A stretch of 64,000 bases of DNA, taken from assembly GCF_039655775.1 (NCBI RefSeq), contig NZ_JBBYXJ010000002.1, forward strand, positions 992,001-1,056,000, written 5' to 3'. The translations under genes and the position numbers were made by a program. Positions 1 through 64,000 of this stretch are shown here, one piece after another. The first letter of the stretch is position 1. The number at the start of each line of letters is the position of its first letter. The stretch comes from Iodidimonas sp. SYSU 1G8 (GTDB taxonomy: Bacteria > Pseudomonadota > Alphaproteobacteria > SMXS01). The notes beneath the pieces are model-generated. The model was not told the origin of the DNA. It saw only the letters and a program-made list of their open reading frames with translations, and made no database searches.

Positions 1-882
1 TCGCTGGAAGAGCTGACCAGCTCGCGCCACACGTCGCTGGTCGAACGCGGTGGTTTCACCGACGCTTTCAACTTCGAGCGGCGCCTGGGTATCCAGGCCG
101 GTATCGTGCAGGATTGGTGGCGTGCCGACGCCGCCGTGACGGGCGCCGTGCTGGGTGCTCCGGACTCGAACTTCAACGACGAGGGTTACGCCATGGGTGC
201 CCGCGTCGCCTTCTATCCGGAAATTGGCGACGGCAACATCATTCATGCCGGCGCGTCGGTACTGTACCGCAACTACAATAACGACATCGACACCCGCGAG
301 GTCCGCTACCGCCAGCGTCCACATTCGCACCTGTCGGGCATCCGCTACATCGACACCAACACGCTCGACGCGGGCAGCGACATGTTCTTCGGCGTCGAAC
401 TGGCCGCCGTGTTCGGTCCTTTCTGGGCAGAATCCGAGTATAGCTGGCTGAAGGTGAAGGACATTTCCGGCCAGCTTCAGAGCAAGGCCACCTTCGAAGG
501 CGGTTACTTCGGTCTCGGCTGGTACCTCACCGGCGAAAGCCGCGGCTATGACGAAGGCCAGTGGGACCGCATCAAGAAGGTCAACAACCCGGTCTTCGAA
601 GGCGGCTGGGGCGCTTGGGCGCTGGTCGGGCGTATCGACTATGTCGACCTGAACGATGCAATCCCGGGCAGCACCTGTGTCGTCGCCGCTTCCGGTATCT
701 GCGGCGGTAAGCAGCTCACCTACATCGTCGGCGTGAACTGGCACCTCAACCGTCACGTGATGATGAAGTTCAACTACGCGCACTCCGACATCAGCGACGC
801 GTTCGACAATCTGGGCGATACCTTCCCGGACGGAAAGAACAAGGTCGACAGCTTCGTCGCCCGTTTCCAGGTCGATTGGTAA
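1..882 (+). CDS. Phosphate-selective porin O/P-type outer-membrane protein (3' part)
   Basis: The reading frame is open from the first base of the window, so the start lies outside; 293 residues are visible. The chain has alternating hydrophobic/aromatic beta-strand patterns, such as FFGVELAAVFGPFWAESEY near the middle. It ends in FVARFQVDW, an aromatic C-terminal residue typical of outer-membrane barrels. This pattern resembles the OprO/OprP porin family, which forms anion-selective trimeric channels. A strong terminator hairpin follows the TAA stop, so this is the last gene of its transcript. The N-terminus, signal peptide and selectivity residues are outside the window, so substrate is not assignable. 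Confidence 0.75.
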   Translation, partial: SLEELTSSRHTSLVERGGFTDAFNFERRLGIQAGIVQDWWRADAAVTGAVLGAPDSNFNDEGYAMGARVAFYPEIGDGNIIHAGASVLYRNYNNDIDTREVRYRQRPHSHLSGIRYIDTNTLDAGSDMFFGVELAAVFGPFWAESEYSWLKVKDISGQLQSKATFEGGYFGLGWYLTGESRGYDEGQWDRIKKVNNPVFEGGWGAWALVGRIDYVDLNDAIPGSTCVVAASGICGGKQLTYIVGVNWHLNRHVMMKFNYAHSDISDAFDNLGDTFPDGKNKVDSFVARFQVDW

Positions 883-913
883 GCATCTCTCCAGGGACTA
901 TTTTCGTCCCGCG

Positions 914-944
914 ACGGCCCACCGCGAGGTGGGCCGTTCTGTTT
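914..944 (+). terminator. Rho-independent terminator after the porin
   Basis: A perfect 10-base-pair stem (acggcccacc with ggtgggccgt, 914-923 and 928-937) closes a GCGA tetraloop and is followed by TCTGTTTT. It lies 31 bases after the porin stop. Confidence 0.85.
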
Positions 945-1003
945 TGGGGGCGGCCCGAGGCGAAATGTTTGGGTTGGGCCGATTTCCTGTATATTGACGG
1001 CCC

Positions 1004-1570
1004 ATGATCAGAATTCGTCCCCAGCGCGAGGCCGATCCGGCCGCGGTCGAGCTGCTGCTCGACAAATCCTTCGGTCCCGACCGCTCGAAGAAGACGGTCT
1101 ACCGCCTTCGCGAGGGCGTGCCGCCCCTGCCCGAACTCTGCTTCGCGGCGTTCGATGGCCGTGAATTGCGCGGCAGCCTGCAATTCTGGCCGATCCAGGT
1201 CCGCCCCCTGAGGTCGGATGGCGCGCCCGTGCCGGCGCTGCTGCTGGGACCACTCGCCGTCGATCCGGACTATGCGGGGCGCGGGATCGGCGTCGGCCTG
1301 ATGCGCGTCGGTCTGCAGAAGGCGGCGGCGCAGGGCCACCGCATCGTCATTCTGGTCGGCGATCTGCCCTACTACGCCCGCGTCGGCTTTGGCCGCAAGG
1401 GCGCGGAAGGGTTGCGCCTACCCGGGCCGGTCGATCCGGACCGTCTGCTGATCCGTGAACTGGTCGAAGGGGCCGCGACGGGGCTCGAGGGGCTCATCGA
1501 AAAGCCGGCAGCCGAAAAGGCCGTTGCCGATCCGGCCTCCGGCGCCACCAAACGGGAAGCTGCCCCATGA
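1004..1570 (+). CDS. GNAT family N-acetyltransferase (YhbS-like)
   Basis: A 188-residue protein with the GNAT acetyl-CoA-binding signature: the strand LLLGPLAVDPDY followed by AGRGIGVGLMRVGL (about residues 82-106), the R/Q-x-x-G-x-G/A pyrophosphate loop. The later strand VILVGDLPYYARVGF is typical of the YhbS subgroup. It presumably acetylates a small molecule or a protein amine; the substrate cannot be deduced. The stop overlaps the next gene's start by four bases, so it begins a tight operon with the DUF1285, NUDIX and tRNA nucleotidyltransferase genes. The roughly 30-residue Ala/Lys/Glu-rich tail looks disordered. Confidence 0.8.
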   Translation: MIRIRPQREADPAAVELLLDKSFGPDRSKKTVYRLREGVPPLPELCFAAFDGRELRGSLQFWPIQVRPLRSDGAPVPALLLGPLAVDPDYAGRGIGVGLMRVGLQKAAAQGHRIVILVGDLPYYARVGFGRKGAEGLRLPGPVDPDRLLIRELVEGAATGLEGLIEKPAAEKAVADPASGATKREAAP

Positions 1571-2145
1571 CCGACACGCCTGCCGCCCCGCTCAACCTGG
1601 CCGACATCATGTCGCGCCTCCAGGACAAGAAGCTGCCGCCGGTCGAGAAGTGGAATCCGGATTTCTGCGGCGATATCGACATGCGCATCGCCCGCGACGG
1701 CACCTGGTACTACATGGGCTCGCCCATCGGCCGCAAACGCATGGTGAAACTGTTCTCCACGGTGATTCGGCGCGACGGGGACGATTACTTCCTGGTCACG
1801 CCGGTCGAGAAGCTGGGCATCACGGTGGACGATGCGCCCTTCGTGGCGGTCGAGGCCGATCTGGTCGGCGACGGGGATGCACAGGCGGTGGTGTTCCGCA
1901 CCAATGTGGACGATGAGGTGATCGCCGACGCGGATCATCCAATCCGGGTGGAGACCGATCCCGAAACGGGCGAGCCGTCACCCTATGTCCTGGTGCGGCG
2001 TAATCTCTGGGCGCTGATCGCCCGTCCCGTCTTCTATCAGCTGGTGGACGCGGGCGTGGAGCGCCGCATCGACGGACGGACGGTGCTCGGCCTGCCCAGC
2101 CGCGGGGAGTTCTTCGTCATAGGCAGCCTCGATTCGGCAGGCTGA
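1567..2145 (+). CDS. DUF1285 domain protein
   Basis: A 192-residue protein matching the DUF1285 family, which is common in alpha- and gammaproteobacteria. Visible hallmarks are VEKWNPDFCGDIDMRI, DGTWYYMGSPIGRKRMVKLFS, and the later VEKLGITVDDAPFVAVE segment. There is no signal peptide or membrane helix, so it should be cytosolic. The biochemical function of the family is not established. The start overlaps the GNAT stop (ATGA) and the NUDIX gene starts two bases after its stop, so it is translationally coupled within the operon. Confidence 0.85.
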   Translation: MTDTPAAPLNLADIMSRLQDKKLPPVEKWNPDFCGDIDMRIARDGTWYYMGSPIGRKRMVKLFSTVIRRDGDDYFLVTPVEKLGITVDDAPFVAVEADLVGDGDAQAVVFRTNVDDEVIADADHPIRVETDPETGEPSPYVLVRRNLWALIARPVFYQLVDAGVERRIDGRTVLGLPSRGEFFVIGSLDSAG

Positions 2146-2147
2146 CC

Positions 2148-2762
2148 GTGGTGCGGGCGCTGTTTCAGGGCCGTCTTCTGGACGTGCCGCACACCAACGG
2201 CGCCGTCGCGGGGGCGAGCGATTACGACATGAATCCGGAAGTGCGCGCCGCGCTCGCTCCTGATCGCGTGCTGCGGCCCGCCGCCGTGCTCGTTCCTGTC
2301 ATCGAGCGCGAAACCGGCCCCACTATCCTGCTCACACAGCGGACCGACCATCTCAGCCACCACGCGGGGCAGGTCGCCTTTCCCGGTGGACGGGTCGACA
2401 AGACCGATGCCGGCCCTGTCGATACGGCGCTGCGCGAGACCGAGGAAGAGATCGGGCTTGATCGGTCCTACATCGACATCATCGGGGCGCTCGACACTTA
2501 TGAGACCGGGACCGGGTTTTCCATCACGCCCATCGTCGGACTGGTCCGCCCCGGCTTCACCTTGACCCTGCAGGCCGAGGAGGTGGCGCTGGCGTTCGAG
2601 GTGCCGCTGGCGTTCTTCCTCGATCCCGCCAACCATACGCGCGAAAGCCGGGAATGGCGCGGCGCGCTGCGCCATTATTACGTCATGCCCTATCAGGGGC
2701 ACCACATCTGGGGCGCCACGGCGGGCATGCTGGTCAATCTCTACGAAAAGCTCAGGCGCTGA
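2148..2762 (+). CDS. NUDIX hydrolase, CoA pyrophosphatase (NudL-like)
   Basis: A 204-residue protein with GTG start. The NUDIX box is visible as a glycine-rich GGRVDKT segment followed by RETEEEIGL (about residues 78-100). Just before it is the CoA-pyrophosphatase motif LLTQRTDHLSHHAGQVAFPGG, which distinguishes NudL-type enzymes. Members of this group cleave CoA and CoA esters to 3',5'-ADP and phosphopantetheine. Placement next to a tRNA nucleotidyltransferase is common in alphaproteobacteria. Its TGA overlaps the following ATG by one base. Confidence 0.88.
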   Translation: MVRALFQGRLLDVPHTNGAVAGASDYDMNPEVRAALAPDRVLRPAAVLVPVIERETGPTILLTQRTDHLSHHAGQVAFPGGRVDKTDAGPVDTALRETEEEIGLDRSYIDIIGALDTYETGTGFSITPIVGLVRPGFTLTLQAEEVALAFEVPLAFFLDPANHTRESREWRGALRHYYVMPYQGHHIWGATAGMLVNLYEKLRR

Positions 2763-3973
2763 TGGAACCCAGCGGCATCGTTATCGATCAGCCCTGGCTG
2801 GCCGCGGACGGCGCCGACCGGATCATGCGGGCGCTAACTCAAGGTGGCGGCGTCGTGCGCTTCGTCGGCGGCTGTGTGCGCGACGCGCTGGCGGGCCGGC
2901 CCGTGCGCGACATGGACATGGCCACCGACCTGCTGCCCGACGAGGTGGTGCGGCGGCTGGTGGCGGCGGACATCAGGGCGATTCCCACCGGCATCGACCA
3001 TGGCACGGTCACGGCCGTCGCCTCGGGGCGCCCCTTCGAGGTGACCACGCTGCGCGTCGACGTGGAAACCGACGGCCGCCGCGCCGTCGTCGCCTTCACC
3101 GACAGTTGGAAAGAGGATGCGGGCCGGCGCGACTTCACCTTCAACGCGCTCTACTGCGATCCCGATGGCACCGTCTACGATCCGACCGGCGGGATCGCGG
3201 ACCTGAAGGCGGGGAGAGTCCGGTTCATCGGCGACCCGGCCCAGCGCATCGAGGAGGACGCCCTGCGCATCCTGCGTTTCTTCCGCTTTCATGCCTGGTA
3301 TGGCGCGGGCGCGCTGGACGCGGACGGGCTGGCCGCCTGTGTCGCGCGGCAGGCCGATCTGGACCGGCTGTCCGTCGAAAGGGTTCGCGCCGAGATGCTT
3401 CGTCTGCTGGAGGCGCCGGACCCGTTGCCGACCTTGCGCGCCATGGCCCATGCCGGTGTTCTGGCTCGTGTCCTGCCCGAGGCCTCAAGTCTTCACTGCC
3501 TGGAGAGACTGATCGGCATCGGCGTCTCGGCGCCGTTGCTGCGGCTGGCGGCGCTGACCAGCCGGCGGGCCGATATGCTGACGACGCTGGCGGACCGCTG
3601 GAAGATGTCGTCGCGCGAGAAGGCGCGGCTGCGCGGCATGGCCGCCGGCGAGGCCTCGGCGCCGGCCGGTCTGCCGGAGGCCGAGGCGCGTCAGCAGATC
3701 TATTGGCTGGGCCGCGACCGGTTCCTCGACCTGGTCTGGCTGGACTGGGCGGCGGATGGGCATGACCGCCGGGGTCTGGTCGATCTCGCCGAGGATTGGG
3801 CGCCGCCGGCCTTTCCCGTCAAGGGCGCCGACCTGCTGGGCGAGGGGATTGCCCCGGGCGAGCGCATGGGCGCGCTGCTGCGGGCGCTGGAGCGGCAATG
3901 GGTGCAGGAGGGGTTCGAGCCGAGCCGGGCCGAATTGCTCGCCCGGCTCGATACGCTTGATCAGGCGCCGTGA
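2762..3973 (+). CDS. cca: CCA tRNA nucleotidyltransferase / poly(A) polymerase family
   Basis: A 403-residue class II nucleotidyltransferase. The start was placed at the ATG overlapping the NUDIX stop because the upstream in-frame extension is a shadow of the NUDIX gene. The catalytic head shows VRFVGGCVRDALAGRPVRDMDMAT, carrying the GG...D-x-D metal-binding motif. This is followed by RRDFTFNALYCD and the RNA-binding IEEDALRILRFFRF motif. It adds or repairs the 3' CCA of tRNAs; separation from poly(A) polymerase by sequence alone is imperfect. Its stop lies two bases from the convergent hemF stop. Confidence 0.9.
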   Translation: MEPSGIVIDQPWLAADGADRIMRALTQGGGVVRFVGGCVRDALAGRPVRDMDMATDLLPDEVVRRLVAADIRAIPTGIDHGTVTAVASGRPFEVTTLRVDVETDGRRAVVAFTDSWKEDAGRRDFTFNALYCDPDGTVYDPTGGIADLKAGRVRFIGDPAQRIEEDALRILRFFRFHAWYGAGALDADGLAACVARQADLDRLSVERVRAEMLRLLEAPDPLPTLRAMAHAGVLARVLPEASSLHCLERLIGIGVSAPLLRLAALTSRRADMLTTLADRWKMSSREKARLRGMAAGEASAPAGLPEAEARQQIYWLGRDRFLDLVWLDWAADGHDRRGLVDLAEDWAPPAFPVKGADLLGEGIAPGERMGALLRALERQWVQEGFEPSRAELLARLDTLDQAP

Positions 3974-3974
3974 T

Positions 3975-4826
3975 TCAGGGCCACTTCACCTCGGGCGGCA
4001 GCGACATCAGGATGGCGTCCACGTTGCCGCCGGTCTTCAGCCCGAAGGTCGTTCCCCGGTCGTAGAGCAGGTTGAACTCCACATAGCGGCCGCGGCGGAT
4101 CAGCTGGTGCTCGCGGTCGGCCGGGGTCCATTCGTCGTTGATGTGACGGCGCACGATCTTGGGATACACGTCGAGGAACGCGCGGCCGACATCCTGGGTG
4201 AAGGCGAAATCGGCTTCCCAGTCGCCGGTATTGATCGAATCATAGAAGATGCCGCCGACGCCGCGCGGCTCGTTGCGGTGCTTCAGGAAGAAGTACTCGT
4301 CGCACCATTCCTTGAAGCGGGGATAGTAGGCGGGGTCGTGCCTGTCGCAGGCGTCCTTCAGGGCGCCGTGGAACTGGTCGGTGTCCTCGTCATCCGGGAA
4401 CATGGGTGTCAGGTCGGCGCCGCCGCCGAACCAACCGCGCGTCGTGATGATGTGGCGGGTGTTCATGTGCACGGCGGGCACGAACGGGTTCTGCATGTGC
4501 GCGACCAGCGAAATGCCGCTGGCCCAGAAGCGCGGGTCCTCGTCGGCGCCGGGAATGTTCTTGGCGAAATCGGGCGAGAACTCGCCCTGGACGGTGGACA
4601 CGTTGACGCCAACCTTCTCGAACACGCGCCCCTTCATGACCGACATCACGCCGCCGCCGCCGCCGGGACGCAGCCATTCGATCCGCTCGAAGCGTCCGGC
4701 GCGGCGGTCCGAATGCTGGCCGCGCAATTCGTCCTCGATCATCTCGAACGTCGAACAGATCCGGTCGCGCAGGCTGTGAAACCACATTCTGGCCCGCACC
4801 TTGTGATCGTCGGAAACGTAGCTCAT
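3975..4826 (-). CDS. hemF: Coproporphyrinogen III oxidase, aerobic
   Basis: A 283-residue oxygen-dependent coproporphyrinogen III oxidase, slightly shorter than the usual ~300. Conserved blocks include [21 protein letters not shown], the [12 protein letters not shown] region, GGIFYDSIN, and the terminal [16 protein letters not shown]. It oxidatively decarboxylates coproporphyrinogen III to protoporphyrinogen IX in heme synthesis in the cytosol. The start overlaps the trmL stop (ATGA), and a GGAGAGG ribosome site lies inside trmL, so the two genes are translationally coupled. The nearby cytochrome bc1 operon is a plausible heme consumer. Confidence 0.95.
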
Positions 4827-5287
4827 CGGTCCTCTCCCATTCGCGGAAATCCGCCGGTCTGCCTCAGTGCCTCGCCCAGTACCATCGCCGCCGCGACCGC
4901 GACATTGAGCGAGCGCAATCCTTGCGCCATGGGGACGGCGACGCGGGCGTCGGCCCTGTCGTGCACGCCATCGGGCACGCCCGCCGATTCCCGTCCCAGC
5001 AACAGGGTGTCACCGGGCGCGAAGGTGAATGCCGTATAGGGCGTGGCGGCGCGGGTCGTCAACAGCACCAGGCGAGGCGGCGGCCGGCGCAGAAAATCGT
5101 CCCAGCTGTCGTGAAACGCCACCTCGGCCCGGTCAAGGTAATCCATCCCGGCGCGCTTGAGGGCGCGCTCGCCGAGTGGGAAGCCGCACGGCCCGATAAT
5201 GTCCACGGCGACGTTGACGCAGGCGGACAGCCGCAGCAGGGTGCCGACGTTCGGCGGGATGTCGGGCTGATAAAGGGCGAGCCGCAT
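4823..5287 (-). CDS. trmL: tRNA (cytidine(34)-2'-O)-methyltransferase
   Basis: A 154-residue SPOUT methyltransferase. The start was placed at [15 protein letters not shown], where family homology begins; the 27-residue upstream extension is arginine-rich and not conserved in character. The motifs [42 protein letters not shown] and [14 protein letters not shown] form the trefoil-knot SAM site. It methylates the wobble base of tRNA-Leu isoacceptors. Length matches TrmL (about 155). It is the first gene of the leftward trmL-hemF operon and diverges from petA. Confidence 0.92.
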
Positions 5288-5466
5288 GGCGCCGACGTTG
5301 GGCGTATCGGGCCGTGCCGTCAAGCCGCCGCATCGGCGTCTTCGGGAGCGCAGATTTGCAAGCGTCATGACTGGACAATTGGCGTTGATGGTGCCAAAAC
5401 ACGCCCTGCCATATCAGGGGCGGGGATGCCCCACGACCAAAAAAGAAGCAGAACAGGTGGGTGTGA

Positions 5467-6024
5467 ATGTCCACGACTGATTCCAAAACGGATCATCACG
5501 GTGAAGGTGTCAAACGGCGCGATTTTCTGTTCGTTGCCGCTGGAGGGTTCGGTGCCGTCGGTGCCGCGATCGCGGCGTGGCCGCTGATCGACAACCTCAA
5601 TCCGTCGGCCGACGTGCTGGCTTTGTCGACTGTCGAAATCGATCTGTCCAAGATCGAGGTCGGGCAGGCGATCCGCGTCAAATGGCGCGGCAAGCCGGTC
5701 TTCGTGCGTCATCGCACGCCGGAAGAAGTGGCTGCCGCCAAGGCCGTGCCGCTCTCGGACCTCGTGGACCCGCAGACCGATGAGGAGCGCACCAAGCCCG
5801 GCCACGAAGAGTGGCTGGTGATGGTCGGTGTCTGCACCCATCTGGGCTGCATTCCACTCGGCGTGAAAGCCGAGGACACCAAGGGTGATTACGGCGGGTA
5901 CTTCTGCCCGTGCCACGGGTCGCACTATGATACGGCGGGCCGTATCCGCAAGGGACCGGCGCCGAAGAATCTCGAAGTGCCGGTGTACACGTTCCTGAAC
6001 GATACACGCGTCCGCGTCGGCTGA
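5467..6024 (+). CDS. petA: Ubiquinol-cytochrome c reductase Rieske iron-sulfur subunit
   Basis: A 185-residue Rieske protein. The N-terminus has [17 protein letters not shown], a twin-arginine-like signal anchor with one membrane helix (about residues 17-40). The [2Fe-2S] ligands are C123 and H125 in CTHLGC and C147 and H150 in CPCHGS; C128 and C149 would form the stabilising disulfide. It moves electrons from ubiquinol at the Qo site to cytochrome c1 in the periplasm. It heads petABC, with petB 10 bases downstream. The 179-base gap to trmL must hold its promoter; I could not pick a convincing -35/-10 pair there. Confidence 0.97.
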
Positions 6025-6034
6025 GGGTAAGGTC

Positions 6035-7261
6035 ATGAGCGCAACACGTTCCTTCGAGCCGAAGAATCCACTCGTTCAGTGGATCGACCGGCAGCTCCCC
6101 ATTTTCTCGCTGATGCACGGTACGCTCGTCGCGTATCCGACGCCGCGGAACCTGAACTACTGGTGGAGCTTCGGCTCGCTGGCGGGCTTCATGCTCCTCG
6201 TGCAGATCGTCACCGGCATCATCCTGGCCATGCACTACACGCCGCACACCTCGATGGCCTTCGCGTCGGTCGAGCACATCATGCGCGACGTGAACTATGG
6301 CTGGCTGCTGCGCTACGTGCACGCCAACGGCGCATCCTTCTTCTTCATCGTGGTCTACATCCACATTTTCCGCGGCCTTTACTACGGATCGTACAAGGCG
6401 CCGCGCGAGCTGCTGTGGATGCTCGGCCTGATCATCTTCATCCTGATGATGGCGACCGCCTTCATGGGGTACGTGCTGCCCTGGGGACAGATGAGCTTCT
6501 GGGGCGCGACGGTCATCACCAACCTGTTCAGTGCCATCCCGGTGGTCGGCGGCGATATCGTGACGCTGCTCTGGGGCGGTTTCTCGGTCGATAATCCGAC
6601 CCTGAACCGGTTCTTCAGCCTGCACTATCTGCTGCCCTTCGTGATCGCCGGCGTCGCCGTGCTGCACATCTGGGCGCTGCACATTCCGGGCTCGAACAAT
6701 CCGCTCGGCATCGACGTGAAGGGGCCGCAGGACCAGATCGATTTCCACCCGTACCACACGGCGAAGGATCTGTTCATGATCTCGCTGCTGATGGTCTTCT
6801 TCATGGGTTTCGTCTTCTTCGCGCCGAACTATCTCGGTCATCCGGACAACTACATTCCGGCCGATCCGTTGGTCACACCCGCGCACATCGTGCCCGAATG
6901 GTACTTCCTGCCGTTCTACGCGATCCTGCGTTCGGTGCCGGACAAGCTGCTGGGCGTCATCGCCATGTTCGCCGCGATCCTGGTGCTGTTCGCGCTGCCG
7001 TGGCTCGACAAGCACAAGGTCCGCTCGGGCACCTTCCGTCCGATCTTCAAGCAGTTCTACGTGTTGCTGATGATCGACGTGGTGGTCCTGACCATCGTGG
7101 GCGGCAAGCCGGCGGAGGGCACCTGGGTGCTGGTGGGCCGCATCGCGACCATCTATTACTTCGCTCACTTCCTGATCATTCTGCCGATCCTGAGCCGCAT
7201 CGAAAAAGCCCGGCCATTGCCAGAGAGCATCTCTCAGGCAGTGCTGACCAAACACGCCTGA
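6035..7261 (+). CDS. petB: Cytochrome b of the bc1 complex
   Basis: A 408-residue multi-helix cytochrome b. Paired heme-ligating histidines occur in the second helix ([18 protein letters not shown]) and fourth helix ([17 protein letters not shown]). The quinol-oxidation-site motif PEWY appears at about residue 288. It embeds both b hemes and the two quinone sites in the inner membrane. The 17-base gap to petC contains an AGGGAGG ribosome site. Length is normal for a proteobacterial cytochrome b and there is no petBD-type split. Confidence 0.98.
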
Positions 7262-7278
7262 GCGTCAGGGAGGTGACA

Positions 7279-8088
7279 ATGAACAAGAAGAACATCCTCG
7301 CCGGCATCGCCCTTCTCGCGGGCCTCGCGGTTCCCACGCTCGCCCTCGCGGCGGGTGACGGCAAGCATCCCGAGGCGCCCGCCAAGGGCTGGCCGCACGA
7401 GAAGATCATCGGCGCCCATTTCGACCGGGCGGCGGCGCAGCGCGGTTTCCAGGTCTACAAGGAAGTCTGCGCCTCCTGTCATTCGCTGAAGTTGGTCGCG
7501 TTCCGCACCCTGACCGGCATCGGTTTCAGTGAACCCGAAGTCAAGGCGATCGCCGCGGGCTTCACCGTTCCCGGCGAACCCGACCCGGATACGGGCGACG
7601 TCAAGGATCGGCCCGGCAAGCCGTTCGATCACTTCCCGTCGCCCTATGCGAACCCGGAAGCGGCGGCGGCCTCCAATGGCGGCGCCATCCCGCCGGATCT
7701 GTCGCTGATGGCCAAGGCACGGCCCGACGGGTCCAGCTACATCTACTCGCTGCTCCACGGTTACCGGGACCCGACGGCCGAGGAACTGGCGGCGCTTCCG
7801 GGCGGCAAGCTCGCCGCCAATGCGCACTACAATCCCTACAAGTCGGGCCACGTCATCGCCATGGCACCGCCGCTCCAGGACGGGATCGTCACCTATGGCG
7901 AGGGTCAGCCTGAAGCGACGGTCGAGCAGATGTCCTACGATGTCGCGACCTTCCTGTCGTGGACGGCGGAACCGAAGCTGGAAGAACGCAAGCGGACCGG
8001 CTTCTTCTTCATGACCTTCCTGCTGATTATCTGCGGGTTGCTTTTCGCCAGCTACAAACGCATCTCTAAGCGGGTGCTTGGCCACTAG
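7279..8088 (+). CDS. petC: Cytochrome c1
   Basis: A 269-residue protein starting at ATG after a GGAGG site. A signal peptide spans about residues 1-25 (cut after LALAA). The heme c motif is CASCH (C64, C67, H68), and IAMAPPL supplies the likely methionine axial ligand. A single C-terminal helix (FFFMTFLLIICGLLFASYKRI) anchors it to the inner membrane. It accepts electrons from the Rieske centre and passes them to a soluble or membrane cytochrome c. It closes petABC. Confidence 0.97.
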   Translation: MNKKNILAGIALLAGLAVPTLALAAGDGKHPEAPAKGWPHEKIIGAHFDRAAAQRGFQVYKEVCASCHSLKLVAFRTLTGIGFSEPEVKAIAAGFTVPGEPDPDTGDVKDRPGKPFDHFPSPYANPEAAAASNGGAIPPDLSLMAKARPDGSSYIYSLLHGYRDPTAEELAALPGGKLAANAHYNPYKSGHVIAMAPPLQDGIVTYGEGQPEATVEQMSYDVATFLSWTAEPKLEERKRTGFFFMTFLLIICGLLFASYKRISKRVLGH

Positions 8089-8120
8089 GGGCCGAGCCCG
8101 TCCCCCGGGGAGAGGCCGCC

Positions 8121-8780
8121 GTGATACGCCAGACGCTTTGCGCCACCCTAGTGGCTGCCCTGACGATCCTTTCGTCAGGGCAGGCCGGCGCCGAGACGAT
8201 TGCCGCGCCTGAGGATCTCAAGGCCGGCACGCCGTTCGCCGAGTTCCTCAAGGGCAAGCAGCACAGCCAGGCCAAGGCGGCGATCGCCCGCCTCGAGGAC
8301 CGCTCGGTGGGGCGCGAATGCGCCGACGCCTATGCCCTGGGCAATTACATTCTCAAGATCATCACCCCGATCGAAATGGCGAAGGACGCCGTGGTTCCTT
8401 CCGCCGGACAGTGGATCGAGCGTTATCCGGTCACGCGTTGCGGCCGTCAGTCCATCTTCAATGCGCTGTTCGCCGTTAACGAGAAGGGCGTGCTTCAGGT
8501 CCGCGCGGTCGCCCCGGGTGAAACCGGCCAAAGCGCGCAGCTGGTGCTCGATCTGCGCCCCGTCATGATCAAGAACGCCAAACTGGGCCAGTGCGACAAG
8601 CGCGGTCTGCTCGACACGGCCAGAGGCGTGCCCGAAGGCTATGAGGCCAAGGTTCCGGACGGCATCTACGAGACCTGGACGGTTAGCGGCTGCGGCAAGG
8701 ATGTGGATATGGTCCTGTTGTTCACGGCCACGGAGAACGAGCAGGTCAACGTCCAGGTCGAGAAACAGATTCCCCGATAA
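8121..8780 (+). CDS. Secreted protein of unknown function, four mature cysteines
   Basis: A 219-residue protein with a GTG start 32 bases after petC; I do not recognise a family. A signal peptide is clear (MIRQTLCATLVAALTILSSGQAGA, cut near residue 23). The mature part has four cysteines (C67, C107, C158, C191), consistent with two disulfides in the periplasm. There is no heme motif and no membrane helix. The segment VPDGIYETWTVSGCGKDVDMVLLFTAT near the C-terminus reads like paired beta strands. It sits 12 bases before mtnP and could be cotranscribed with petABC, but a functional link is only positional. Confidence 0.75.
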   Translation: MIRQTLCATLVAALTILSSGQAGAETIAAPEDLKAGTPFAEFLKGKQHSQAKAAIARLEDRSVGRECADAYALGNYILKIITPIEMAKDAVVPSAGQWIERYPVTRCGRQSIFNALFAVNEKGVLQVRAVAPGETGQSAQLVLDLRPVMIKNAKLGQCDKRGLLDTARGVPEGYEAKVPDGIYETWTVSGCGKDVDMVLLFTATENEQVNVQVEKQIPR

Positions 8781-8792
8781 AGAGGGCGGCTC

Positions 8793-9686
8793 GTGGCAGA
8801 TCAAGCGGCGCGGCCGGTACTCGGCATTATCGGCGGAAGCGGCCTCTACGAGATCGACGGTCTGGAGGACGCCCGCTGGATCGACGTGGAAACGCCGTTT
8901 GGTCAGCCCTCCGATCAGTTCTTCACCGGGACCCTCGGCGGCACCGCATTGGTCTTCCTGCCGCGCCACGGCCGGGGCCACCGCATTCCTCCCAGTGACA
9001 TAAACTATCTCGCCAATATCGACGCGATGAAACGCCTGGGGGTGACCGATATCGTGTCGCTCAGCGCCTGCGGGTCGTTACGGGAAGAGTTGCCGCCGGG
9101 CAGTTTCGTGCGTGTCAGCCAGTTCATCGATCGTACCTTCGCCCGTACCAAGAGCTTCTTCGGGACCGGTCTCGTCGCCCATGTCTCCATGGCCGATCCG
9201 GTCTGCGGCCGGTTCGGCAATTTGATCAACGCGGCGGCTGCTTCGGCGGACATCAGCCTGCATCAGGGCGGCACCTACCTGGTGATGGAAGGCCCGCAAT
9301 TCTCGTCGCTCGCCGAATCCAATCTCTACCGGCAGTGGGGCTGCGACGTGATCGGCATGACCAACATGCCCGAGGCGAAACTGGCCCGCGAGGCCGAGAT
9401 CTGCTACGCGACCGTCGCCATGGTCACGGATTACGACTGCTGGCATCCCGACCACGCGCATGTTCAGGTCAGTGACATCATCCGCGTCCTCGGCCAGAAC
9501 GCCGACAGGGCGCGGGCCCTGGTGAAAGCGCTGGCGCGGCAGATGATCCATTCGGTACATCCGTGCAGCCAAGGATGCGACCGGGCACTGGACACGGCGC
9601 TGATCACCGCGCCCTCGGCCCGGGCGCCCGCCATGGTGAAGAAACTCGATGCGGTGGCCGGCCGCGTGCTAGGGGGAAATTCATGA
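8793..9686 (+). CDS. mtnP: S-methyl-5'-thioadenosine phosphorylase
   Basis: A 297-residue purine nucleoside phosphorylase-family enzyme with a GTG start. Motifs include [13 protein letters not shown] at the N-terminus, [21 protein letters not shown], and the substrate-binding [17 protein letters not shown]...[19 protein letters not shown]. It phosphorolyses methylthioadenosine, the by-product of polyamine and homoserine-lactone synthesis, to adenine and methylthioribose-1-phosphate. Its stop overlaps the apt start (ATGA), and apt salvages the adenine released, so the two act in series. Confidence 0.95.
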
Positions 9687-10216
9687 GCGATTGGGTCAAG
9701 TCGCGTATCCGCAGCATCCCGGACTATCCCAAGCCGGGCATCATGTTCCGCGACATCACTACCCTGCTGGGCGACGCCCAGGGGTTTCGCAAGGCGATCG
9801 ACGAGATGGTCCAGCCCTATGCCGGCTGCGGCATCGACAAGGTGGCGGGCATCGACGCCCGCGGTTTTATCCTGGGCGGCGCGGTGGCGCATCAGCTGTC
9901 GGTGGGTTTCGTGCCGATCCGCAAGAAGGGAAAGCTGCCGTGGCAGACCTTCGGCCAGGACTACGCGCTGGAATATGGCTACGACAAGCTAGAGATCCAC
10001 CAGGATGCCGTGGTGAAGGGGCACCGCGTGCTGATCGTCGACGATCTGATCGCCACGGGCGGTACCGCCGAAGCGGCGGTGAAGCTGCTGCAACGGGTTG
10101 GCGCGACCGTGGTCGGCTGCACCTTCGTCATCGATCTGCCGGAGTTGGGGGGCACCCGAAAACTCGAGGCGCTGGACGTGCCGGTGAAGGCGCTCTGCGC
10201 CTATACGGGCCACTGA
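9683..10216 (+). CDS. apt: Adenine phosphoribosyltransferase
   Basis: A 177-residue type I phosphoribosyltransferase. The start was chosen at the ATG overlapping the mtnP stop because [26 protein letters not shown] matches the family N-terminus. The PRPP-binding loop is [18 protein letters not shown] (about residues 115-132). It converts adenine and PRPP to AMP. Its PRPP could come from prs in this same window. It converges on the dienelactone hydrolase gene with only four bases between stops. Confidence 0.95.
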
Positions 10217-10220
10217 TTCC

Positions 10221-10904
10221 CTATAGAGCCTGCTCGGCCATATGCCGATCGAGGAACGCGAGCGTGCGTTGCTGCGACAGGGCGATGGCGTTGTCGTCGT
10301 GATTGGCGGGGCGGTCTGACCAGAAGCCGTGCTCGGCCTGGTAGATGTGGACCTTGACTGCGGGATGCGCTTCCGCCGTGGCGCGGACGCCGTCCAGCGG
10401 GATGCTCTTGTCGCGGCTGCCGAAGTGCAGCATCACCGGGCACAGAGGCTGCAAGTCCAGATGCTCGGGGATCAGGCGGCCATAGAAGCCGACGGCGCAG
10501 GCCAGCCCTTCGACACGGGCGGCGGCGACCCAGCTGAGCGAGCCGCCATAGCAGAAGCCGGTGATCGCGACCGGCCCCTTCATGCGCAGCGCGTCGGCGC
10601 AGGCCTGGATGTCCAGCATGGGGGTCTCGACACCGGAGGTGCCCGCCAGCTTGACCGAGGCCTGCATCTCGTCCGGCGTATAGCCGGCGGCGAAGCCGCG
10701 CTCGTAGCGGTCGAAGATCGCCGGCGCCCAGGTCTCGTAACCCAGCGCGGCGAAATGGTCGCACAGCTCCCTGATGTGCGCCGTGACGCCGAAGATTTCC
10801 TGAATCAGGATCAGGCCGCCCTTGCGCTCGCCCTGGGCAGGCGCCTGATAGACGGCGAACTCGTGGCCGTCGATGGCCTTCAGCGTGGTTTCGTTACCCA
10901 TCAT
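10221..10904 (-). CDS. Dienelactone hydrolase family protein
   Basis: A 227-residue alpha/beta hydrolase. The nucleophile motif GFCYGG places the catalytic cysteine at about residue 118. The partners are the Asp in FGSRDKSIP and the His in YQAEHGFW, giving the Cys-Asp-His triad of dienelactone hydrolases. The motif QEIFGVTAHIRELCDHFAALGY is family-typical. No chlorocatechol pathway genes are nearby, so it is probably a general hydrolase. Its start overlaps the end of the MaoC gene by 11 bases. Confidence 0.87.
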   Translation of the reverse strand: MMGNETTLKAIDGHEFAVYQAPAQGERKGGLILIQEIFGVTAHIRELCDHFAALGYETWAPAIFDRYERGFAAGYTPDEMQASVKLAGTSGVETPMLDIQACADALRMKGPVAITGFCYGGSLSWVAAARVEGLACAVGFYGRLIPEHLDLQPLCPVMLHFGSRDKSIPLDGVRATAEAHPAVKVHIYQAEHGFWSDRPANHDDNAIALSQQRTLAFLDRHMAEQAL

Positions 10905-11370
10905 TCGTCTCCCCGGGATGCCTGCGACCGAACATGGTGACGGCCTGGAAGGTCATGGCCAGCTCGCCATGCTGGTTGAACACCTTGTAGCTCATGTCGA
11001 CGGAGCCCCGGTCCGGCTTGCTGCGCGACGCCTTGGCGGTCAGCACCTTGCCTTTCAGGGTCAGCGTGTCGCCAGGGCGCACCGGCCGAATCCAGCGGAG
11101 CTGGTCGAGGCCGGGCGAGCCCATGCTGGATGCCTTGAGCATCAGCTCGTCGCAGAGCAGGCGCATGACCATGGCGCCCGTGTGCCAGCCGCTGGCGATC
11201 AGGCCGCCAAAGATGGAGGCCTTCGCGGCCTCCTCGTCGATGTGGAAAGGCTGTGGGTCATAGCGGCGGGCGAAGTCGATGACTTCGTCCCGGTCGACGG
11301 TCACGGCGCCGAACTCGATCTGCTGGCCTTCGAAGAAGTCCTCGAAAAAGATCGTCGGTCCGGCGGTCAT
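10894..11370 (-). CDS. MaoC family dehydratase
   Basis: A 158-residue hot-dog-fold protein. The hydratase motif appears as YDPQPFHIDEEAAKASIFGGLIASGWHTGA, containing the catalytic Asp and His about five residues apart. The C-terminal strand block (VRPGDTLTLKGKVL) is also typical. Family members hydrate enoyl-CoA thioesters; the substrate is not deducible. It lies six bases after ychF and overlaps the hydrolase gene, in one leftward operon. Confidence 0.88.
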   Translation of the reverse strand: MTAGPTIFFEDFFEGQQIEFGAVTVDRDEVIDFARRYDPQPFHIDEEAAKASIFGGLIASGWHTGAMVMRLLCDELMLKASSMGSPGLDQLRWIRPVRPGDTLTLKGKVLTAKASRSKPDRGSVDMSYKVFNQHGELAMTFQAVTMFGRRHPGETNDG

Positions 11371-11376
11371 GAAGCC

Positions 11377-12474
11377 TCAGTTGTTGAAGCGGAAATGCAG
11401 GATGTCACCATCCTGCACCACGTATTCCTTGCCCTCAAGCCGGGCTTTGCCGGCCTCCTTGGCGCCGGTTTCGCCATTGTGGGCGACGTAGGCGTCATAA
11501 GCGATGGTCTCGGCGCGGATGAAGCCCTTCTCGAAATCCGTGTGGATCACGCCCGCGGCCTGCGGCGCCTTGGTGCCCTTGGCGATGGTCCAGGCGCGTG
11601 CCTCCTTCGGGCCGACGGTGAAGTAGGTGGCAAGGCCGAGCAGGTCGTAGCCGGCGCGGATGATCCGCGACAGGCCGGTTTCGGTGAGGCCGATCTCCTC
11701 GAGAAACACCGACCGTTCCTCGGCGTCGAGCTGGGCGATTTCGGATTCGATGGCGGCGGAAATCACCACGCAGGGAATACCTTCGGCGGCGGCCTTCTCC
11801 GCGACGCGCGCGGAAATCGCGTTACCAGTGGCGGCGGCCGCTTCTTCGACGTTGCACACGAAGAGCACGGGCTTGGCGGTGATCAGCGACAGGCGCTGGA
11901 AGGCCAGCTGCTCGTCCTCGTCCAGTTCCACGGCCCGGGCCGGCTTGCCTTCGCGCAGCACCACCACCGCCCGCTCCAGCAGCGCCAGATCCCGCTTGGC
12001 TTCCTCGTCATTCCCCTTGGCGCGCTTTTGCAGCGCCGGGATGCGGCGCTCGACGCTGTCGAGGTCGGCGAGCATCAGTTCGGTCTCGATGGTCTCGGAA
12101 TCCGCCAGCGGATCGACGCGGCCGTCCACATGGGTGATGTCGTCATCCTCGAAGCAGCGCAGGACGTGGATGATGGCATCGACCTCGCGGATATGGGCGA
12201 GAAACTGATTGCCCAGGCCTTCGCCCTGGCTGGCGCCGCGCACCAGGCCGGCGATGTCAACGAAGGTCAGCTGAGTCGGGATGATCTGGGCGGACTTGCC
12301 GATGCGCGCGCAGTTTTCCAGACGTGGGTCCGGTACCGGCACCACGCCCACATTCGGCTCGATGGTGCAGAAGGGAAAGTTCTCCGCCGCGGCGGCGGCG
12401 GTCTGGGTCAGCGCGTTGAACAGGGTCGATTTGCCCACGTTCGGGAGGCCGACGATGCCGCACTTGAAGCCCAT
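11377..12474 (-). CDS. ychF: Redox-regulated ATPase / translation-associated GTPase-like protein YchF
   Basis: A 365-residue Obg-family P-loop protein. MGFKCGIVGLPNVGKSTLFNALT is the Walker A start, followed by LTFVDIAGLVRGASQGEGLGNQFL (switch II). The C-terminal TGS domain includes GVIHTDFEKGFIRAE and ends in VVQDGDILHFRFNN. YchF proteins prefer ATP, bind ribosomes and influence stress responses. It starts one base before the pth stop region, so the pth-ychF pairing common across bacteria is preserved. Confidence 0.96.
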   Translation of the reverse strand: MGFKCGIVGLPNVGKSTLFNALTQTAAAAAENFPFCTIEPNVGVVPVPDPRLENCARIGKSAQIIPTQLTFVDIAGLVRGASQGEGLGNQFLAHIREVDAIIHVLRCFEDDDITHVDGRVDPLADSETIETELMLADLDSVERRIPALQKRAKGNDEEAKRDLALLERAVVVLREGKPARAVELDEDEQLAFQRLSLITAKPVLFVCNVEEAAAATGNAISARVAEKAAAEGIPCVVISAAIESEIAQLDAEERSVFLEEIGLTETGLSRIIRAGYDLLGLATYFTVGPKEARAWTIAKGTKAPQAAGVIHTDFEKGFIRAETIAYDAYVAHNGETGAKEAGKARLEGKEYVVQDGDILHFRFNN

Positions 12475-12475
12475 G

Positions 12476-13063
12476 TCAGTTTCCGTCCTTGTGCGTGTCC
12501 TGGGTCAGTTGTGCGACCCGGGTCATGAATTTTTCGTCCTGGCCGGTGGCCAGATGGGGCGCCGCGTCGGCGATGGCGTCGAGCAGCGGGTCGAGCCAGG
12601 AATCTTCCGAATTGGCGAAATCGGAGAGGACGTAATTGGTCACCCGGCTCTTGTCGCCGGGATGGCCGATGCCGATCCGCACCCGTTTGAAGTTGGGACC
12701 CATGTGGCGCTCGATGTCCCGCAGGCCGTTGTGTCCGGCATGGCCGCCGCCCTGCTTCATGCGCAGCTTGCCCGGCGGCAGGTCGAGTTCGTCATGGAAG
12801 ACGACGATGTCCTCGGCGGACAGCTTGTAGAAGTGGGCGGCCTGACTGACGGCTTGTCCCGACCGGTTCATGAAGGTCTGCGGTTTCATCACCATGACCT
12901 TGCCGATCCCCAGCAGGCCTTCACTGACCTGGGACTGGAACTTGGCGCGCCACGGGGGAAAACGATGGCGGCGGACGATCTCGTCCACCGCCATGAAGCC
13001 GACATTGTGCCGGTTATCGAAGTACTGGTCGCCCGGATTGCCCAGGCCGACGAGCAGCAGCAT
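12476..13063 (-). CDS. pth: Peptidyl-tRNA hydrolase
   Basis: A 195-residue hydrolase. The catalytic histidine lies in FDNRHNVGFMAVDEI (about residue 19); other conserved parts are VMKPQTFMNRSGQAV, VFHDELDLPPGKLRMKQGGGHAGHNGLRDI and the GIGHPGD segment. It releases peptides from stalled peptidyl-tRNA. It lies 31 bases after rplY, with a hairpin in that gap, and runs straight into ychF. Confidence 0.96.
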   Translation of the reverse strand: MLLLVGLGNPGDQYFDNRHNVGFMAVDEIVRRHRFPPWRAKFQSQVSEGLLGIGKVMVMKPQTFMNRSGQAVSQAAHFYKLSAEDIVVFHDELDLPPGKLRMKQGGGHAGHNGLRDIERHMGPNFKRVRIGIGHPGDKSRVTNYVLSDFANSEDSWLDPLLDAIADAAPHLATGQDEKFMTRVAQLTQDTHKDGN

Positions 13064-13076
13064 GATCTTTCGAGGA

Positions 13077-13096
13077 AAGGAACCCTAAGGTTCCTT
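13077..13096 (-). other. Hairpin between rplY and pth
   Basis: An 8-base-pair perfect inverted repeat (aaggaacc / ggttcctt) with a four-base loop lies in the 31-base gap and includes the rplY stop codon. On the leftward transcript it is followed by only a short T tract, so it is more likely a partial terminator or processing/stability element than a full stop. Confidence 0.5.
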
Positions 13097-13706
13097 ATTC
13101 GCCCTCGCCCTCTGCGGCTTCTTCTGTCTCGCCGACGCCGCCCGACGGGGCCGCGATGGTGGCGACGGTGAAGTCGCGGTCGGTGATGCCCGGGGTGACG
13201 CCCTTCGGCAGGGGAACGGCGCTGATGTGGACGCTGTCACCAATCTCGAGACCCGTCAGATCGACCTCGACGAATTCGGGGATCGATTCGGCCGGGCAGA
13301 CCAGCGGCACGTCATGGCGCACGATGTTTAGCACACCGCCGCGCTTCAGGCCCGGCGAGGCTTCTTCGTTCACGAAATGAACCGGCACGTCCACTTCGAC
13401 CTGCGCGTTGCGATCAAGGCGCAGGAAATCGATGTGGATGGGGAAATCCATGACCACGTCGACCTGCACGTCGCGCGGGATCACCCGCTCAACGGTGCCG
13501 TTCACGTCCAGATTGAAGAGGTGACCGGTAAGACGGCCGCGCTTCAGTTCCTTCAGAACGACGTTGAAGGGCAGGGTGATGGAAACAGGGGGTTTGCCCA
13601 GGCCATAGATCACAGCCGGGACCAGTCCGTTACGGCGCGCTGCACGGGAGGACCCCTTACCCACCCGATCGCGAGGTTGCGCCACGAGAGTGCCGATTTC
13701 TGACAT
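13095..13706 (-). CDS. rplY: 50S ribosomal protein L25/general stress protein Ctc
   Basis: A 203-residue long-form L25. The start was placed at MSEIGTLVAQPRD, eight codons inside the open frame, because family similarity begins there. The N-terminal 5S-rRNA-binding domain includes GKGSSRAARRNGLVPAVIYG. The C-terminal CTC-type beta domain includes VPLVCPAESIPEFVEVDL, and the protein ends in a short acidic tail. It heads the leftward rplY-pth-ychF-MaoC-hydrolase group; its promoter should lie in the 90 bases before prs. Confidence 0.94.
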   Translation of the reverse strand: MSEIGTLVAQPRDRVGKGSSRAARRNGLVPAVIYGLGKPPVSITLPFNVVLKELKRGRLTGHLFNLDVNGTVERVIPRDVQVDVVMDFPIHIDFLRLDRNAQVEVDVPVHFVNEEASPGLKRGGVLNIVRHDVPLVCPAESIPEFVEVDLTGLEIGDSVHISAVPLPKGVTPGITDRDFTVATIAAPSGGVGETEEAAEGEGE

Positions 13707-13767
13707 TTCATTCTCCGTCAATAACAGCACAGCGTCCCGCCTCCAGGGGTGCGGGTCCGCAAGATCG

Positions 13768-13789
13768 CGGGGTTTTAGCGGAAACCCCG
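13768..13789 (-). terminator. Hairpin after prs (possible terminator)
   Basis: An 8-base-pair stem (cggggttt / aaaccccg) with a six-base loop lies just beyond the prs stop on the leftward transcript. No T tract follows it, so termination efficiency is uncertain. Confidence 0.35.
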
Positions 13790-13796
13790 GTGAAAC

Positions 13797-14729
13797 TCAA
13801 TCAAACAAACTGGAGACCGAACTTTCATCGTTGATCCGCTGCATCGCCTCGGCGATGAGCGGCGCGATGGTCACGGTGCGGATGTTGCTGGCCGCTTTCA
13901 CCGCCTCGGTGGGGCAGATCGAGTCGGTGATGACCAGTTCCTTGAGGACCGATCCCGTCACCCGTTCCACCGCCTTGCCAGAGAGGACGCCGTGGGAGAC
14001 ATAGGCCGAGACCGAGGCCGCGCCGGCTTCCATGATCGCCTTGGCGGCGTTGCACAGGGTGCCTGCCGAATCGACGATGTCATCCACCAGGATACAGTCG
14101 CGGCCTTCCACGTCGCCGATGATGTTCATGACCTCGGACACACCGGCCTTCTCGCGGCGCTTGTCGACGATGGCGAGGTCGGCGCCCAGGCGCGAGGCAA
14201 GGCGGCGGGCACGCAGGACGCCGCCCACGTCCGGCGACACGAACATCAGATTCCGGTCGTCGTACTGTTCCTTGATGTCGCGCAGCAGCACCGGCTCGGC
14301 ATAGAGGTTGTCCGTCGGGATATCGAAGAAGCCCTGAATCTGTCCGGCGTGCAAATCCATGGTCAGCACACGGTTGGCGCCGGCCCCGGTGATCAGGTTG
14401 GCGACCAGCTTGGCCGAAATCGGGGTGCGGGGACCGGGCTTGCGGTCCTGCCGGGCATAGCCGAAATAGGGTAGCACCGCCGTGATGCGGCGGGCGGACG
14501 CGCGGTGCAACGCGTCGATGGACACCAGCAGTTCCATCAGATTGTCGTTGGCCGGATAGGAGGTACTCTGGACCACGAAGACATCCTGGCCGCGCACGTT
14601 CTCGTGGATTTCGACCCAGACTTCCTCGTCGGCGAAGCGCTTCATGTCGGCCTTGCACAGGCTCATGCCAAGATAGTCGGCGATATCGGAACAGAGTTGC
14701 GGGTTGCTGTTCCCGGCCACGATTTTCAT
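13797..14729 (-). CDS. prs: Ribose-phosphate pyrophosphokinase
   Basis: A 310-residue PRPP synthetase. It shows the N-terminal [12 protein letters not shown], the ATP-region FGYARQDRK, the cation-binding [12 protein letters not shown], and the PRPP loop [18 protein letters not shown]. It makes PRPP from ribose-5-phosphate and ATP for purine, pyrimidine, histidine and tryptophan synthesis and for salvage by enzymes such as Apt. Length is normal. It lies 72 bases after pgeF and may be in the same leftward unit. Confidence 0.97.
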
Positions 14730-14801
14730 GGGGCGCTTACTCCGTGGATAGTGGTCTTGCCGCTGCGCGAGGCTCGGCGGCTGATTCCGCCGAATTCACT
14801 A

Positions 14802-15578
14802 TCAGGACGTCCCACGGGCCACAAGGGCTATCGCCGACAACTGCCGCCCGTAGTCCGGTTCGCCACGATGTGTGGTGCGCCGGTAACTATAGAAATGTTC
14901 GGGATCGCTGTAGGTGTCCCGGTTCAGCCGCTCGATCTGGGTCAGCCCGGCTTCGCGCAGCCGGAACTCGACGAAGCCTGTCAGGTCGAACAGAAAATGT
15001 CCGGCCCGGCCCGATGGCGCGAAGAAACGCTCGAACGCCTCGTCGCGGCCGAGAAACCGGGTGTGGAAGTCCGGCCCGACCTCATAGGAAGGCTGGGCAA
15101 TACACGGACCGATGGCGGCGCGGATCGACGGTGCCTTGGCGCCGAGGCGCATCATGGCGCGCACCGTGGATTCGATGACGCCCTTGAAGGCGCCCTGCCA
15201 GCCCGAATGGGCCGCGCCGATCACCTTTGCGGCAGGGTCGCAGAACAGGATCGGCGCGCAATCCGCCGCCAGCACGCCAAGGGCGATACCCGGCGCGCGG
15301 GTCACCATGGCGTCGGCCTTGGGGCGGGTCGTCGCGGGCCAGGGCTTGGTGACGAAAACGACGTCCTGCCCGTGTACTTGGTGAACCGTGCAGAGCATGG
15401 CGTCGGGGACGCCGATCAGGCCGGCGGCAAGCCGACGGTTCTCCGCGACATGCGCCGGGTCGTCGTCCGATCCCACGCCGCAGTTGAGGGATGCATAGAT
15501 GCCGGTGGAGACACCGCCCTTGCGGGTGAAGAAGCCATGCTCGACCTGCGGCACGCTCAGGGTGTCGGCGCGAATCAT
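14802..15578 (-). CDS. pgeF: Peptidoglycan editing factor PgeF (multicopper-oxidase-like/YfiH family)
   Basis: A 258-residue YfiH-family protein. Metal-ligand motifs are visible: TVHQVHGQDVVFV, the cysteine in LAADCAPILFCD, and GAAHSGWQGAFKGVIE. Family members hydrolyse amide bonds in mis-incorporated peptidoglycan precursors or purine nucleosides, and were previously called laccase-domain or polyphenol oxidases. The start overlaps the methyltransferase stop (ATGA), so it is translationally coupled downstream of lgt and the methyltransferase. Confidence 0.92.
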   Translation of the reverse strand: MIRADTLSVPQVEHGFFTRKGGVSTGIYASLNCGVGSDDDPAHVAENRRLAAGLIGVPDAMLCTVHQVHGQDVVFVTKPWPATTRPKADAMVTRAPGIALGVLAADCAPILFCDPAAKVIGAAHSGWQGAFKGVIESTVRAMMRLGAKAPSIRAAIGPCIAQPSYEVGPDFHTRFLGRDEAFERFFAPSGRAGHFLFDLTGFVEFRLREAGLTQIERLNRDTYSDPEHFYSYRRTTHRGEPDYGRQLSAIALVARGTS

Positions 15579-16639
15579 GAGGCGAATCCCGTCGGCTGCG
15601 GCATGGAAGGATCGGTGATGGCCAGCACCTTGAACAGCGTGCCCATCTGGTCGGGCGCCGTCAATCGGTGCGCGCCCAGGTCGATTTCGCGCGCCTGGGC
15701 CTGTGTCGCGTTTCGCTTGAGCGCCTGGGCGCGGTGGAACAGGCCGATGGCGTCGAGAAACAGCGATTGCGGCACCGGGCCGTGCACGGCCGCGCCGCTA
15801 TCGCGGGCCGCCGCCGCGAGCGAGGCGAAATCCACATGCGCCGTCAGGTCCGCCTCGCCGGGCGCGTCGAGGGGATCGGCGTACTGGTGGCCGCGAACCG
15901 CTTGCAGGCTGTCGCCGGTACGGCTTTCCACGCTGCCATAATCGATGAACAGCGCCGCGCCGCCCTGCGCGGAGAGACGGGCGGCGATCTGGCGCACCAG
16001 CGCCAGCGCATCGGGGGCGGTCTCAGCGATGGTGCCGGGCGCCGCCTCCTCGAACGCGGGCGCCGTGCCCTCGGCAAGTCCGTCGGATACGGTCCAGGTC
16101 AGGGTCTCGCCATCCGGTGACAGGCCGATCATGCGCTCGTGCCAGCCATCTTGCTGACGCACGAACTGGCGGACCGGCAGGGCGTCGAGAAACTCGTTGG
16201 CGATCAGTACCATCGGGCCGTCGGGCACCTCGTCCAGATCGTCCACCCAGTGGCCAGCCACCCGGCGCTGCTGGACGGCGCGCAGGGCGGGGCTGGCCTC
16301 GACCAGGTAAGGTTCGGGGAGCATGGCCGGCGCGACCTTGAGGGTGCGCAGGATATCGGCCATCAGGGTACCGCGGCCCGGGCCGAGTTCGACGATCTTC
16401 AGATGCCGTGGCCGTCCCATGGCGTCCCAGCAATCGGCGATCCAGACGCCGATCATCTCGCCGAACAATTGGCTGATTTCGGGCGCCGTGGTGAAGTCGC
16501 CGCCGGCACCCAGCGGGTCGCGGGTGATGTAATAGCCGTGCAGCGGATCGGTCAGCGCGATCCGCATGTACTCGTCGAGACGAAGCGGTCCGCGCTGGCG
16601 GATCCGTTCGGCCAGAATGGATCTAAGCGGGTTGCGCAC
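15575..16639 (-). CDS. SAM-dependent methyltransferase, NDUFAF7/MidA family
   Basis: A 354-residue class I methyltransferase. The SAM site is KIVELGPGRGTLMADIL (about residues 85-100). Other family blocks are GDFTTAPEISQLFGEMIGVW, the MVLIANEFLDALPVRQF stretch, and ALFIDYGS. Mitochondrial NDUFAF7 methylates an arginine of a complex I subunit; the bacterial role is probably analogous but not shown. It overlaps the lgt end by 17 bases and pgeF by four, a conserved alphaproteobacterial trio. Confidence 0.9.
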   Translation of the reverse strand: MRNPLRSILAERIRQRGPLRLDEYMRIALTDPLHGYYITRDPLGAGGDFTTAPEISQLFGEMIGVWIADCWDAMGRPRHLKIVELGPGRGTLMADILRTLKVAPAMLPEPYLVEASPALRAVQQRRVAGHWVDDLDEVPDGPMVLIANEFLDALPVRQFVRQQDGWHERMIGLSPDGETLTWTVSDGLAEGTAPAFEEAAPGTIAETAPDALALVRQIAARLSAQGGAALFIDYGSVESRTGDSLQAVRGHQYADPLDAPGEADLTAHVDFASLAAAARDSGAAVHGPVPQSLFLDAIGLFHRAQALKRNATQAQAREIDLGAHRLTAPDQMGTLFKVLAITDPSMPQPTGFAS

Positions 16640-17453
16640 TGGCCGGCAGTGTCTTGCGCGAGCGGGCGATCAGCCAGACGCCGAACAGCACCATGGGGAT
16701 GGACAGCAACTGGCCCATGCTGGCGCCCATCCACAAGAAACCCAGGAAATCGTCCGGTTCCCGGAAGAACTCGACGGTGATGCGCGAGAGCCCATACCCG
16801 ATCCAGAAGCAGCCGCACAGGGCGCCCGGGCGAAAGCGCAGGTCGGTACGGGTGAACAGCAGGCGCAGCACGACAAACAGGATCAGGCCTTCGAGCAGGG
16901 CTTCGTACAGCTGGCTGGGATGACGGCCAATCGGACCGCCATGGGGGAAGATGACGGCCCACGGCACGTCGGTGGTGCGGCCGTACAACTCGCCATTGAC
17001 GAAATTGGCGACGCGGCCCAGGCCAAGCCCGATGGGGACCGCGCATCCCGCGAGATCGCCGATGCTGAACATGGACCGCTTCTTGGCCAGGGCGTAGAGG
17101 ATGATGACCAGTGTCACGCCGACCAGGCCGCCGTGAAACGACATACCGCCTTGCCAGACCTTCAGGATTTCAAGCGGGTGGGCCAGGTATTCGGCGGGCT
17201 TGTAGAACAGGACGTAGCCGAGGCGGCCGCCCAGCACCACGCCGAGCATGCCCCAGAAGACCAGATCCTCGGCCTCTTTCTTGCTGACGGGCGGTCCGCC
17301 GGGCCACCATTTGTCGGCCAGCATGCGGTTCAGATACCACCAGGCGAGCAGCAGCCCGCCAATATAGGCGAGGGCATACCAACGGACCTGGAAGAAACCG
17401 AGATCCAGCGCGACCGGGCTGAAACCCGGGAAGTTGATGGCGGCGGTCAGCAT
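16623..17453 (-). CDS. lgt: Prolipoprotein diacylglyceryl transferase
   Basis: A 276-residue polytopic inner-membrane enzyme. The start was taken at MLTAAINFPGFSPVALDLG; the longer open frame upstream is an arginine/serine-rich shadow. Conserved features are WYALAYIGGLLLAWW, the GGMSFHGGLVGV block and the Lgt signature GRVANFVNGELYGR, with the essential arginine and asparagine. It transfers diacylglycerol from phosphatidylglycerol to the lipobox cysteine of preprolipoproteins. PgsA, encoded elsewhere in this window, lies on the route to its lipid substrate. Confidence 0.95.
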   Translation of the reverse strand: MLTAAINFPGFSPVALDLGFFQVRWYALAYIGGLLLAWWYLNRMLADKWWPGGPPVSKKEAEDLVFWGMLGVVLGGRLGYVLFYKPAEYLAHPLEILKVWQGGMSFHGGLVGVTLVIILYALAKKRSMFSIGDLAGCAVPIGLGLGRVANFVNGELYGRTTDVPWAVIFPHGGPIGRHPSQLYEALLEGLILFVVLRLLFTRTDLRFRPGALCGCFWIGYGLSRITVEFFREPDDFLGFLWMGASMGQLLSIPMVLFGVWLIARSRKTLPASAQPA

Positions 17454-17550
17454 GCGCCTAGAAGCCCCGCTAAGGTGGAATCTGTCAAGCGTCTTGGAAA
17501 AGGGTAACGGGATCGCCATATTGGCCGAGCAGCCATGAATGGAGACGGCC

Positions 17551-17817
17551 ATGCAGACGGAAAACCGGATTCTAAACGATTTGGGCAAGCTCGCAACGGG
17601 CGCGGCCGGCGTCTTCCAGTCGATCCGCGACGAGGTCGAGACCATGGTCCGCCAGCGTCTGGAACGGGCGATCGCCGATCTGGACGTGGTGACGCGCGAC
17701 GAGTTCGAGGCGGTCAAGGCCGTCGCCGCCGCCGCGCGCCAGGATGCCGAGCGGCTCACCGCGGAGAACGCGGCGCTGGCCGAGCGGCTCGCCGCCCTCG
17801 AGGCCCGGCTGGGCTGA
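17551..17817 (+). CDS. ubiK: UbiK/BMFP family accessory factor
   Basis: An 88-residue protein with the BMFP (YqiC/UbiK) architecture. An amphipathic N-terminal segment with LNDLGKLATGAAGVFQSIRDEVETMV is followed by a central helix, VTRDEFEAVKAVAAAARQDAERL, and a C-terminal coiled coil (LAERLAALEARLG). Three in-frame or near ATGs exist; GGAG six bases ahead favours this one. In gammaproteobacteria UbiK helps the aerobic ubiquinone hydroxylation complex. A quinone role fits a species with a bc1 complex, but the symbol is by similarity only. Confidence 0.8.
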   Translation: MQTENRILNDLGKLATGAAGVFQSIRDEVETMVRQRLERAIADLDVVTRDEFEAVKAVAAAARQDAERLTAENAALAERLAALEARLG

Positions 17818-17953
17818 GGCGGCGCGCCCGTCACGGCAAAATCACCGGCACGGCCATTACACTACATCTAGGTACTTGAACCGGCCTAATAACAATGGCA
17901 GGCTAGATTTTGTGCTGCATTGCGATGCGGCACTCTAAAAGGAGGACCGAGCT

Positions 17954-18472
17954 ATGACCCAACTAAGCTCCGACCACGACCTTGCCTCCGGCGATCCCCT
18001 TGACCTGATCGAACAGATCGTTTCCGCGAACGAATGGCCGTATGACCGCCAGAGCGATCAGGAACTGACGGTGTTCGTGGCCGGTAACTGGGCCGAGTAC
18101 AATCTGCATTTCGCCTGGAATGGTCCCCATTCGAATACCGACTTCGGTGGCCTGCAGCTGGTCTGCGCGTTCGAGGGCCGCGTGCCGAAGGGCAGCAAGG
18201 CTCCCCTCTACGAACTGATGGCCAAGATCAACGCCCAGATGTGGCTCGGCCATTTCGATCTGGTCGAGGACGAGGGCCTGCTCATGTACCGGCACGGTGT
18301 CCTGATCTGCGAAGGCCAGACCGCGACCGCGCTGGAATGCGAGAATCTGATCGAGATCGCGATCACTGAATGTGAACGGTTTTTCCCTGCTTTCCAGTTC
18401 GTGCTCTGGGGTGGTAAGACACCAGCCGAGGCCATGGAAGCCGCGTTGTTCGAGACTGTCGGCACGGCCTGA
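17954..18472 (+). CDS. YbjN domain-containing protein
   Basis: A 172-residue cytosolic protein with a strong AAAGGAGG site nine bases ahead. It matches the alphaproteobacterial YbjN (type III chaperone-like fold) family, seen in ANEWPYDRQSDQELTVFVAGNW, YNLHFAWN, LQLVCAFEGRVPK and LYELMAKINAQMWLGHFDLVEDEGLLMYRHGVL. YbjN-like proteins are suspected chaperone or regulatory factors; function is not settled. proC follows after 13 bases, so they are probably cotranscribed, a common pairing in this class. Confidence 0.87.
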   Translation: MTQLSSDHDLASGDPLDLIEQIVSANEWPYDRQSDQELTVFVAGNWAEYNLHFAWNGPHSNTDFGGLQLVCAFEGRVPKGSKAPLYELMAKINAQMWLGHFDLVEDEGLLMYRHGVLICEGQTATALECENLIEIAITECERFFPAFQFVLWGGKTPAEAMEAALFETVGTA

Positions 18473-18485
18473 CGGAAAGACTGTA

Positions 18486-19319
18486 GTGACCGATTTCGGG
18501 GCTGTTGCCGCCAGCGCGCCGCTGGTGCTGGTGGGTGGTGGGCGAATGGGGTCGGCGATGCTCGCCGGCTGGCTGGCCGAGGGCATGGCGGCGGATGCCG
18601 TCGTCGTTGTCGAGCCCGACGAGGAATCGGCGGCCCGGCTGCGGCATTATCATCCTGGCGTCCGGCTTATCGCCGATCTGGCCAGCCTCGACGCTGATCC
18701 GTCCGTGGTGGTGCTCGCGGTGAAGCCGCAGATCATGAACCAGGTCCTGGCGGCGGCCGCCAGCTATCCGGGTGCCCTGTTTCTCTCCATCGCCGCCGGC
18801 AAGACCATCGGGTATTTCGCCGAAGCGTTCGGTCCTTCCGCCGCGATCGTTCGCGCCATGCCGAACACGCCAGCCGCGATCGGCCGGGGCATGACCGTGT
18901 GCGTCGCCAACACTCATGTCACTCCGGCCCAGCGCCTGCTCTGCACCGGATTGCTGGAGGCCGTGGGCACTGTCGCGTGGATCGACAATGAAAAGCTCAT
19001 GGACGCGGTCACCGCGGTGTCGGGCAGCGGGCCTGCCTATGTCTTCTATCTGATCGAGTGCATGGCCGCCGCCGGGCAGGCGGCCGGGCTTCCCGCCGAA
19101 CTCGCCGACATGCTCGCCCGCCAGACGGTGTCAGGGGCCGGCGCCCTGGTCGAGGCGTCGGAGACCGAATCCGTGGGTACGCTGCGGCGGAACGTCACCA
19201 GTCCCAACGGCACCACCGAGGCGGCGATGAACATCCTGATGGGCGAGAACGGCCTCGCGCCGCTGATCCGCCATGCCGTCGAGGCGGCATCCCGCCGTTC
19301 CAAGGAACTGTCTGCCTGA
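18486..19319 (+). CDS. proC: Pyrroline-5-carboxylate reductase
   Basis: A 277-residue enzyme. A GTG start was selected (GGAAAG site upstream) because the Rossmann motif LVLVGGGRMGSAMLAGWL begins soon after; the longer open frame overlaps ybjN. The signature VTAVSGSGPAYVFYLIECM and the later GALVEASETESVGTLRRNVTSPNGTTEAAM are diagnostic. It reduces pyrroline-5-carboxylate to proline with NAD(P)H. Confidence 0.95.
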   Translation: MTDFGAVAASAPLVLVGGGRMGSAMLAGWLAEGMAADAVVVVEPDEESAARLRHYHPGVRLIADLASLDADPSVVVLAVKPQIMNQVLAAAASYPGALFLSIAAGKTIGYFAEAFGPSAAIVRAMPNTPAAIGRGMTVCVANTHVTPAQRLLCTGLLEAVGTVAWIDNEKLMDAVTAVSGSGPAYVFYLIECMAAAGQAAGLPAELADMLARQTVSGAGALVEASETESVGTLRRNVTSPNGTTEAAMNILMGENGLAPLIRHAVEAASRRSKELSA

Positions 19320-19408
19320 CCGCGGCGAGGGTGCCGGATCGTTTCCCATGGTGATGGCGCATCGTGCTCGCTAAGGTGCGTCGGACGTATCCTGGGGAGG
19401 ACACACGC

Positions 19409-20179
19409 ATGGACGGCAAGGTCGTCATCGTCACCGGCGCCACATCGGGGATCGGCGAGGCCGCGGCCGTGCTGCTCGCCGGTCAAGGCGCGAAGGTCGT
19501 TGCCGCCGGCAGGCGCGAGGCGCGGGGCACCGCCGTTGTCCAGCGCATCAGGGACATGGGCGGTGAGGCGATGTTCGTGCGCGCCGACATGGCGTCCGAT
19601 ACGGATATCCGTAACCTGGTCGAGACAGCCGTCCGGACCTATGGCGGCCTCGATTGCGCCTTCAACAATGCGGGCATGGGCGGCCAGCAGCAACAGCTGC
19701 ACGAATATACCGATGAGAACTGGGACGCGCAGATCGCCGTCAATCTGACCGGTGTCTATCGCTGCATGAAGTACCAGATCGCGGCCATGCTCGAGTCGGG
19801 CGCCAGAAAGCCTCGCGGCGCGGCCATCGTCAACACGGCCTCGACGCTCGGCCACCGCGCCAGCCCTCTCTCGGGACCGGCCTACACGGCGAGCAAGCAC
19901 GCGGTGATCGGCCTGAGCAAGCAGGCCGCCATTTCCTATATCCGCCAGAATATCAGGGTCAACGTGGTGTCACCCGGCGCGACTCGCACGGAACTGCTCG
20001 AGCCGCTGATGGCCATGGGGCCGGACGTGGTCAAACAGGTCAATGAGATTAATCCCATCGGCCGCATGGCGACGGCGGAGGAAGTCGCGCAGGCGGTCGT
20101 GTTCCTGCTGTCGGACGCGGCGGCGATGATCACCGGTCATGCGCTGCCCGTGGATGGCGGGCAACTTGCCAAGCTTTAG
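19409..20179 (+). CDS. SDR family oxidoreductase
   Basis: A 256-residue classical short-chain dehydrogenase preceded by GGGGAGG. The cofactor motif TGATSGIGEAAAV is near residue 11, NNAGMG near residue 87, the catalytic Ser in NTASTLGH, and Tyr-x-x-x-Lys in YTASKHAV. The C-terminal GHALPVDGGQLAKL is typical. Substrate is unknown. Its stop overlaps that of the convergent MarR gene by four bases, so a regulator-target link is possible but not implied by shared orientation. Confidence 0.9.
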   Translation: MDGKVVIVTGATSGIGEAAAVLLAGQGAKVVAAGRREARGTAVVQRIRDMGGEAMFVRADMASDTDIRNLVETAVRTYGGLDCAFNNAGMGGQQQQLHEYTDENWDAQIAVNLTGVYRCMKYQIAAMLESGARKPRGAAIVNTASTLGHRASPLSGPAYTASKHAVIGLSKQAAISYIRQNIRVNVVSPGATRTELLEPLMAMGPDVVKQVNEINPIGRMATAEEVAQAVVFLLSDAAAMITGHALPVDGGQLAKL

Positions 20180-20688
20180 GGGGCGGCGTGCGCGCTGTTA
20201 TGGACCAGGGCAAGGACCAGGTCGCGCTCATCCTCGTTGATCAGGTGCAGCAACATCTCCCGGAACGAGCGCGCCGCGTCGGGGCCCGCCTTTTCCAGCA
20301 CGCGTCTGAAACGGGCGCGCTGGGGATCCGACAGCGCGGTTTCGAAGGCGCAGCCCTTTTCGGTCAGGTAAAGCAGTCTCTGCCGTGCATCCTCGGGACC
20401 GCGCTTCTGCTCGATGAAACCCTCGTCGATGAGTTGCCGCAACACGCGTGCCAGGCTTTGCTTGGTAATCTGCAGGATGGCAAGCAGTTCCGCGACCGTC
20501 ATGCCCGGGTTGCGGCCAACGAAGTGGATCACGCGGTGATGCGCCCGGCCCAGCGACGCGTTGGGAATTTCGTAGGCGGCGAGAACCTTGTCCGGATCGG
20601 CCACGAAGTCCCGATACGCGAAGAACATCAGCTCGATCGCCTGGCTCACATCGTCGTCGCTGGGGAACCGCTTATTTATGTCAGTCAT
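20176..20688 (-). CDS. MarR family transcriptional regulator
   Basis: A 170-residue winged-helix regulator. The DNA-binding part runs from about residue 60 to 110: GMTVAELLAILQITKQSLARVLRQLIDEGFIEQKRGPEDARQRLLYLTEKG, with the Asp-x-Arg wing loop. The N- and C-terminal helices form the dimer interface. No Shine-Dalgarno precedes the start. An inverted repeat covers its start codon, consistent with autoregulation. It is divergent to ilvE across 93 bases. Confidence 0.9.
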   Translation of the reverse strand: MTDINKRFPSDDDVSQAIELMFFAYRDFVADPDKVLAAYEIPNASLGRAHHRVIHFVGRNPGMTVAELLAILQITKQSLARVLRQLIDEGFIEQKRGPEDARQRLLYLTEKGCAFETALSDPQRARFRRVLEKAGPDAARSFREMLLHLINEDERDLVLALVHNSAHAAP

Positions 20689-20697
20689 GTTGACATA
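20677..20697. promoter_or_regulatory. Inverted repeat, candidate MarR operator
   Basis: A perfect 7-base inverted repeat TATGTCA/TGACATA with a 7-base spacer covers the marR start codon. TTGACA inside it (20690-20695) could serve as a -35 element for rightward transcription of ilvE. The placement suits autorepression; binding is inferred. Confidence 0.5.
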
Positions 20698-20781
20698 CTT
20701 TAGACAGAATGTTACTCAGTGCAACCTTCAAACGTCAGATTATTCCGCGCCACCGCCATCTCCGCTCAAGGATAGATCGCC

Positions 20782-21660
20782 ATGTCACTCATTCCGTTCA
20801 ACGACCGCGACGGCTTCATCTGGTTCAACGGCAATCTCGTGCCCTGGCGCGAGGCCCAGATTCATGTGCTGTCCCATGGCCTTCACTATGCCAGCGTCGT
20901 CTTCGAGGGACAGCGTGCCTACAATGGCGAAATCTTCAAGTTAAAGGAGCATACGTCGCGGCTTTTTAACTCGGGCCGGATTCTCGATTTCGAGATTCCC
21001 TATTCCGAGGACGAGATCAACGAGGCGGCCAAGGCGGTGATGAAGGCGAACAATCTGCCCGACGGCTATTGCCGTCCGGTGGCCTGGCGCGGTCCGGAGA
21101 TGATGGGCGTCGCGGCGCAGGCCACCAAGGTGCATGTCGCCATCGCGGGCTGGGAATGGCCGTCCTATTTCGATCCGATCCTGCGCGACAAGGGCATCCG
21201 GCTCGACGTGGCCGAATGGCACCGGCCCGCGCCGAACTGCGCGCCGACCGCCAGCAAGGCGGCGGGTCTTTACATGATCTGCACGCTGTCCAAGCACGCG
21301 GCCGAGCGCAAGGGCTACAATGATGCCCTGATGCTGGATTATCGCGGCCAGGTCGCCGAGGCGACCGGGGCGAACGTGTTCTTCATCAAGGAGGGCAAGA
21401 TCCATACCCCGAAACCGGACTGCTTCCTCGACGGCATCACGCGCCGCACCGTCATGGGCCTAGCCCACAAGCGCGGCATCGAGATCATCGAACGGGCGAT
21501 TCAGCCGGAGGAAATGGAAGGCTTCGAGCAGTGCTTCCTGACGGGCACGGCGGCGGAAGTCACGGCGGTGGGCGAGATCGGCCCCTACAACTTCGTCGTC
21601 GGCGACATCACCAAGTCGCTGCGAAGCGATTACGAACAACTCGTGCGCGGGAACGGCTGA
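20782..21660 (+). CDS. ilvE: Branched-chain amino-acid aminotransferase
   Basis: A 292-residue fold-type IV PLP enzyme with an AAGGAT site. The motifs IWFNGNLVPWREAQIHVLSHGLHYASVVFEGQRAY, APTASKAAGLYMICTLSKHAAERKGYNDALMLD and the phosphate-binding CFLTGTAAEVTAVGEIG are diagnostic. The catalytic lysine lies within the ASKAAGLY block by family position. It catalyses the last step of leucine, isoleucine and valine synthesis. A small hairpin spans its stop. The final 53 bases overlap the convergent downstream gene. Confidence 0.95.
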   Translation: MSLIPFNDRDGFIWFNGNLVPWREAQIHVLSHGLHYASVVFEGQRAYNGEIFKLKEHTSRLFNSGRILDFEIPYSEDEINEAAKAVMKANNLPDGYCRPVAWRGPEMMGVAAQATKVHVAIAGWEWPSYFDPILRDKGIRLDVAEWHRPAPNCAPTASKAAGLYMICTLSKHAAERKGYNDALMLDYRGQVAEATGANVFFIKEGKIHTPKPDCFLDGITRRTVMGLAHKRGIEIIERAIQPEEMEGFEQCFLTGTAAEVTAVGEIGPYNFVVGDITKSLRSDYEQLVRGNG

Positions 21661-22042
21661 GCCGTTCGGACGGCCGCCAGGGACCGTCGGGCAGCCTGCT
21701 GCCTGCCGGTGGCAGGCGGTTGTAGATGTAGACCCAGGCCGACAGCGCCGGCGCGGCCAGCCAGACCGGGCGGCGCAGATATTCCGAGTGCTTGGGCCGC
21801 CGGGGCGCGTATGCCTCGAAACCGTCGAGCAGTTTCAGAACTTTCCGGTCGATGATCCGGTACAGCGTCCCTTCGGCCAGCCCCTGGCCGGGACGCAGCG
21901 CCGGATAGGTGCCCAGATCATGCAGCCTGCCCGGAATCCGGCAGGGGCCGACCAGTTCCAGCGCCTCGCCGAGACGAAAGGTCTCGAAGGGTCCGTGCCC
22001 CGGGTTGAGCAGGCCGTAGAACGCGATGTGGTTCGGGATCAT
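21608..22042 (-). CDS. Gamma-glutamylcyclotransferase (AIG2-like) family protein
   Basis: A 144-residue protein of the GGCT/AIG2 fold. Support comes from the N-terminal HIAFYGLLNPGHGPFE (the usual YGSL-type loop), the GRLHDLGTYPALRPGQG strand, GTLYRIID, and the LDGFEAYAP motif carrying the likely catalytic glutamate. The basic C-terminal tail (about 25 residues) overlaps the 3' end of ilvE on the opposite strand and may be non-functional extension. It overlaps moaE by four bases, so it is last in the uvrC-pgsA-moaD-moaE run. Confidence 0.75.
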   Translation of the reverse strand: MIPNHIAFYGLLNPGHGPFETFRLGEALELVGPCRIPGRLHDLGTYPALRPGQGLAEGTLYRIIDRKVLKLLDGFEAYAPRRPKHSEYLRRPVWLAAPALSAWVYIYNRLPPAGSRLPDGPWRPSERLSRSRARVVRNRFAATW

Positions 22043-22488
22043 GTGCGCCAGCGGTCGGCGGCGCGATCATCGTCGGCCTTGGCGTCCACCCAGTGCTCGC
22101 CCTCGGGCCCGTCTTCGCGCTTCCAGAAGGGCGCCTTCGTCTTCAGCCAGTCCATGAGGAACTCCGCCGCCTCGAACGCCGCCTTGCGATGGGCGCTGGC
22201 CGTGATCACCAGCACGATCCGGTCGCCGGGGCGCAGCGTTCCGTAACGGTGCACGATCAGGCTGGCATCCAGTGGCCAGCGGCGGCCAGCCTCCTGTTCG
22301 ATGTCCGCCAGCATGCGCTCGGTCATGCCTGGATAGTGCTCCAGTGTCATGGCGCCGACCCGGGCGTCGCCCGCGAAGTCGCGGACAAGGCCGGTGAAGG
22401 TGACGATGCCGCCGATATGGGTCTTGCCGTCGGTCAGCCGGGCGAGTTCGGCGCCGACGTCGAAATCCTCAGCCTGGACCCGGATCAT
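22039..22488 (-). CDS. moaE: Molybdopterin synthase catalytic subunit
   Basis: A 149-residue MoaE. Conserved elements are IGGIVTFTGLVRD, the LEHYPGMTERML segment, the IVHRYGTLRPGDRIVLVITASAHRKAAFEAAEFLMDWLKTKAPFWKRE block (with the active-site lysines), and GEHWVDAK. With MoaD it inserts sulfur into precursor Z to make molybdopterin. Coupled to moaD by an ATGA overlap. MsrP at 34-35 kb is one molybdenum-cofactor client in this window. Confidence 0.95.
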   Translation of the reverse strand: MIRVQAEDFDVGAELARLTDGKTHIGGIVTFTGLVRDFAGDARVGAMTLEHYPGMTERMLADIEQEAGRRWPLDASLIVHRYGTLRPGDRIVLVITASAHRKAAFEAAEFLMDWLKTKAPFWKREDGPEGEHWVDAKADDDRAADRWRT

Positions 22489-22742
22489 CCGCGTCCTCCG
22501 GTGACAGGCGGGAAGAAGGCCACTTCGTCGCCTGGGGCGACCGATGTGGCCGCTTCGGCGAAGTCCTGATTGACCGCCGCCCGGATGGCGGTGCGGTCCT
22601 GGAAGGCGAGGCCATGGCCGGGACTACGGGTCGCCAGCCAGTCCATCAGAGCGCCTACCGTCGTGACGTCGTCCGGTGGGGTCACGCTCTCCTCCCCCGT
22701 CCCGATCCGCTCGCGCAGCCAGGCGAAGTACAGCACGTTCAT
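22485..22742 (-). CDS. moaD: Molybdopterin synthase sulfur carrier subunit, with atypical tail
   Basis: An 85-residue ubiquitin-fold sulfur carrier, MNVLYFAWLRERIGTGEE at the start and DEVAFFPPVTGG near the end. MoaD must end in Gly-Gly so that the last glycine can be adenylated and thiocarboxylated. Here two further residues (Arg-Gly) follow the Gly-Gly before the TGA, which overlaps the moaE start. Either the tail is trimmed or tolerated, or the sequence has an error. Its start overlaps the pgsA stop by four bases. Confidence 0.92.
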   Translation of the reverse strand: MNVLYFAWLRERIGTGEESVTPPDDVTTVGALMDWLATRSPGHGLAFQDRTAIRAAVNQDFAEAATSVAPGDEVAFFPPVTGGRG

Positions 22743-23302
22743 GGCGCGCGCGGTCCCGTCAGGTGCCGCAGTCCGGCCCGCAGGTAGTCATATCCCGTGT
22801 ACATGGTCAGCACGGCGGCGATCCAAAGGCCGATGATGCCGATATCCACGGCTGGCAGCCATTGCGGGGCATCGCCGGCAAGCAGGAAGGCGATGGCGAC
22901 GATCTGAACCGTCGTCTTCCACTTGGCGAGCTTGCTGACCGGCACGCTTACCTTGATGTCGGCCAGGACCTCGCGCAGGCCCGATACCAGGAACTCGCGG
23001 CACAGGATGATCACGGCGGCGATCAGGTGGACGCCGTCGATCGGCCCCATCGCCGCCAGCATGAACAGCGCCGCCGCCACCAGCAGCTTGTCGGCGACCG
23101 GGTCGAGGAACTGGCCCAGCTTGGACTGCACGCCCAGCGCCCGCGCCACATAGCCGTCGAAGAAGTCGGTGATGCCCGCGGCGACGAACAGACCGAGCGC
23201 CAGCCAGTTGGCGAGCGGTGCCTGGAGATAGAAGCTGCCGATCAGCGCGGGAATCACGAGGATGCGCGAGAGCGTCAGGAGATTCGGTATCGATGCGATC
23301 AT
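22739..23302 (-). CDS. pgsA: CDP-diacylglycerol-glycerol-3-phosphate 3-phosphatidyltransferase
   Basis: A 187-residue inner-membrane enzyme with the CDP-alcohol phosphotransferase motif D-G-x2-A-R-x8-G-x3-D-x3-D, visible as FDGYVARALGVQSKLGQFLDPVADK. The N-terminal IPNLLTLSRILVIPALIG is typical. It makes phosphatidylglycerol phosphate, the precursor of the Lgt lipid substrate and of cardiolipin. It follows uvrC by 37 bases, the usual uvrC-pgsA order. Confidence 0.95.
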   Translation of the reverse strand: MIASIPNLLTLSRILVIPALIGSFYLQAPLANWLALGLFVAAGITDFFDGYVARALGVQSKLGQFLDPVADKLLVAAALFMLAAMGPIDGVHLIAAVIILCREFLVSGLREVLADIKVSVPVSKLAKWKTTVQIVAIAFLLAGDAPQWLPAVDIGIIGLWIAAVLTMYTGYDYLRAGLRHLTGPRAP

Positions 23303-23339
23303 GGGTCTCGTCGATGATTTTCGGGACTATAGCGCGGCT

Positions 23340-25265
23340 TCAACGTTCTGCGTGGAAATAGTCGTGAATGCGGCGCGCGACAGCCTTGCTGATGCCGTCC
23401 GCGGCTTCGAGGTCTTCCAGTGCCGCGCCGGCTACCGCGCGGGCGGAGCCGAAATGTGCCAGCAGCGCCTTCTTGCGGCTCGGCCCGATTCCGGGCACCT
23501 CGTCGAGTTGTGATTTGCTCATGTTGCCGGCGCGTTTGGCGCGGTGCGTGCCGATGGCGAAGCGGTGCACCTCGTCGCGCAGACGCTGGAGGTAGTACAT
23601 GACGGCGCCGCGCGGATCGAGCGTGAACGGCTCACGGCCCGGCATGAAGAAACGCTCACGCCCCGCGTTGCGGTCAGGACCTTTGGCGATAGCGACGATC
23701 GGCAGGTCCTCGATGCCCAACTCGGCCAGCACGGCCTCGGCGGCGGAAAGCTGGCCGGCGCCGCCGTCGATCAGCACGAGGTCAGGCCATTGCCCGCGGG
23801 ATCGTTCGGGATCTTCCTTGACCAGCCTTCCGAAGCGGCGCGTCAGCACTTCGCGCATCATGCCGTAATCGTCGCCCGGCGTGAGATCGGCATTGCGGAT
23901 GTTGAACTTGCGGTAGCTGTTCTTGATGTAGCCATCGGGACCGGCGACGATCATGGCGCCGATGGCGTCGGTGCCGGAAATATGGCTGTTGTCATAGGCT
24001 TCGATACGCTTGGGCGGCCCATCCAGGTCGAAGATGTTGGCGAGTTCGGTCAATACCTGTTGCTGCGAGGCGCTTTCGGCCATGCGCAGCGCCAAAGCGT
24101 CCTTGGCGTTACGCTGGGCGAGGGCGACCATCCTGGCCTTGTCGCCGCGCTTGGGCACCAGCAGCGAGATCTTGACCGGCGAGCGGAGCGATAGCGCCTC
24201 TTCCATCAGCGGACGCTCGGCGAAATCATGGCTCAGCAGGATGGTCGCGGGCGCGGGGCGGCTGTCATAGAACTGCCCGATGAACGCCTCGAGTACTTCC
24301 TCGAGGCTCTGCGAGGAATCGTGCTTGGGGAAATAGGCGCGATTGCCCCAGTTCTGTCCGGCACGCAGGAAGAAGACCTGGACGCAGGTATGCCCGCCCT
24401 GCTCGTAGGCGGCGATCACGTCCGCGTCCTCCACGTCGCCAGCAGTGACACCCTGATGGCCCTGGATGCTCGCCAGCGCCTTGATGCGGTCGCGGATAGC
24501 CGCGGCACGCTCGAACTCCAGCGCCTCGCTGGCGGCGGCCATCTGCTCGGACAGGACGCGCTGGATGCGCTGGCTCTTGCCCGTCAGGAACTGACGCGCG
24601 TCATCGACGAGCGATTGGTAGTCCTCCGGCCCCACACGATCGACACAGGGCGCCGAACAGCGCTTGATCTGGTGCAGCAGGCAGGGCCGCGTCCGCGCGT
24701 TGAAGACCCCGTCCGAGCAGGAACGGAGCAGAAAGGCGCGCTGCAGCGTGTTGAGGGTGGAATTGACCGCCCCGGCCGAGGCGAACGGGCCGAAATAGTG
24801 GCCCTTGATGTTCTGGGCGCCGCGGTGCTTCTTGAGCTGCGGCCATCTGTGATCGGTACGGATCAGGATGTAGGGGAAGCTCTTGTCGTCGCGCAGCAGC
24901 ACATTGTAGGGCGGCATGTAGCGTTTGATGAGCTGCGCTTCCATCAGCAGCGCCTGGCTCTCGGTGTCGGTGGTGACCACGATCAGGTCGTGCACCCTGC
25001 CGATCATCCGCGTCACCCGATTGGTGTGCGCCTTGCCGCTGGCATAGGACGAAACCCTTGCCTTGAGATTGCGCGCCTTGCCCACATACATGACGTCGCC
25101 GTGCTGGTCGATCATCCGGTAGACGCCCGCGCCGGTGGGCAGCTTGCGCGCCTTGTCGCGAATCAACGCGCGACCGACGATCGGCGCGACCAAGGCCGGA
25201 TTACCCGATTCGGGTACTTCCGTGCTGGAATTCGCGTCGTTTTTATCGTGGCCGCTTGACGTCAT
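23340..25265 (-). CDS. uvrC: UvrABC system protein C
   Basis: A 641-residue excinuclease subunit. Domains in order: GIY-YIG nuclease (about residues 40-120, with GAGVYRMIDQHGDVMYVGKARNLKARVSSY), UVR helical domain (EQMAAASEALEFERAAAIRDRIKAL), RNase H-like endonuclease (RIEAYDNSHISGTDAIGAMIV; VLIDGGAGQLSAA), and tandem helix-hairpin-helix at the C-terminus (LDEVPGIGPSRKKALLAHFG). It makes both incisions around bulky lesions. UvrB is encoded at 41.7 kb. The 40-residue N-terminal extension before the GIY domain is not conserved in character. Confidence 0.97.
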   Translation of the reverse strand: MTSSGHDKNDANSSTEVPESGNPALVAPIVGRALIRDKARKLPTGAGVYRMIDQHGDVMYVGKARNLKARVSSYASGKAHTNRVTRMIGRVHDLIVVTTDTESQALLMEAQLIKRYMPPYNVLLRDDKSFPYILIRTDHRWPQLKKHRGAQNIKGHYFGPFASAGAVNSTLNTLQRAFLLRSCSDGVFNARTRPCLLHQIKRCSAPCVDRVGPEDYQSLVDDARQFLTGKSQRIQRVLSEQMAAASEALEFERAAAIRDRIKALASIQGHQGVTAGDVEDADVIAAYEQGGHTCVQVFFLRAGQNWGNRAYFPKHDSSQSLEEVLEAFIGQFYDSRPAPATILLSHDFAERPLMEEALSLRSPVKISLLVPKRGDKARMVALAQRNAKDALALRMAESASQQQVLTELANIFDLDGPPKRIEAYDNSHISGTDAIGAMIVAGPDGYIKNSYRKFNIRNADLTPGDDYGMMREVLTRRFGRLVKEDPERSRGQWPDLVLIDGGAGQLSAAEAVLAELGIEDLPIVAIAKGPDRNAGRERFFMPGREPFTLDPRGAVMYYLQRLRDEVHRFAIGTHRAKRAGNMSKSQLDEVPGIGPSRKKALLAHFGSARAVAGAALEDLEAADGISKAVARRIHDYFHAER

Positions 25266-25635
25266 TTGTTCAGGTAACCCGGTTAAGCAACTGGACTCTA
25301 GGACGGATTGGGGAACCGCTCAAACAGCTCCGTCGGCAATCCAGGCAGGCCTTTCGGCCCGGTTTGGCAATATCCACGGAATCTGTGGATAACTCTGTGC
25401 AAAACGTCAGGGGAAAAGCGCGTGACCCGCAGAACCCTTGGAGTCTCTACGGGTTGCTCAATATTTATGCAAATAATTTAACCCATTGATAGTAAATAGG
25501 TTTTTATTGAGGGAGAGTCACGGAAGCGTCACGGTGCTGTAATGGGACGAGAGTCAAGCCCAGCGTGGCGGTGGTGTGCACAACTTTGTCGGGTTTTGCC
25601 GCTGCGGCGCGGAATTCCGCGATCCCCAGCGGATT
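25266..25635. other. 370-base intergenic region between uvrC and folB; candidate origin-like features
   Basis: No convincing gene is seen. It contains a perfect DnaA box (TGTGGATAA, 25384-25392), weaker look-alikes at 25370-25378, 25396-25404 and 25575-25583, and an AT-rich block at about 25457-25511 that stands out in this GC-rich window. The AT-rich block is bounded by a perfect inverted repeat CTCAATA/TATTGAG. It may be oriC or simply the uvrC promoter region; a weak leftward TTGCAT...TAGAGA pair is also visible in it. Confidence 0.4.
25384..25392 (-). promoter_or_regulatory. DnaA box (perfect TTATCCACA)
   Basis: The nine bases read TGTGGATAA on the plus strand, an exact match to the DnaA consensus TTATCCACA. 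With TATCCAC at 25371-25377 it forms an inverted repeat spaced by seven bases. Confidence 0.6.
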
Positions 25636-26046
25636 TCAGGCACTTGTCCGTTCAATTTCAACGCCGACGCTAGCCACATTCGCAAATGCGTCGAGCTTCT
25701 CCACCCGGACCCGAACCGTGATCACCTGATTGTTACCAAGGATGGTCTGGGCGATCTCTTCCGCCAGCGTTTCCACCAGGTTCACGTGACCCCGGTTCAC
25801 GACCGCCGTCGTCGCCTCGACCACCTGCTGATAGCAGACCACATGCTCGATCTGGTCGGCCGGCAGCGGATGGTGGTCGCTGACCGAAAGATCCAGGTTG
25901 ATGCGCAGCCGCTGACGCACGCCCTGTTCGTGGGCGTGAATTCCGATGTGTCCGTCGAGCATCAGATCGCGCACGAAAACGTGGCGAATCCGGCGCGCCG
26001 CGTCGGCGATCCGGAACGGAACGACCGTATTGTCCGCCTTACTCAT
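25636..26046 (-). CDS. folB: Dihydroneopterin aldolase
   Basis: A 136-residue FolB-fold protein. The start at MSKADNTVVPF was chosen because the longer frame upstream only shadows the preceding reductase. Family pattern: VFVRDLMLDGHIGIHAHEQGVRQRLRINLDLSV, the VVEATTAVVNRGHVNLVETLAEEIAQTIL helix and the final VRVRVEKLDAF strand. It cleaves dihydroneopterin in folate synthesis. It overlaps the upstream FolM-like reductase by eight bases, linking two pteridine enzymes. Confidence 0.88.
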   Translation of the reverse strand: MSKADNTVVPFRIADAARRIRHVFVRDLMLDGHIGIHAHEQGVRQRLRINLDLSVSDHHPLPADQIEHVVCYQQVVEATTAVVNRGHVNLVETLAEEIAQTILGNNQVITVRVRVEKLDAFANVASVGVEIERTSA

Positions 26047-26806
26047 CCACACCCACCACGTCAGGCGTTTGCCAGGCCAGATGCTGTCCCCCGTCCAGTG
26101 CAATCATTTGCCCGGTGAACGAGCCGGCCTCAAGGATAAACGCGACCGTGCGGGTGAATTCTTCCAGCGAGGGGTTTATCTGCAACGGTATCGCCGCGAC
26201 CTGCCGTTCGAAATCCGCCGCTGACTGGCGCGGACTGGGCAGCGTCGGACCGGGGGCGATGGCGTTCACGCGCACCATCGGCGCCAAGGCCTGCGCCATG
26301 GTCTGGGTCAGGGTCCACAGCGCGGCCTTGCTCAGCGTGTAGGACGTAAAAGCCGGGGTCAGACGCCAGACCCGCTGGTCGATCAGGTTGATGATGTTGC
26401 CGCGCTGGCCCCGGGGCAGCATGCGCGCCAGATCCTGCATCAGCACGAAGGGGGCGCGCAGGTTCGTGTCCAGATGACGGTCCCAGCTTTCGCGCGTTGC
26501 CGTCAGGGCGTCGTCGCGTTCGAACACCGACGCGTTGTTCACAAGGCAGGTGATGGGGCCAAGGACGTCGGTCGCGCGCGCCATGAGGGAGGAGACGTCG
26601 CCTTCGCTCGAGAGATCCGCCGCGACCGTCGCCGCCCGGACCCCGCGCCGTTCCACGTCGGCCGCCGTGGCCTGGGCCGCGTCGCCGGACAGGTGATAGT
26701 GGATCGCTACGGACCATCCGGCATCGGCCAGGCCCAAGGCGATGGCGCGGCCGATACGCGCGCTGGCGCCGGTGACCAGCGCGGTCTTGATGGGAATGTC
26801 ACTCAT
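26039..26806 (-). CDS. SDR family pteridine reductase-like protein (FolM-like)
   Basis: A 255-residue SDR. The cofactor motif is TGASARIGRAI, the TGxxxRxG form of pteridine reductases, rather than the usual TGxxxGxG. Also visible are NNASVFERD, INLIDQRVWRLTPAFTSYTLSKAAL (Tyr-x-x-x-Lys) and GQMIALDGGQHLAW. FolM and PTR1 reduce dihydromonapterin or dihydrobiopterin, and can supply dihydrofolate reductase activity. Translational overlap with folB supports a pterin role. The exact substrate is inferred. Confidence 0.8.
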   Translation of the reverse strand: MSDIPIKTALVTGASARIGRAIALGLADAGWSVAIHYHLSGDAAQATAADVERRGVRAATVAADLSSEGDVSSLMARATDVLGPITCLVNNASVFERDDALTATRESWDRHLDTNLRAPFVLMQDLARMLPRGQRGNIINLIDQRVWRLTPAFTSYTLSKAALWTLTQTMAQALAPMVRVNAIAPGPTLPSPRQSAADFERQVAAIPLQINPSLEEFTRTVAFILEAGSFTGQMIALDGGQHLAWQTPDVVGVDE

Positions 26807-26881
26807 GGGGCCGAGTCGCCGATCCGTCGTTCAGTGTCGCCGGAAGCTATATAGGAAGAATGCCCCGCATTGGAACCCCGC

Positions 26882-26911
26882 GGGTCGGGCCGCCCCCCGG
26901 CGGCCCGACCC
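26882..26911 (-). terminator. Strong GC hairpin downstream of the NCS2 permease
   Basis: A perfect 13-base-pair stem (26882-26894 with 26899-26911) with a CCCC loop lies between the NCS2 permease stop and the FolM-like gene start on the leftward transcript. There is no T tract, so it may act as a 3'-end stabiliser or a rho-assisted terminator. Confidence 0.5.
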
Positions 26912-26925
26912 TTGCCGGCCCCCCT

Positions 26926-28476
26926 CTAAACCGTCTCGGTCTTCTGCTGGTAGTGAAAGGCGACGCAGACCAGCGCCACCATCACATAGCCCAGTGCCAC
27001 CGGCGATGAGTTGCCGAAGCCCAAGGCGGTGCCGTTGATGAAGCCAAAATAGGCCATTACCGCCGCCGCCGCCGAATAGCCGGCCGCTTTCAGGAAACTG
27101 CGGTCGATGATGAAGGCGGCGATCGCGCCCAGCATCATGCCGGCCAGCACGGCGCCGCCGCCCAGCAACTCCATGCCATGATAGATGACGCCCGATGCCG
27201 CCAATTTTTCGGCGCCCACCTGGGCCGCGGTTGTCCCCGCCGCGTTCAGCGCGCTGTCGACCAGATTGTGCGCCCACGCCGCGATGTTGGGGAGGATGGC
27301 CAGAACGACGGCGGGCGCATGCTCGCTCGGCGTCGCCTGGAAGGACTGGGCGCCGATCACGAGGCCGATATAAAGCAGGATCGGGACGATCACGACCAGA
27401 GGCACGACAGCCAGCAGCAGGGCGGTCAGGCCGAGGAAGCAGACGATGGCGATCACCACGCCGGTCGCCAGCGAATAGCCGATCCGCCCGCCAACCGCCT
27501 TCCAGCCCGGATGGCCGATATAGACCGCGGGCGGGAACGGGCTGCCGAGCGCGGCGCCGACCACAGCGCCCAGACCGTCGGCGATCAGAACCTTGCGCAG
27601 GTCGTAATCATCACCGGCCGCCGAGGCGCTCTCCACGTTGTTCATCCCCTCGGTGAAGTTGTAGATGCCCAATGGCACGGCGGTGACCAGCAACGGGCCG
27701 ATATCGGCGAGACCGGTGAGGAACGAACCCGTGGGGATGGGCGGGTGGATGCTGAACTGGGCCAGCGAGGCACCGACGGCCGAAGGCTCCATCACGGCCT
27801 GGATGCCGCTGATCGTCGCGCCCCAGGCGAGCAGGGTGCCAAGCACGACGGCGACCAGACCAGCCGGCGCGTTCCAGGGCAGTCGGACATTGGCGGTCCA
27901 GCAGCCCAGGATGATGGCGAGTGTCAGAAAGCCCAGCCAGGGAGTTTCCCAGGTCTGAAACGCCGGCCGCATGGAGATGAAGGCGATGGAGATGCCCGCC
28001 AGGGTGCCGAGCATGGCCGCGCGCGGCGTCCATTTGCGGATGGTCGGGCCGGCGAAGGCGCCGAGGAAGACGATGATGCCGATGACGAAAGCCCAGGCAA
28101 GACCGGCTTCCCAGGCGATGATCGGGTCGCCGGTCTTGAGATAGACGGGCAGCATGATCAGGAAGACGACGATGAACATGTGCGGCACGCTGGGGCCGTA
28201 AGGCAGGGCGGTCACGTCGTCGCGCCCGGTGCGCTGCGCCAGCTTGTAGGCCAGATAGGCGTAGAACAGGTTGCCGATCGGCAGCGCCACGCCCAGCGCG
28301 GGCAGGATGCGGCCGAAGACGATGTCGTCCGGCAGCTTGACGACGCCGAGACAGAGCCCGGTCAGCACGATGACGTTCAGCACCACGTTGGTGAACAGCC
28401 CGAAAAAGCCGTTCCAGTCGCCCGACACCCACCATTTCGGCTTGTAGCCGGGGGCGCCCATGCTCAGCGTAGACAT
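26926..28476 (-). CDS. NCS2-family nucleobase-type permease
   Basis: A 516-residue membrane protein with about 12 to 14 hydrophobic segments and a GGAGAGG ribosome site. It begins with a soluble WWVSGDWNGFFGLFTNVVLNVIVLTGL block, followed by YGPSVPHMF. The charge-containing NFTEGMNNVESASAAGDDYD segment resembles the substrate-helix motif of the NCS2/AzgA permeases. It would import a purine, pyrimidine or similar ring or ureido compound. It is separated from the upstream biuret-hydrolase-like gene by only 36 bases, so both probably come from one promoter under the GntR site at 29191. Confidence 0.8.
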   Translation of the reverse strand: MSTLSMGAPGYKPKWWVSGDWNGFFGLFTNVVLNVIVLTGLCLGVVKLPDDIVFGRILPALGVALPIGNLFYAYLAYKLAQRTGRDDVTALPYGPSVPHMFIVVFLIMLPVYLKTGDPIIAWEAGLAWAFVIGIIVFLGAFAGPTIRKWTPRAAMLGTLAGISIAFISMRPAFQTWETPWLGFLTLAIILGCWTANVRLPWNAPAGLVAVVLGTLLAWGATISGIQAVMEPSAVGASLAQFSIHPPIPTGSFLTGLADIGPLLVTAVPLGIYNFTEGMNNVESASAAGDDYDLRKVLIADGLGAVVGAALGSPFPPAVYIGHPGWKAVGGRIGYSLATGVVIAIVCFLGLTALLLAVVPLVVIVPILLYIGLVIGAQSFQATPSEHAPAVVLAILPNIAAWAHNLVDSALNAAGTTAAQVGAEKLAASGVIYHGMELLGGGAVLAGMMLGAIAAFIIDRSFLKAAGYSAAAAVMAYFGFINGTALGFGNSSPVALGYVMVALVCVAFHYQQKTETV

Positions 28477-28512
28477 GTTCCCTCTCCTTGTTATGAACCC
28501 TTGCGGGACGGC

Positions 28513-29175
28513 TCAGGACAGAACGGCGACGACGGCGGGGGACCGGGCCACCCAGCCGAAGATGCCGCCTTGTGCCTTGATCATGCGCAGGCCCATTTCC
28601 TGGAATTCGGGGAAGTAGGAGCCGACGCAGTCCTCGAGCACCAGGCAGTCGAAACCGCGATCATTGGCCTCGCGCACCGTGGTGTTGACGCAGACTTCAG
28701 TGGTGACGCCGCAGACGATCAGCTTGCCGACGCCGCGATTGCGCAGCACGGAGTCGAGGTCGGTGGCGTGGAACGCGCCCTTGCCGGGCTTGTCGATGAT
28801 CGGTTCGCCGTCGATGGGCGCCAGTTCGGGAATGATGTCGTGGCCGACCTCGCCGCGCACCAGGATGCGGCCCATGGGGCCGGGATCGCCTATGGTGACG
28901 GGAAACCGGCCGCGCCGTTTCTTGGCGGGCGGGAGATCGCCCAGATCGGGGCGGTGCCCCTCACGCGTGTGGACCACCAGCATGCCGGCCGCGCGGGCCG
29001 CTGCCAGCAGCGTCCGGGTGGGCTCGATCGTCCCGCGCAGCAGGGAGACATCGTTGCCCAGCGCCTCGCCGAACCCGCCGGGTTCCAGAAAGTCGCGCTG
29101 CATGTCGATGATGACGAGTGCCGTACCTGGCACGTCAAAGTCGAAGGTATAGGGGTCTGCGTCGACGCTTAGCAT
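28513..29175 (-). CDS. Cysteine hydrolase, biuret amidohydrolase-like
   Basis: A 220-residue isochorismatase-fold enzyme. The start [11 protein letters not shown] was chosen because it has AGGAG at a proper distance and leaves the upstream palindrome outside the coding region; a longer frame begins at 29220. The catalytic triad of the family is visible as D24 (IDMQRDF), K129 ([10 protein letters not shown]) and C162 (TTEVCVNTT). The blocks [23 protein letters not shown] and DIIPEL are strongly reminiscent of biuret amidohydrolase (BiuH), though other ureido-substrate members such as RutB share the fold. Followed by the permease in one operon. Confidence 0.78.
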
Positions 29176-29190
29176 GGCGCGCTCCTGACT

Positions 29191-29206
29191 GGATTGCATA
29201 CAATCC
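29191..29206. promoter_or_regulatory. Candidate GntR operator upstream of the biuret-hydrolase-like gene
   Basis: The inverted repeat GGATTG-cata-CAATCC contains the core ATTGCATACAAT (29193-29204). It lies 16 bases before the preferred start codon. The same core recurs at 30246 and 33375. Confidence 0.65.
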
Positions 29207-29237
29207 TGAATGTCTTGCAATAATCGCGCCGCATGGC

Positions 29238-30110
29238 TCAGAACCCGAATCCGACGCTGAACGAGCCGACCACGACCTCCTTGTGACCCGGGTCCAGAGG
29301 CCCGACCGCGCCGGTCAGGGCCTGCGCATCGCGCAGCTTCCGGTTGAGCAGGTTGTAGTATTGGACGCCAAACGCGGTGTACCAGTTGCCGTATTTGGGC
29401 GGGATGAACTGCAGCGGCAGTTTCAGGTTGAGGCCGGTGGTAAAGACGCCGAAATTGGAGGTGCCGCCCCAGTAGGACTTCGGTCCGACCGTCACCCAGG
29501 TCGGGGCGCTCAAGGTGGCGGGCGCGCCTAACAGGTCGAAGCTGATGTTCGGCTTCGCGCCGATCTCGACATCGAATGTGTTGCCGCGCTTGCCGGTGAC
29601 AACGGTGGAATCGCCGGAGATCGCCCAGAAGACCTTCACATAGGGCTGGAGCGAGAAGGCGCGGTCCTTGACGCCGTCATCATAGGACAGCGTGAATTCC
29701 ATGTTCCGTTCGGTCTTGAAGTAGTTGGGAGGACTGATGAACTCGACATACTGCGCGCCCAGGGTCCAACGGTCGCCAAGGCTGAAATTGGCGCCCACGA
29801 ACCAGTCGAACTCGTTCCAGGCGCCGACATTGGTGGCTTTCTGCTCGGTCGCGATGTCGTTCCACGTGCCGAAGACCAGCGAGATACCCTTCAGCGTCTC
29901 GTCGGGCGCGTCGTACACATTGATGACGAGGCCGTTGAGCACCTGGATGGTGGCGCCGTCATCGACCACCAGCAGACCGCGCGGCGTGATGTAGGCGTTC
30001 TTGAGCGAGACATCGACGAAGCCGTGGATGGCCGAGCCGTCCGCGCGCGCCGCGCCGGTTCCCACTACGAGGCCGGCGATAACCAGTAATCCAGCGAAAA
30101 CTCTGTTCAT
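29238..30110 (-). CDS. Outer-membrane beta-barrel protein, possible porin
   Basis: A 290-residue protein; the start [14 protein letters not shown] was chosen because it opens a clear signal peptide (cut near GAARA, residue 24). The mature part is rich in alternating aromatic strands ([44 protein letters not shown]). It ends in SVGFGF, with the terminal phenylalanine used for BAM recognition. I do not recognise a specific family. Placement between the biuret-hydrolase operon and the GntR regulator, with its own operator, suggests an outer-membrane route for the same substrate. Confidence 0.72.
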
Positions 30111-30570
30111 CCGTTCAGCTCCCGAAATGGTGGCGTCCACGTCCCAAGCAGGCGGCGGTGGCGAAGCGAAGAAGCGGGGCCGCTCCGGAAAAGCGGCCCC
30201 GAGGTCCACCCGAGGCAAATATCCGCATGCATTTTAGGACACAAAATTGCATACAAAATTGTATTAGCAATTCGCGTGCCAGTTTCCGGCGTCGGCCGAT
30301 GCGTGGCCGGGCCGGAGCCAAAGCCATTGCGAGCACGGCATTTAGCGGCCGTCCTTTTGATCGAGGCGCTTGGTCGGCAGGACAGCCGCGACCGAAGTGA
30401 CGCAGGAAGCGTCAAAATGCGCCTAATTATTGTGCGACTGCGAAGGATGGATAAAAATCAGGCGGAACAAATTTAGCCGTGGCGAGACACAGCCGGTCCA
30501 CCCGTCCGGGCATTCATGCTACCGTGGAACGTCAGACCTTACCGGGGAGAGGGCTGGAGACAGCCGCCAG
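30111..30570. other. Intergenic region between outer-membrane protein and gntR genes
   Basis: No gene is supported. It holds the leftward promoter of the barrel protein (TAAAAT on the minus strand at 30231-30236 could be the -10 element), the GntR site at 30246-30271, and the rightward leader of gntR. The rest shows no further clear signal. Confidence 0.5.
30246..30271. promoter_or_regulatory. Candidate double GntR operator upstream of the outer-membrane protein
   Basis: ATTGCATACAAA (30246-30257) is directly followed by ATTGTATTAGCAAT (30258-30271), and the two share the arms ATACAA/TTGTAT. The site would overlap the -35 region of the leftward promoter whose -10 may be at 30231-30236, as expected for repression. 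Confidence 0.6.
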
Positions 30571-31293
30571 ATGTCCAATCGCCAGACAGGCCGGGTGACC
30601 GGCACCGCGCCGCGAGCACCGCGCGCGCCGCGACGCAGCAAGCCGGCCGCGCCGCCGCCGCGCGGTTCGCTGGTCGACGACCTCATTCAGCGGCTGATCG
30701 CCGAGATCGTCGATCGCCGCCTGCTGCCGGGCGTCCGTCTGGAGGAAGTGACCCTGGCGGAACGATTCGGCGTATCGCGAACGCCGATCCGCGAAACCCT
30801 GCGGCAACTGGAGACCATCGGCCTTGTCCAGCGACGGCCCAATCGGGGCGTGGTGGTGACGGCCATGCCAGGCGAGCGGCTGGCGGCCTTGTTCGAGACC
30901 CTCGTGGAACTCGAGGCGTCCTGTGCGCGCTTCGCGGCCGCGCGGATGCCGATCAAGGACAAGAAGCGTCTGCGCGAAGCGCACCTTCGGGTGCTGGAGG
31001 TCGTGCCCGTCGACGACCGTTCAGGCTTCGAGGCGGTGAACGGCGACCTGCACCAGCTGATCTGGGCGGGTGCCCTGAATGATGAACTGGTGGCCCTGGT
31101 CAAGACACTGCGGCAGCGGCTCGCTCCCTACAGGCAATCCCGGCTGGCTGCCGACGGGCGGTTGAGCGCGTCGTTCGAGGAACATGAGGCGGTGGTGGAG
31201 GCGATCATTTCAGGCGATGGCGACGCCGCGGCCGAGGCCATGCGCGTGCATCTGCGCAGTGCCGGGGAAACCTCCTGGCGCTTCCGGTATTGA
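30571..31293 (+). CDS. GntR family transcriptional regulator, FadR/FCD subfamily
   Basis: A 240-residue regulator; the start MSNRQTGRVTG follows a GGAGA site. A basic Pro/Arg/Ala-rich N-tail (about 35 residues) precedes the winged helix: IVDRRLLPGVRLEEVTLAERFGVSRTPIRETLRQLETIGLVQRRPNRGVVV. The helical FCD effector domain follows, with likely metal ligands in NGDLHQLIW and FEEHEAVVEAI. Such regulators bind palindromes like TTGTATACAA; three such sites occur here. It points away from the barrel protein gene and converges on atzH, so it is inferred to be the local repressor. Confidence 0.88.
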   Translation: MSNRQTGRVTGTAPRAPRAPRRSKPAAPPPRGSLVDDLIQRLIAEIVDRRLLPGVRLEEVTLAERFGVSRTPIRETLRQLETIGLVQRRPNRGVVVTAMPGERLAALFETLVELEASCARFAAARMPIKDKKRLREAHLRVLEVVPVDDRSGFEAVNGDLHQLIWAGALNDELVALVKTLRQRLAPYRQSRLAADGRLSASFEEHEAVVEAIISGDGDAAAEAMRVHLRSAGETSWRFRY

Positions 31294-31311
31294 ACGCGCG
31301 GTACGTTCCGC

Positions 31312-31710
31312 CTAGCTGGTTTCACCGAGCAGCGAGACATGGGCGGAGACGATCCGCCATCCTTCCGGAAATCTGACCCAGGTCTGGCTCTGCCGGCCCA
31401 GCCGGTCCGTGTTGGCGCGCTGGAACTCGGTATTGGCGACGCCGAAATCCCGCCCGAAGGTGGTAATGGAGGTTTTCCCCAGCACGCGGCGCGGTGCGCC
31501 GCCCGCGCGGTTGGCACGGAACGCGGCGATTTCGGCGTGCCCGTACAGGATCTCGCCGACGCCGTAGCGCAGCGTGTGTGGGGAGGCCCAGAACATGGCG
31601 GTCAGCGCGGCCGTGTCGTTGGCCATCAGGGCCTGTTCATAGCGTCGGAACATGGCCGTCACTTCCGCCAGGGTGTCGGGATCGTTCACGATGGTCGTGT
31701 CGACGGTCAT
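31312..31710 (-). CDS. AtzH/HpxZ-like protein (DUF3225)
   Basis: A 132-residue SnoaL-like fold protein. The start is the second ATG of ATGATG overlapping the AtzE stop; GGAGG sits four bases ahead. Family features include FRRYEQALMANDTAALTAMFW, TLRYGVGEILYGHAEIAAFRANR and SQTWVRFPEGWRIVSAHVSLL. In Pseudomonas sp. ADP the equivalent AtzH acts with AtzE/AtzG in processing carboxylated biuret derivatives; in Klebsiella HpxZ belongs to a purine-catabolic cluster. Which applies here is not decided by sequence. It is last in the atzG-atzE-atzH operon. Confidence 0.8.
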   Translation of the reverse strand: MTVDTTIVNDPDTLAEVTAMFRRYEQALMANDTAALTAMFWASPHTLRYGVGEILYGHAEIAAFRANRAGGAPRRVLGKTSITTFGRDFGVANTEFQRANTDRLGRQSQTWVRFPEGWRIVSAHVSLLGETS

Positions 31711-33104
31711 CATACCTCCGCTAGCGGCGCGGCCACCACGCCGCACCGTTCGAGATGGGCCGCGACCCGCAGCGCCAGCGATTCCTGCCATGGCGCGGCG
31801 ATGATCTGCACGCCAACCGGCAACGCGGTGGAGGACGGCACCGGTACGGCCACGACCGGCAGGCCGATGAAGCTGATGGGCTGGGTATACACGCCGATAT
31901 TGGGCCGTGTTGGTACATCCTGACCGCCCAGCCGGATCGTTGGCTGGCCGATCAGCGGCGCCGGACAGGGTGTCGCCGGGGCGAGCACGACATCCACGTC
32001 CCGGAAGACCCGCGCGACCTGGTCGCGGAACCAGCGGCGCAGGCGGTGCGCCTGTACGAGGACGGTCGAGGGCAGCAGTGCTCCGGCCAGCAGACGGTCG
32101 CGCACGGCGGGATCGAAATCGTCGGCGCGGGTTTTCAGGTTCTCGAAATGCAGATTGGCGCCCTCGGCCGCGGTGATGCAGAACGCGGCGGCGCGGGCCT
32201 CGGCCGCGTTATCGAGGGTGATGCTCCGCTCCGCCTTCAACGCGTCCGCGACGAGGCCGACCGCAGTGAGCGCCTCCGGGCCGGCGGTGTCGCGGAACCA
32301 GCCGTCCAGCACGGCGACGCGCAGGCCGTCGATGGGCTGCTCCAGGCGCATCAGCGTCTGCTCGATCGGCCGGTTGGCGCAGGCGGGATCGCCCGCGTCC
32401 CAGCCCTGAAGCGCGTCGTAGCACAGCGCCAGATCAGCGACGGATCGCGCGAAGGGGCCGAGATGATCGAGGTCGTGAACGAAGGGAAAGCTGCCGGTGC
32501 GGGGCAGGCGCCCGAAGGTGGGCTTCAGTCCGAAGATGCCGCAGAAGGAGGAGGGGACGCGGATCGAGCCGTTGGTGTCCGATCCCAGGCTGACCGGACC
32601 CAGTCCGGCCGCCACGGCGGCGGCGGATCCGCCCGACGATCCACCGGCGACATGCGCCATGTCGCGCGGATTACGGGCCGGGCCGTAATGGGCGTTCTCG
32701 GTAGTGAAGCCGTAGGCGTATTCGTCCATGTGCTGGCCGCCGAGCAGCACCGCGCCCGCCGATTTCATCCGTGCGACCAGCACGCCGTCGGCCGTGGCCG
32801 GCGGCAGGTCGCGGTTGATCTTCGAGCCCGCGAGCGTGGGCAGCCCCGCGATATCGAACAGGTTCTTCACGCCGAACGGCACACCGGCCAGCAGTCCGGG
32901 CGCCTGACCGTCCGCGAGGCGGGCGTCGACCTCTGCCGCCGATTCCATGGCACTTTCCGCCAGGATGTCGGTGAAGCAGTTGAGCACGGGGTTCAGCCGT
33001 TCGACATGGGCGAGTGTGTCGCCCGCAACTTCCACGGCAGTGAAGCGCCTCTCGCGGATCCCGGCCGCGATTTCCGTGGCCGTCAGGCGGTGCAGGTCCG
33101 TCAT
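31710..33104 (-). CDS. AtzE-family amidohydrolase (amidase signature)
   Basis: A 464-residue amidase-signature enzyme. The catalytic Ser-cisSer-Lys triad maps to K80 (GVPFGVKNLFD), a serine in AGGSSGGS (about 156-157) and the nucleophile S180 in SDTNGSIR. The motif HMDEYAYGFTTENAHYGPARNPRD is characteristic of the AtzE subgroup. AtzE with AtzG hydrolyses 1-carboxybiuret; HpxY of purine utilisation clusters is a close relative. The gene overlaps both partners (four bases with AtzG, one to four with AtzH), which fits a stoichiometric complex. Confidence 0.85.
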   Translation of the reverse strand: MTDLHRLTATEIAAGIRERRFTAVEVAGDTLAHVERLNPVLNCFTDILAESAMESAAEVDARLADGQAPGLLAGVPFGVKNLFDIAGLPTLAGSKINRDLPPATADGVLVARMKSAGAVLLGGQHMDEYAYGFTTENAHYGPARNPRDMAHVAGGSSGGSAAAVAAGLGPVSLGSDTNGSIRVPSSFCGIFGLKPTFGRLPRTGSFPFVHDLDHLGPFARSVADLALCYDALQGWDAGDPACANRPIEQTLMRLEQPIDGLRVAVLDGWFRDTAGPEALTAVGLVADALKAERSITLDNAAEARAAAFCITAAEGANLHFENLKTRADDFDPAVRDRLLAGALLPSTVLVQAHRLRRWFRDQVARVFRDVDVVLAPATPCPAPLIGQPTIRLGGQDVPTRPNIGVYTQPISFIGLPVVAVPVPSSTALPVGVQIIAAPWQESLALRVAAHLERCGVVAAPLAEV

Positions 33105-33298
33105 GGCGTGAAGAGGGAGGCCGGTTCGACATCGGCGGGCAGCGGCACCGCCATGACCAGTTCCGCCTGCTGCATCAGCCGGGCCAGGTTTGTCGCCACG
33201 CCCGCGCGGTGTTCGGGAATGATCTCCAGGCCGATCAGCGTGGCCATGGCACGGGCGGCGGCCAGTGCATCCTTATCGGGAGCGGGGGGATGAGACAT
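33101..33298 (-). CDS. AtzG-like small subunit (DUF4089)
   Basis: A 65-residue protein, GatC-like in character: MATLIGLEIIPEHRAGVATNLARLMQQAELVMAVPLP is the DUF4089 pattern, and the C-terminus DVEPASLFTP is typical. In AtzE/AtzG the small subunit wraps and stabilises the amidase, as GatC does for GatA. It overlaps atzE by four bases and is first in the operon, directly downstream of the GntR-type palindrome at 33372. Confidence 0.78.
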   Translation of the reverse strand: MSHPPAPDKDALAAARAMATLIGLEIIPEHRAGVATNLARLMQQAELVMAVPLPADVEPASLFTP

Positions 33299-33371
33299 GG
33301 ATTGAATGAACCTCGATGCGATGCCCCGTCACTGTCCCTGCCGCGCCCGCGCGTGTCAATCCGGCGAATGA

Positions 33372-33389
33372 AATATTGTATACAATATT
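33372..33389. promoter_or_regulatory. Candidate GntR operator upstream of the atzGEH-like operon
   Basis: AATATTGTATACAATATT is a perfect 18-base palindrome in the 93-base gap between the msrQ stop and the AtzG start. Its core ATTGTATACAAT matches the sites at 29193 and 30246. Confidence 0.7.
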
Positions 33390-33391
33390 GC

Positions 33392-34030
33392 TCAGAGGTT
33401 CGCGGCGGTCTCGGCCGGTCTTTTGCGCGGCCTTTGTCTCAGCGAGCGGAGCGCGCGGTAGCCCAGCAGGATCGCGAGGATGCCGGCATAGATCAGCGGC
33501 TCGGTCACGTCGGCCTTCACCATCATGTAGTAGTGCAGCACGGCCAGAGCGGCGGCCGGATAGACCAGCCGGTGGAGCGCCTGCCAGCGCTTGCCGCCGA
33601 GCCGGCGCATCATGCCCTTGGTCGAGGTGATGGCGAGCGGCAGCAGCAGGAGAATGGTCAGCATGCCGACGGTGATGAAGTTGCGCTTTACGATATCGGC
33701 CCAGATACGCGCCCAGTCGAACAACTGGTCGAGCGCCACATAGGAGCTCAGATGCAGGAAGGCATAGGCGAAGGCGAACAGGCCGATCATGCGGCGAAAC
33801 CGCATGATGTCGTTCCAGCCGGTCAGCCTGGCCGCGGGCGTGACCACCAGCGTGATGAGCAGGAAGCGCAGCGCCCAGTCGCCCGTGTAGCGGTTGATGG
33901 TCTCCACCGGGTTGAACCCGAGATCGTCGGGATAGCGCAGTCCGAGCAGAATGAGCGGCAGCAGGCACAGAAGAAAGGCGACCGGCTTGGCCGCGCCGTG
34001 GCGCAGGATGCGGGACGCGGCGCGCATCAA
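33392..34030 (-). CDS. msrQ: Protein-methionine-sulfoxide reductase heme-binding subunit MsrQ
   Basis: A 212-residue membrane protein with about six helices and ferric-reductase-like histidines ([47 protein letters not shown]). It feeds electrons from the respiratory quinone pool to MsrP. Its start overlaps the msrP stop by four bases, the standard msrPQ arrangement. The stop lies just left of the GntR-type palindrome, but transcription runs leftward from msrP, so read-through into atzG is possible. Confidence 0.93.
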
Positions 34031-34962
34031 TAGTACTTCTTCAGGTCCATGTTGGCGTAAAGCGCGGCGACCTGTTCGCCATAGCCGTTGAACATCAGCG
34101 TATCGCGGCGGCGCAGTTCGCCGATCCGGCGCTCGGTGGCCTGGCTCCAGCGCGGATGATCCACCTTGGGATTAACGTTGGAATAGAAGCCATATTCCCG
34201 CGCATTGGCGATGTTCCACGCGGTTTTGGGCTGTTTCTCGGTAAAGCGGATCGCGACGATCGACTTGATGCTCTTGAAGCCGTATTTCCACGGAACGACA
34301 AGACGCAGGGGCGCGCCGTTCTGATTGGGCAGCGTCTTGCCGTAGAGGCCCACGGCCATCAGGGTCAGCGGATTCATCGCCTCGTCGATCCGCAGCCCTT
34401 CCTGATAGGGCCATTGCAGCACGTCGCGTTTCTGGCCGCGCATCTCGGACGGACGGACCAGCGTGTCGAACTGGACGTATCTTGCCTTGGAGTTCGGCTC
34501 GAAGCGCCTCAGAAGGTTGGAGAGGACGAAGCCATTCCAGGGGATCACCATGGACCAGCCCTCGACGCAGCGCAGGCGATAGATGCGCTCCTCGATCGTC
34601 TGGCCTTTCAGCAGGTCTTCCAGATTATAGGTGCCGGGCTTGCCGCACTCGCCCTCGACCTTCACCGACCAGGGACTGGTCGTCAGCGCCTTGGCGTATT
34701 TGGCCGGATCGCCCTTGTCGATGCCGAACTCGTAGAAATTGTTGTAGCCGGTGACCGCATCGAGCGGCGTCGGCGTCTCGGTCGTGCTGAACCGGCTCTT
34801 GGGGGCGGCCGAGTAGAGATCGGCCCGGGCACCGAACGGGATGGCGGCGAGTGCCGCGCCCGCACCGGCGCCGATCATCAGCTGCCGCCTGTTCAGGTAG
34901 ACGGATTCGGGGGTCACGGCCGATTCCGGCAGTGTCCAGTTCGGGCGTAATCGGGTCAGCAT
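34027..34962 (-). CDS. msrP: Protein-methionine-sulfoxide reductase catalytic subunit MsrP
   Basis: A 311-residue molybdoenzyme of the sulfite-oxidase fold. A Tat signal is visible as [24 protein letters not shown]. The molybdenum-ligand cysteine lies in [15 protein letters not shown], and [12 protein letters not shown] is typical. It reduces methionine sulfoxide in periplasmic proteins and needs molybdopterin, whose synthase genes moaD/moaE are in this window. The upstream 74-base gap separates it from dps. Confidence 0.95.
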
Positions 34963-35036
34963 GCGGCGCTCCTGTACGAGGTCCTATGATCCTCATACGT
35001 TCGGAGCGCCGATTAGGTTACAGAAAAATCCCGGGA

Positions 35037-35510
35037 TCAGGCCAGCAGGCTGCGCAGCATCCAGGCGTTCTTCTCCGATACCTGCATGCGCTGGGTCAGC
35101 AGATCGGCGGTCGGTTCGTCATGGGCCGCATCGGCGATGGGAAACACCGAACGGGCGGTGCGCACCAGCGTCTCGTGCGCCGACACCAGATTGCGGATCA
35201 TGTCCTCGGCCTTCGGGATGTCGTCTTCCTCGCCGATGGCGCTCAGGCTGGACAGAGCCTTGTAGGTGCCGGGGGCGTAGACGCCCAGCGCACGGATGCG
35301 CTCGGCCACCAGATCGACGGCCAGCGCCAGTTCGGTGTACTGCGTCTCGAACATCAGGTGCAGCGTCTGGAACATGGGGCCGGTCACGTTCCAGTGGTAG
35401 TTGTGGGTCTTCAGATACAGCGTATAGGTGTCCGCCAGCAGGTGGGACAGACCCTCCGCGATGGCCTTGCGCTGGTCTTCAGGAATGCCGGTGTTGATTT
35501 CCATTGCCAT
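35037..35510 (-). CDS. dps: Dps family DNA-protection/ferritin-like protein
   Basis: A 157-residue four-helix protein. The ferroxidase pattern is visible in [48 protein letters not shown]. It starts at [14 protein letters not shown]; the longer open frame upstream is not family-like. Dps dodecamers oxidise iron with peroxide and shield DNA. It is adjacent to MsrPQ, so the area is an oxidative-stress neighbourhood, though co-regulation is not shown. Confidence 0.93.
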
Positions 35511-35579
35511 GACGGGGTGCCTTGTTTGCCGATGTGGAGCGTTCCAAGATAAGGTCCCCCAGTACCAAAGCAAGCGGGT

Positions 35580-35822
35580 TCAGCCGTCGGCTGGCTTGCC
35601 CTGGGGTTGTCTGCGACGCATGAAGCGGTGGAGCGGACCGATCACGCGCGGGAAGCGTCGTTCGAGCCTGACGAAAATCTTCCGTGCCGTGTAGGACTGG
35701 CTCAAAATCAGGATCAGACCGGCCGCGACGATGGGGATACCGCCCGGCCCAGGCAACAGGCCGACAAGCGGGCCGATGACCAGCAACAGCCAGCCGATCG
35801 CCATCAGGAGAACTTTTTTCAC
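35580..35822 (-). CDS. PGPGW-type small membrane protein
   Basis: An 80-residue protein with two hydrophobic segments (VLLMAIGWLLLVIGPLVGLL and GIPIVAAGLILILSQ) joined by a PGPGG turn. A basic C-terminal part follows (RRFPRVIGPLHRFMRRR). This matches the small PGPGW transmembrane family of unknown function. It is divergent from the cobalamin-binding protein gene and shares no obvious operon with dps, 69 bases downstream. Confidence 0.7.
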   Translation of the reverse strand: MKKVLLMAIGWLLLVIGPLVGLLPGPGGIPIVAAGLILILSQSYTARKIFVRLERRFPRVIGPLHRFMRRRQPQGKPADG

Positions 35823-35903
35823 CGGGACTCCGATCGGCGGTTGTGTCGCTGCTGGGTCATGGAGAGAATCTGGTGTCGCTCACCTCATGGAACAAGCAAA
35901 GAT

Positions 35904-36851
35904 ATGGCACAACCTGTCCGCGAAAAACGAGTCGTCTCCCTGATCGCCAGCGCCACCGAGATCGTCTGCGCGCTTGGCAAACGGGACTGGCTACTCGGCC
36001 GCTCCCATGAATGCGATTATCCCCCTTTCATCGAGAGCCTGCCGCGCCTGACGGAACCCAAGCTGGACGTGCATGGCAGCTCCTACGAGATCGACCGCCA
36101 GGTCAAGACCCTGCTCAAGGACGGGCTGTCGGTCTATCGGGTGGATGTGGATATGCTGCGCCAGATCGATCCCGACGTCATCGTCACCCAGGACCAGTGC
36201 GAGGTCTGCGCCGCCAGCCTGGCGGATGTGGAGGCGGCCATGTGCAACTGGACAGGACGGGATGTGGATATCGTCTCGCTGCGCCCGGATGCCTTGGCCG
36301 ATGCCTGGACGGACATCGAGCGCGTCGCGGCGGCGCTGGACTGCGCCGAGGATGGGGCCGCGCTGATCGCGGGTCTGAAGGCGCGCATGCAGGCGGTCGT
36401 GGATCGCTGCGCCGGTTTGCCCAAGCCGCGCGTCGCCAGCATCGAATGGATCGATCCGCTGATGGCGGCGGGCAACTGGATGCCCGAGCTGGTCGCCATG
36501 GCCGGCGGCGACAATCTGTTCGGCGAGGCGGGCAAGCACTCGCCGTGGATGACCTGGGAGCAGTTGCGCGCGGCCGATCCGGACGTGATCGCGATCCTGC
36601 CCTGCGGTTTCGATATTCCCCGGGTGCTCGAGGAAATGCCGCTGCTCACGGGCAAGCCCGGCTGGGCGGACCTCAAGGCCGTGCGCGAGGGCCGCGTCTA
36701 CGTCACCGATGGCAACCAGTATTTCAACCGCCCTGGGCCGAGACTGGCGGAATCGCTGGAGATCATGGCGGAAATCCTGCATCCCGGCCGGTTCGATTTC
36801 GGCCATCGCGGCACCGGCTGGATTCCCTTCGAGCGCGAACTGGTGGGGTAG
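35904..36851 (+). CDS. Cobalamin-binding protein homologue (BtuF-like, no signal peptide)
   Basis: A 315-residue protein of the periplasmic-binding-protein fold class III: VVSLIASATEIVCALGKRDWLLGRSHECDYP at the N-terminus, TQDQCEVCAASLADVE, and NWMPELVAMAGGDNLFGEAGKHSPWMTWEQLRAADPDVIAILPCGFD. It starts at MAQPVREKR. Despite similarity to BtuF it shows no export signal and no adjacent transporter genes, so it may be a cytosolic or otherwise specialised corrinoid-binding protein. It converges on rmuC with 12 bases between stops. Confidence 0.8.
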   Translation: MAQPVREKRVVSLIASATEIVCALGKRDWLLGRSHECDYPPFIESLPRLTEPKLDVHGSSYEIDRQVKTLLKDGLSVYRVDVDMLRQIDPDVIVTQDQCEVCAASLADVEAAMCNWTGRDVDIVSLRPDALADAWTDIERVAAALDCAEDGAALIAGLKARMQAVVDRCAGLPKPRVASIEWIDPLMAAGNWMPELVAMAGGDNLFGEAGKHSPWMTWEQLRAADPDVIAILPCGFDIPRVLEEMPLLTGKPGWADLKAVREGRVYVTDGNQYFNRPGPRLAESLEIMAEILHPGRFDFGHRGTGWIPFERELVG

Positions 36852-36863
36852 TCCGTTCCAGCG

Positions 36864-38471
36864 CTATTCCGTCTCGCTTTCGGAATCTTCCAGGTTCTCT
36901 TCCGAGAACACCGCGCCGAGCAGGGTCTGCGCGTCGATCCCCGGCAGGGTTTCCACGTCGCGCAGCTTGCGGTTCATGGCCCGGGTGCGCACGCCCAGCT
37001 TCTCTACCGAGCGGGCGGCGGTTTCCAGTTGGCTGCTCAGGCGCTTGACCACGTCGTTGTAGTTGCCGAACTCGCCCTTGATGGCGCCCAGCACCTGCCA
37101 GACCTCGCTGGACCGCTTCTCCAGCGCCAGCGACCGGAAGCCCATCTGCAGCGCATTCAGCAATGCGCCAAAGGTCGTCGGGCCGGTCAGCGTCACCCGG
37201 TAGTCCATCTGCAGCCGCTCGAACAGGCCGGGCTTGCGCAGCAGCTCGGCATAGAGGCTTTCGGTGGGCAGGAACAGGATGGCGAACTCGGTGGTGCGCG
37301 GCGTCTCGATATATTTCTCGCTTATCGACTTGGCGAAGGCGCGCACCCGCGTCTCCAGCGCCCGGCTGGCGGCGTTGACGGCCTCCAGGTCGCCGGCTTC
37401 GGCGGCGATCACCAGCCGTTCGTAATCCTCCTGCGGGAACTTGGCGTCAACGGGCAGCAACACCTCGTTCTCGCCGTCGCGGCCGGGCAGGCGGATGCAG
37501 AATTCGACCCGCTCGGCGCTGTTTTCCTTGATCTGCACGTTCTTCATCAGCTGTTCCGGCGACAGGAACTGCTCCAGCAGCATGGCAGCCTGAACCTCGC
37601 CGAAGGTGCCGCGCACGCGCACGTTGGACAGAACCTTCTTCAGGTCGCCGACGCCCGAGGCCAGGGTCTGCATCTCGCCCAGGCCGGTGTGGACCCGTTC
37701 CAGCTGCTCGACGACCCGGTTGAACGACTCGCCCAGCCGCGTGTCGAGCGTGGTCTGGAGCTTCTCGTCCACGGTGGCGCGCATCTCGTCCAGCTTGGCG
37801 GCGTTTTCCGAGCGCAGGAAATCGAGCCGCCCCTCGACGGTCAGGCGCAGCGCCTCCTGCGCGCCTTCCTGGCGCTGGGTCAGCGCCGCGAGCGCCCCGG
37901 TGACGTTCTCCAGCCGCTCGCGCTGCTGCGTGGCGTGGCCTTCCAGCGTCTGGCCGATGGCCGCGCCGAGCTGGCGGAAGCCGCCCAGCATTTCCTCGCG
38001 CAGGTTTTTCGCCGCGGTTTCCTGGCGGACGGCCGCCGCTTCAAGCCTGGTGTCGATGGTCTTGTGCAGGGTCTCGCGGCCGGCGCGGGCCTCGTCGCCC
38101 ATGCGGGCGATGTCCTGGTCCAGTTTCACGCCGATGGCCCGGGAGCGCTCGTCGATCTGGGCGAGGCCCTTGTCCAGGCTGGCGCCGAACTCCTTCACCT
38201 GCGCGCCCAGGCTGTCGCTCAGGTCGCGGAACGAGCGGGTCATGGTTTCCTGGAAGGTCATCAGACTCTGGCCCAGCTCCAGCCGCACGCCTCGCAACTG
38301 CTCCTCGGCCGAGCGTGTCTGCCGGTCGGTCTCCTCGCGCAGCATCCCGGAAATCTGGTCGCGCGACAGGTCCGTGCCGCCGCCCTTGCCGGCGCGCAGA
38401 AAGGCCAGGAACGCGAACAGCGCCGCGAGAGCGGACAGGATGAGCGCGATGACGGGCAGGGCGTCGGCCAT
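36864..38471 (-). CDS. rmuC: DNA recombination protein RmuC
   Basis: A 535-residue protein; the start MADALPVIALILSALAALF was chosen because it opens a membrane anchor that the longer frame would bury. A long alanine/glutamate-rich coiled coil (about residues 40-290) follows. The C-terminal RmuC domain includes VRGTFGEVQAAMLLEQFLSPEQ, VEFCIRLPG, LPVDAKFPQEDYERL and ILFLPTESLYAELL, a PD-(D/E)xK-like nuclease core. RmuC limits inversions at short repeats; its biochemical activity is unproven. Confidence 0.93.
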   Translation of the reverse strand: MADALPVIALILSALAALFAFLAFLRAGKGGGTDLSRDQISGMLREETDRQTRSAEEQLRGVRLELGQSLMTFQETMTRSFRDLSDSLGAQVKEFGASLDKGLAQIDERSRAIGVKLDQDIARMGDEARAGRETLHKTIDTRLEAAAVRQETAAKNLREEMLGGFRQLGAAIGQTLEGHATQQRERLENVTGALAALTQRQEGAQEALRLTVEGRLDFLRSENAAKLDEMRATVDEKLQTTLDTRLGESFNRVVEQLERVHTGLGEMQTLASGVGDLKKVLSNVRVRGTFGEVQAAMLLEQFLSPEQLMKNVQIKENSAERVEFCIRLPGRDGENEVLLPVDAKFPQEDYERLVIAAEAGDLEAVNAASRALETRVRAFAKSISEKYIETPRTTEFAILFLPTESLYAELLRKPGLFERLQMDYRVTLTGPTTFGALLNALQMGFRSLALEKRSSEVWQVLGAIKGEFGNYNDVVKRLSSQLETAARSVEKLGVRTRAMNRKLRDVETLPGIDAQTLLGAVFSEENLEDSESETE

Positions 38472-38569
38472 GGAATATCCTTGAAGATGACGATGTTCCG
38501 GGGCGCGGCCTCGGGGAACGAAACATAAACAGTTGCGTCCCTCGGGGCAATGACGCAGTGCCTCCGGCT

Positions 38570-39463
38570 TCAGCGGGGATCCGGCCAGTCGAACTCGGCG
38601 ACCAGCGTCCTGATGTCGTCCGGCTCGAATTCGCCCGCCGCGTGGGCCGCGCGAAGACTGATGTGGACCGGCCCGGCGGCGACGAAGAAGGTTTCGATCC
38701 CCCAAAGGGTGCCGTCCCTTTTCAGGTCCGGCCACCTGCGGCGAATGCCGGTGTACCGTCCTGCCGGAAACGTCGCTTCCCGATAGGACGCGTCGCCCAG
38801 TTCCATCCACCAGACGACCTCGTCCGCCAACTTGTGCAGCCCCTCCTTCGGGGATCTATCGGTAACGCATATCCTGACGACGACTTCGGTACGGTTAGGG
38901 GCGGGTACGTCGTAGAAGACCATGCCGTCGCTGCCGTCGGTCACCTCGAAGCTCAGATAGCGGCGGCGATAGTTTCGGAACGACGGTGGAAAGCAGACGC
39001 CGGTTACCCGGTGAATGGCGTCGCCGGTTTCCTCGTCGAACTCCCACGCTTCGCCGGGAATCCTGGCCGTCACATCGAGATGCCGTTGCCGGACCGGTGC
39101 CGCTGCGGCCCGTTCAAACCGCATCTCGAGGCTCTTGGCCCACATGTTCAGCGGACTGACCATGCGCGGCAGATCGCCGAGCGCTTCCGCCAGTCGCGCC
39201 GTCTCTTCAAAGAGGCGTTCGGCGCCAAGATGGTCGCCCGTATCAAAGGTCGCGGTGGCGAGGAAGTACAGCGTCTGCAGGCGCTCCTCATCCGGCATGT
39301 CATCGGTCAGGCACACACTGAACCAGGATATCGCCCGCCATGGCTTGCGCTCGAGCAGGTCATGGCCCGCCGCCATGTACTGTTCCCAGCGATCCCGCTC
39401 GAACGCCACCATCGGGGCCGGTTCGCTCCGCCTCAGGATCGATGAAATGAATTTCCTGAACAT
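38570..39463 (-). CDS. Protein of unknown function with helical N-terminal half
   Basis: A 297-residue cytosolic protein; no family recognised. An ATG preceded by GGGGGA was preferred over a TTG four codons upstream. Residues about 20-120 are helical with repeat-like hydrophobic spacing (WRAISWFSVCLTDDMPDEERLQTLYFLATATFDTGDHLGAERLFEETARLAEAL), reminiscent of tetratricopeptide repeats. The second half is beta-rich, with aromatic strands (YRRRYLSFEVTDGSDGMVFYDV; WWMELGDASYREATFPAGRYTG). No signal peptide or catalytic motif is seen. It is a single leftward gene 98 bases before rmuC. Confidence 0.6.
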   Translation of the reverse strand: MFRKFISSILRRSEPAPMVAFERDRWEQYMAAGHDLLERKPWRAISWFSVCLTDDMPDEERLQTLYFLATATFDTGDHLGAERLFEETARLAEALGDLPRMVSPLNMWAKSLEMRFERAAAAPVRQRHLDVTARIPGEAWEFDEETGDAIHRVTGVCFPPSFRNYRRRYLSFEVTDGSDGMVFYDVPAPNRTEVVVRICVTDRSPKEGLHKLADEVVWWMELGDASYREATFPAGRYTGIRRRWPDLKRDGTLWGIETFFVAAGPVHISLRAAHAAGEFEPDDIRTLVAEFDWPDPR

Positions 39464-39600
39464 GAAGTCCCCCAAACAGGCTGCACATTATCGATAGAAC
39501 GTTTGCAGAACATCGGGGAGTAATCAAGAGGGTGCGAAAGCCGCGCTTGCCGGTGGGCAAGGGAAAGTCTCCGACGGGAGTACGGATCGTCTCGAGAACC

Positions 39601-40269
39601 CTAAGAATTCAGGCTCAGTAGCCCAGGCACGAGCCGCATGTCGTCGAACGGATGGCCGCCCGAAAGGTCCGCCGGGGCATGCGCGGCGTGGGCCACGTAG
39701 GCCATGGCCTTCATGCCGGCGGCCTGCGCCGCCTTCAGGCCGGCGGCGCTGTCCTCGATCACCACGCAGTCGGCGGGCGCCGCGCCCATGGTGGCGGCGG
39801 CGTGCAGGAACAGGTCGGGAAACGGCTTGCCCCGTGGCATGTCCTCGCCGCTGAACAGGACGTCGCGCAGCAGCGGCAGCAGGCCGGTAAGGCCCAGGCT
39901 CATATGCATCTTGGCAATGGTGCCGTTCGAGCCGACGCAGAAGGGGATGTGCGCGTCACGCAGGGCCGCGAGGAGCTCGGGCACATGGGCGACGGGTCTC
40001 AGGTCGCGGCGGAACGCGAGCTCGGTTGCCTCGTGCATCTCGGCGATCCAGTCCGATCCCAGATGAACGCCTTGGCTGTCGGCCACCCGGTCGATCACGG
40101 CGGGAATGGTCAGGCCGATGAAGGCGGCGACCACGTCGGCCTCGCTCATCATCACGCCGCGCCGGGCGAGCATGTCGGCGAGCACGGCGTTCTGCAGCTT
40201 TTCGGAATCCACCAGAACGCCGTCGCAGTCGAAAATGACCAGCTTCGGCGGCGACAGGAGCGGGAACAC
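39601..40269 (-). CDS. HAD family hydrolase, beta-phosphoglucomutase-like
   Basis: A 222-residue HAD subfamily IA enzyme. Motif I is VIFDCDGVLVDSE at the N-terminus (nucleophile Asp and acid/base Asp), motif II FCVGSNG, motif III near RGKPFPDLFLHAAATMG and motif IV CVVIEDSAAGLKAAQAAG. It dephosphorylates or isomerises a phosphorylated sugar or metabolite; the substrate is not inferable. It is separated from the aminotransferase by 29 bases on the same strand. Confidence 0.9.
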   Translation of the reverse strand: MFPLLSPPKLVIFDCDGVLVDSEKLQNAVLADMLARRGVMMSEADVVAAFIGLTIPAVIDRVADSQGVHLGSDWIAEMHEATELAFRRDLRPVAHVPELLAALRDAHIPFCVGSNGTIAKMHMSLGLTGLLPLLRDVLFSGEDMPRGKPFPDLFLHAAATMGAAPADCVVIEDSAAGLKAAQAAGMKAMAYVAHAAHAPADLSGGHPFDDMRLVPGLLSLNS

Positions 40270-40298
40270 GGGTTCCCGCTCCGTCAGGCCATCAGTCG

Positions 40299-41633
<1,335 letters not shown>

Positions 41634-41734
41634 TCAAACCCGCCTGTCGCCGCCGTATGATCTGTAATGGTGCTCATCGGATATGCTGTCGCCGGGACTC
41701 GCAAAAAGGCTCTCTCCGACCATATAACCAATCC

Positions 41735-43912
41735 ATGTCCGATCAGATGCTCGCCGATAACAGCTACCCGTTCGACCCGCCCAAGGTGGCGCGGCCGCCG
41801 AAGGGGCAGGGCGGTATTCCGCTCAAGGTGGAAAGCCCGTTCGTGCCCGCCGGCGACCAGCCGCGCGCCATCGCCGAACTGGTGGCTGGCATTCGCGGCA
41901 ACGAGAAGGACCAGGTGCTGCTGGGCGTCACCGGCTCGGGCAAGACCTTCACCATGGCCAAGGTGATCGAGACGACCCAGAAGCCGGCGCTGATCCTGGC
42001 GCCCAACAAGACGCTGGCGGCCCAGCTCTATGGCGAGATGAAGGCGTTCTTTCCGTCCAACGCCGTGGAATATTTCGTTTCTTACTACGACTACTACCAG
42101 CCGGAAGCCTATGTGCCGCGCACCGACACCTTCATCGAGAAGGAGTCGAGCATCAACGCCCAGATCGACCGCATGCGGCATTCCGCGACGCGGGCGCTGC
42201 TGGAGCGGGACGATGTGATCATCGTGGCGTCGGTGTCGTGCATTTACGGCATCGGATCGGTGGAAACCTATTCGGCCATGACCTGCGAGGTCAGCATGGG
42301 GCAGGTCATCGACCGGACCAGCCTGCTGCGTCGCTTCGCCGAGCTGCAGTACAAACGCAACGACCAGTCGCTGGTGCGCGGCACCTTCCGGGCGAAGGGC
42401 GACGTAGTGGAGATTTTCCCGAGCCATCACGAGGATCGCGCCTGGCGGATATCGCTGTTTGGCGACGAGGTGGAAAGCATCGTCGAGTTCGATCCGCTGA
42501 CCGGCGAGAAGACGGCCAAGCTGGAATCGGTCAAGGCGTACCCGAGTTCGCACTACGTCACGCCGCGTCCGACGCTCGATCAGGCGATTCGCCAGATCAA
42601 GACGGATCTCGAGGTGCGGCTGGAAGAGCTGCGCGGCGATGGCCGGCTGCTCGAGGCCGAGCGGCTGGAGCAGCGGACCCGTTTCGACATCGAAACCATG
42701 GCCGCGACCGGCGTGTGCGCCGGCATCGAGAACTACTCCCGTTACCTGACCGGCCGGCCGCCGGGCGCGCCGCCGCCGACCCTGTTCGAGTATCTGCCGC
42801 CCGAGGCGCTGGTGATCGTGGATGAGAGCCATGTGACCATCGGCCAGCTCAACGCCATGTACAATGGCGACTTCCGGCGAAAAACCACCCTGGCGGAATA
42901 TGGCTTCCGGCTGCCGAGCTGCATGGATAACCGGCCGCTGAAGTTCGAGGAATGGAACGCCATGCGACCGCAGACGGTGTTCGTCTCGGCGACGCCAGGT
43001 CCCTGGGAAATGGAGCAGACGGGCGGCGTGTTCGCCGAACAGGTCATTCGGCCGACCGGCCTGACCGACCCGGACATCTTCATCCGTCCCGTGGAAAGCC
43101 AGGTCGATGACCTGATCGCCGAGTGCAAGCTGGTGGCGGCCAAGGGCCAGCGGATTCTCGTCACGACGCTGACCAAGCGGATGGCCGAGGACCTTACGGA
43201 ATATCTGCACGAGAACGGTCTGCGCGTGCGCTACATGCATTCCGATATCGAGACGCTGGAGCGCATCGAGATCATCCGCGATCTGCGCCTGGGTGTGTTC
43301 GACGTGCTGGTCGGCATCAATCTGCTGCGCGAGGGTCTCGACATCCCGGAATGCGCGCTGGTCGCCATCCTGGATGCGGACAAGGAAGGCTTCCTGCGCT
43401 CGGAAACCGCGCTGGTGCAGACCATAGGCCGTGCCGCGCGCAACGTGGAAGGCCGGGTGATCCTGTATGCCGACAAGGTGACGGGCTCGCTCAAGCGGGC
43501 CATCGACGAGACCGAACGGCGCCGCAGCAAGCAGGAAGCCTACAACCGGGAACATGGCATCACGCCGGAAACCATTCGCCGCGAGATCAGCGACGTGATG
43601 CAGAGCGTCTACGAGGCCGACTATGTCACCGTGGATACGGGCGACAGCGACGTGGCGCATCTGGTGGGCCACAATCTGAAGGCGCATCTGGAGGACATGA
43701 AGAAACGCATGCTGGATGCGGCGGCGAACCTGGAGTTCGAGGAAGCCGCGCGGCTTCGCGACGAGGTGCGTCGGCTGGAGGCGAGCGAACTTGTGGTGGC
43801 CGGCGATCCGCTGGCGCGCTCGACGGGTTTCGAGGCCTCATCGGGCAAGGGGCGTTCCATGTCCGGCCGTCCCGGCACCCGGCAATGGCGCGGCAAGGGC
43901 AAACGGCGCTAG
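41735..43912 (+). CDS. uvrB: UvrABC system protein B
   Basis: A 725-residue DNA-damage helicase. Walker A ([17 protein letters not shown]), the beta-hairpin [25 protein letters not shown] (Walker B), helicase motif [35 protein letters not shown], and the C-terminal UVR helices [30 protein letters not shown]. The final basic GKG/GR-rich tail is common in alphaproteobacteria. It loads onto lesions and is recognised by UvrC, encoded at 23-25 kb. No upstream LexA-type GTTC-N7-GTTC box was found. Confidence 0.97.
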
Positions 43913-43925
43913 AACTTTCGGGGTT

Positions 43926-43939
43926 TTGACCCTGATCAA
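43926..43939 (+). promoter_or_regulatory. Candidate FNR/FixK-type binding box
   Basis: TTGACCCTGATCAA matches the TTGA(T/C)-N4-(G/A)TCAA consensus of FNR/FixK/Anr regulators exactly in both half-sites. It lies 58 bases before the start of the 62-residue membrane protein, at a position typical for activation. Confidence 0.6.
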
Positions 43940-43997
43940 TGGCCGGCCGCGTCGCCGGGGGCATGCTCGCTCCATCGTCCAACCGATGGAGCCGAAC

Positions 43998-44186
43998 ATG
44001 CCGCACGCTGAAATGGTCCTCGTCATTCCCGTTCTGATCTTCACCTTCGCGGTGATGGGCTGGATCGTCTCGGTCTTCCGCCGTTACCTCAAGCAGCGCG
44101 AGGCGATCGTTGCCTCTTGGGCGCGTCAGCCCGCGGCCAATGTCAACGAGGCCGTGCCGGTACCCGAGCACGCCAGGGCCGCCTGA
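43998..44186 (+). CDS. Small single-pass membrane protein
   Basis: A 62-residue protein with one transmembrane helix (MVLVIPVLIFTFAVMGWIVSVF, about residues 6-27), a basic stretch FRRYLKQREAI and an Ala/Pro-rich soluble tail. GGAG six bases before the chosen ATG favours this start over an ATG four codons earlier. No family is recognised. The FNR/FixK-type box upstream suggests expression under low oxygen; its partner is unknown. A bidirectional terminator follows. Confidence 0.72.
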   Translation: MPHAEMVLVIPVLIFTFAVMGWIVSVFRRYLKQREAIVASWARQPAANVNEAVPVPEHARAA

Positions 44187-44240
44187 GAGCTTCCGACAGG
44201 CGCCGTCCGGCCAGAGAGGCCAGGACGCATGGTGTTGTAT

Positions 44241-44274
44241 AAAAGCCGGGCTCGTCGCGACGAACCCGGCTTTT
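44241..44274. terminator. Bidirectional rho-independent terminator
   Basis: A long hairpin (aaaagccgggctcgtc with gacgaacccggctttt, 44241-44256 and 44259-44274) has one mismatch in 16 positions and A/T ends on both sides. It lies between the convergent small membrane protein and tetR genes. Confidence 0.8.
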
Positions 44275-44296
44275 GCATGGGTGAAGCTCCTCGCGG

Positions 44297-45004
44297 TCAG
44301 GAAATCCGCAGAGTCGTCAGTCGTTGCTGAAGCTCCAGCAGCAAGGCCTGGGTTCGCTCGCGGCTGTCGCCCTTGAGCACCGGGAGCAAGGTCTTGCAAG
44401 CCGAATATTTCTGGGCATCCGCCAGATACTCGTCGGGAATGACGCCATTGGCCCAATAAAGCCGGGTGCTGCCTGAATCCAGGATCAGGTCGCGCAGGAT
44501 GAAGTCGATGTCCGTGCTGTCGAGCAGGTCGCCCTGACGCTGGATATCCATGATCGCCTGCCGGTGAAACTTCTGCCAGATCTCCTCGATCGAGAACTTG
44601 CCGGGATTGGGAAACAGGATCGGCTCCAGCGCCCGGGCCAGATTGGGAATTTCCAGGATCGCGGAGGCGGACCGTTCGATCATGTCCATCAGGCGATCGA
44701 AACCCGTCTTGCCCGTGGTGCTTCTGTCGATGGCCTCGAACACCAGACGCAGCCGTTCCTCTATGGCCTTGCCCAGCAGGTTGTCCTTGCTGCCGTAGAG
44801 GTCGTAGAGGCTCTTGTAAGCCACGCCGCTCTTCTCGGCGAGTTCGCGCATGGTGACGCCGGCATAACCCTTTTCGGCAATCAGTTGACGCGCCACCGAA
44901 AGAATATTGGAGCGGCGGCGCAGTTGCCGTTCGGTCAGGCGCTTCAGAATGGCGGCTCTCCCTTTGATCCCGGACGCTGAATGAATCGACGTATTTTTCA
45001 GCAA
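44297..45004 (-). CDS. TetR family transcriptional regulator
   Basis: A 235-residue regulator. The N-terminal helix-turn-helix (about residues 30-75) is RRRSNILSVARQLIAEKGYAGVTMRELAEKSGVAYKSLYDLYGSKDNLL. The helical ligand domain follows. The effector is not predictable. It stands alone between two terminators and near no obvious target, so autoregulation or a distant target is likely. Confidence 0.87.
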   Translation of the reverse strand: MLKNTSIHSASGIKGRAAILKRLTERQLRRRSNILSVARQLIAEKGYAGVTMRELAEKSGVAYKSLYDLYGSKDNLLGKAIEERLRLVFEAIDRSTTGKTGFDRLMDMIERSASAILEIPNLARALEPILFPNPGKFSIEEIWQKFHRQAIMDIQRQGDLLDSTDIDFILRDLILDSGSTRLYWANGVIPDEYLADAQKYSACKTLLPVLKGDSRERTQALLLELQQRLTTLRIS

Positions 45005-45063
45005 GATTGCGCATCCCGCCGGTGCGAGTCGAGCAGGAATGAAGGGGCGGGCGTGACGGTCCC

Positions 45064-45096
45064 AAAAAAGAATGCCGGGCTCTTGCGAGCCCGGCA
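45064..45096 (-). terminator. Strong leftward rho-independent terminator
   Basis: A perfect 10-base-pair stem (tgccgggctc / gagcccggca, 45073-45082 and 45087-45096) closes a four-base loop (TTGC on the plus strand). On the minus strand it is followed by TTCTTTTTT. It lies about 410 bases beyond the LysR stop, so it more likely ends a separate transcript. Confidence 0.85.
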
Positions 45097-45315
45097 GTAT
45101 AGGGAAGACTTCACGTCTTGGGGAGACGATGAATGGGAGGACCCTAGAAACGGGGAGGAAATAGGGCCAGCTCCCACGAAAGCCTCAATATGAGGAGGCC
45201 TTCGGTGCCGCCACGCTGAACCGTTGCTTCGTGGCGACAAAAATGAAATTAGTTGTGCGCTGCACCACGGTCCAGCAGGAAACCGTCAGATCAGGCATGT
45301 TATTTTTGCATATCA
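45064..45315 (-). ncRNA. Candidate trans-acting small RNA with anti-Shine-Dalgarno motifs
   Basis: A leftward transcript of about 250 bases is suggested by a likely promoter (TTGAGT, 17 bases, TTGATA on the minus strand, around 45310-45340) and a strong intrinsic terminator at 45064-45096. The minus strand repeats CCTCC at 45194-45198, 45154-45158 and 45136-45140, complementary to ribosome-binding sites. A CCTCA-ATA-TGAGG hairpin is near one of them. Such CCTCC-rich sRNAs are known in alphaproteobacteria. The RNA is inferred, not observed. Confidence 0.42.
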
Positions 45316-45509
45316 AAAAAACAACCTCTTTCTACTCAAGGGCTTATATGGGGCGCGCCTGAAATATGCGGTATTTGTGCGGCGCAACATCGTGGGTGAT
45401 GACCGTATCGGCGGGCATAGGAGCACGCGTGACCAAGACAACGCAGATGGATCCGCGCGGTCTTGACTTCAAGAGTGACGAGTGACGATCGTGTACGCCG
45501 CCGGACGGC

Positions 45510-46403
45510 TCAGAACTTGCCGCTGCGGACCTGATCGACCAGGAAGTCGCGGAAAACGGTGATTCGGGTCACGTTGCGCAACTCTTCCGGATAGACGAAA
45601 TAGACCTTGAAGGTTGGCCCTTCGAGATCCGGGAGCACCTGCACCAGATTGGTGCCTGGCGTGGCGATGTAGTCCGGCAGGGCCGCCAGACCCAGACCGC
45701 TCTCGACGGCCTTCAGGATACCGTAAATGTTGTTCACGGCGAGCACCGGCTCGCGCACCCGATCGCCCGCGCCCGCGTGGATGATCCAGTTGAGATCCTG
45801 CAACGGCCTGGGCGCTTCGGGGCCATAGCTGATGATGGCGTGGTCATCCAGTTCCTGGGTGGTCTTGGGAGCGCCGTGCTTGGCGACGTATTCCGGCGAC
45901 GCATAGATGTGGTAGTGAACCGTCATCAGCTGCCGCTGGATCAGGTCGGGCTGGTGCGGCGGATGAAAGCGGATCGCCGCGTCGGATTCGCGCATGGCGA
46001 TGTCGATTTCCGAATCCGACAGCAAAAGATTGATGCCGATATCCGGATAGGCGAGCTGAAACTCCCTCAGATGCGGCACGAGCCACGTGGAGCCGAACCC
46101 GACGGTCGTGGTGACGTTCAGCCTGCCGCGGGCCGCCGTGCGGCTGTCCCGCAGGATCGCCTCCGTGCGTTCCAGCTTAACGAAGACCTCGCTGACCGTC
46201 TCGAACAGGGTTTCGCCCTGCTCGGTCAGGATGAGGCCACGCGGATGCCGGTGGAACAGCGAGAAGCCAAGGCTTTCCTCAAGACCGGAAATCTGGCGGC
46301 TGATGGCCGACTGGCTCAGGTTCAGCTCGTCGCTGGCATGGGTGAAGCTCCCCGCCTTGGCGACCGAGTAGAAAGTGCGCAGCTTGTCCCAATCCATGGC
46401 CAT
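45510..46403 (-). CDS. LysR family transcriptional regulator
   Basis: A 297-residue LysR protein. The N-terminal winged helix is MDWDKLRTFYSVAKAGSFTHASDELNLSQSAISRQISGLEESLGFSLFHRHPRGLILTEQGE. The periplasmic-binding-like effector domain follows (LRFQLAYPDIGINLLLSDSEIDIAMRESDAAIRF region). It is in the same orientation as trxB upstream (50 bases away), and a regulatory link is possible only by proximity. The target and inducer are unknown. Confidence 0.9.
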   Translation of the reverse strand: MAMDWDKLRTFYSVAKAGSFTHASDELNLSQSAISRQISGLEESLGFSLFHRHPRGLILTEQGETLFETVSEVFVKLERTEAILRDSRTAARGRLNVTTTVGFGSTWLVPHLREFQLAYPDIGINLLLSDSEIDIAMRESDAAIRFHPPHQPDLIQRQLMTVHYHIYASPEYVAKHGAPKTTQELDDHAIISYGPEAPRPLQDLNWIIHAGAGDRVREPVLAVNNIYGILKAVESGLGLAALPDYIATPGTNLVQVLPDLEGPTFKVYFVYPEELRNVTRITVFRDFLVDQVRSGKF

Positions 46404-46453
46404 CCCCCGCTGATGATGCCGACTAAGGAGAGATCGTCTCTCTCCTTCTATGC

Positions 46454-47422
46454 TTATTCTGCCGCCTGCTTGCTACGGACCTCATGGGCGGCGATGAACT
46501 TTTCCGCCTCAAGCGCGGCCATGCAACCCATGCCCGCCGCCGTAACGGCCTGACGATAGATCTTGTCGGTCACATCGCCCGCCGCGAATACACCCGGCAC
46601 CGAAGTCGAGGTGCTGTCCGGATTCTTCAGGATATAGCCGCCGTCGTCGAGCGGAAGCTGGCCCTTGAACAGCTCGGTGGACGGCGAATGACCGATGGCG
46701 ATGAACACGCCATGCGCGGGTACTTCCGAGAGAGCGCCCGTCTTGGTGTCGCGCAGACGCACGCCGGTCACGCCGAGCGGGTCGGTGCCGCCCAGAATGT
46801 CGTCAATGGCCGCGTTCCAGATCACCTCGATCTTCTCGTGGGCGAAGAGGCGCTGCTGCAGCATCTTTTCCGCCCGTAAATCGCCCCGACGATGGACCAG
46901 GGTCACCTTGGTGGCGAAATTGGTCAGGTACAGCGCTTCCTCGACAGCGGTATTACCGCCGCCGACCACGATCACTTCCTTGCCGCGATAGAAAAAACCG
47001 TCGCAGGTGGCGCAGGCGGAGACGCCAAATCCCTGGAACTTCTGTTCGCCGGGGATGCCCAGCCAACGGGCCTGCGCGCCCGTCGCGATGATCAGGGTCT
47101 CGCCCACATATTCGTCGCCGCTGTCGCCAATGGCAACGAACGGTCGGCGCGACAGATCGACGCTGACGATGGTGTCGGAGATGAGCTGGGTGCCGACATG
47201 TTCGGCCTGCGCACGCATCTGTTCCATCAGCCAGGGGCCCTGGATGACGTCGGCGAAACCCGGATAGTTCTCGACATCGGTGGTGATGGTGAGCTGGCCG
47301 CCGGGCTGGATACCCTGCACCATGACGGGTGAAAGGGCGGCGCGGGCGGCGTAGATGGCCGCCGTATACCCGGCCGGACCGGAGCCGATGATGAGAACCT
47401 TCGTCTCGATGCGTTGTGCCAT
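46454..47422 (-). CDS. trxB: Thioredoxin reductase
   Basis: A 322-residue flavoenzyme. FAD-binding GSGPAGYTAAIYAARA at the N-terminus, the redox pair C137/C140 in SACATCDGFF, NADPH-binding VVGGGNTAVEEALYL, and the C-terminal FAD contact GVFAAGDVTDK. It reduces thioredoxin with NADPH. The peroxiredoxin gene lies 127 bases upstream in the same orientation, which suits a shared peroxide-defence role. A CACTCTAGAGTG palindrome lies between them. Confidence 0.96.
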   Translation of the reverse strand: MAQRIETKVLIIGSGPAGYTAAIYAARAALSPVMVQGIQPGGQLTITTDVENYPGFADVIQGPWLMEQMRAQAEHVGTQLISDTIVSVDLSRRPFVAIGDSGDEYVGETLIIATGAQARWLGIPGEQKFQGFGVSACATCDGFFYRGKEVIVVGGGNTAVEEALYLTNFATKVTLVHRRGDLRAEKMLQQRLFAHEKIEVIWNAAIDDILGGTDPLGVTGVRLRDTKTGALSEVPAHGVFIAIGHSPSTELFKGQLPLDDGGYILKNPDSTSTSVPGVFAAGDVTDKIYRQAVTAAGMGCMAALEAEKFIAAHEVRSKQAAE

Positions 47423-47490
47423 GCCTGTTCTCCGCTGGCGGCTGCCGCGCCTGCCTGGTGGGCGTATCGCGGCGCCTCATTTCGCAATTG

Positions 47491-47502
47491 CACTCTAGAG
47501 TG
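47491..47502. promoter_or_regulatory. Perfect palindrome CACTCTAGAGTG upstream of trxB
   Basis: A perfect 12-base palindrome lies 69 bases upstream of the leftward trxB start and 48 bases beyond the peroxiredoxin stop. It could be an operator for a redox or LysR-type regulator; no consensus was recognised. Confidence 0.4.
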
Positions 47503-47549
47503 GTTCTCGGTGTGAGGGAATCGAAGAACCACCCCGTTCGTGAAAGTAT

Positions 47550-48152
47550 TTAGAGCGCTTCATGGTGCTTGGCGAGATACTCCGCGACGCCCTCTCGGGT
47601 CGGCGGCATCCCGGCGTCGCCTTTCCGCCATCCCGCCGGACAGACATCGCCATGTTCTTCATGGAAGCGCAGTGCCTCGACGATGCGCAACGCTTCATCG
47701 GCGTCGCGGCCCAGCGGCAGGTCGTTGACCAGGGCCTGACGGATGGTGCCGCGCCGGTCGATCAGAAACGTCGCGCGCAGAGCGACAGAATCGTCGATCA
47801 GCACGCCATAGTCGCGGGCGATCTGTTTGGTGATGTCGGCCACCATGGGAAACTTCACGGGACCGAGGCCGCCCTCCCCGACGGGCGTGTTGCGCCACGC
47901 GTAATGGCTGTACTGGGAATCGACGCTCACGGAGATCAGCTTGGTGTCCAGCGCGGCCAGCGCATCCGCCCGATTGTTGTAGGCAAGGATTTCGGACGGG
48001 CACACGAAGGTGAAGTTCAGCGGATAGAAGAATAGGATTCCGTAGTGGCCATCAAGGTAACGGTAGAGGTTCAGCGCTTCCTCGATGTCGCCATCGGGCA
48101 TGACGGCAGCGCTGGTGAAATCGGGCGCTTTACGGCCGACGAGACTGGTCAT
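47550..48152 (-). CDS. 2-Cys peroxiredoxin (AhpC/Prx1 type)
   Basis: A 200-residue peroxiredoxin starting at MTSLVGRKAPDF. The peroxidatic cysteine is C51 (FVCPSEI) and the resolving cysteine C171 (DVCPAGW); GRAxKP-type features are replaced by SHYAWRNTPVGEGGLG, typical of Prx1. It reduces peroxides using thioredoxin, matching the downstream trxB. It is divergent from lrp across a 219-base gap. Confidence 0.94.
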   Translation of the reverse strand: MTSLVGRKAPDFTSAAVMPDGDIEEALNLYRYLDGHYGILFFYPLNFTFVCPSEILAYNNRADALAALDTKLISVSVDSQYSHYAWRNTPVGEGGLGPVKFPMVADITKQIARDYGVLIDDSVALRATFLIDRRGTIRQALVNDLPLGRDADEALRIVEALRFHEEHGDVCPAGWRKGDAGMPPTREGVAEYLAKHHEAL

Positions 48153-48371
48153 AGGGGGATGCTCTCTCCGCTGGAGTGCAGGATTGTGGGATTCTCCGGA
48201 CCACCTCGAGCAAGGGCGCTGCAGGCGTCCGCGGCACAGGAACGCTCGCCGCGCCTTGCGGTTCACGCGTCTGATGCCGACCGGATTTCCTTTTCAAATG
48301 TTCCCAACCTTTGTAATTTAATTTCCCGCCGGCAATGGCCGGATCGCCTTTCATTTCATGACGGATGCCCG

Positions 48372-48839
48372 ATGAAGCTGGACGAGATCGACCGGAAAAT
48401 CCTCCGGCTGCTGCAGGACAATGGCCGCATGACCAATGTGGATCTGTCCCGGCAGGTGGGGATTTCGGCGCCGCCGTGCCTGCGCCGCGTGCGTGCGCTG
48501 GAGGAGAACGGCTATATCGAGGGCTATCACGCCAAGCTCAACGCGACCGAACTGGGGTTCGGGCTGACCGTGTTCGCGATGGTCGGTCTTCATTCACAGG
48601 CGGAAGCCGACCTGCAGGCGTTCGAGGATCGCGTGAGGTCGTGGCCGATGGTGCGTGAATGTCACATGCTCAATGGCGAGATCGACTTCATGCTGAAGAT
48701 CGTCGCGCGCGACCTCAACGAGTTCCAGACATTCCTGACCTCGCAACTGACGCCGGCCCCGAACGTGGCCAGCGTCAAGACGGCCCTCACCATCCGCAGC
48801 GCCAAGAACGAGCCCGGCGTCCCGTTCGGGATGGCATGA
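48372..48839 (+). CDS. Lrp/AsnC family transcriptional regulator
   Basis: A 155-residue regulator. The N-terminal HTH is LDEIDRKILRLLQDNGRMTNVDLSRQVGISAPPCLRRVRALEENGYIEGY. The RAM ligand-binding domain follows (FGLTVFAMVGLHSQAEADLQAFEDRV...VRECHMLNGEIDFMLKIVARDLNEFQTFL). The ribosome site is weak. It faces away from the peroxiredoxin gene. The ligand (an amino acid) is not predictable. Confidence 0.93.
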   Translation: MKLDEIDRKILRLLQDNGRMTNVDLSRQVGISAPPCLRRVRALEENGYIEGYHAKLNATELGFGLTVFAMVGLHSQAEADLQAFEDRVRSWPMVRECHMLNGEIDFMLKIVARDLNEFQTFLTSQLTPAPNVASVKTALTIRSAKNEPGVPFGMA

Positions 48840-48847
48840 AACGACGA

Positions 48848-48869
48848 GACCCCGGCATGTGCCGGGGTC
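48848..48869 (+). other. Hairpin after lrp
   Basis: A perfect 10-base-pair stem (gaccccggca / tgccggggtc) with a two-base loop lies nine bases beyond the lrp stop. No T tract follows, so it may be a 3'-end stabiliser rather than a full terminator. Confidence 0.4.
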
Positions 48870-48906
48870 GACGCGAGCGGTCCGGGATATCCGAGGGTCG
48901 CGGGGC

Positions 48907-49380
48907 CTAGATGAACCGTACCTTGAGCACCTCATAGGCGCGGTGGCCGCCCGGCGCGGAGAAATCGACCTCTTCGCCTTCGGATTTGCCGATCAGGGCG
49001 CGGGCGAGCGGCGAATTGATGGACAGCAGCCCGGATTTGATATCGGCCTCGACCTCACCCACGATCTGGTAGGTGCGCTCCTCGTCCGTATCGACATCGA
49101 CCAGCGTGACGGTCGCGCCGAATTTCACGGTCGTCCCCGACAGCTTGGAGATATCGATGACCTCGGCCCGGGAGATCATGTCCTCGAGTTCGGCGATCTG
49201 CCCTTCGATGAACGCCTGGCGTTCCTTGGCCGCGTGATACTCGGCGTTCTCCGAAAGATCCCCGTGCTCGCGCGCTTCCGAAATCGCGCGGATCACCGCC
49301 GGCCGCTCCTCGTGCTTGTAACGCCGAAGATCGCCTTCGATGCGCTCCAGCCCGCTGGCCGTCATGGGAATCTTTTCCAT
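48907..49380 (-). CDS. greA: Transcription elongation factor GreA
   Basis: A 157-residue GreA. The N-terminal coiled coil begins [62 protein letters not shown], with the acidic tip [13 protein letters not shown] that reaches the RNA polymerase active site. The FKBP-like C-terminal domain is [37 protein letters not shown]. It stimulates cleavage of backtracked RNA. It follows carB by 78 bases with a terminator between them, so it likely has its own promoter. Confidence 0.96.
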
Positions 49381-49407
49381 TCTCGTTCCTTTTGGTCGCA
49401 GTACCGC

Positions 49408-49452
49408 AAAAACAGGCAGCCCGGGCGGGATCGACCGACCGGCTGACTGCCT
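49408..49452 (-). terminator. Terminator downstream of carB
   Basis: An imperfect hairpin with outer arms AGGCAG/CTGCCT and an inner CCGG pair closes the leftward carB transcript and is followed by TTTTT (plus-strand A run 49408-49412). Confidence 0.6.
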
Positions 49453-49458
49453 TCAAGA

Positions 49459-52693
<3,235 letters not shown>

Positions 52694-52701
<8 letters not shown>

Positions 52702-53869
52702 GCTTGGCCACCATGTCCATGAACCGGGTGAAGAGGTAGTGGCTATCCTGCGGGCCCGGCGACGCCTCGGGATGATGCTGTACGGAGAAGATCGGCTTGT
52801 CCTTGACGGCGAGCCCGCAGACGGTGCCATCGAACAGCGAGACATGGGTGATGTCGACGCTGGCGGGCAGGCTGCCCGCATCCACGGTAAAGCCGTGGTT
52901 CATGGACGTGATCTCGACCTTGCCGGTACGCAGATCCTTGACCGGGTGATTAGCCCCGCGATGCCCCTGGTGCATTTTCAGCGTCGTGCCGCCCATGGCG
53001 AGCGCGAGCATCTGGTGCCCGAGACAGATACCGAATATCGGCAGCCCGGTGTCGATCAGGTCCTTGATCACCGGGACGGCGTACTCGCCGGTGGCAGCGG
53101 GGTCGCCGGGGCCATTGGACAGGAAGATGCCATCAGGCTTATGCGCCATGATCTCTTCGGCGGTCGCGGTGGCCGGGACGACGGTCACCCGCGCGCCCTC
53201 GGTCGCCAGCGAGCGGGCGATATTATGCTTCAGGCCGTAATCGACGGCGACGATATGCGCCACGGGCGCTTCCTGCCGGCCATAGCCGCCCTCCAGGGAC
53301 CAGCGGGTCTGGTCCCAGCTGTAGGTCTGCGTGCAGCTGACATCCTTGGCCAGGTCCATGCCTTCCAGGCCGGGCCATGCCCTCGCCTGCTCGTACAGGG
53401 CGCGGATGTCGAAATTGCCGTCCGGTGCGTGGCAGATCACCCCGTTGGGCGCGCCGCCGAGACGAATGCGTCGGGTCAGCCGGCGCGTGTCGACGCCCGT
53501 GATCGCGATGAGATTGTGGCTGGCGAGCCAGTCATTCAGATGGCTGACCGCGCGGAAGCTGGACGGCTCGGTGATACGCTCGCGCAGCACCAGACCTCGC
53601 GCGGCGGCGTTCTGCGCCTCCACATCCTCGAAATTGGCGCCGACATTGCCCACATGGGGGAAGGTGAAGGTGACGATCTGCGCCGCGTAGGACGGGTCGG
53701 TCAGGATTTCCTGATATCCGGTCATGGCGGTATTGAAGCAGACCTCGCCGACGGCGCTGCCGGTCGCGCCCGCGCCGTAGCCCCAATAGACAGTGCCATC
53801 ATGAAGGACCAGAGCCGCCGTGATCCCGCGATGGGGCGGCGCGTCTGGTAGAATGACGTTTTCAGGCAT
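52694..53869 (-). CDS. carA: Carbamoyl-phosphate synthase small subunit
   Basis: A 391-residue class I glutamine amidotransferase. The N-terminal half has [39 protein letters not shown]. The C-terminal GATase has the nucleophile motif [16 protein letters not shown] and the catalytic His/Glu in [12 protein letters not shown]. It supplies ammonia through an internal tunnel to CarB. A good sigma70-type promoter lies 63-91 bases upstream. Confidence 0.97.
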
Positions 53870-53931
53870 CGTGGTCTCCGGGCTGGGCCTGCGCGGGCGG
53901 CAGCGTGGCGGGCAGCGCGCAAATTTGCGGG

Positions 53932-53960
53932 AACATAAGCGTTGCGGCCGGATGGGTCAA
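53932..53960 (-). promoter_or_regulatory. Sigma70-like promoter for carAB
   Basis: On the minus strand, TTGACC (plus 53955-53960) and TATGTT (plus 53932-53937) are separated by exactly 17 bases and lie about 63 bases before the carA start. Both hexamers match consensus at four or more positions. Confidence 0.6.
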
Positions 53961-54018
53961 GCGAAACGCGGTCCTAAAAAATCCTTTAGTATCAAAGGTT
54001 TAGATCTTCCGAGCCGGT

Positions 54019-54045
54019 TTGCCATCCGATTGCCTTTGCTATAGA
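54019..54045 (+). promoter_or_regulatory. Possible promoter of the yqeY-dnaG-rpoD block
   Basis: TTGCCA at 54019-54024 and TATAGA at 54040-54045 lie in the 238-base divergent gap, but the spacer is only 15 bases. The -10 element is good and the -35 is moderate. Confidence 0.4.
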
Positions 54046-54107
54046 GTCCGCAGGTCCCGGCGTCCAGAGGCCAAATTCACGGCGTCGGCAAGCGAACGAG
54101 GTGACAC

Positions 54108-54563
54108 ATGCTCCGCGATCAACTTTCCGAGGCGCTCAAGAACGCCATGCGCGCCCAGGAAAAGCGCCGCACGACGACCCTGCGCCTGATTCTCGCCGCC
54201 ATCAAGGATCGGGACATCGCGGGTCGTGAAAACGGCAGCCGTGATCTGGTGGGTGACGAGGAAATCCTGCAATTGCTGCAGAAGATGGTCCGCCAGCGCC
54301 GCGAGTCCATTGAAACCTTCGAACAGGGTGGCCGTCTGGAGCTCGCCGAGCAGGAACGCGAGGAAATCGCGATCATCGAGGACTTCCTGCCCAAGCAGAT
54401 GAGCGAGGCCGAGATCGTCGCCGCCGTCGACGCGGTCGTGGCCGATCTGGGCGCCGCCGGTGTCAAGGACATGGGACGGGTCATGGCGACGTTGCGCGAG
54501 CGTTATCCTGGCACCATGGATTTCGGCAAGGCCTCCGCCGCGGCCAAGCAGCGGCTCTCCTGA
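54108..54563 (+). CDS. yqeY: GatB/YqeY domain-containing protein
   Basis: A 151-residue YqeY-family protein: MLRDQLSEALKNAMRAQEKRRTTTLRLILAAIKDRDIAGR, the LQKMVRQRRESIETFEQGGRLELAEQEREEIAIIEDFLPKQMSEAEI helix, and the C-terminal helix bundle GVKDMGRVMATLRERYPG. It resembles the tRNA-binding tail of GatB and the chlamydial and alphaproteobacterial YqeY. Its function is unclear. The yqeY-dnaG-rpoD order is a form of the macromolecular-synthesis operon (rpsU-dnaG-rpoD in enterics). Confidence 0.9.
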   Translation: MLRDQLSEALKNAMRAQEKRRTTTLRLILAAIKDRDIAGRENGSRDLVGDEEILQLLQKMVRQRRESIETFEQGGRLELAEQEREEIAIIEDFLPKQMSEAEIVAAVDAVVADLGAAGVKDMGRVMATLRERYPGTMDFGKASAAAKQRLS

Positions 54564-54590
54564 TCCGGATGCGCGGCCCGGTCGCCCAAC

Positions 54591-54613
54591 GCTCCGCCGT
54601 TTCGCGGCGGAGC
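54591..54613 (+). other. Hairpin between yqeY and dnaG
   Basis: A perfect 9-base-pair stem (gctccgccg / cggcggagc) with a TTTCG loop lies in the 71-base gap. No T tract follows; it may be an internal processing or attenuation site, as found between rpsU and dnaG in the enteric operon. Confidence 0.4.
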
Positions 54614-54634
54614 CGGGCGCGTTAGACTGACGGG

Positions 54635-56524
54635 ATGCGTTTTTCTCCCGAGTTTCTCGACGAACTGCGGCTGAGGACCCGGCTGACCGATGTGGTCGGC
54701 CGCAAGGTCAAGCTCGTGCGCAAGGGGCGCGAGCATGGCGGGCTATGCCCGTTCCATAATGAGAAGACGCCGTCCTTCACGGTCAATGACGACAAAGGCT
54801 TTTATCATTGCTTCGGCTGCGGCGCGCATGGCGATGTAGTGAAGTTCGTCATGGAGACGGAGGGGCTGGGGTTTCCCGAGGCGGTGGAGCGACTGGCCAG
54901 CGAGGCTGGCCTGGCATTGCCGGCGCATTCGGAGCAGGACCGCGCGCAGGACGACCAGCGCAAGACCCTGCACCAGGTGATGGACGCGGCGGCGTCCTGG
55001 TTCCAGAGCCAGTTGGCGGGCGCCGCGGGCCGCGAGGCGCGCGAGTATCTCGCGCGGCGGGGACTGAACGCCGACGCGGTCAAGGCCTTCCGGCTGGGGT
55101 ACGCGCCCGAGTCACGGACCCAGCTCAAGGACGCCTTGCTGGCGCGCAAGCTGACCGAGGCACAGCTGATCGACACGGGCATGCTGATCAAGCCCGAGGA
55201 TGGCGGCGCCAGTTTCGACCGTTTCCGCCACCGGGTGATGTTTCCCATCGCCGACGCCCAGGGACGGATCGTCGGTTTTGGCGGCCGTGCTCTGGGCGAC
55301 GCGCCGGCCAAATACCTCAACTCGCCCGAGACGGTGCTCTTTCACAAGGGCCGGCTGCTTTACAACATGACCATGGCTCGTGCCGCCGCGCGCGCCGCCG
55401 ACCGCGTCATTGTCGCCGAAGGCTACATGGACGTCATCGCGATGGCACAAGCCGGACTGAAGGAAGCGGTGGCGCCGCTCGGTACGGCCGTCACCGAGGA
55501 CCAGCTTGCTCTCTTGTGGCGCATGGCGCCTGAGCCCATCTTCTGTTTCGATGGCGACGCGGCGGGCCTGCGCGCCGCCGAACGGGCCATGGTGCGCGCG
55601 CTGCCGTTGCTGAAGGCGGGGCAGTCACTCCGGTTCGTGGCGCTGCCGAAGGGCGAGGATCCGGATACGCTGATCCGGAACCAGGGTGTCGGCGCGATGC
55701 GCGAGATGCTGGACGCCGCCCGGCCGCTGATCGATGTGCTGTGGGACGTGGAACTGGCGCGTCTGCCGACCGATACGCCCGAGCGCCGGGCCGGCTTCAA
55801 GGCGCGGCTGCGGGAGCGTTTGAGCGAGATCGCCGATCCGGATGTGCGGGGCTTTTACAAAGAGGAATTCGATGCTCGAATGCGGTCCCTCTGGCAGCCC
55901 AAGCAGGATTTCGGCCCATCGAACCGGTTCCGCGACGGGGCGCGCCGGCCGCCAGGCAAGGGGCGGGGGCGTTACGACGCGCCCATTCCCGTCAGCCGGG
56001 AATTGCTGCGGACGCCGTTGGCTCAGGGCGCCGGGTTTACCAATCACCGCCGCGAACGGCTGATTCTGATGACTGTCCTCAATCACCCGGAACTTCTGGA
56101 CCGCTATCAGGAAGAGTTCATGGCGGTCGACCTGGACAGCGACGAGCTTGACAAGCTGCGTGCCGCGATCATACGAATTGCCGCAAGCTGCCATCAGTCT
56201 GATGACAAACTTGAAAGTTCAACCGTCCGGAACCACCTGTACCAGGAAGGTTTCGGAAGGGCCGTGCAACGTTTGGAGGGGGATAAAGGGTTGGTGGGCG
56301 ATCTGTTCGCTAAGCCCGATGCTACAGCCGACTCCGCCGAACAGGGCTTGCTGTCGCTCATGCAGGCAAGCCAGTTGCAGTTGCTGCACACGGAACTGGA
56401 AGCGGCCGAAGTGGATGCACTGTCCGACGACATTGACGAGGCTGAACGGGCGACTCGCAGGGCGCGCGACCTTCGCGCGCAGATCGAGTCGCTCGTCGAA
56501 CGTTTGGCTGGGGTGGAGCGGTAG
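54635..56524 (+). CDS. dnaG: DNA primase
   Basis: A 629-residue primase. The zinc-binding domain has C38, H41, C59 and C62 (CPFH...CFGC). The TOPRIM catalytic core includes VIVAEGYMDVIAMAQAGL and CFDGDAAGLRAAERA with the acidic metal-binding residues. The C-terminal domain (helicase-interacting) begins about residue 440. It makes primers for replication. It is followed by a 157-base gap and rpoD. Confidence 0.96.
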   Translation: MRFSPEFLDELRLRTRLTDVVGRKVKLVRKGREHGGLCPFHNEKTPSFTVNDDKGFYHCFGCGAHGDVVKFVMETEGLGFPEAVERLASEAGLALPAHSEQDRAQDDQRKTLHQVMDAAASWFQSQLAGAAGREAREYLARRGLNADAVKAFRLGYAPESRTQLKDALLARKLTEAQLIDTGMLIKPEDGGASFDRFRHRVMFPIADAQGRIVGFGGRALGDAPAKYLNSPETVLFHKGRLLYNMTMARAAARAADRVIVAEGYMDVIAMAQAGLKEAVAPLGTAVTEDQLALLWRMAPEPIFCFDGDAAGLRAAERAMVRALPLLKAGQSLRFVALPKGEDPDTLIRNQGVGAMREMLDAARPLIDVLWDVELARLPTDTPERRAGFKARLRERLSEIADPDVRGFYKEEFDARMRSLWQPKQDFGPSNRFRDGARRPPGKGRGRYDAPIPVSRELLRTPLAQGAGFTNHRRERLILMTVLNHPELLDRYQEEFMAVDLDSDELDKLRAAIIRIAASCHQSDDKLESSTVRNHLYQEGFGRAVQRLEGDKGLVGDLFAKPDATADSAEQGLLSLMQASQLQLLHTELEAAEVDALSDDIDEAERATRRARDLRAQIESLVERLAGVER

Positions 56525-56681
56525 AAGCAAGGACGGCGGGGCAGGTCTCGCCGGGAGCGGAATTAGATGAACCCTTTGGGCGCTTGATCGCGTACTGAAA
56601 GGGCCTACTTGGACACGAATTCAGACAGCGCGGCCGCGCAACACGTTCGGCAAGCGCCTGTCGCAGAGGAGCAGAACGTTC

Positions 56682-58676
<1,995 letters not shown>

Positions 58677-58683
58677 GCGGGCG

Positions 58684-60147
58684 TCAGACCCGCCAGAAGC
58701 GGGGCGTCATCAGGACGAGCACGGTGAACAGCTCGAGGCGCCCCAGCAACATGCCGACGCTCATCAGCAGCTTGGCCGTATCGGAGAAGCTCGAGAAGTT
58801 TCCGACAGGGCCGGCGATGTCGCCCAGGCCTGGACCGACATTGGATACGGCCGTAGCGGCGCTGGACATGGCGGTGACGAAATCCAGACCCGTCATGGTC
58901 AGGCCGAGGCCGATGAGGAAGATCGTCACCATGAACAGGAACATGAATCCCATCACCGAGGCCAGCGTATCCTCGCTGACCGGTATCTGATTCAACTTCA
59001 GGTTCATCACGCCGTGCGGCGTGATCATCCGGAACAAAATGCGCCTGATCGCCTGGATCAGCACCTGATAGCGGAAGATCTTCACCGATCCGGTGGTGGA
59101 GCCCGTACACCCTCCCGTGAAATACAGCGCGAAGAACACCATCGTCGCGCCCGCGCCCCATTGCATGTAATCGATCGAGACGAAGCCGGTCGTGGTGATG
59201 ACCGAAATCACGTTGAAAGTCGCCTGTCGCAGCGCCAGCGGCAGCGGCGTCTCCGTCGTCGCGAAAACCCAGGTCGTCATTGCCAGGGAGGCGACGGCGC
59301 AGAGCAGCAGGAAATAACGGATCTGGTCGTCGAATAGTCCCGGGAGCGCCTTGCGGGTGAATTTGCGGCTGGTGATGGCGATGTAAACGGTGAACGGCAG
59401 CGCGCCGGCCAACATGAATATGATGGCGACGATCTCCAGATACAGGCTGTCGAAGACCGCGAACGAGGAATCCGAGTTGGCAAAACCGCCCGTCGAGACC
59501 GTCGAGAGCGCATGGCAGATCGCATCGAGCAGACTCATGCCGCCCATCAGATACGCCAGCGCGCAAAGGGACGAGAGCGCCAGGTAGACCTTGGTGATGG
59601 CGATGGCGAGTTCACCCGTGCTCGGCAGCAGCTTCTGGCTCTTGTCGGATGATTCCGTGCGGAAAAGCTGCATGCCGCCGACGCGCAGTACCGGCAGCAG
59701 GGCGAGAGCCACGATGATGATGCCGACACCGCCCATGGCATGCAGCAGGGCTCGCCAGAGCAACAGTCCTGGCGGCATGGAATCGAGGCCGACGATGACC
59801 GTGGCGCCGGTGGTGGTCAGGCCCGACATGGTTTCGAAGAAGGCATCCGCGTAACTCAGCCGCGAATGGCCGAACATCATGGGCAGCGATGCGAAGGCGC
59901 TGACCGCGATCCAGGTGAGCACGGTCAGCAGGAAGGCCTGACGCACGCCCAGCTCTGCCCGGTGATATCCACGGTTGCTGATCCAGATCAGCGCGCCGGC
60001 GAAGCCGGTGATCGCCGCGGACCCCGCGAAGCCATAGCTCTCCTGATGGCCATAGGCGAGATCGACGACGGCGGGAATCAGCATGGTCACAGCGAGAATG
60101 CTGAGCAGGATGCCGATGACCTGAAGGATGGGGCGTATGTCGATCAC
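58684..60147 (-). CDS. trkH: Trk system potassium uptake protein TrkH
   Basis: A 487-residue membrane protein with four pore-loop repeats. Selectivity-filter motifs are visible: TTTGATV, STGGFANS, TTTGFVS and NVGPGLGD. The CTGSTTGSVKIFRYQ segment is typical of the family. It imports potassium with a cytosolic NAD-binding partner (TrkA), not in this window. It converges on rpoD and is 80 bases before the LLM oxidoreductase gene in the same orientation. Confidence 0.95.
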   Translation of the reverse strand: MIDIRPILQVIGILLSILAVTMLIPAVVDLAYGHQESYGFAGSAAITGFAGALIWISNRGYHRAELGVRQAFLLTVLTWIAVSAFASLPMMFGHSRLSYADAFFETMSGLTTTGATVIVGLDSMPPGLLLWRALLHAMGGVGIIIVALALLPVLRVGGMQLFRTESSDKSQKLLPSTGELAIAITKVYLALSSLCALAYLMGGMSLLDAICHALSTVSTGGFANSDSSFAVFDSLYLEIVAIIFMLAGALPFTVYIAITSRKFTRKALPGLFDDQIRYFLLLCAVASLAMTTWVFATTETPLPLALRQATFNVISVITTTGFVSIDYMQWGAGATMVFFALYFTGGCTGSTTGSVKIFRYQVLIQAIRRILFRMITPHGVMNLKLNQIPVSEDTLASVMGFMFLFMVTIFLIGLGLTMTGLDFVTAMSSAATAVSNVGPGLGDIAGPVGNFSSFSDTAKLLMSVGMLLGRLELFTVLVLMTPRFWRV

Positions 60148-60227
60148 GCCTCGTTCCTTACGCTGCCTTTATCCCGTCTTCAAGGGAGATGGCGGAAAGC
60201 ATCGGCGATGCCCTCCGCCACGCGATG

Positions 60228-61298
60228 CTATTCTGCGGCAACCTGCTCTTTGGTGCCGGCGATGTCGGCCATCAGGTGCAGCGCCTCGGTCTGGCGGGTG
60301 GAGATGGAGATGCCGGTGGCGCCGGAATCGGCCCACGCCGCCCAGTTCTGCCGGATACGCTTCTCCGGACCGACCAGGTTCTGCTCGTCGACATACTCGT
60401 CCGGCACGGCGGCAGCCGCTTCTTCCTTACGGCCCGCCAGGTACAGTTCCTGAATCCGGTCGGCGGCCTCGCCATAGCCGAACTTGATCATGCGGTCCTT
60501 GTGGAAGTTCTTGTCCTTGTGGCCCATGCCGCCGGCATAAAGGGCGATCACGGGTTTCAGGGCGTCGAGACCGGCCTTCACGTCGTCGGTGATGTTCACG
60601 CCCAGACCGGCCTGGATTTCGAAATTGTCGAAGCTCTTGCCATTGCCGGCCTTGGCGAAGCCTTCCTTCAGCCAGTCGCCATATAGCTCCATGCCGCGCG
60701 GAGTCCAGCCCAGCGGCAGCCATCCGTCGGCGAGCTGCGCCGTCAGCTTGACCATGGTCTCGGTGCCCGATCCCGTCCAGATCGGGATATTCGGATTGGT
60801 GTGCAGAATCGACTTCAGCGGCTTGCCGATACCCATCGCGCCCGGATAGTCGGCCGGCAACGGCAGCGTCAGCTGCTGGCCGTCATGGGTGACGGGCTCC
60901 TCACGCGCGAATACCTTGCGCATGATGGTGATGTAATCCTTCATCCAGTGATAGGGCTTGCCCCACGGACGGCCGTACCAGCCTTCGACGATCTGCGGGC
61001 CGGACATGCCGATGCCGGCGATGAAACGGTTGCCGCCGGCCAGCGCGTCCACGGTCGCGGCCTGCATGGCGGCCATGGTCGGCGAGCGGCCGGCCATCTG
61101 CATGATCGCGGTGCCCAGGCGAATGCGCTTCGTGTTCGCGGCGATGTAGGCCAGCGGCGTCACCGCGTCCGAGCCATAGGCTTCGGCGGTCCAGACGGAA
61201 TCATATCCCAATTCCTCGGCCAGCTTGATCTTGTCCATGGGCAGGTTCATCTGCGGCCCCGAATAGCCGATCATCAGGCCCAGCTTGATACGCTTCAT
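60228..61298 (-). CDS. LLM-class (F420-dependent type) oxidoreductase
   Basis: A 356-residue luciferase-like TIM-barrel protein. The start MKRIKLGLMIGYSGPQM has a GGAG site. Conserved features: EELGYDSVWTAEAYGSDAVTPLAYIAANT, RIRLGTAIMQMAGRSPTMAAMQAATVDALAGGNRFIAGIGMSGPQIVEGWYG, NIPIWTGSGTETMVKLTAQLADGWLPLGW. Members use F420 or FMN; cofactor choice cannot be read from sequence. It diverges from the TonB-dependent receptor across 237 bases. Confidence 0.87.
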   Translation of the reverse strand: MKRIKLGLMIGYSGPQMNLPMDKIKLAEELGYDSVWTAEAYGSDAVTPLAYIAANTKRIRLGTAIMQMAGRSPTMAAMQAATVDALAGGNRFIAGIGMSGPQIVEGWYGRPWGKPYHWMKDYITIMRKVFAREEPVTHDGQQLTLPLPADYPGAMGIGKPLKSILHTNPNIPIWTGSGTETMVKLTAQLADGWLPLGWTPRGMELYGDWLKEGFAKAGNGKSFDNFEIQAGLGVNITDDVKAGLDALKPVIALYAGGMGHKDKNFHKDRMIKFGYGEAADRIQELYLAGRKEEAAAAVPDEYVDEQNLVGPEKRIRQNWAAWADSGATGISISTRQTEALHLMADIAGTKEQVAAE

Positions 61299-61458
61299 GT
61301 GGTGTCTCCCTTGTTGCGCCGGCGTGTCCGACACTCGCCTTGTTGCCGAAAGCTAGCGCCTTGGATCACGGGGCGCAACGGAAGGTGTTACCATTCAGTA
61401 AGGGCCTGATGCCGACCGGCGACTCCTGGTGTTCGTCCCATTTTTGCTGGTGGCCTCG

Positions 61459-61475
61459 TTACATAACAGGTGTAA
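61459..61475. promoter_or_regulatory. Inverted repeat upstream of the TonB-dependent receptor
   Basis: TTACA and TGTAA flank a seven-base spacer about 61 bases before the receptor start and about 161 bases before the divergent oxidoreductase gene. This is only a 5-base arm repeat, so it is a weak candidate operator. Confidence 0.3.
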
Positions 61476-61535
61476 GGTTTTTTTATCGGTTTCATTTTCA
61501 CGACCGACTTTGGCTCATTTCTGGGGAGGAATGCC

Positions 61536-64000
61536 ATGAACCGCCACCAGGCTGCCCGGCGCGCCGTGTCCACCTTGAACCGGGTGCTGTTCGCTACCGT
61601 TCCGCCGGCCCTTTTGTTGACGTCGGCCGCGCTGTCACCCGCCCTCGCACAGATCGAACAAGTGGTCGTCCAGGCCCGCGGCCAGGAAGAATCCGTGCGC
61701 GACATTCCGGTCGCCATTACGGCGGTGGGCGAAGAGCAGATGGAGAAATTCGCGGTCAAGAGCTTGGAAGACATCGCCGCCATCGCGCCGCAGCTGACCA
61801 TCGTGCGGGGAGGATCGGGCAGCGGGGCGAGCATCTCGATCCGCGGTATCCAGTCGAACTCCACCAGTATCGGTATCGAACAATCGGTCGCCGTCATTCT
61901 GGATGGCGTCTACTACCCGCAGGGCCGCGTGATCGACGAGGGCCTGTTCGACGTGCGGCAGGTGGCGATCCTGAAGGGACCGCAGGCGCTGTACTTCGGC
62001 AAGAACGCCACGGCCGGCGTGCTGTCCATTGAAACCAACGACCCCGGCTCGGAATTCGAATCGATGGCCCGGATCGGTTATGAGCTGGAGCAGGAGCGTC
62101 TCGCGGGCGAGGCGATGATCTCGGTGCCGATCACCGATAAGTTCGGCGTCCGCCTCGCGGTGCGGGGCACGAAGATGTTCGGCGGCTACATCGAGAACAA
62201 CGCGGGCCCGACGACCTATACCACCACCGACGCGGCGACATTCCAGCAGACCGTCCATCCCAATGACGGGCCGACGGAGGACCGGTTCCCGGCCGAGGAA
62301 TCGATCTATGCGCGCCTCACCATGAAGGGCACGCCCAGCGATCGCTTCACTTACACGCTCAAGGGCTCGTTCGCGGACTACCGGATCTCGACCACCCAGG
62401 GCACCGAACTGTTCGCCTGTCCGGCGCTGAACGGGCAGCCTCACGCCAGCGTGGCCGACCCCAACAATCCCGGTTTCAACATGCCGGTACCCAATCTGGA
62501 CGCGGAATGCGTGCCCGATTGGCGCGGCGCCCAGAATCCCATTCCGCCGGATATCGCCGCGACCGATCCGCTGCTCAGCTGGTTCGGCAACCAGCTGGGC
62601 GAGGAGTACCGGTCATGGGCGGTGACCGGCAAATTCGATTTCGACCTCGACCCGGTCGATGTCACGGCGGTGGTCAATTATCACCGGCAGCGCACCAACT
62701 GGGTGGGTGATTTCGATGGCGGCGGCGCGACCTCGACCTTCGCGGGCGAGCACAGCACGTTCCAGAACTTTTCGACGGAAGTCCGCGCGGTCACCAAGTT
62801 CGACTTCCCGCTGAATGCGGTCCTCGGCGTCTATTATCAGGATACGCACCGGTTCTTTAACCAGGACGTGATCTTCTCCGGCGCCGAGAATTCCGCGGTC
62901 ACCGACCCGACGCGCCGTTTCGTGGCCTACGACAAGTTTTCCGAGACCGATGGGGAGACGATTTCGGTCTATGGCGAGCTGATCTGGGATATCACGGACC
63001 GGTTGCAGCTGACCGGCGGCCTGCGCTACCTGCACGAAACCAAGGATTCCTATTTCATTCAGCCCTATGTGAATCCGTTCTTCACCGGCATTTTCTACCA
63101 GGGCTATATGCTGGAGGCGGACCAGACGTTCAATGACGCGTCGCCCGAGGCCACGCTGCGCTGGGAGCCGACCGACAATTTGACGCTCTACGTGGCCTAC
63201 AAGGAAGGCTTCAAGTCCGGCGGCTTCTCCAACAGCGCCATCCACAGCACGCTCACCATCGTGAATAACGACCCGTCGACCTCGCTGCCCGATTTCGTCT
63301 TCGCGCCGGAACATGTGAAGGGGTTCGAGGGCGGCGTGAAGGCGGCGCTGCTGGATGGCACCCTGAACCTGGAGTTCGAGGCCTATCACTACAAGTTCAA
63401 GGACCTCCAGATCGACTTCTTCAACTCGCCAACCTTCGCGTTCATCACCGAAAACGCGGGCGGGGCGAAGACCGACGGCGCCGAGCTGCAGTTCACCTGG
63501 ACGCCGCCGGCCATGACGGGCCTGACCCTGACCGGGTCGCTGGCTTACAACATCGCCAAATACACGGACTTCATCGCTCCGTGCTACGCCGGCCAGAAGC
63601 CGTCGGAAGGCTGCGACCTGCCGATCAGCCCCGGCGAGGTCCCGAAGCAGCAGCTGGGCGGCCAGCAGCGGGCGCTGGCGCCGAAATGGGCGGGATCATT
63701 CGGCGTGGATTACGAAACCCCGGTCGGCGACGGCTTCCTGATCGGCCTCTCGACCAACGTCAAGTTCAAGACCAAGCACCGGCTTGGCGGCTTCAACAAT
63801 CCGTACGACGTCCAGGGCAGCTATGCGACGCTCGATGCCTCGGTCCGCTTCGGCAATGAAGGCGGCAACTGGGAATTCGCCGTCATCGGCAAGAACCTGA
63901 CCAACAAATACGCGCTGCTGTCGGCCGGCGACACGCCCGGCACCGGCGGCAATACGGGCTTTGCCAACGGCTTCGTCGCCGACCGCTACGGCACGCCCAT
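61536..64000 (+). CDS. TonB-dependent outer-membrane receptor (5' part, cut by window end)
   Basis: About 821 residues are visible and the frame is still open at the right edge. A GGAGGA site and signal peptide (cut after LSPALA, residue 38) start the protein. The plug domain follows: IEQVVVQARGQEESVRDIPVAITAVGEEQM, PQLTIVRGG, ISIRGIQS, VAVILDGVYYPQ, VAILKGPQALYFGKNATAGVLSIETN. The barrel strands follow, with TLRWEPTDNLTLYVAYKEGFKSGGFSNSA. This is the sphingomonad-type, substrate-varied TBDR class; the ligand is unknown. It diverges from the LLM oxidoreductase gene, and an operon with a downstream gene cannot be judged. Confidence 0.93.
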   Translation, partial: MNRHQAARRAVSTLNRVLFATVPPALLLTSAALSPALAQIEQVVVQARGQEESVRDIPVAITAVGEEQMEKFAVKSLEDIAAIAPQLTIVRGGSGSGASISIRGIQSNSTSIGIEQSVAVILDGVYYPQGRVIDEGLFDVRQVAILKGPQALYFGKNATAGVLSIETNDPGSEFESMARIGYELEQERLAGEAMISVPITDKFGVRLAVRGTKMFGGYIENNAGPTTYTTTDAATFQQTVHPNDGPTEDRFPAEESIYARLTMKGTPSDRFTYTLKGSFADYRISTTQGTELFACPALNGQPHASVADPNNPGFNMPVPNLDAECVPDWRGAQNPIPPDIAATDPLLSWFGNQLGEEYRSWAVTGKFDFDLDPVDVTAVVNYHRQRTNWVGDFDGGGATSTFAGEHSTFQNFSTEVRAVTKFDFPLNAVLGVYYQDTHRFFNQDVIFSGAENSAVTDPTRRFVAYDKFSETDGETISVYGELIWDITDRLQLTGGLRYLHETKDSYFIQPYVNPFFTGIFYQGYMLEADQTFNDASPEATLRWEPTDNLTLYVAYKEGFKSGGFSNSAIHSTLTIVNNDPSTSLPDFVFAPEHVKGFEGGVKAALLDGTLNLEFEAYHYKFKDLQIDFFNSPTFAFITENAGGAKTDGAELQFTWTPPAMTGLTLTGSLAYNIAKYTDFIAPCYAGQKPSEGCDLPISPGEVPKQQLGGQQRALAPKWAGSFGVDYETPVGDGFLIGLSTNVKFKTKHRLGGFNNPYDVQGSYATLDASVRFGNEGGNWEFAVIGKNLTNKYALLSAGDTPGTGGNTGFANGFVADRYGTP

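Follow-up and report, generated by a model that had tools for sequence, protein, structure and literature searches.

A conserved structured RNA gene downstream of lsrB as an AbcR-like small RNA candidate in alphaproteobacteria, with LsrB-type and PhaR-type boxes in its promoter

The window, a stretch of 64,000 nucleotides of DNA analysed as a whole, has a gap of 505 bases between a TetR-type reading frame (5' end at 45004) and a LysR gene (from 45510), as the first-pass annotation of this DNA had described. The following genes lie in and next to the gap.

46454-47422, minus strand: trxB, thioredoxin reductase, upstream of lsrB (TIGR01292, 408 bits, cut-off 343)
45510-46403, minus strand: lsrB/vtlR ortholog of the LysR type, upstream of the RNA and on the same strand
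45064-45238, minus strand: small RNA of about 175 nt with five hairpins (model R1, homologs, covariation and fold z-score), with a probable 5' end

The LysR protein of the window was compared with the chains of solved structures. The best match was 9hh1 with an E-value of 9e-95, whereas the runner-up reached 1.6e-31; 9HH1 is LsrB of A. tumefaciens (PMC11975290). The order trxB-lsrB-sRNA corresponds to the place of AbcR1/2 in the Rhizobiales. In A. tumefaciens, abcR1 and abcR2 come after trxB-vtlR (PMC7486931), and in S. meliloti the AbcR pair adjoins lsrB (PMC8844928). A 2025 paper, with a tree on few species, calls LsrB unique to the Rhizobiales (PMC11975290). The Hfq gene was found in nine of the ten genomes of the window's order, and the genome without a match is 78% complete. 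As a side observation, the LsrB protein of the window (45510-46403) has no cysteine at all. Among 80 named LsrB matches (L067-L146, the best 80 of 585), the matched region contains none in 48, one in 28 and two in 4. Disulphide redox sensing, as described for LsrB of S. meliloti (PMC8844928), is impossible in the orthologs that lack any cysteine.

We conclude that the gap contains a conserved leftward gene for a non-coding structured RNA. A DNA search found homologs in all ten genomes of the window's order, with 16 copies in total and two copies in six of the genomes, and a wider set of 60 genomes added three further genomes with short weak matches only. Model R1 scores the window RNA with 206 bits, the window copy being one of its ten training rows. 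The window's own genome has one second copy (C1:1701290-1701464), and copy b is without lsrB and without the exact palindrome described below. The second copy (L016, 1502-1676) lies away from lsrB among reading frames that by eye look VOC-like and SnoaL-like, with a PhaR-type box and without the exact palindrome. The first-pass annotation had stated that no coding gene fits, and indeed no reading frame is kept over 14 copies on either strand. A conserved small protein gene, named beforehand as one finding that would overturn the RNA, was rejected, since stop-free stretches vary from copy to copy and the lengths of the copies are offset by single bases. The proposed type, a leftward structured trans-acting sRNA with loops resembling anti-Shine-Dalgarno (aSD) sequences, is supported by conservation and covariation. 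Its proposed length of about 250 bases was too long, as the RNA runs for about 175 nt from 45238 to 45064 on the minus strand. The identity of lsrB, the family across the class, the PhaR-type box and the other copy in the genome go beyond that first reading.

The fold of the 175-nt RNA has an energy of -80.3 kcal/mol and a z-score of -7.7, and none of 200 shuffled sequences was equally stable. For a stretch of 259 nt, the z-score was -5.5. Covariation was analysed in a model-fitted alignment of 14 of the 16 copies, where L007 and L019 were excluded because they are truncated by contig ends. In this alignment 93.0% of the cells can pair, compared with 33-46% for slid structures, the tested structure being derived from the window's own sequence and the alignment from the model, both of which favour that structure. 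None of 500 shuffles reached the observed covariation score, and the comparison of relatives that had been proposed showed hairpins that covary, with 21 of 49 pairs altered on both sides. RNAalifold on alignment A1 missed hairpin 3, probably from alignment shifts, and the structure was therefore drawn from the single-sequence fold. In the alignment, invariant C-rich loops alternate with variable stems. The elements of the RNA are as follows.

45207-45238, minus strand: hairpin 1 (GTCGCCACG...CGTGGCGGC), with pairing in 95.1% of cells and two-sided changes at 3 of 9 pairs
45177-45204, minus strand: hairpin 2, with two-sided changes at 7 of 10 pairs; its invariant loop CUCAUAUU (45187-45194) is fully unpaired
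45134-45176, minus strand: hairpin 3, with two-sided changes at 7 of 11 pairs; its aSD-like loop UUUCCUCCCCGUUU (45148-45161) is 0.94 unpaired
45110-45133, minus strand: hairpin 4, mostly invariant and with pairing in 94.4% of cells; its loop is CCCCA, for which CGTCTCCCAGACG is the common form in the class
45097-45109, minus strand: linker, 0.98 unpaired, that holds a second aSD-like site, GUCUUCCCU (commonly GCCTCCCTG in the class)
45064-45096, minus strand: intrinsic terminator, a 10-bp stem and a T tract, 99.3% of cells paired

The stem of 10 bp (45096-45073) and the following TTCTTTTTT (45072-45064) had already been seen on the minus strand, and both are present. A terminator scan found 2 sites against 1.6 expected, so that the scan alone is no proof. 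The three CCTCC motifs that had been noted are also there (45194-45198, 45154-45158 and 45136-45140), but only the middle one is exposed: its CCUCC is unpaired with a probability of 0.91, whereas the other two lie within stems with 0.20 and 0.02. CCTCC occurs 92 times in the window where 185 are expected, and three of them within 63 nt therefore stand out. The accessible conserved sites of the RNA are CUCAUAUU, UUUCCUCCCCGUUU, CCCCA and GUCUUCCCU.

Relatives outside the order were searched for in 385 genomes of the class. With model R1, made from ten copies, 71 of the 385 genomes gave a match at E <= 0.01, including five from the order of the window. Fifteen distant R1 loci have a common 3' module, mostly CGTCTCCCAGACGTGAAGCCTCCCTGTT..ACT followed by a terminator; ten of them have the same LysR gene just upstream and five are without an adjoining lsrB. 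From these 15 loci, model R2 was built. In the window, hairpin 4 is the start of the module.

45064-45129, minus strand: class-wide 3' module, 45.7 bits and E 8e-10 with model R2, which contains no rows from the window's order; since R2 was made from loci found by R1, this match is not fully independent

At E <= 0.001, R2 matched 184 of the 385 class genomes, nine of which rest on E-values above 1e-4. In a phylum-wide draw of 279 genomes it matched 31 genomes of the class and, at E 4e-4 to 9e-4, four outside it, and we therefore regard that level as background. The background level is also reached by suhB loci (up to 25.8 bits). The fairest test was given by named lsrB loci picked by their protein alone, the best 80 of 585 confirmed matches; this set is independent of the circularity between R1 and R2. 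At E <= 0.001, R2 found the 3' module at 52 of these 80 loci (the best 80 of 585) and not at the other 28, and 47 of the 52 modules lie within 600 nt downstream of the lsrB stop codon. When only the 75 lsrB loci with at least 400 nt of sequence were counted, 49 had the module. Among the remaining 26, nine have one or both of the published AbcR motifs CTCCTCCC and GTTCCCCTC in the next 500 nt, and a recognisable AbcR is seen at some lsrB loci of the Hyphomicrobiales (Rhizobiales), with both motifs in L106, L108, L126 and L144. As far as our searches reach, an sRNA model outside the Rhizobiales is new (Azospirillum, Magnetovibrio, Thalassospira, Kiloniella and Falsiroseomonas). The module can also be repeated: one small genome, G242, has five copies (L188-L192), and at L073, L075 and L100 two or three modules stand in a row behind lsrB (Thalassospira and a MAG).

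The promoter region was then analysed on the minus strand. The sequence TTGAGT-17-TTGATA at 45339-45311, earlier taken for the promoter, is present, but was rejected as such since its -35 element is, by eye, not kept in related copies. Judged by conservation and covariation, the RNA begins close to 45238, about 70 nt beyond the point that had been assumed. A sigma-70 scan of 44300-46500 found no promoter-like site, and for this reason we infer the start. Conservation over both copy types begins around an ATGC..GCAT block and the box TGCGGCGCACAA, and the first hairpin begins 26 nt past the start of the PhaR-type box. The following elements were assigned.

45375-45386, minus strand: second PhaR-type box TGCGCCGCACAA, a match to the consensus
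45297-45311, minus strand: LsrB-type palindrome ATGCAAAAATAACAT, degenerate and imperfect in the window (ATGCR-N5-YGCAT in the class)
45246-45274, minus strand: putative core promoter TGGACC-17-TAATTT, found by eye on the alignment, a weak match
45253-45264, minus strand: PhaR-type box TGCAGCGCACAA within the putative -35/-10 spacer, an exact match to the consensus TGCRNYGCASMA

The LsrB-type palindrome was counted as TGCR-N5-YGCA, which fits T-N11-A, the general binding form of LysR proteins (PMC8844928). It is found at -71/-72 in seven of the nine lsrB-linked copies of the order. Class-wide it occurs at 62 of 78 loci of genomes with phaR (1.7 expected from shuffles) and at 18 of 38 loci of genomes without phaR (0.5 expected). 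In the protein-chosen set (best 80 of 585) it was found at 37 of the 52 loci with a module, compared with 1.0 expected and 4 in the control on lsrB coding sequence. GCAT-N3-TG-N3-T, the consensus published for VtlR, was seen at 14 of 78 loci with phaR and 10 of 38 without, as well as in three of the nine lsrB-linked copies of the order, and is absent from the window.

The promoter in the window also carries a predicted PhaR site, TGCRNYGCA. The PhaR consensus TGCRNYGCASMA comes from work on Bradyrhizobium, where it was derived from footprints and promoters (PMC6201568). Within the window, this promoter is the one place with matches to it, two in number, a count that 11 of 100 shuffles equal and that is not significant. 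In the whole genome (G000), it occurs 62 times compared with 28 for the reversed pattern. The phaR gene is present in eight of the ten genomes of the order. In these, the core at -26 was found in all 13 copies examined (the full 12-mer in nine), and all seven lsrB-linked copies have a second core at -147 to -149. In the two genomes of the order without phaR, the core was absent from both copies examined; a third copy in these genomes (L019) ends before the promoter and was not counted. The two genomes without the box also have no PHB synthase and have retained the palindrome, and PHB synthase is found in the other eight (over the cut-off in seven).

For the class outside the order, 116 R2 loci were used, with those lacking phaR taken among the matches listed (E to about 2e-10) together with a part of those having it. 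The boxes were counted from the search coordinates at all 116 loci, since a regular expression for the module missed 24 of them. The core was present at 43 of 78 loci with phaR and at 3 of 38 without (Fisher 5e-7), where some genomes scored as lacking phaR are incomplete; shuffles predicted 1.5 and 0.6, respectively. The full 12-mer was found at 27 of 78 and 0 of 38 loci. Counted per genome the core was present in 42 of 74 against 3 of 29, and per family in 26 of 40 against 3 of 18 (p 0.0014), a weaker link than per locus. Fourteen of the 40 phaR-bearing families have no PhaR core, and three genomes scored as lacking phaR retain it (G075, G112 and G233, which are 100%, 99% and 70% complete). 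Among the families with both states of phaR, f113 and f124 agree with the link and f56 does so partly, while f87 and f95 are without the box in either state. The presence of the box is thus linked to the presence of phaR, with exceptions in both directions.

When spacers of 0 to 8 nt between the half-sites were compared, strong enrichment was observed at N1 and N5 only. N0, N2, N3, N7 and N8 were near background, and N4 (9/78) and N6 (6/78) were slightly raised. N4 was again raised in the protein-chosen set (10 of 52, best 80 of 585). In that set (best 80 of 585) the core was found at 18 of the 52 loci with a module, with 0.6 expected and 1 in the lsrB coding control. Of 34 pairs of palindrome and box in the class, 27 have a centre-to-centre distance of 76-83 bp, but in the window's order this distance is about 44 bp, and the box is therefore differently placed there. 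Both boxes, together with the module, are present at two loci from Azospirillum. We also noted two PhaR cores, TGCAGCGCAGTA and TGCAATGCAGCA, upstream of the phaR gene at L045 (about 1300-1370), as autoregulation would predict. The TGCRNYGCA core occurs in three AbcR promoters of the Rhizobiales as well (L106, L108 and L144), and PhaR control may therefore extend to the true AbcR. The PhaR-type box in the promoter suggests that carbon stores may control the RNA in many alphaproteobacteria.

Our preferred reading, which we hold to be likely, is a trans-acting aSD sRNA that would be, in this lineage, the positional and functional counterpart of AbcR under proposed LsrB and PhaR control. What the sequences themselves show is a conserved gene for a structured RNA, its synteny, two patterns of boxes and an association of the PhaR-type box with phaR. 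LsrB, encoded just upstream, would bind the TGCR-N5-YGCA palindrome near -65 and activate the promoter. PhaR, the sensor of PHB, would repress it from the TGCRNYGCA box over the core promoter; when PHB accumulates, PhaR would be drawn off and the RNA would be made. In S. meliloti, PhaR acts as a sensor of PHB and as a repressor of mmgR, an sRNA gene (PMC12542648). Together with Hfq, the C-rich loops (UUUCCUCCCCG, CCCCA, GUCUUCCCU and the lineage-specific CUCAUAUU) may then base-pair at the ribosome-binding sites of mRNAs for uptake and metabolism, which would reduce the translation of these mRNAs. AbcR itself acts via two aSD motifs on mRNAs for transport and metabolism (PMC8844928). Transcription of the RNA, binding of the proteins, the direction of control, the pairing and the targets are what we infer here.

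The same synteny and aSD architecture would also be expected of a divergent AbcR (ar15) ortholog that is under LsrB control only, with the TGCRNYGCA boxes belonging to another factor or being a relic. The LsrB-type palindrome is the commoner of the two (62/78, the PhaR core 43/78), both boxes share the TGCR/YGCA half-sites, and 14 of 40 families with phaR lack the core. However, the core tracks phaR (43/78 and 3/38, and also within f113, f124 and the window's own family), it fits the consensus derived from PhaR footprints, and N1 and N5 alone are strongly enriched among the spacers from 0 to 8. We therefore consider control by LsrB only to be rather unlikely. Membership in the SorX or suhB/MmgR (ar8) family, instead of a counterpart of AbcR, seems very improbable: the window matches SorX (18.8 bits) and suhB (15.8 bits) below threshold, relatives reach 47.0 bits for SorX (L063, cut-off 46.6) and 35.1 bits for suhB (L060), and PhaR does repress mmgR in S. 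meliloti (PMC12542648), but a true suhB (65 bits) is found elsewhere in the same genome, and SorX comes from the ompR-1 3' UTR, not from beside lsrB, and the window's scores for both models are far below their cut-offs. Also very improbable is an RNA that serves as a sponge or titrates a protein, so that its repeated C-rich loops would capture a protein or a different RNA and not the ribosome sites of mRNAs. Several similar exposed loops of invariant sequence would suit such a role, and Caulobacter has a precedent in CrfA, which is known to act as a sponge for aSD sRNAs. However, the loops look like the aSD seed, whereas a sponge of aSD sRNAs would show its complement, and AbcR, at the equivalent position, directs loops of this kind at mRNAs (PMC8844928).

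If the AbcR-like RNA under LsrB and PhaR is the right reading, it may be part of a class-wide and probably old alphaproteobacterial switch, in which an LsrB box and a PhaR box on one promoter drive an AbcR-like sRNA, a full PHB store shuts nutrient uptake after transcription, the box is mostly absent without PhaR, and AbcR of the Rhizobiales is one branch and not the origin. On balance we lean towards this wider picture. AbcR sRNAs have been described in Rhizobiaceae and Brucellaceae (PMC3712013). Published statements on the synteny remove part of the novelty; the PhaR input, new as far as our searches reach, would add a testable PHB signal to the network of nutrient uptake. In the open-access literature searched, no link between PhaR and the AbcR promoter was found, and AbcR is not named in the main text of the paper on PhaR of S. 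meliloti. In that species, AbcR has AniA (PhaR) among its putative targets (PMC8844928), and control may therefore run both ways.

With respect to the known families, scans of the window with Rfam models led us to reject membership in ar15, suhB, SorX, ylbH, VqmR and PinT. The ar15 model (RF02345) did not match the window, even with the threshold set at E <= 10. A search of the class with ar15 matched 0 of 385 genomes, but 0 of 14 controls as well, and is therefore uninformative. Among ten lsrB loci scanned, three, all in Rhizobiales, gave weak ar15 matches (29.7, 25.1 and 24.1 bits, cut-off 40). R2 scored three AbcR loci of the Rhizobiales with 26-27 bits (E 3e-4 to 5e-4), and matches of this strength occur outside the class as well. 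Since the RNA did not match the ar15 model and direct homology is only hinted at, we class it as an AbcR-like counterpart and not as a member of ar15.

The RNA resembles AbcR1/AbcR2 in its place downstream of trxB-lsrB on the same strand, the putative LysR-type box upstream, the Hfq gene and the frequent occurrence of more than one copy. Like AbcR it has two unpaired aSD motifs, in a hairpin loop and in a linker, of similar but not identical sequence; the motifs are CUCCUCCC and UUCCCCUC in S. meliloti (PMC8844928). Those of Brucella AbcR are CUCCCA and GUUCCC. It differs from AbcR in its length (about 175 nt versus 114-121), in having five hairpins and not three, in the missing match to the ar15 model, in other loop sequences (CUCAUAUU) and in the PhaR-type box in the promoter. 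With MmgR/SisA (ar8, suhB) it shares an exposed aSD-type C-rich motif before a strong terminator, and the mmgR promoter has a PhaR site; MmgR, however, has 77 nt and another locus. The score for suhB (RF00519) in the window was 15.8 bits, below the gathering cut-off of 41. In Rfam, suhB and ar15 share one clan. A canonical suhB/MmgR RNA was observed in the same genome (G000:C2:373063-373141, L042, 65 bits). The 120 nt upstream of this copy do not contain TGCNNNGCA; PhaR control may have moved between sRNAs. SorX also has a hairpin, a CCUCCCUGUU-like linker and a terminator, and is the best Rfam match for most of the distant relatives inspected, but it is processed from the ompR-1 3' UTR; its model (RF02784) gave 18.8 bits in the window, below the cut-off of 46.6. 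At L063 (1504-1573), the SorX match of 47.0 bits is just over this cut-off, though the locus lies behind lsrB; the family of the window RNA and SorX may be related. NfeR1 (ar14, RF02344), with three identical aSD motifs as published, likewise carries several such motifs on one RNA, but has other motifs and gave no match in the Rfam scan of the window.
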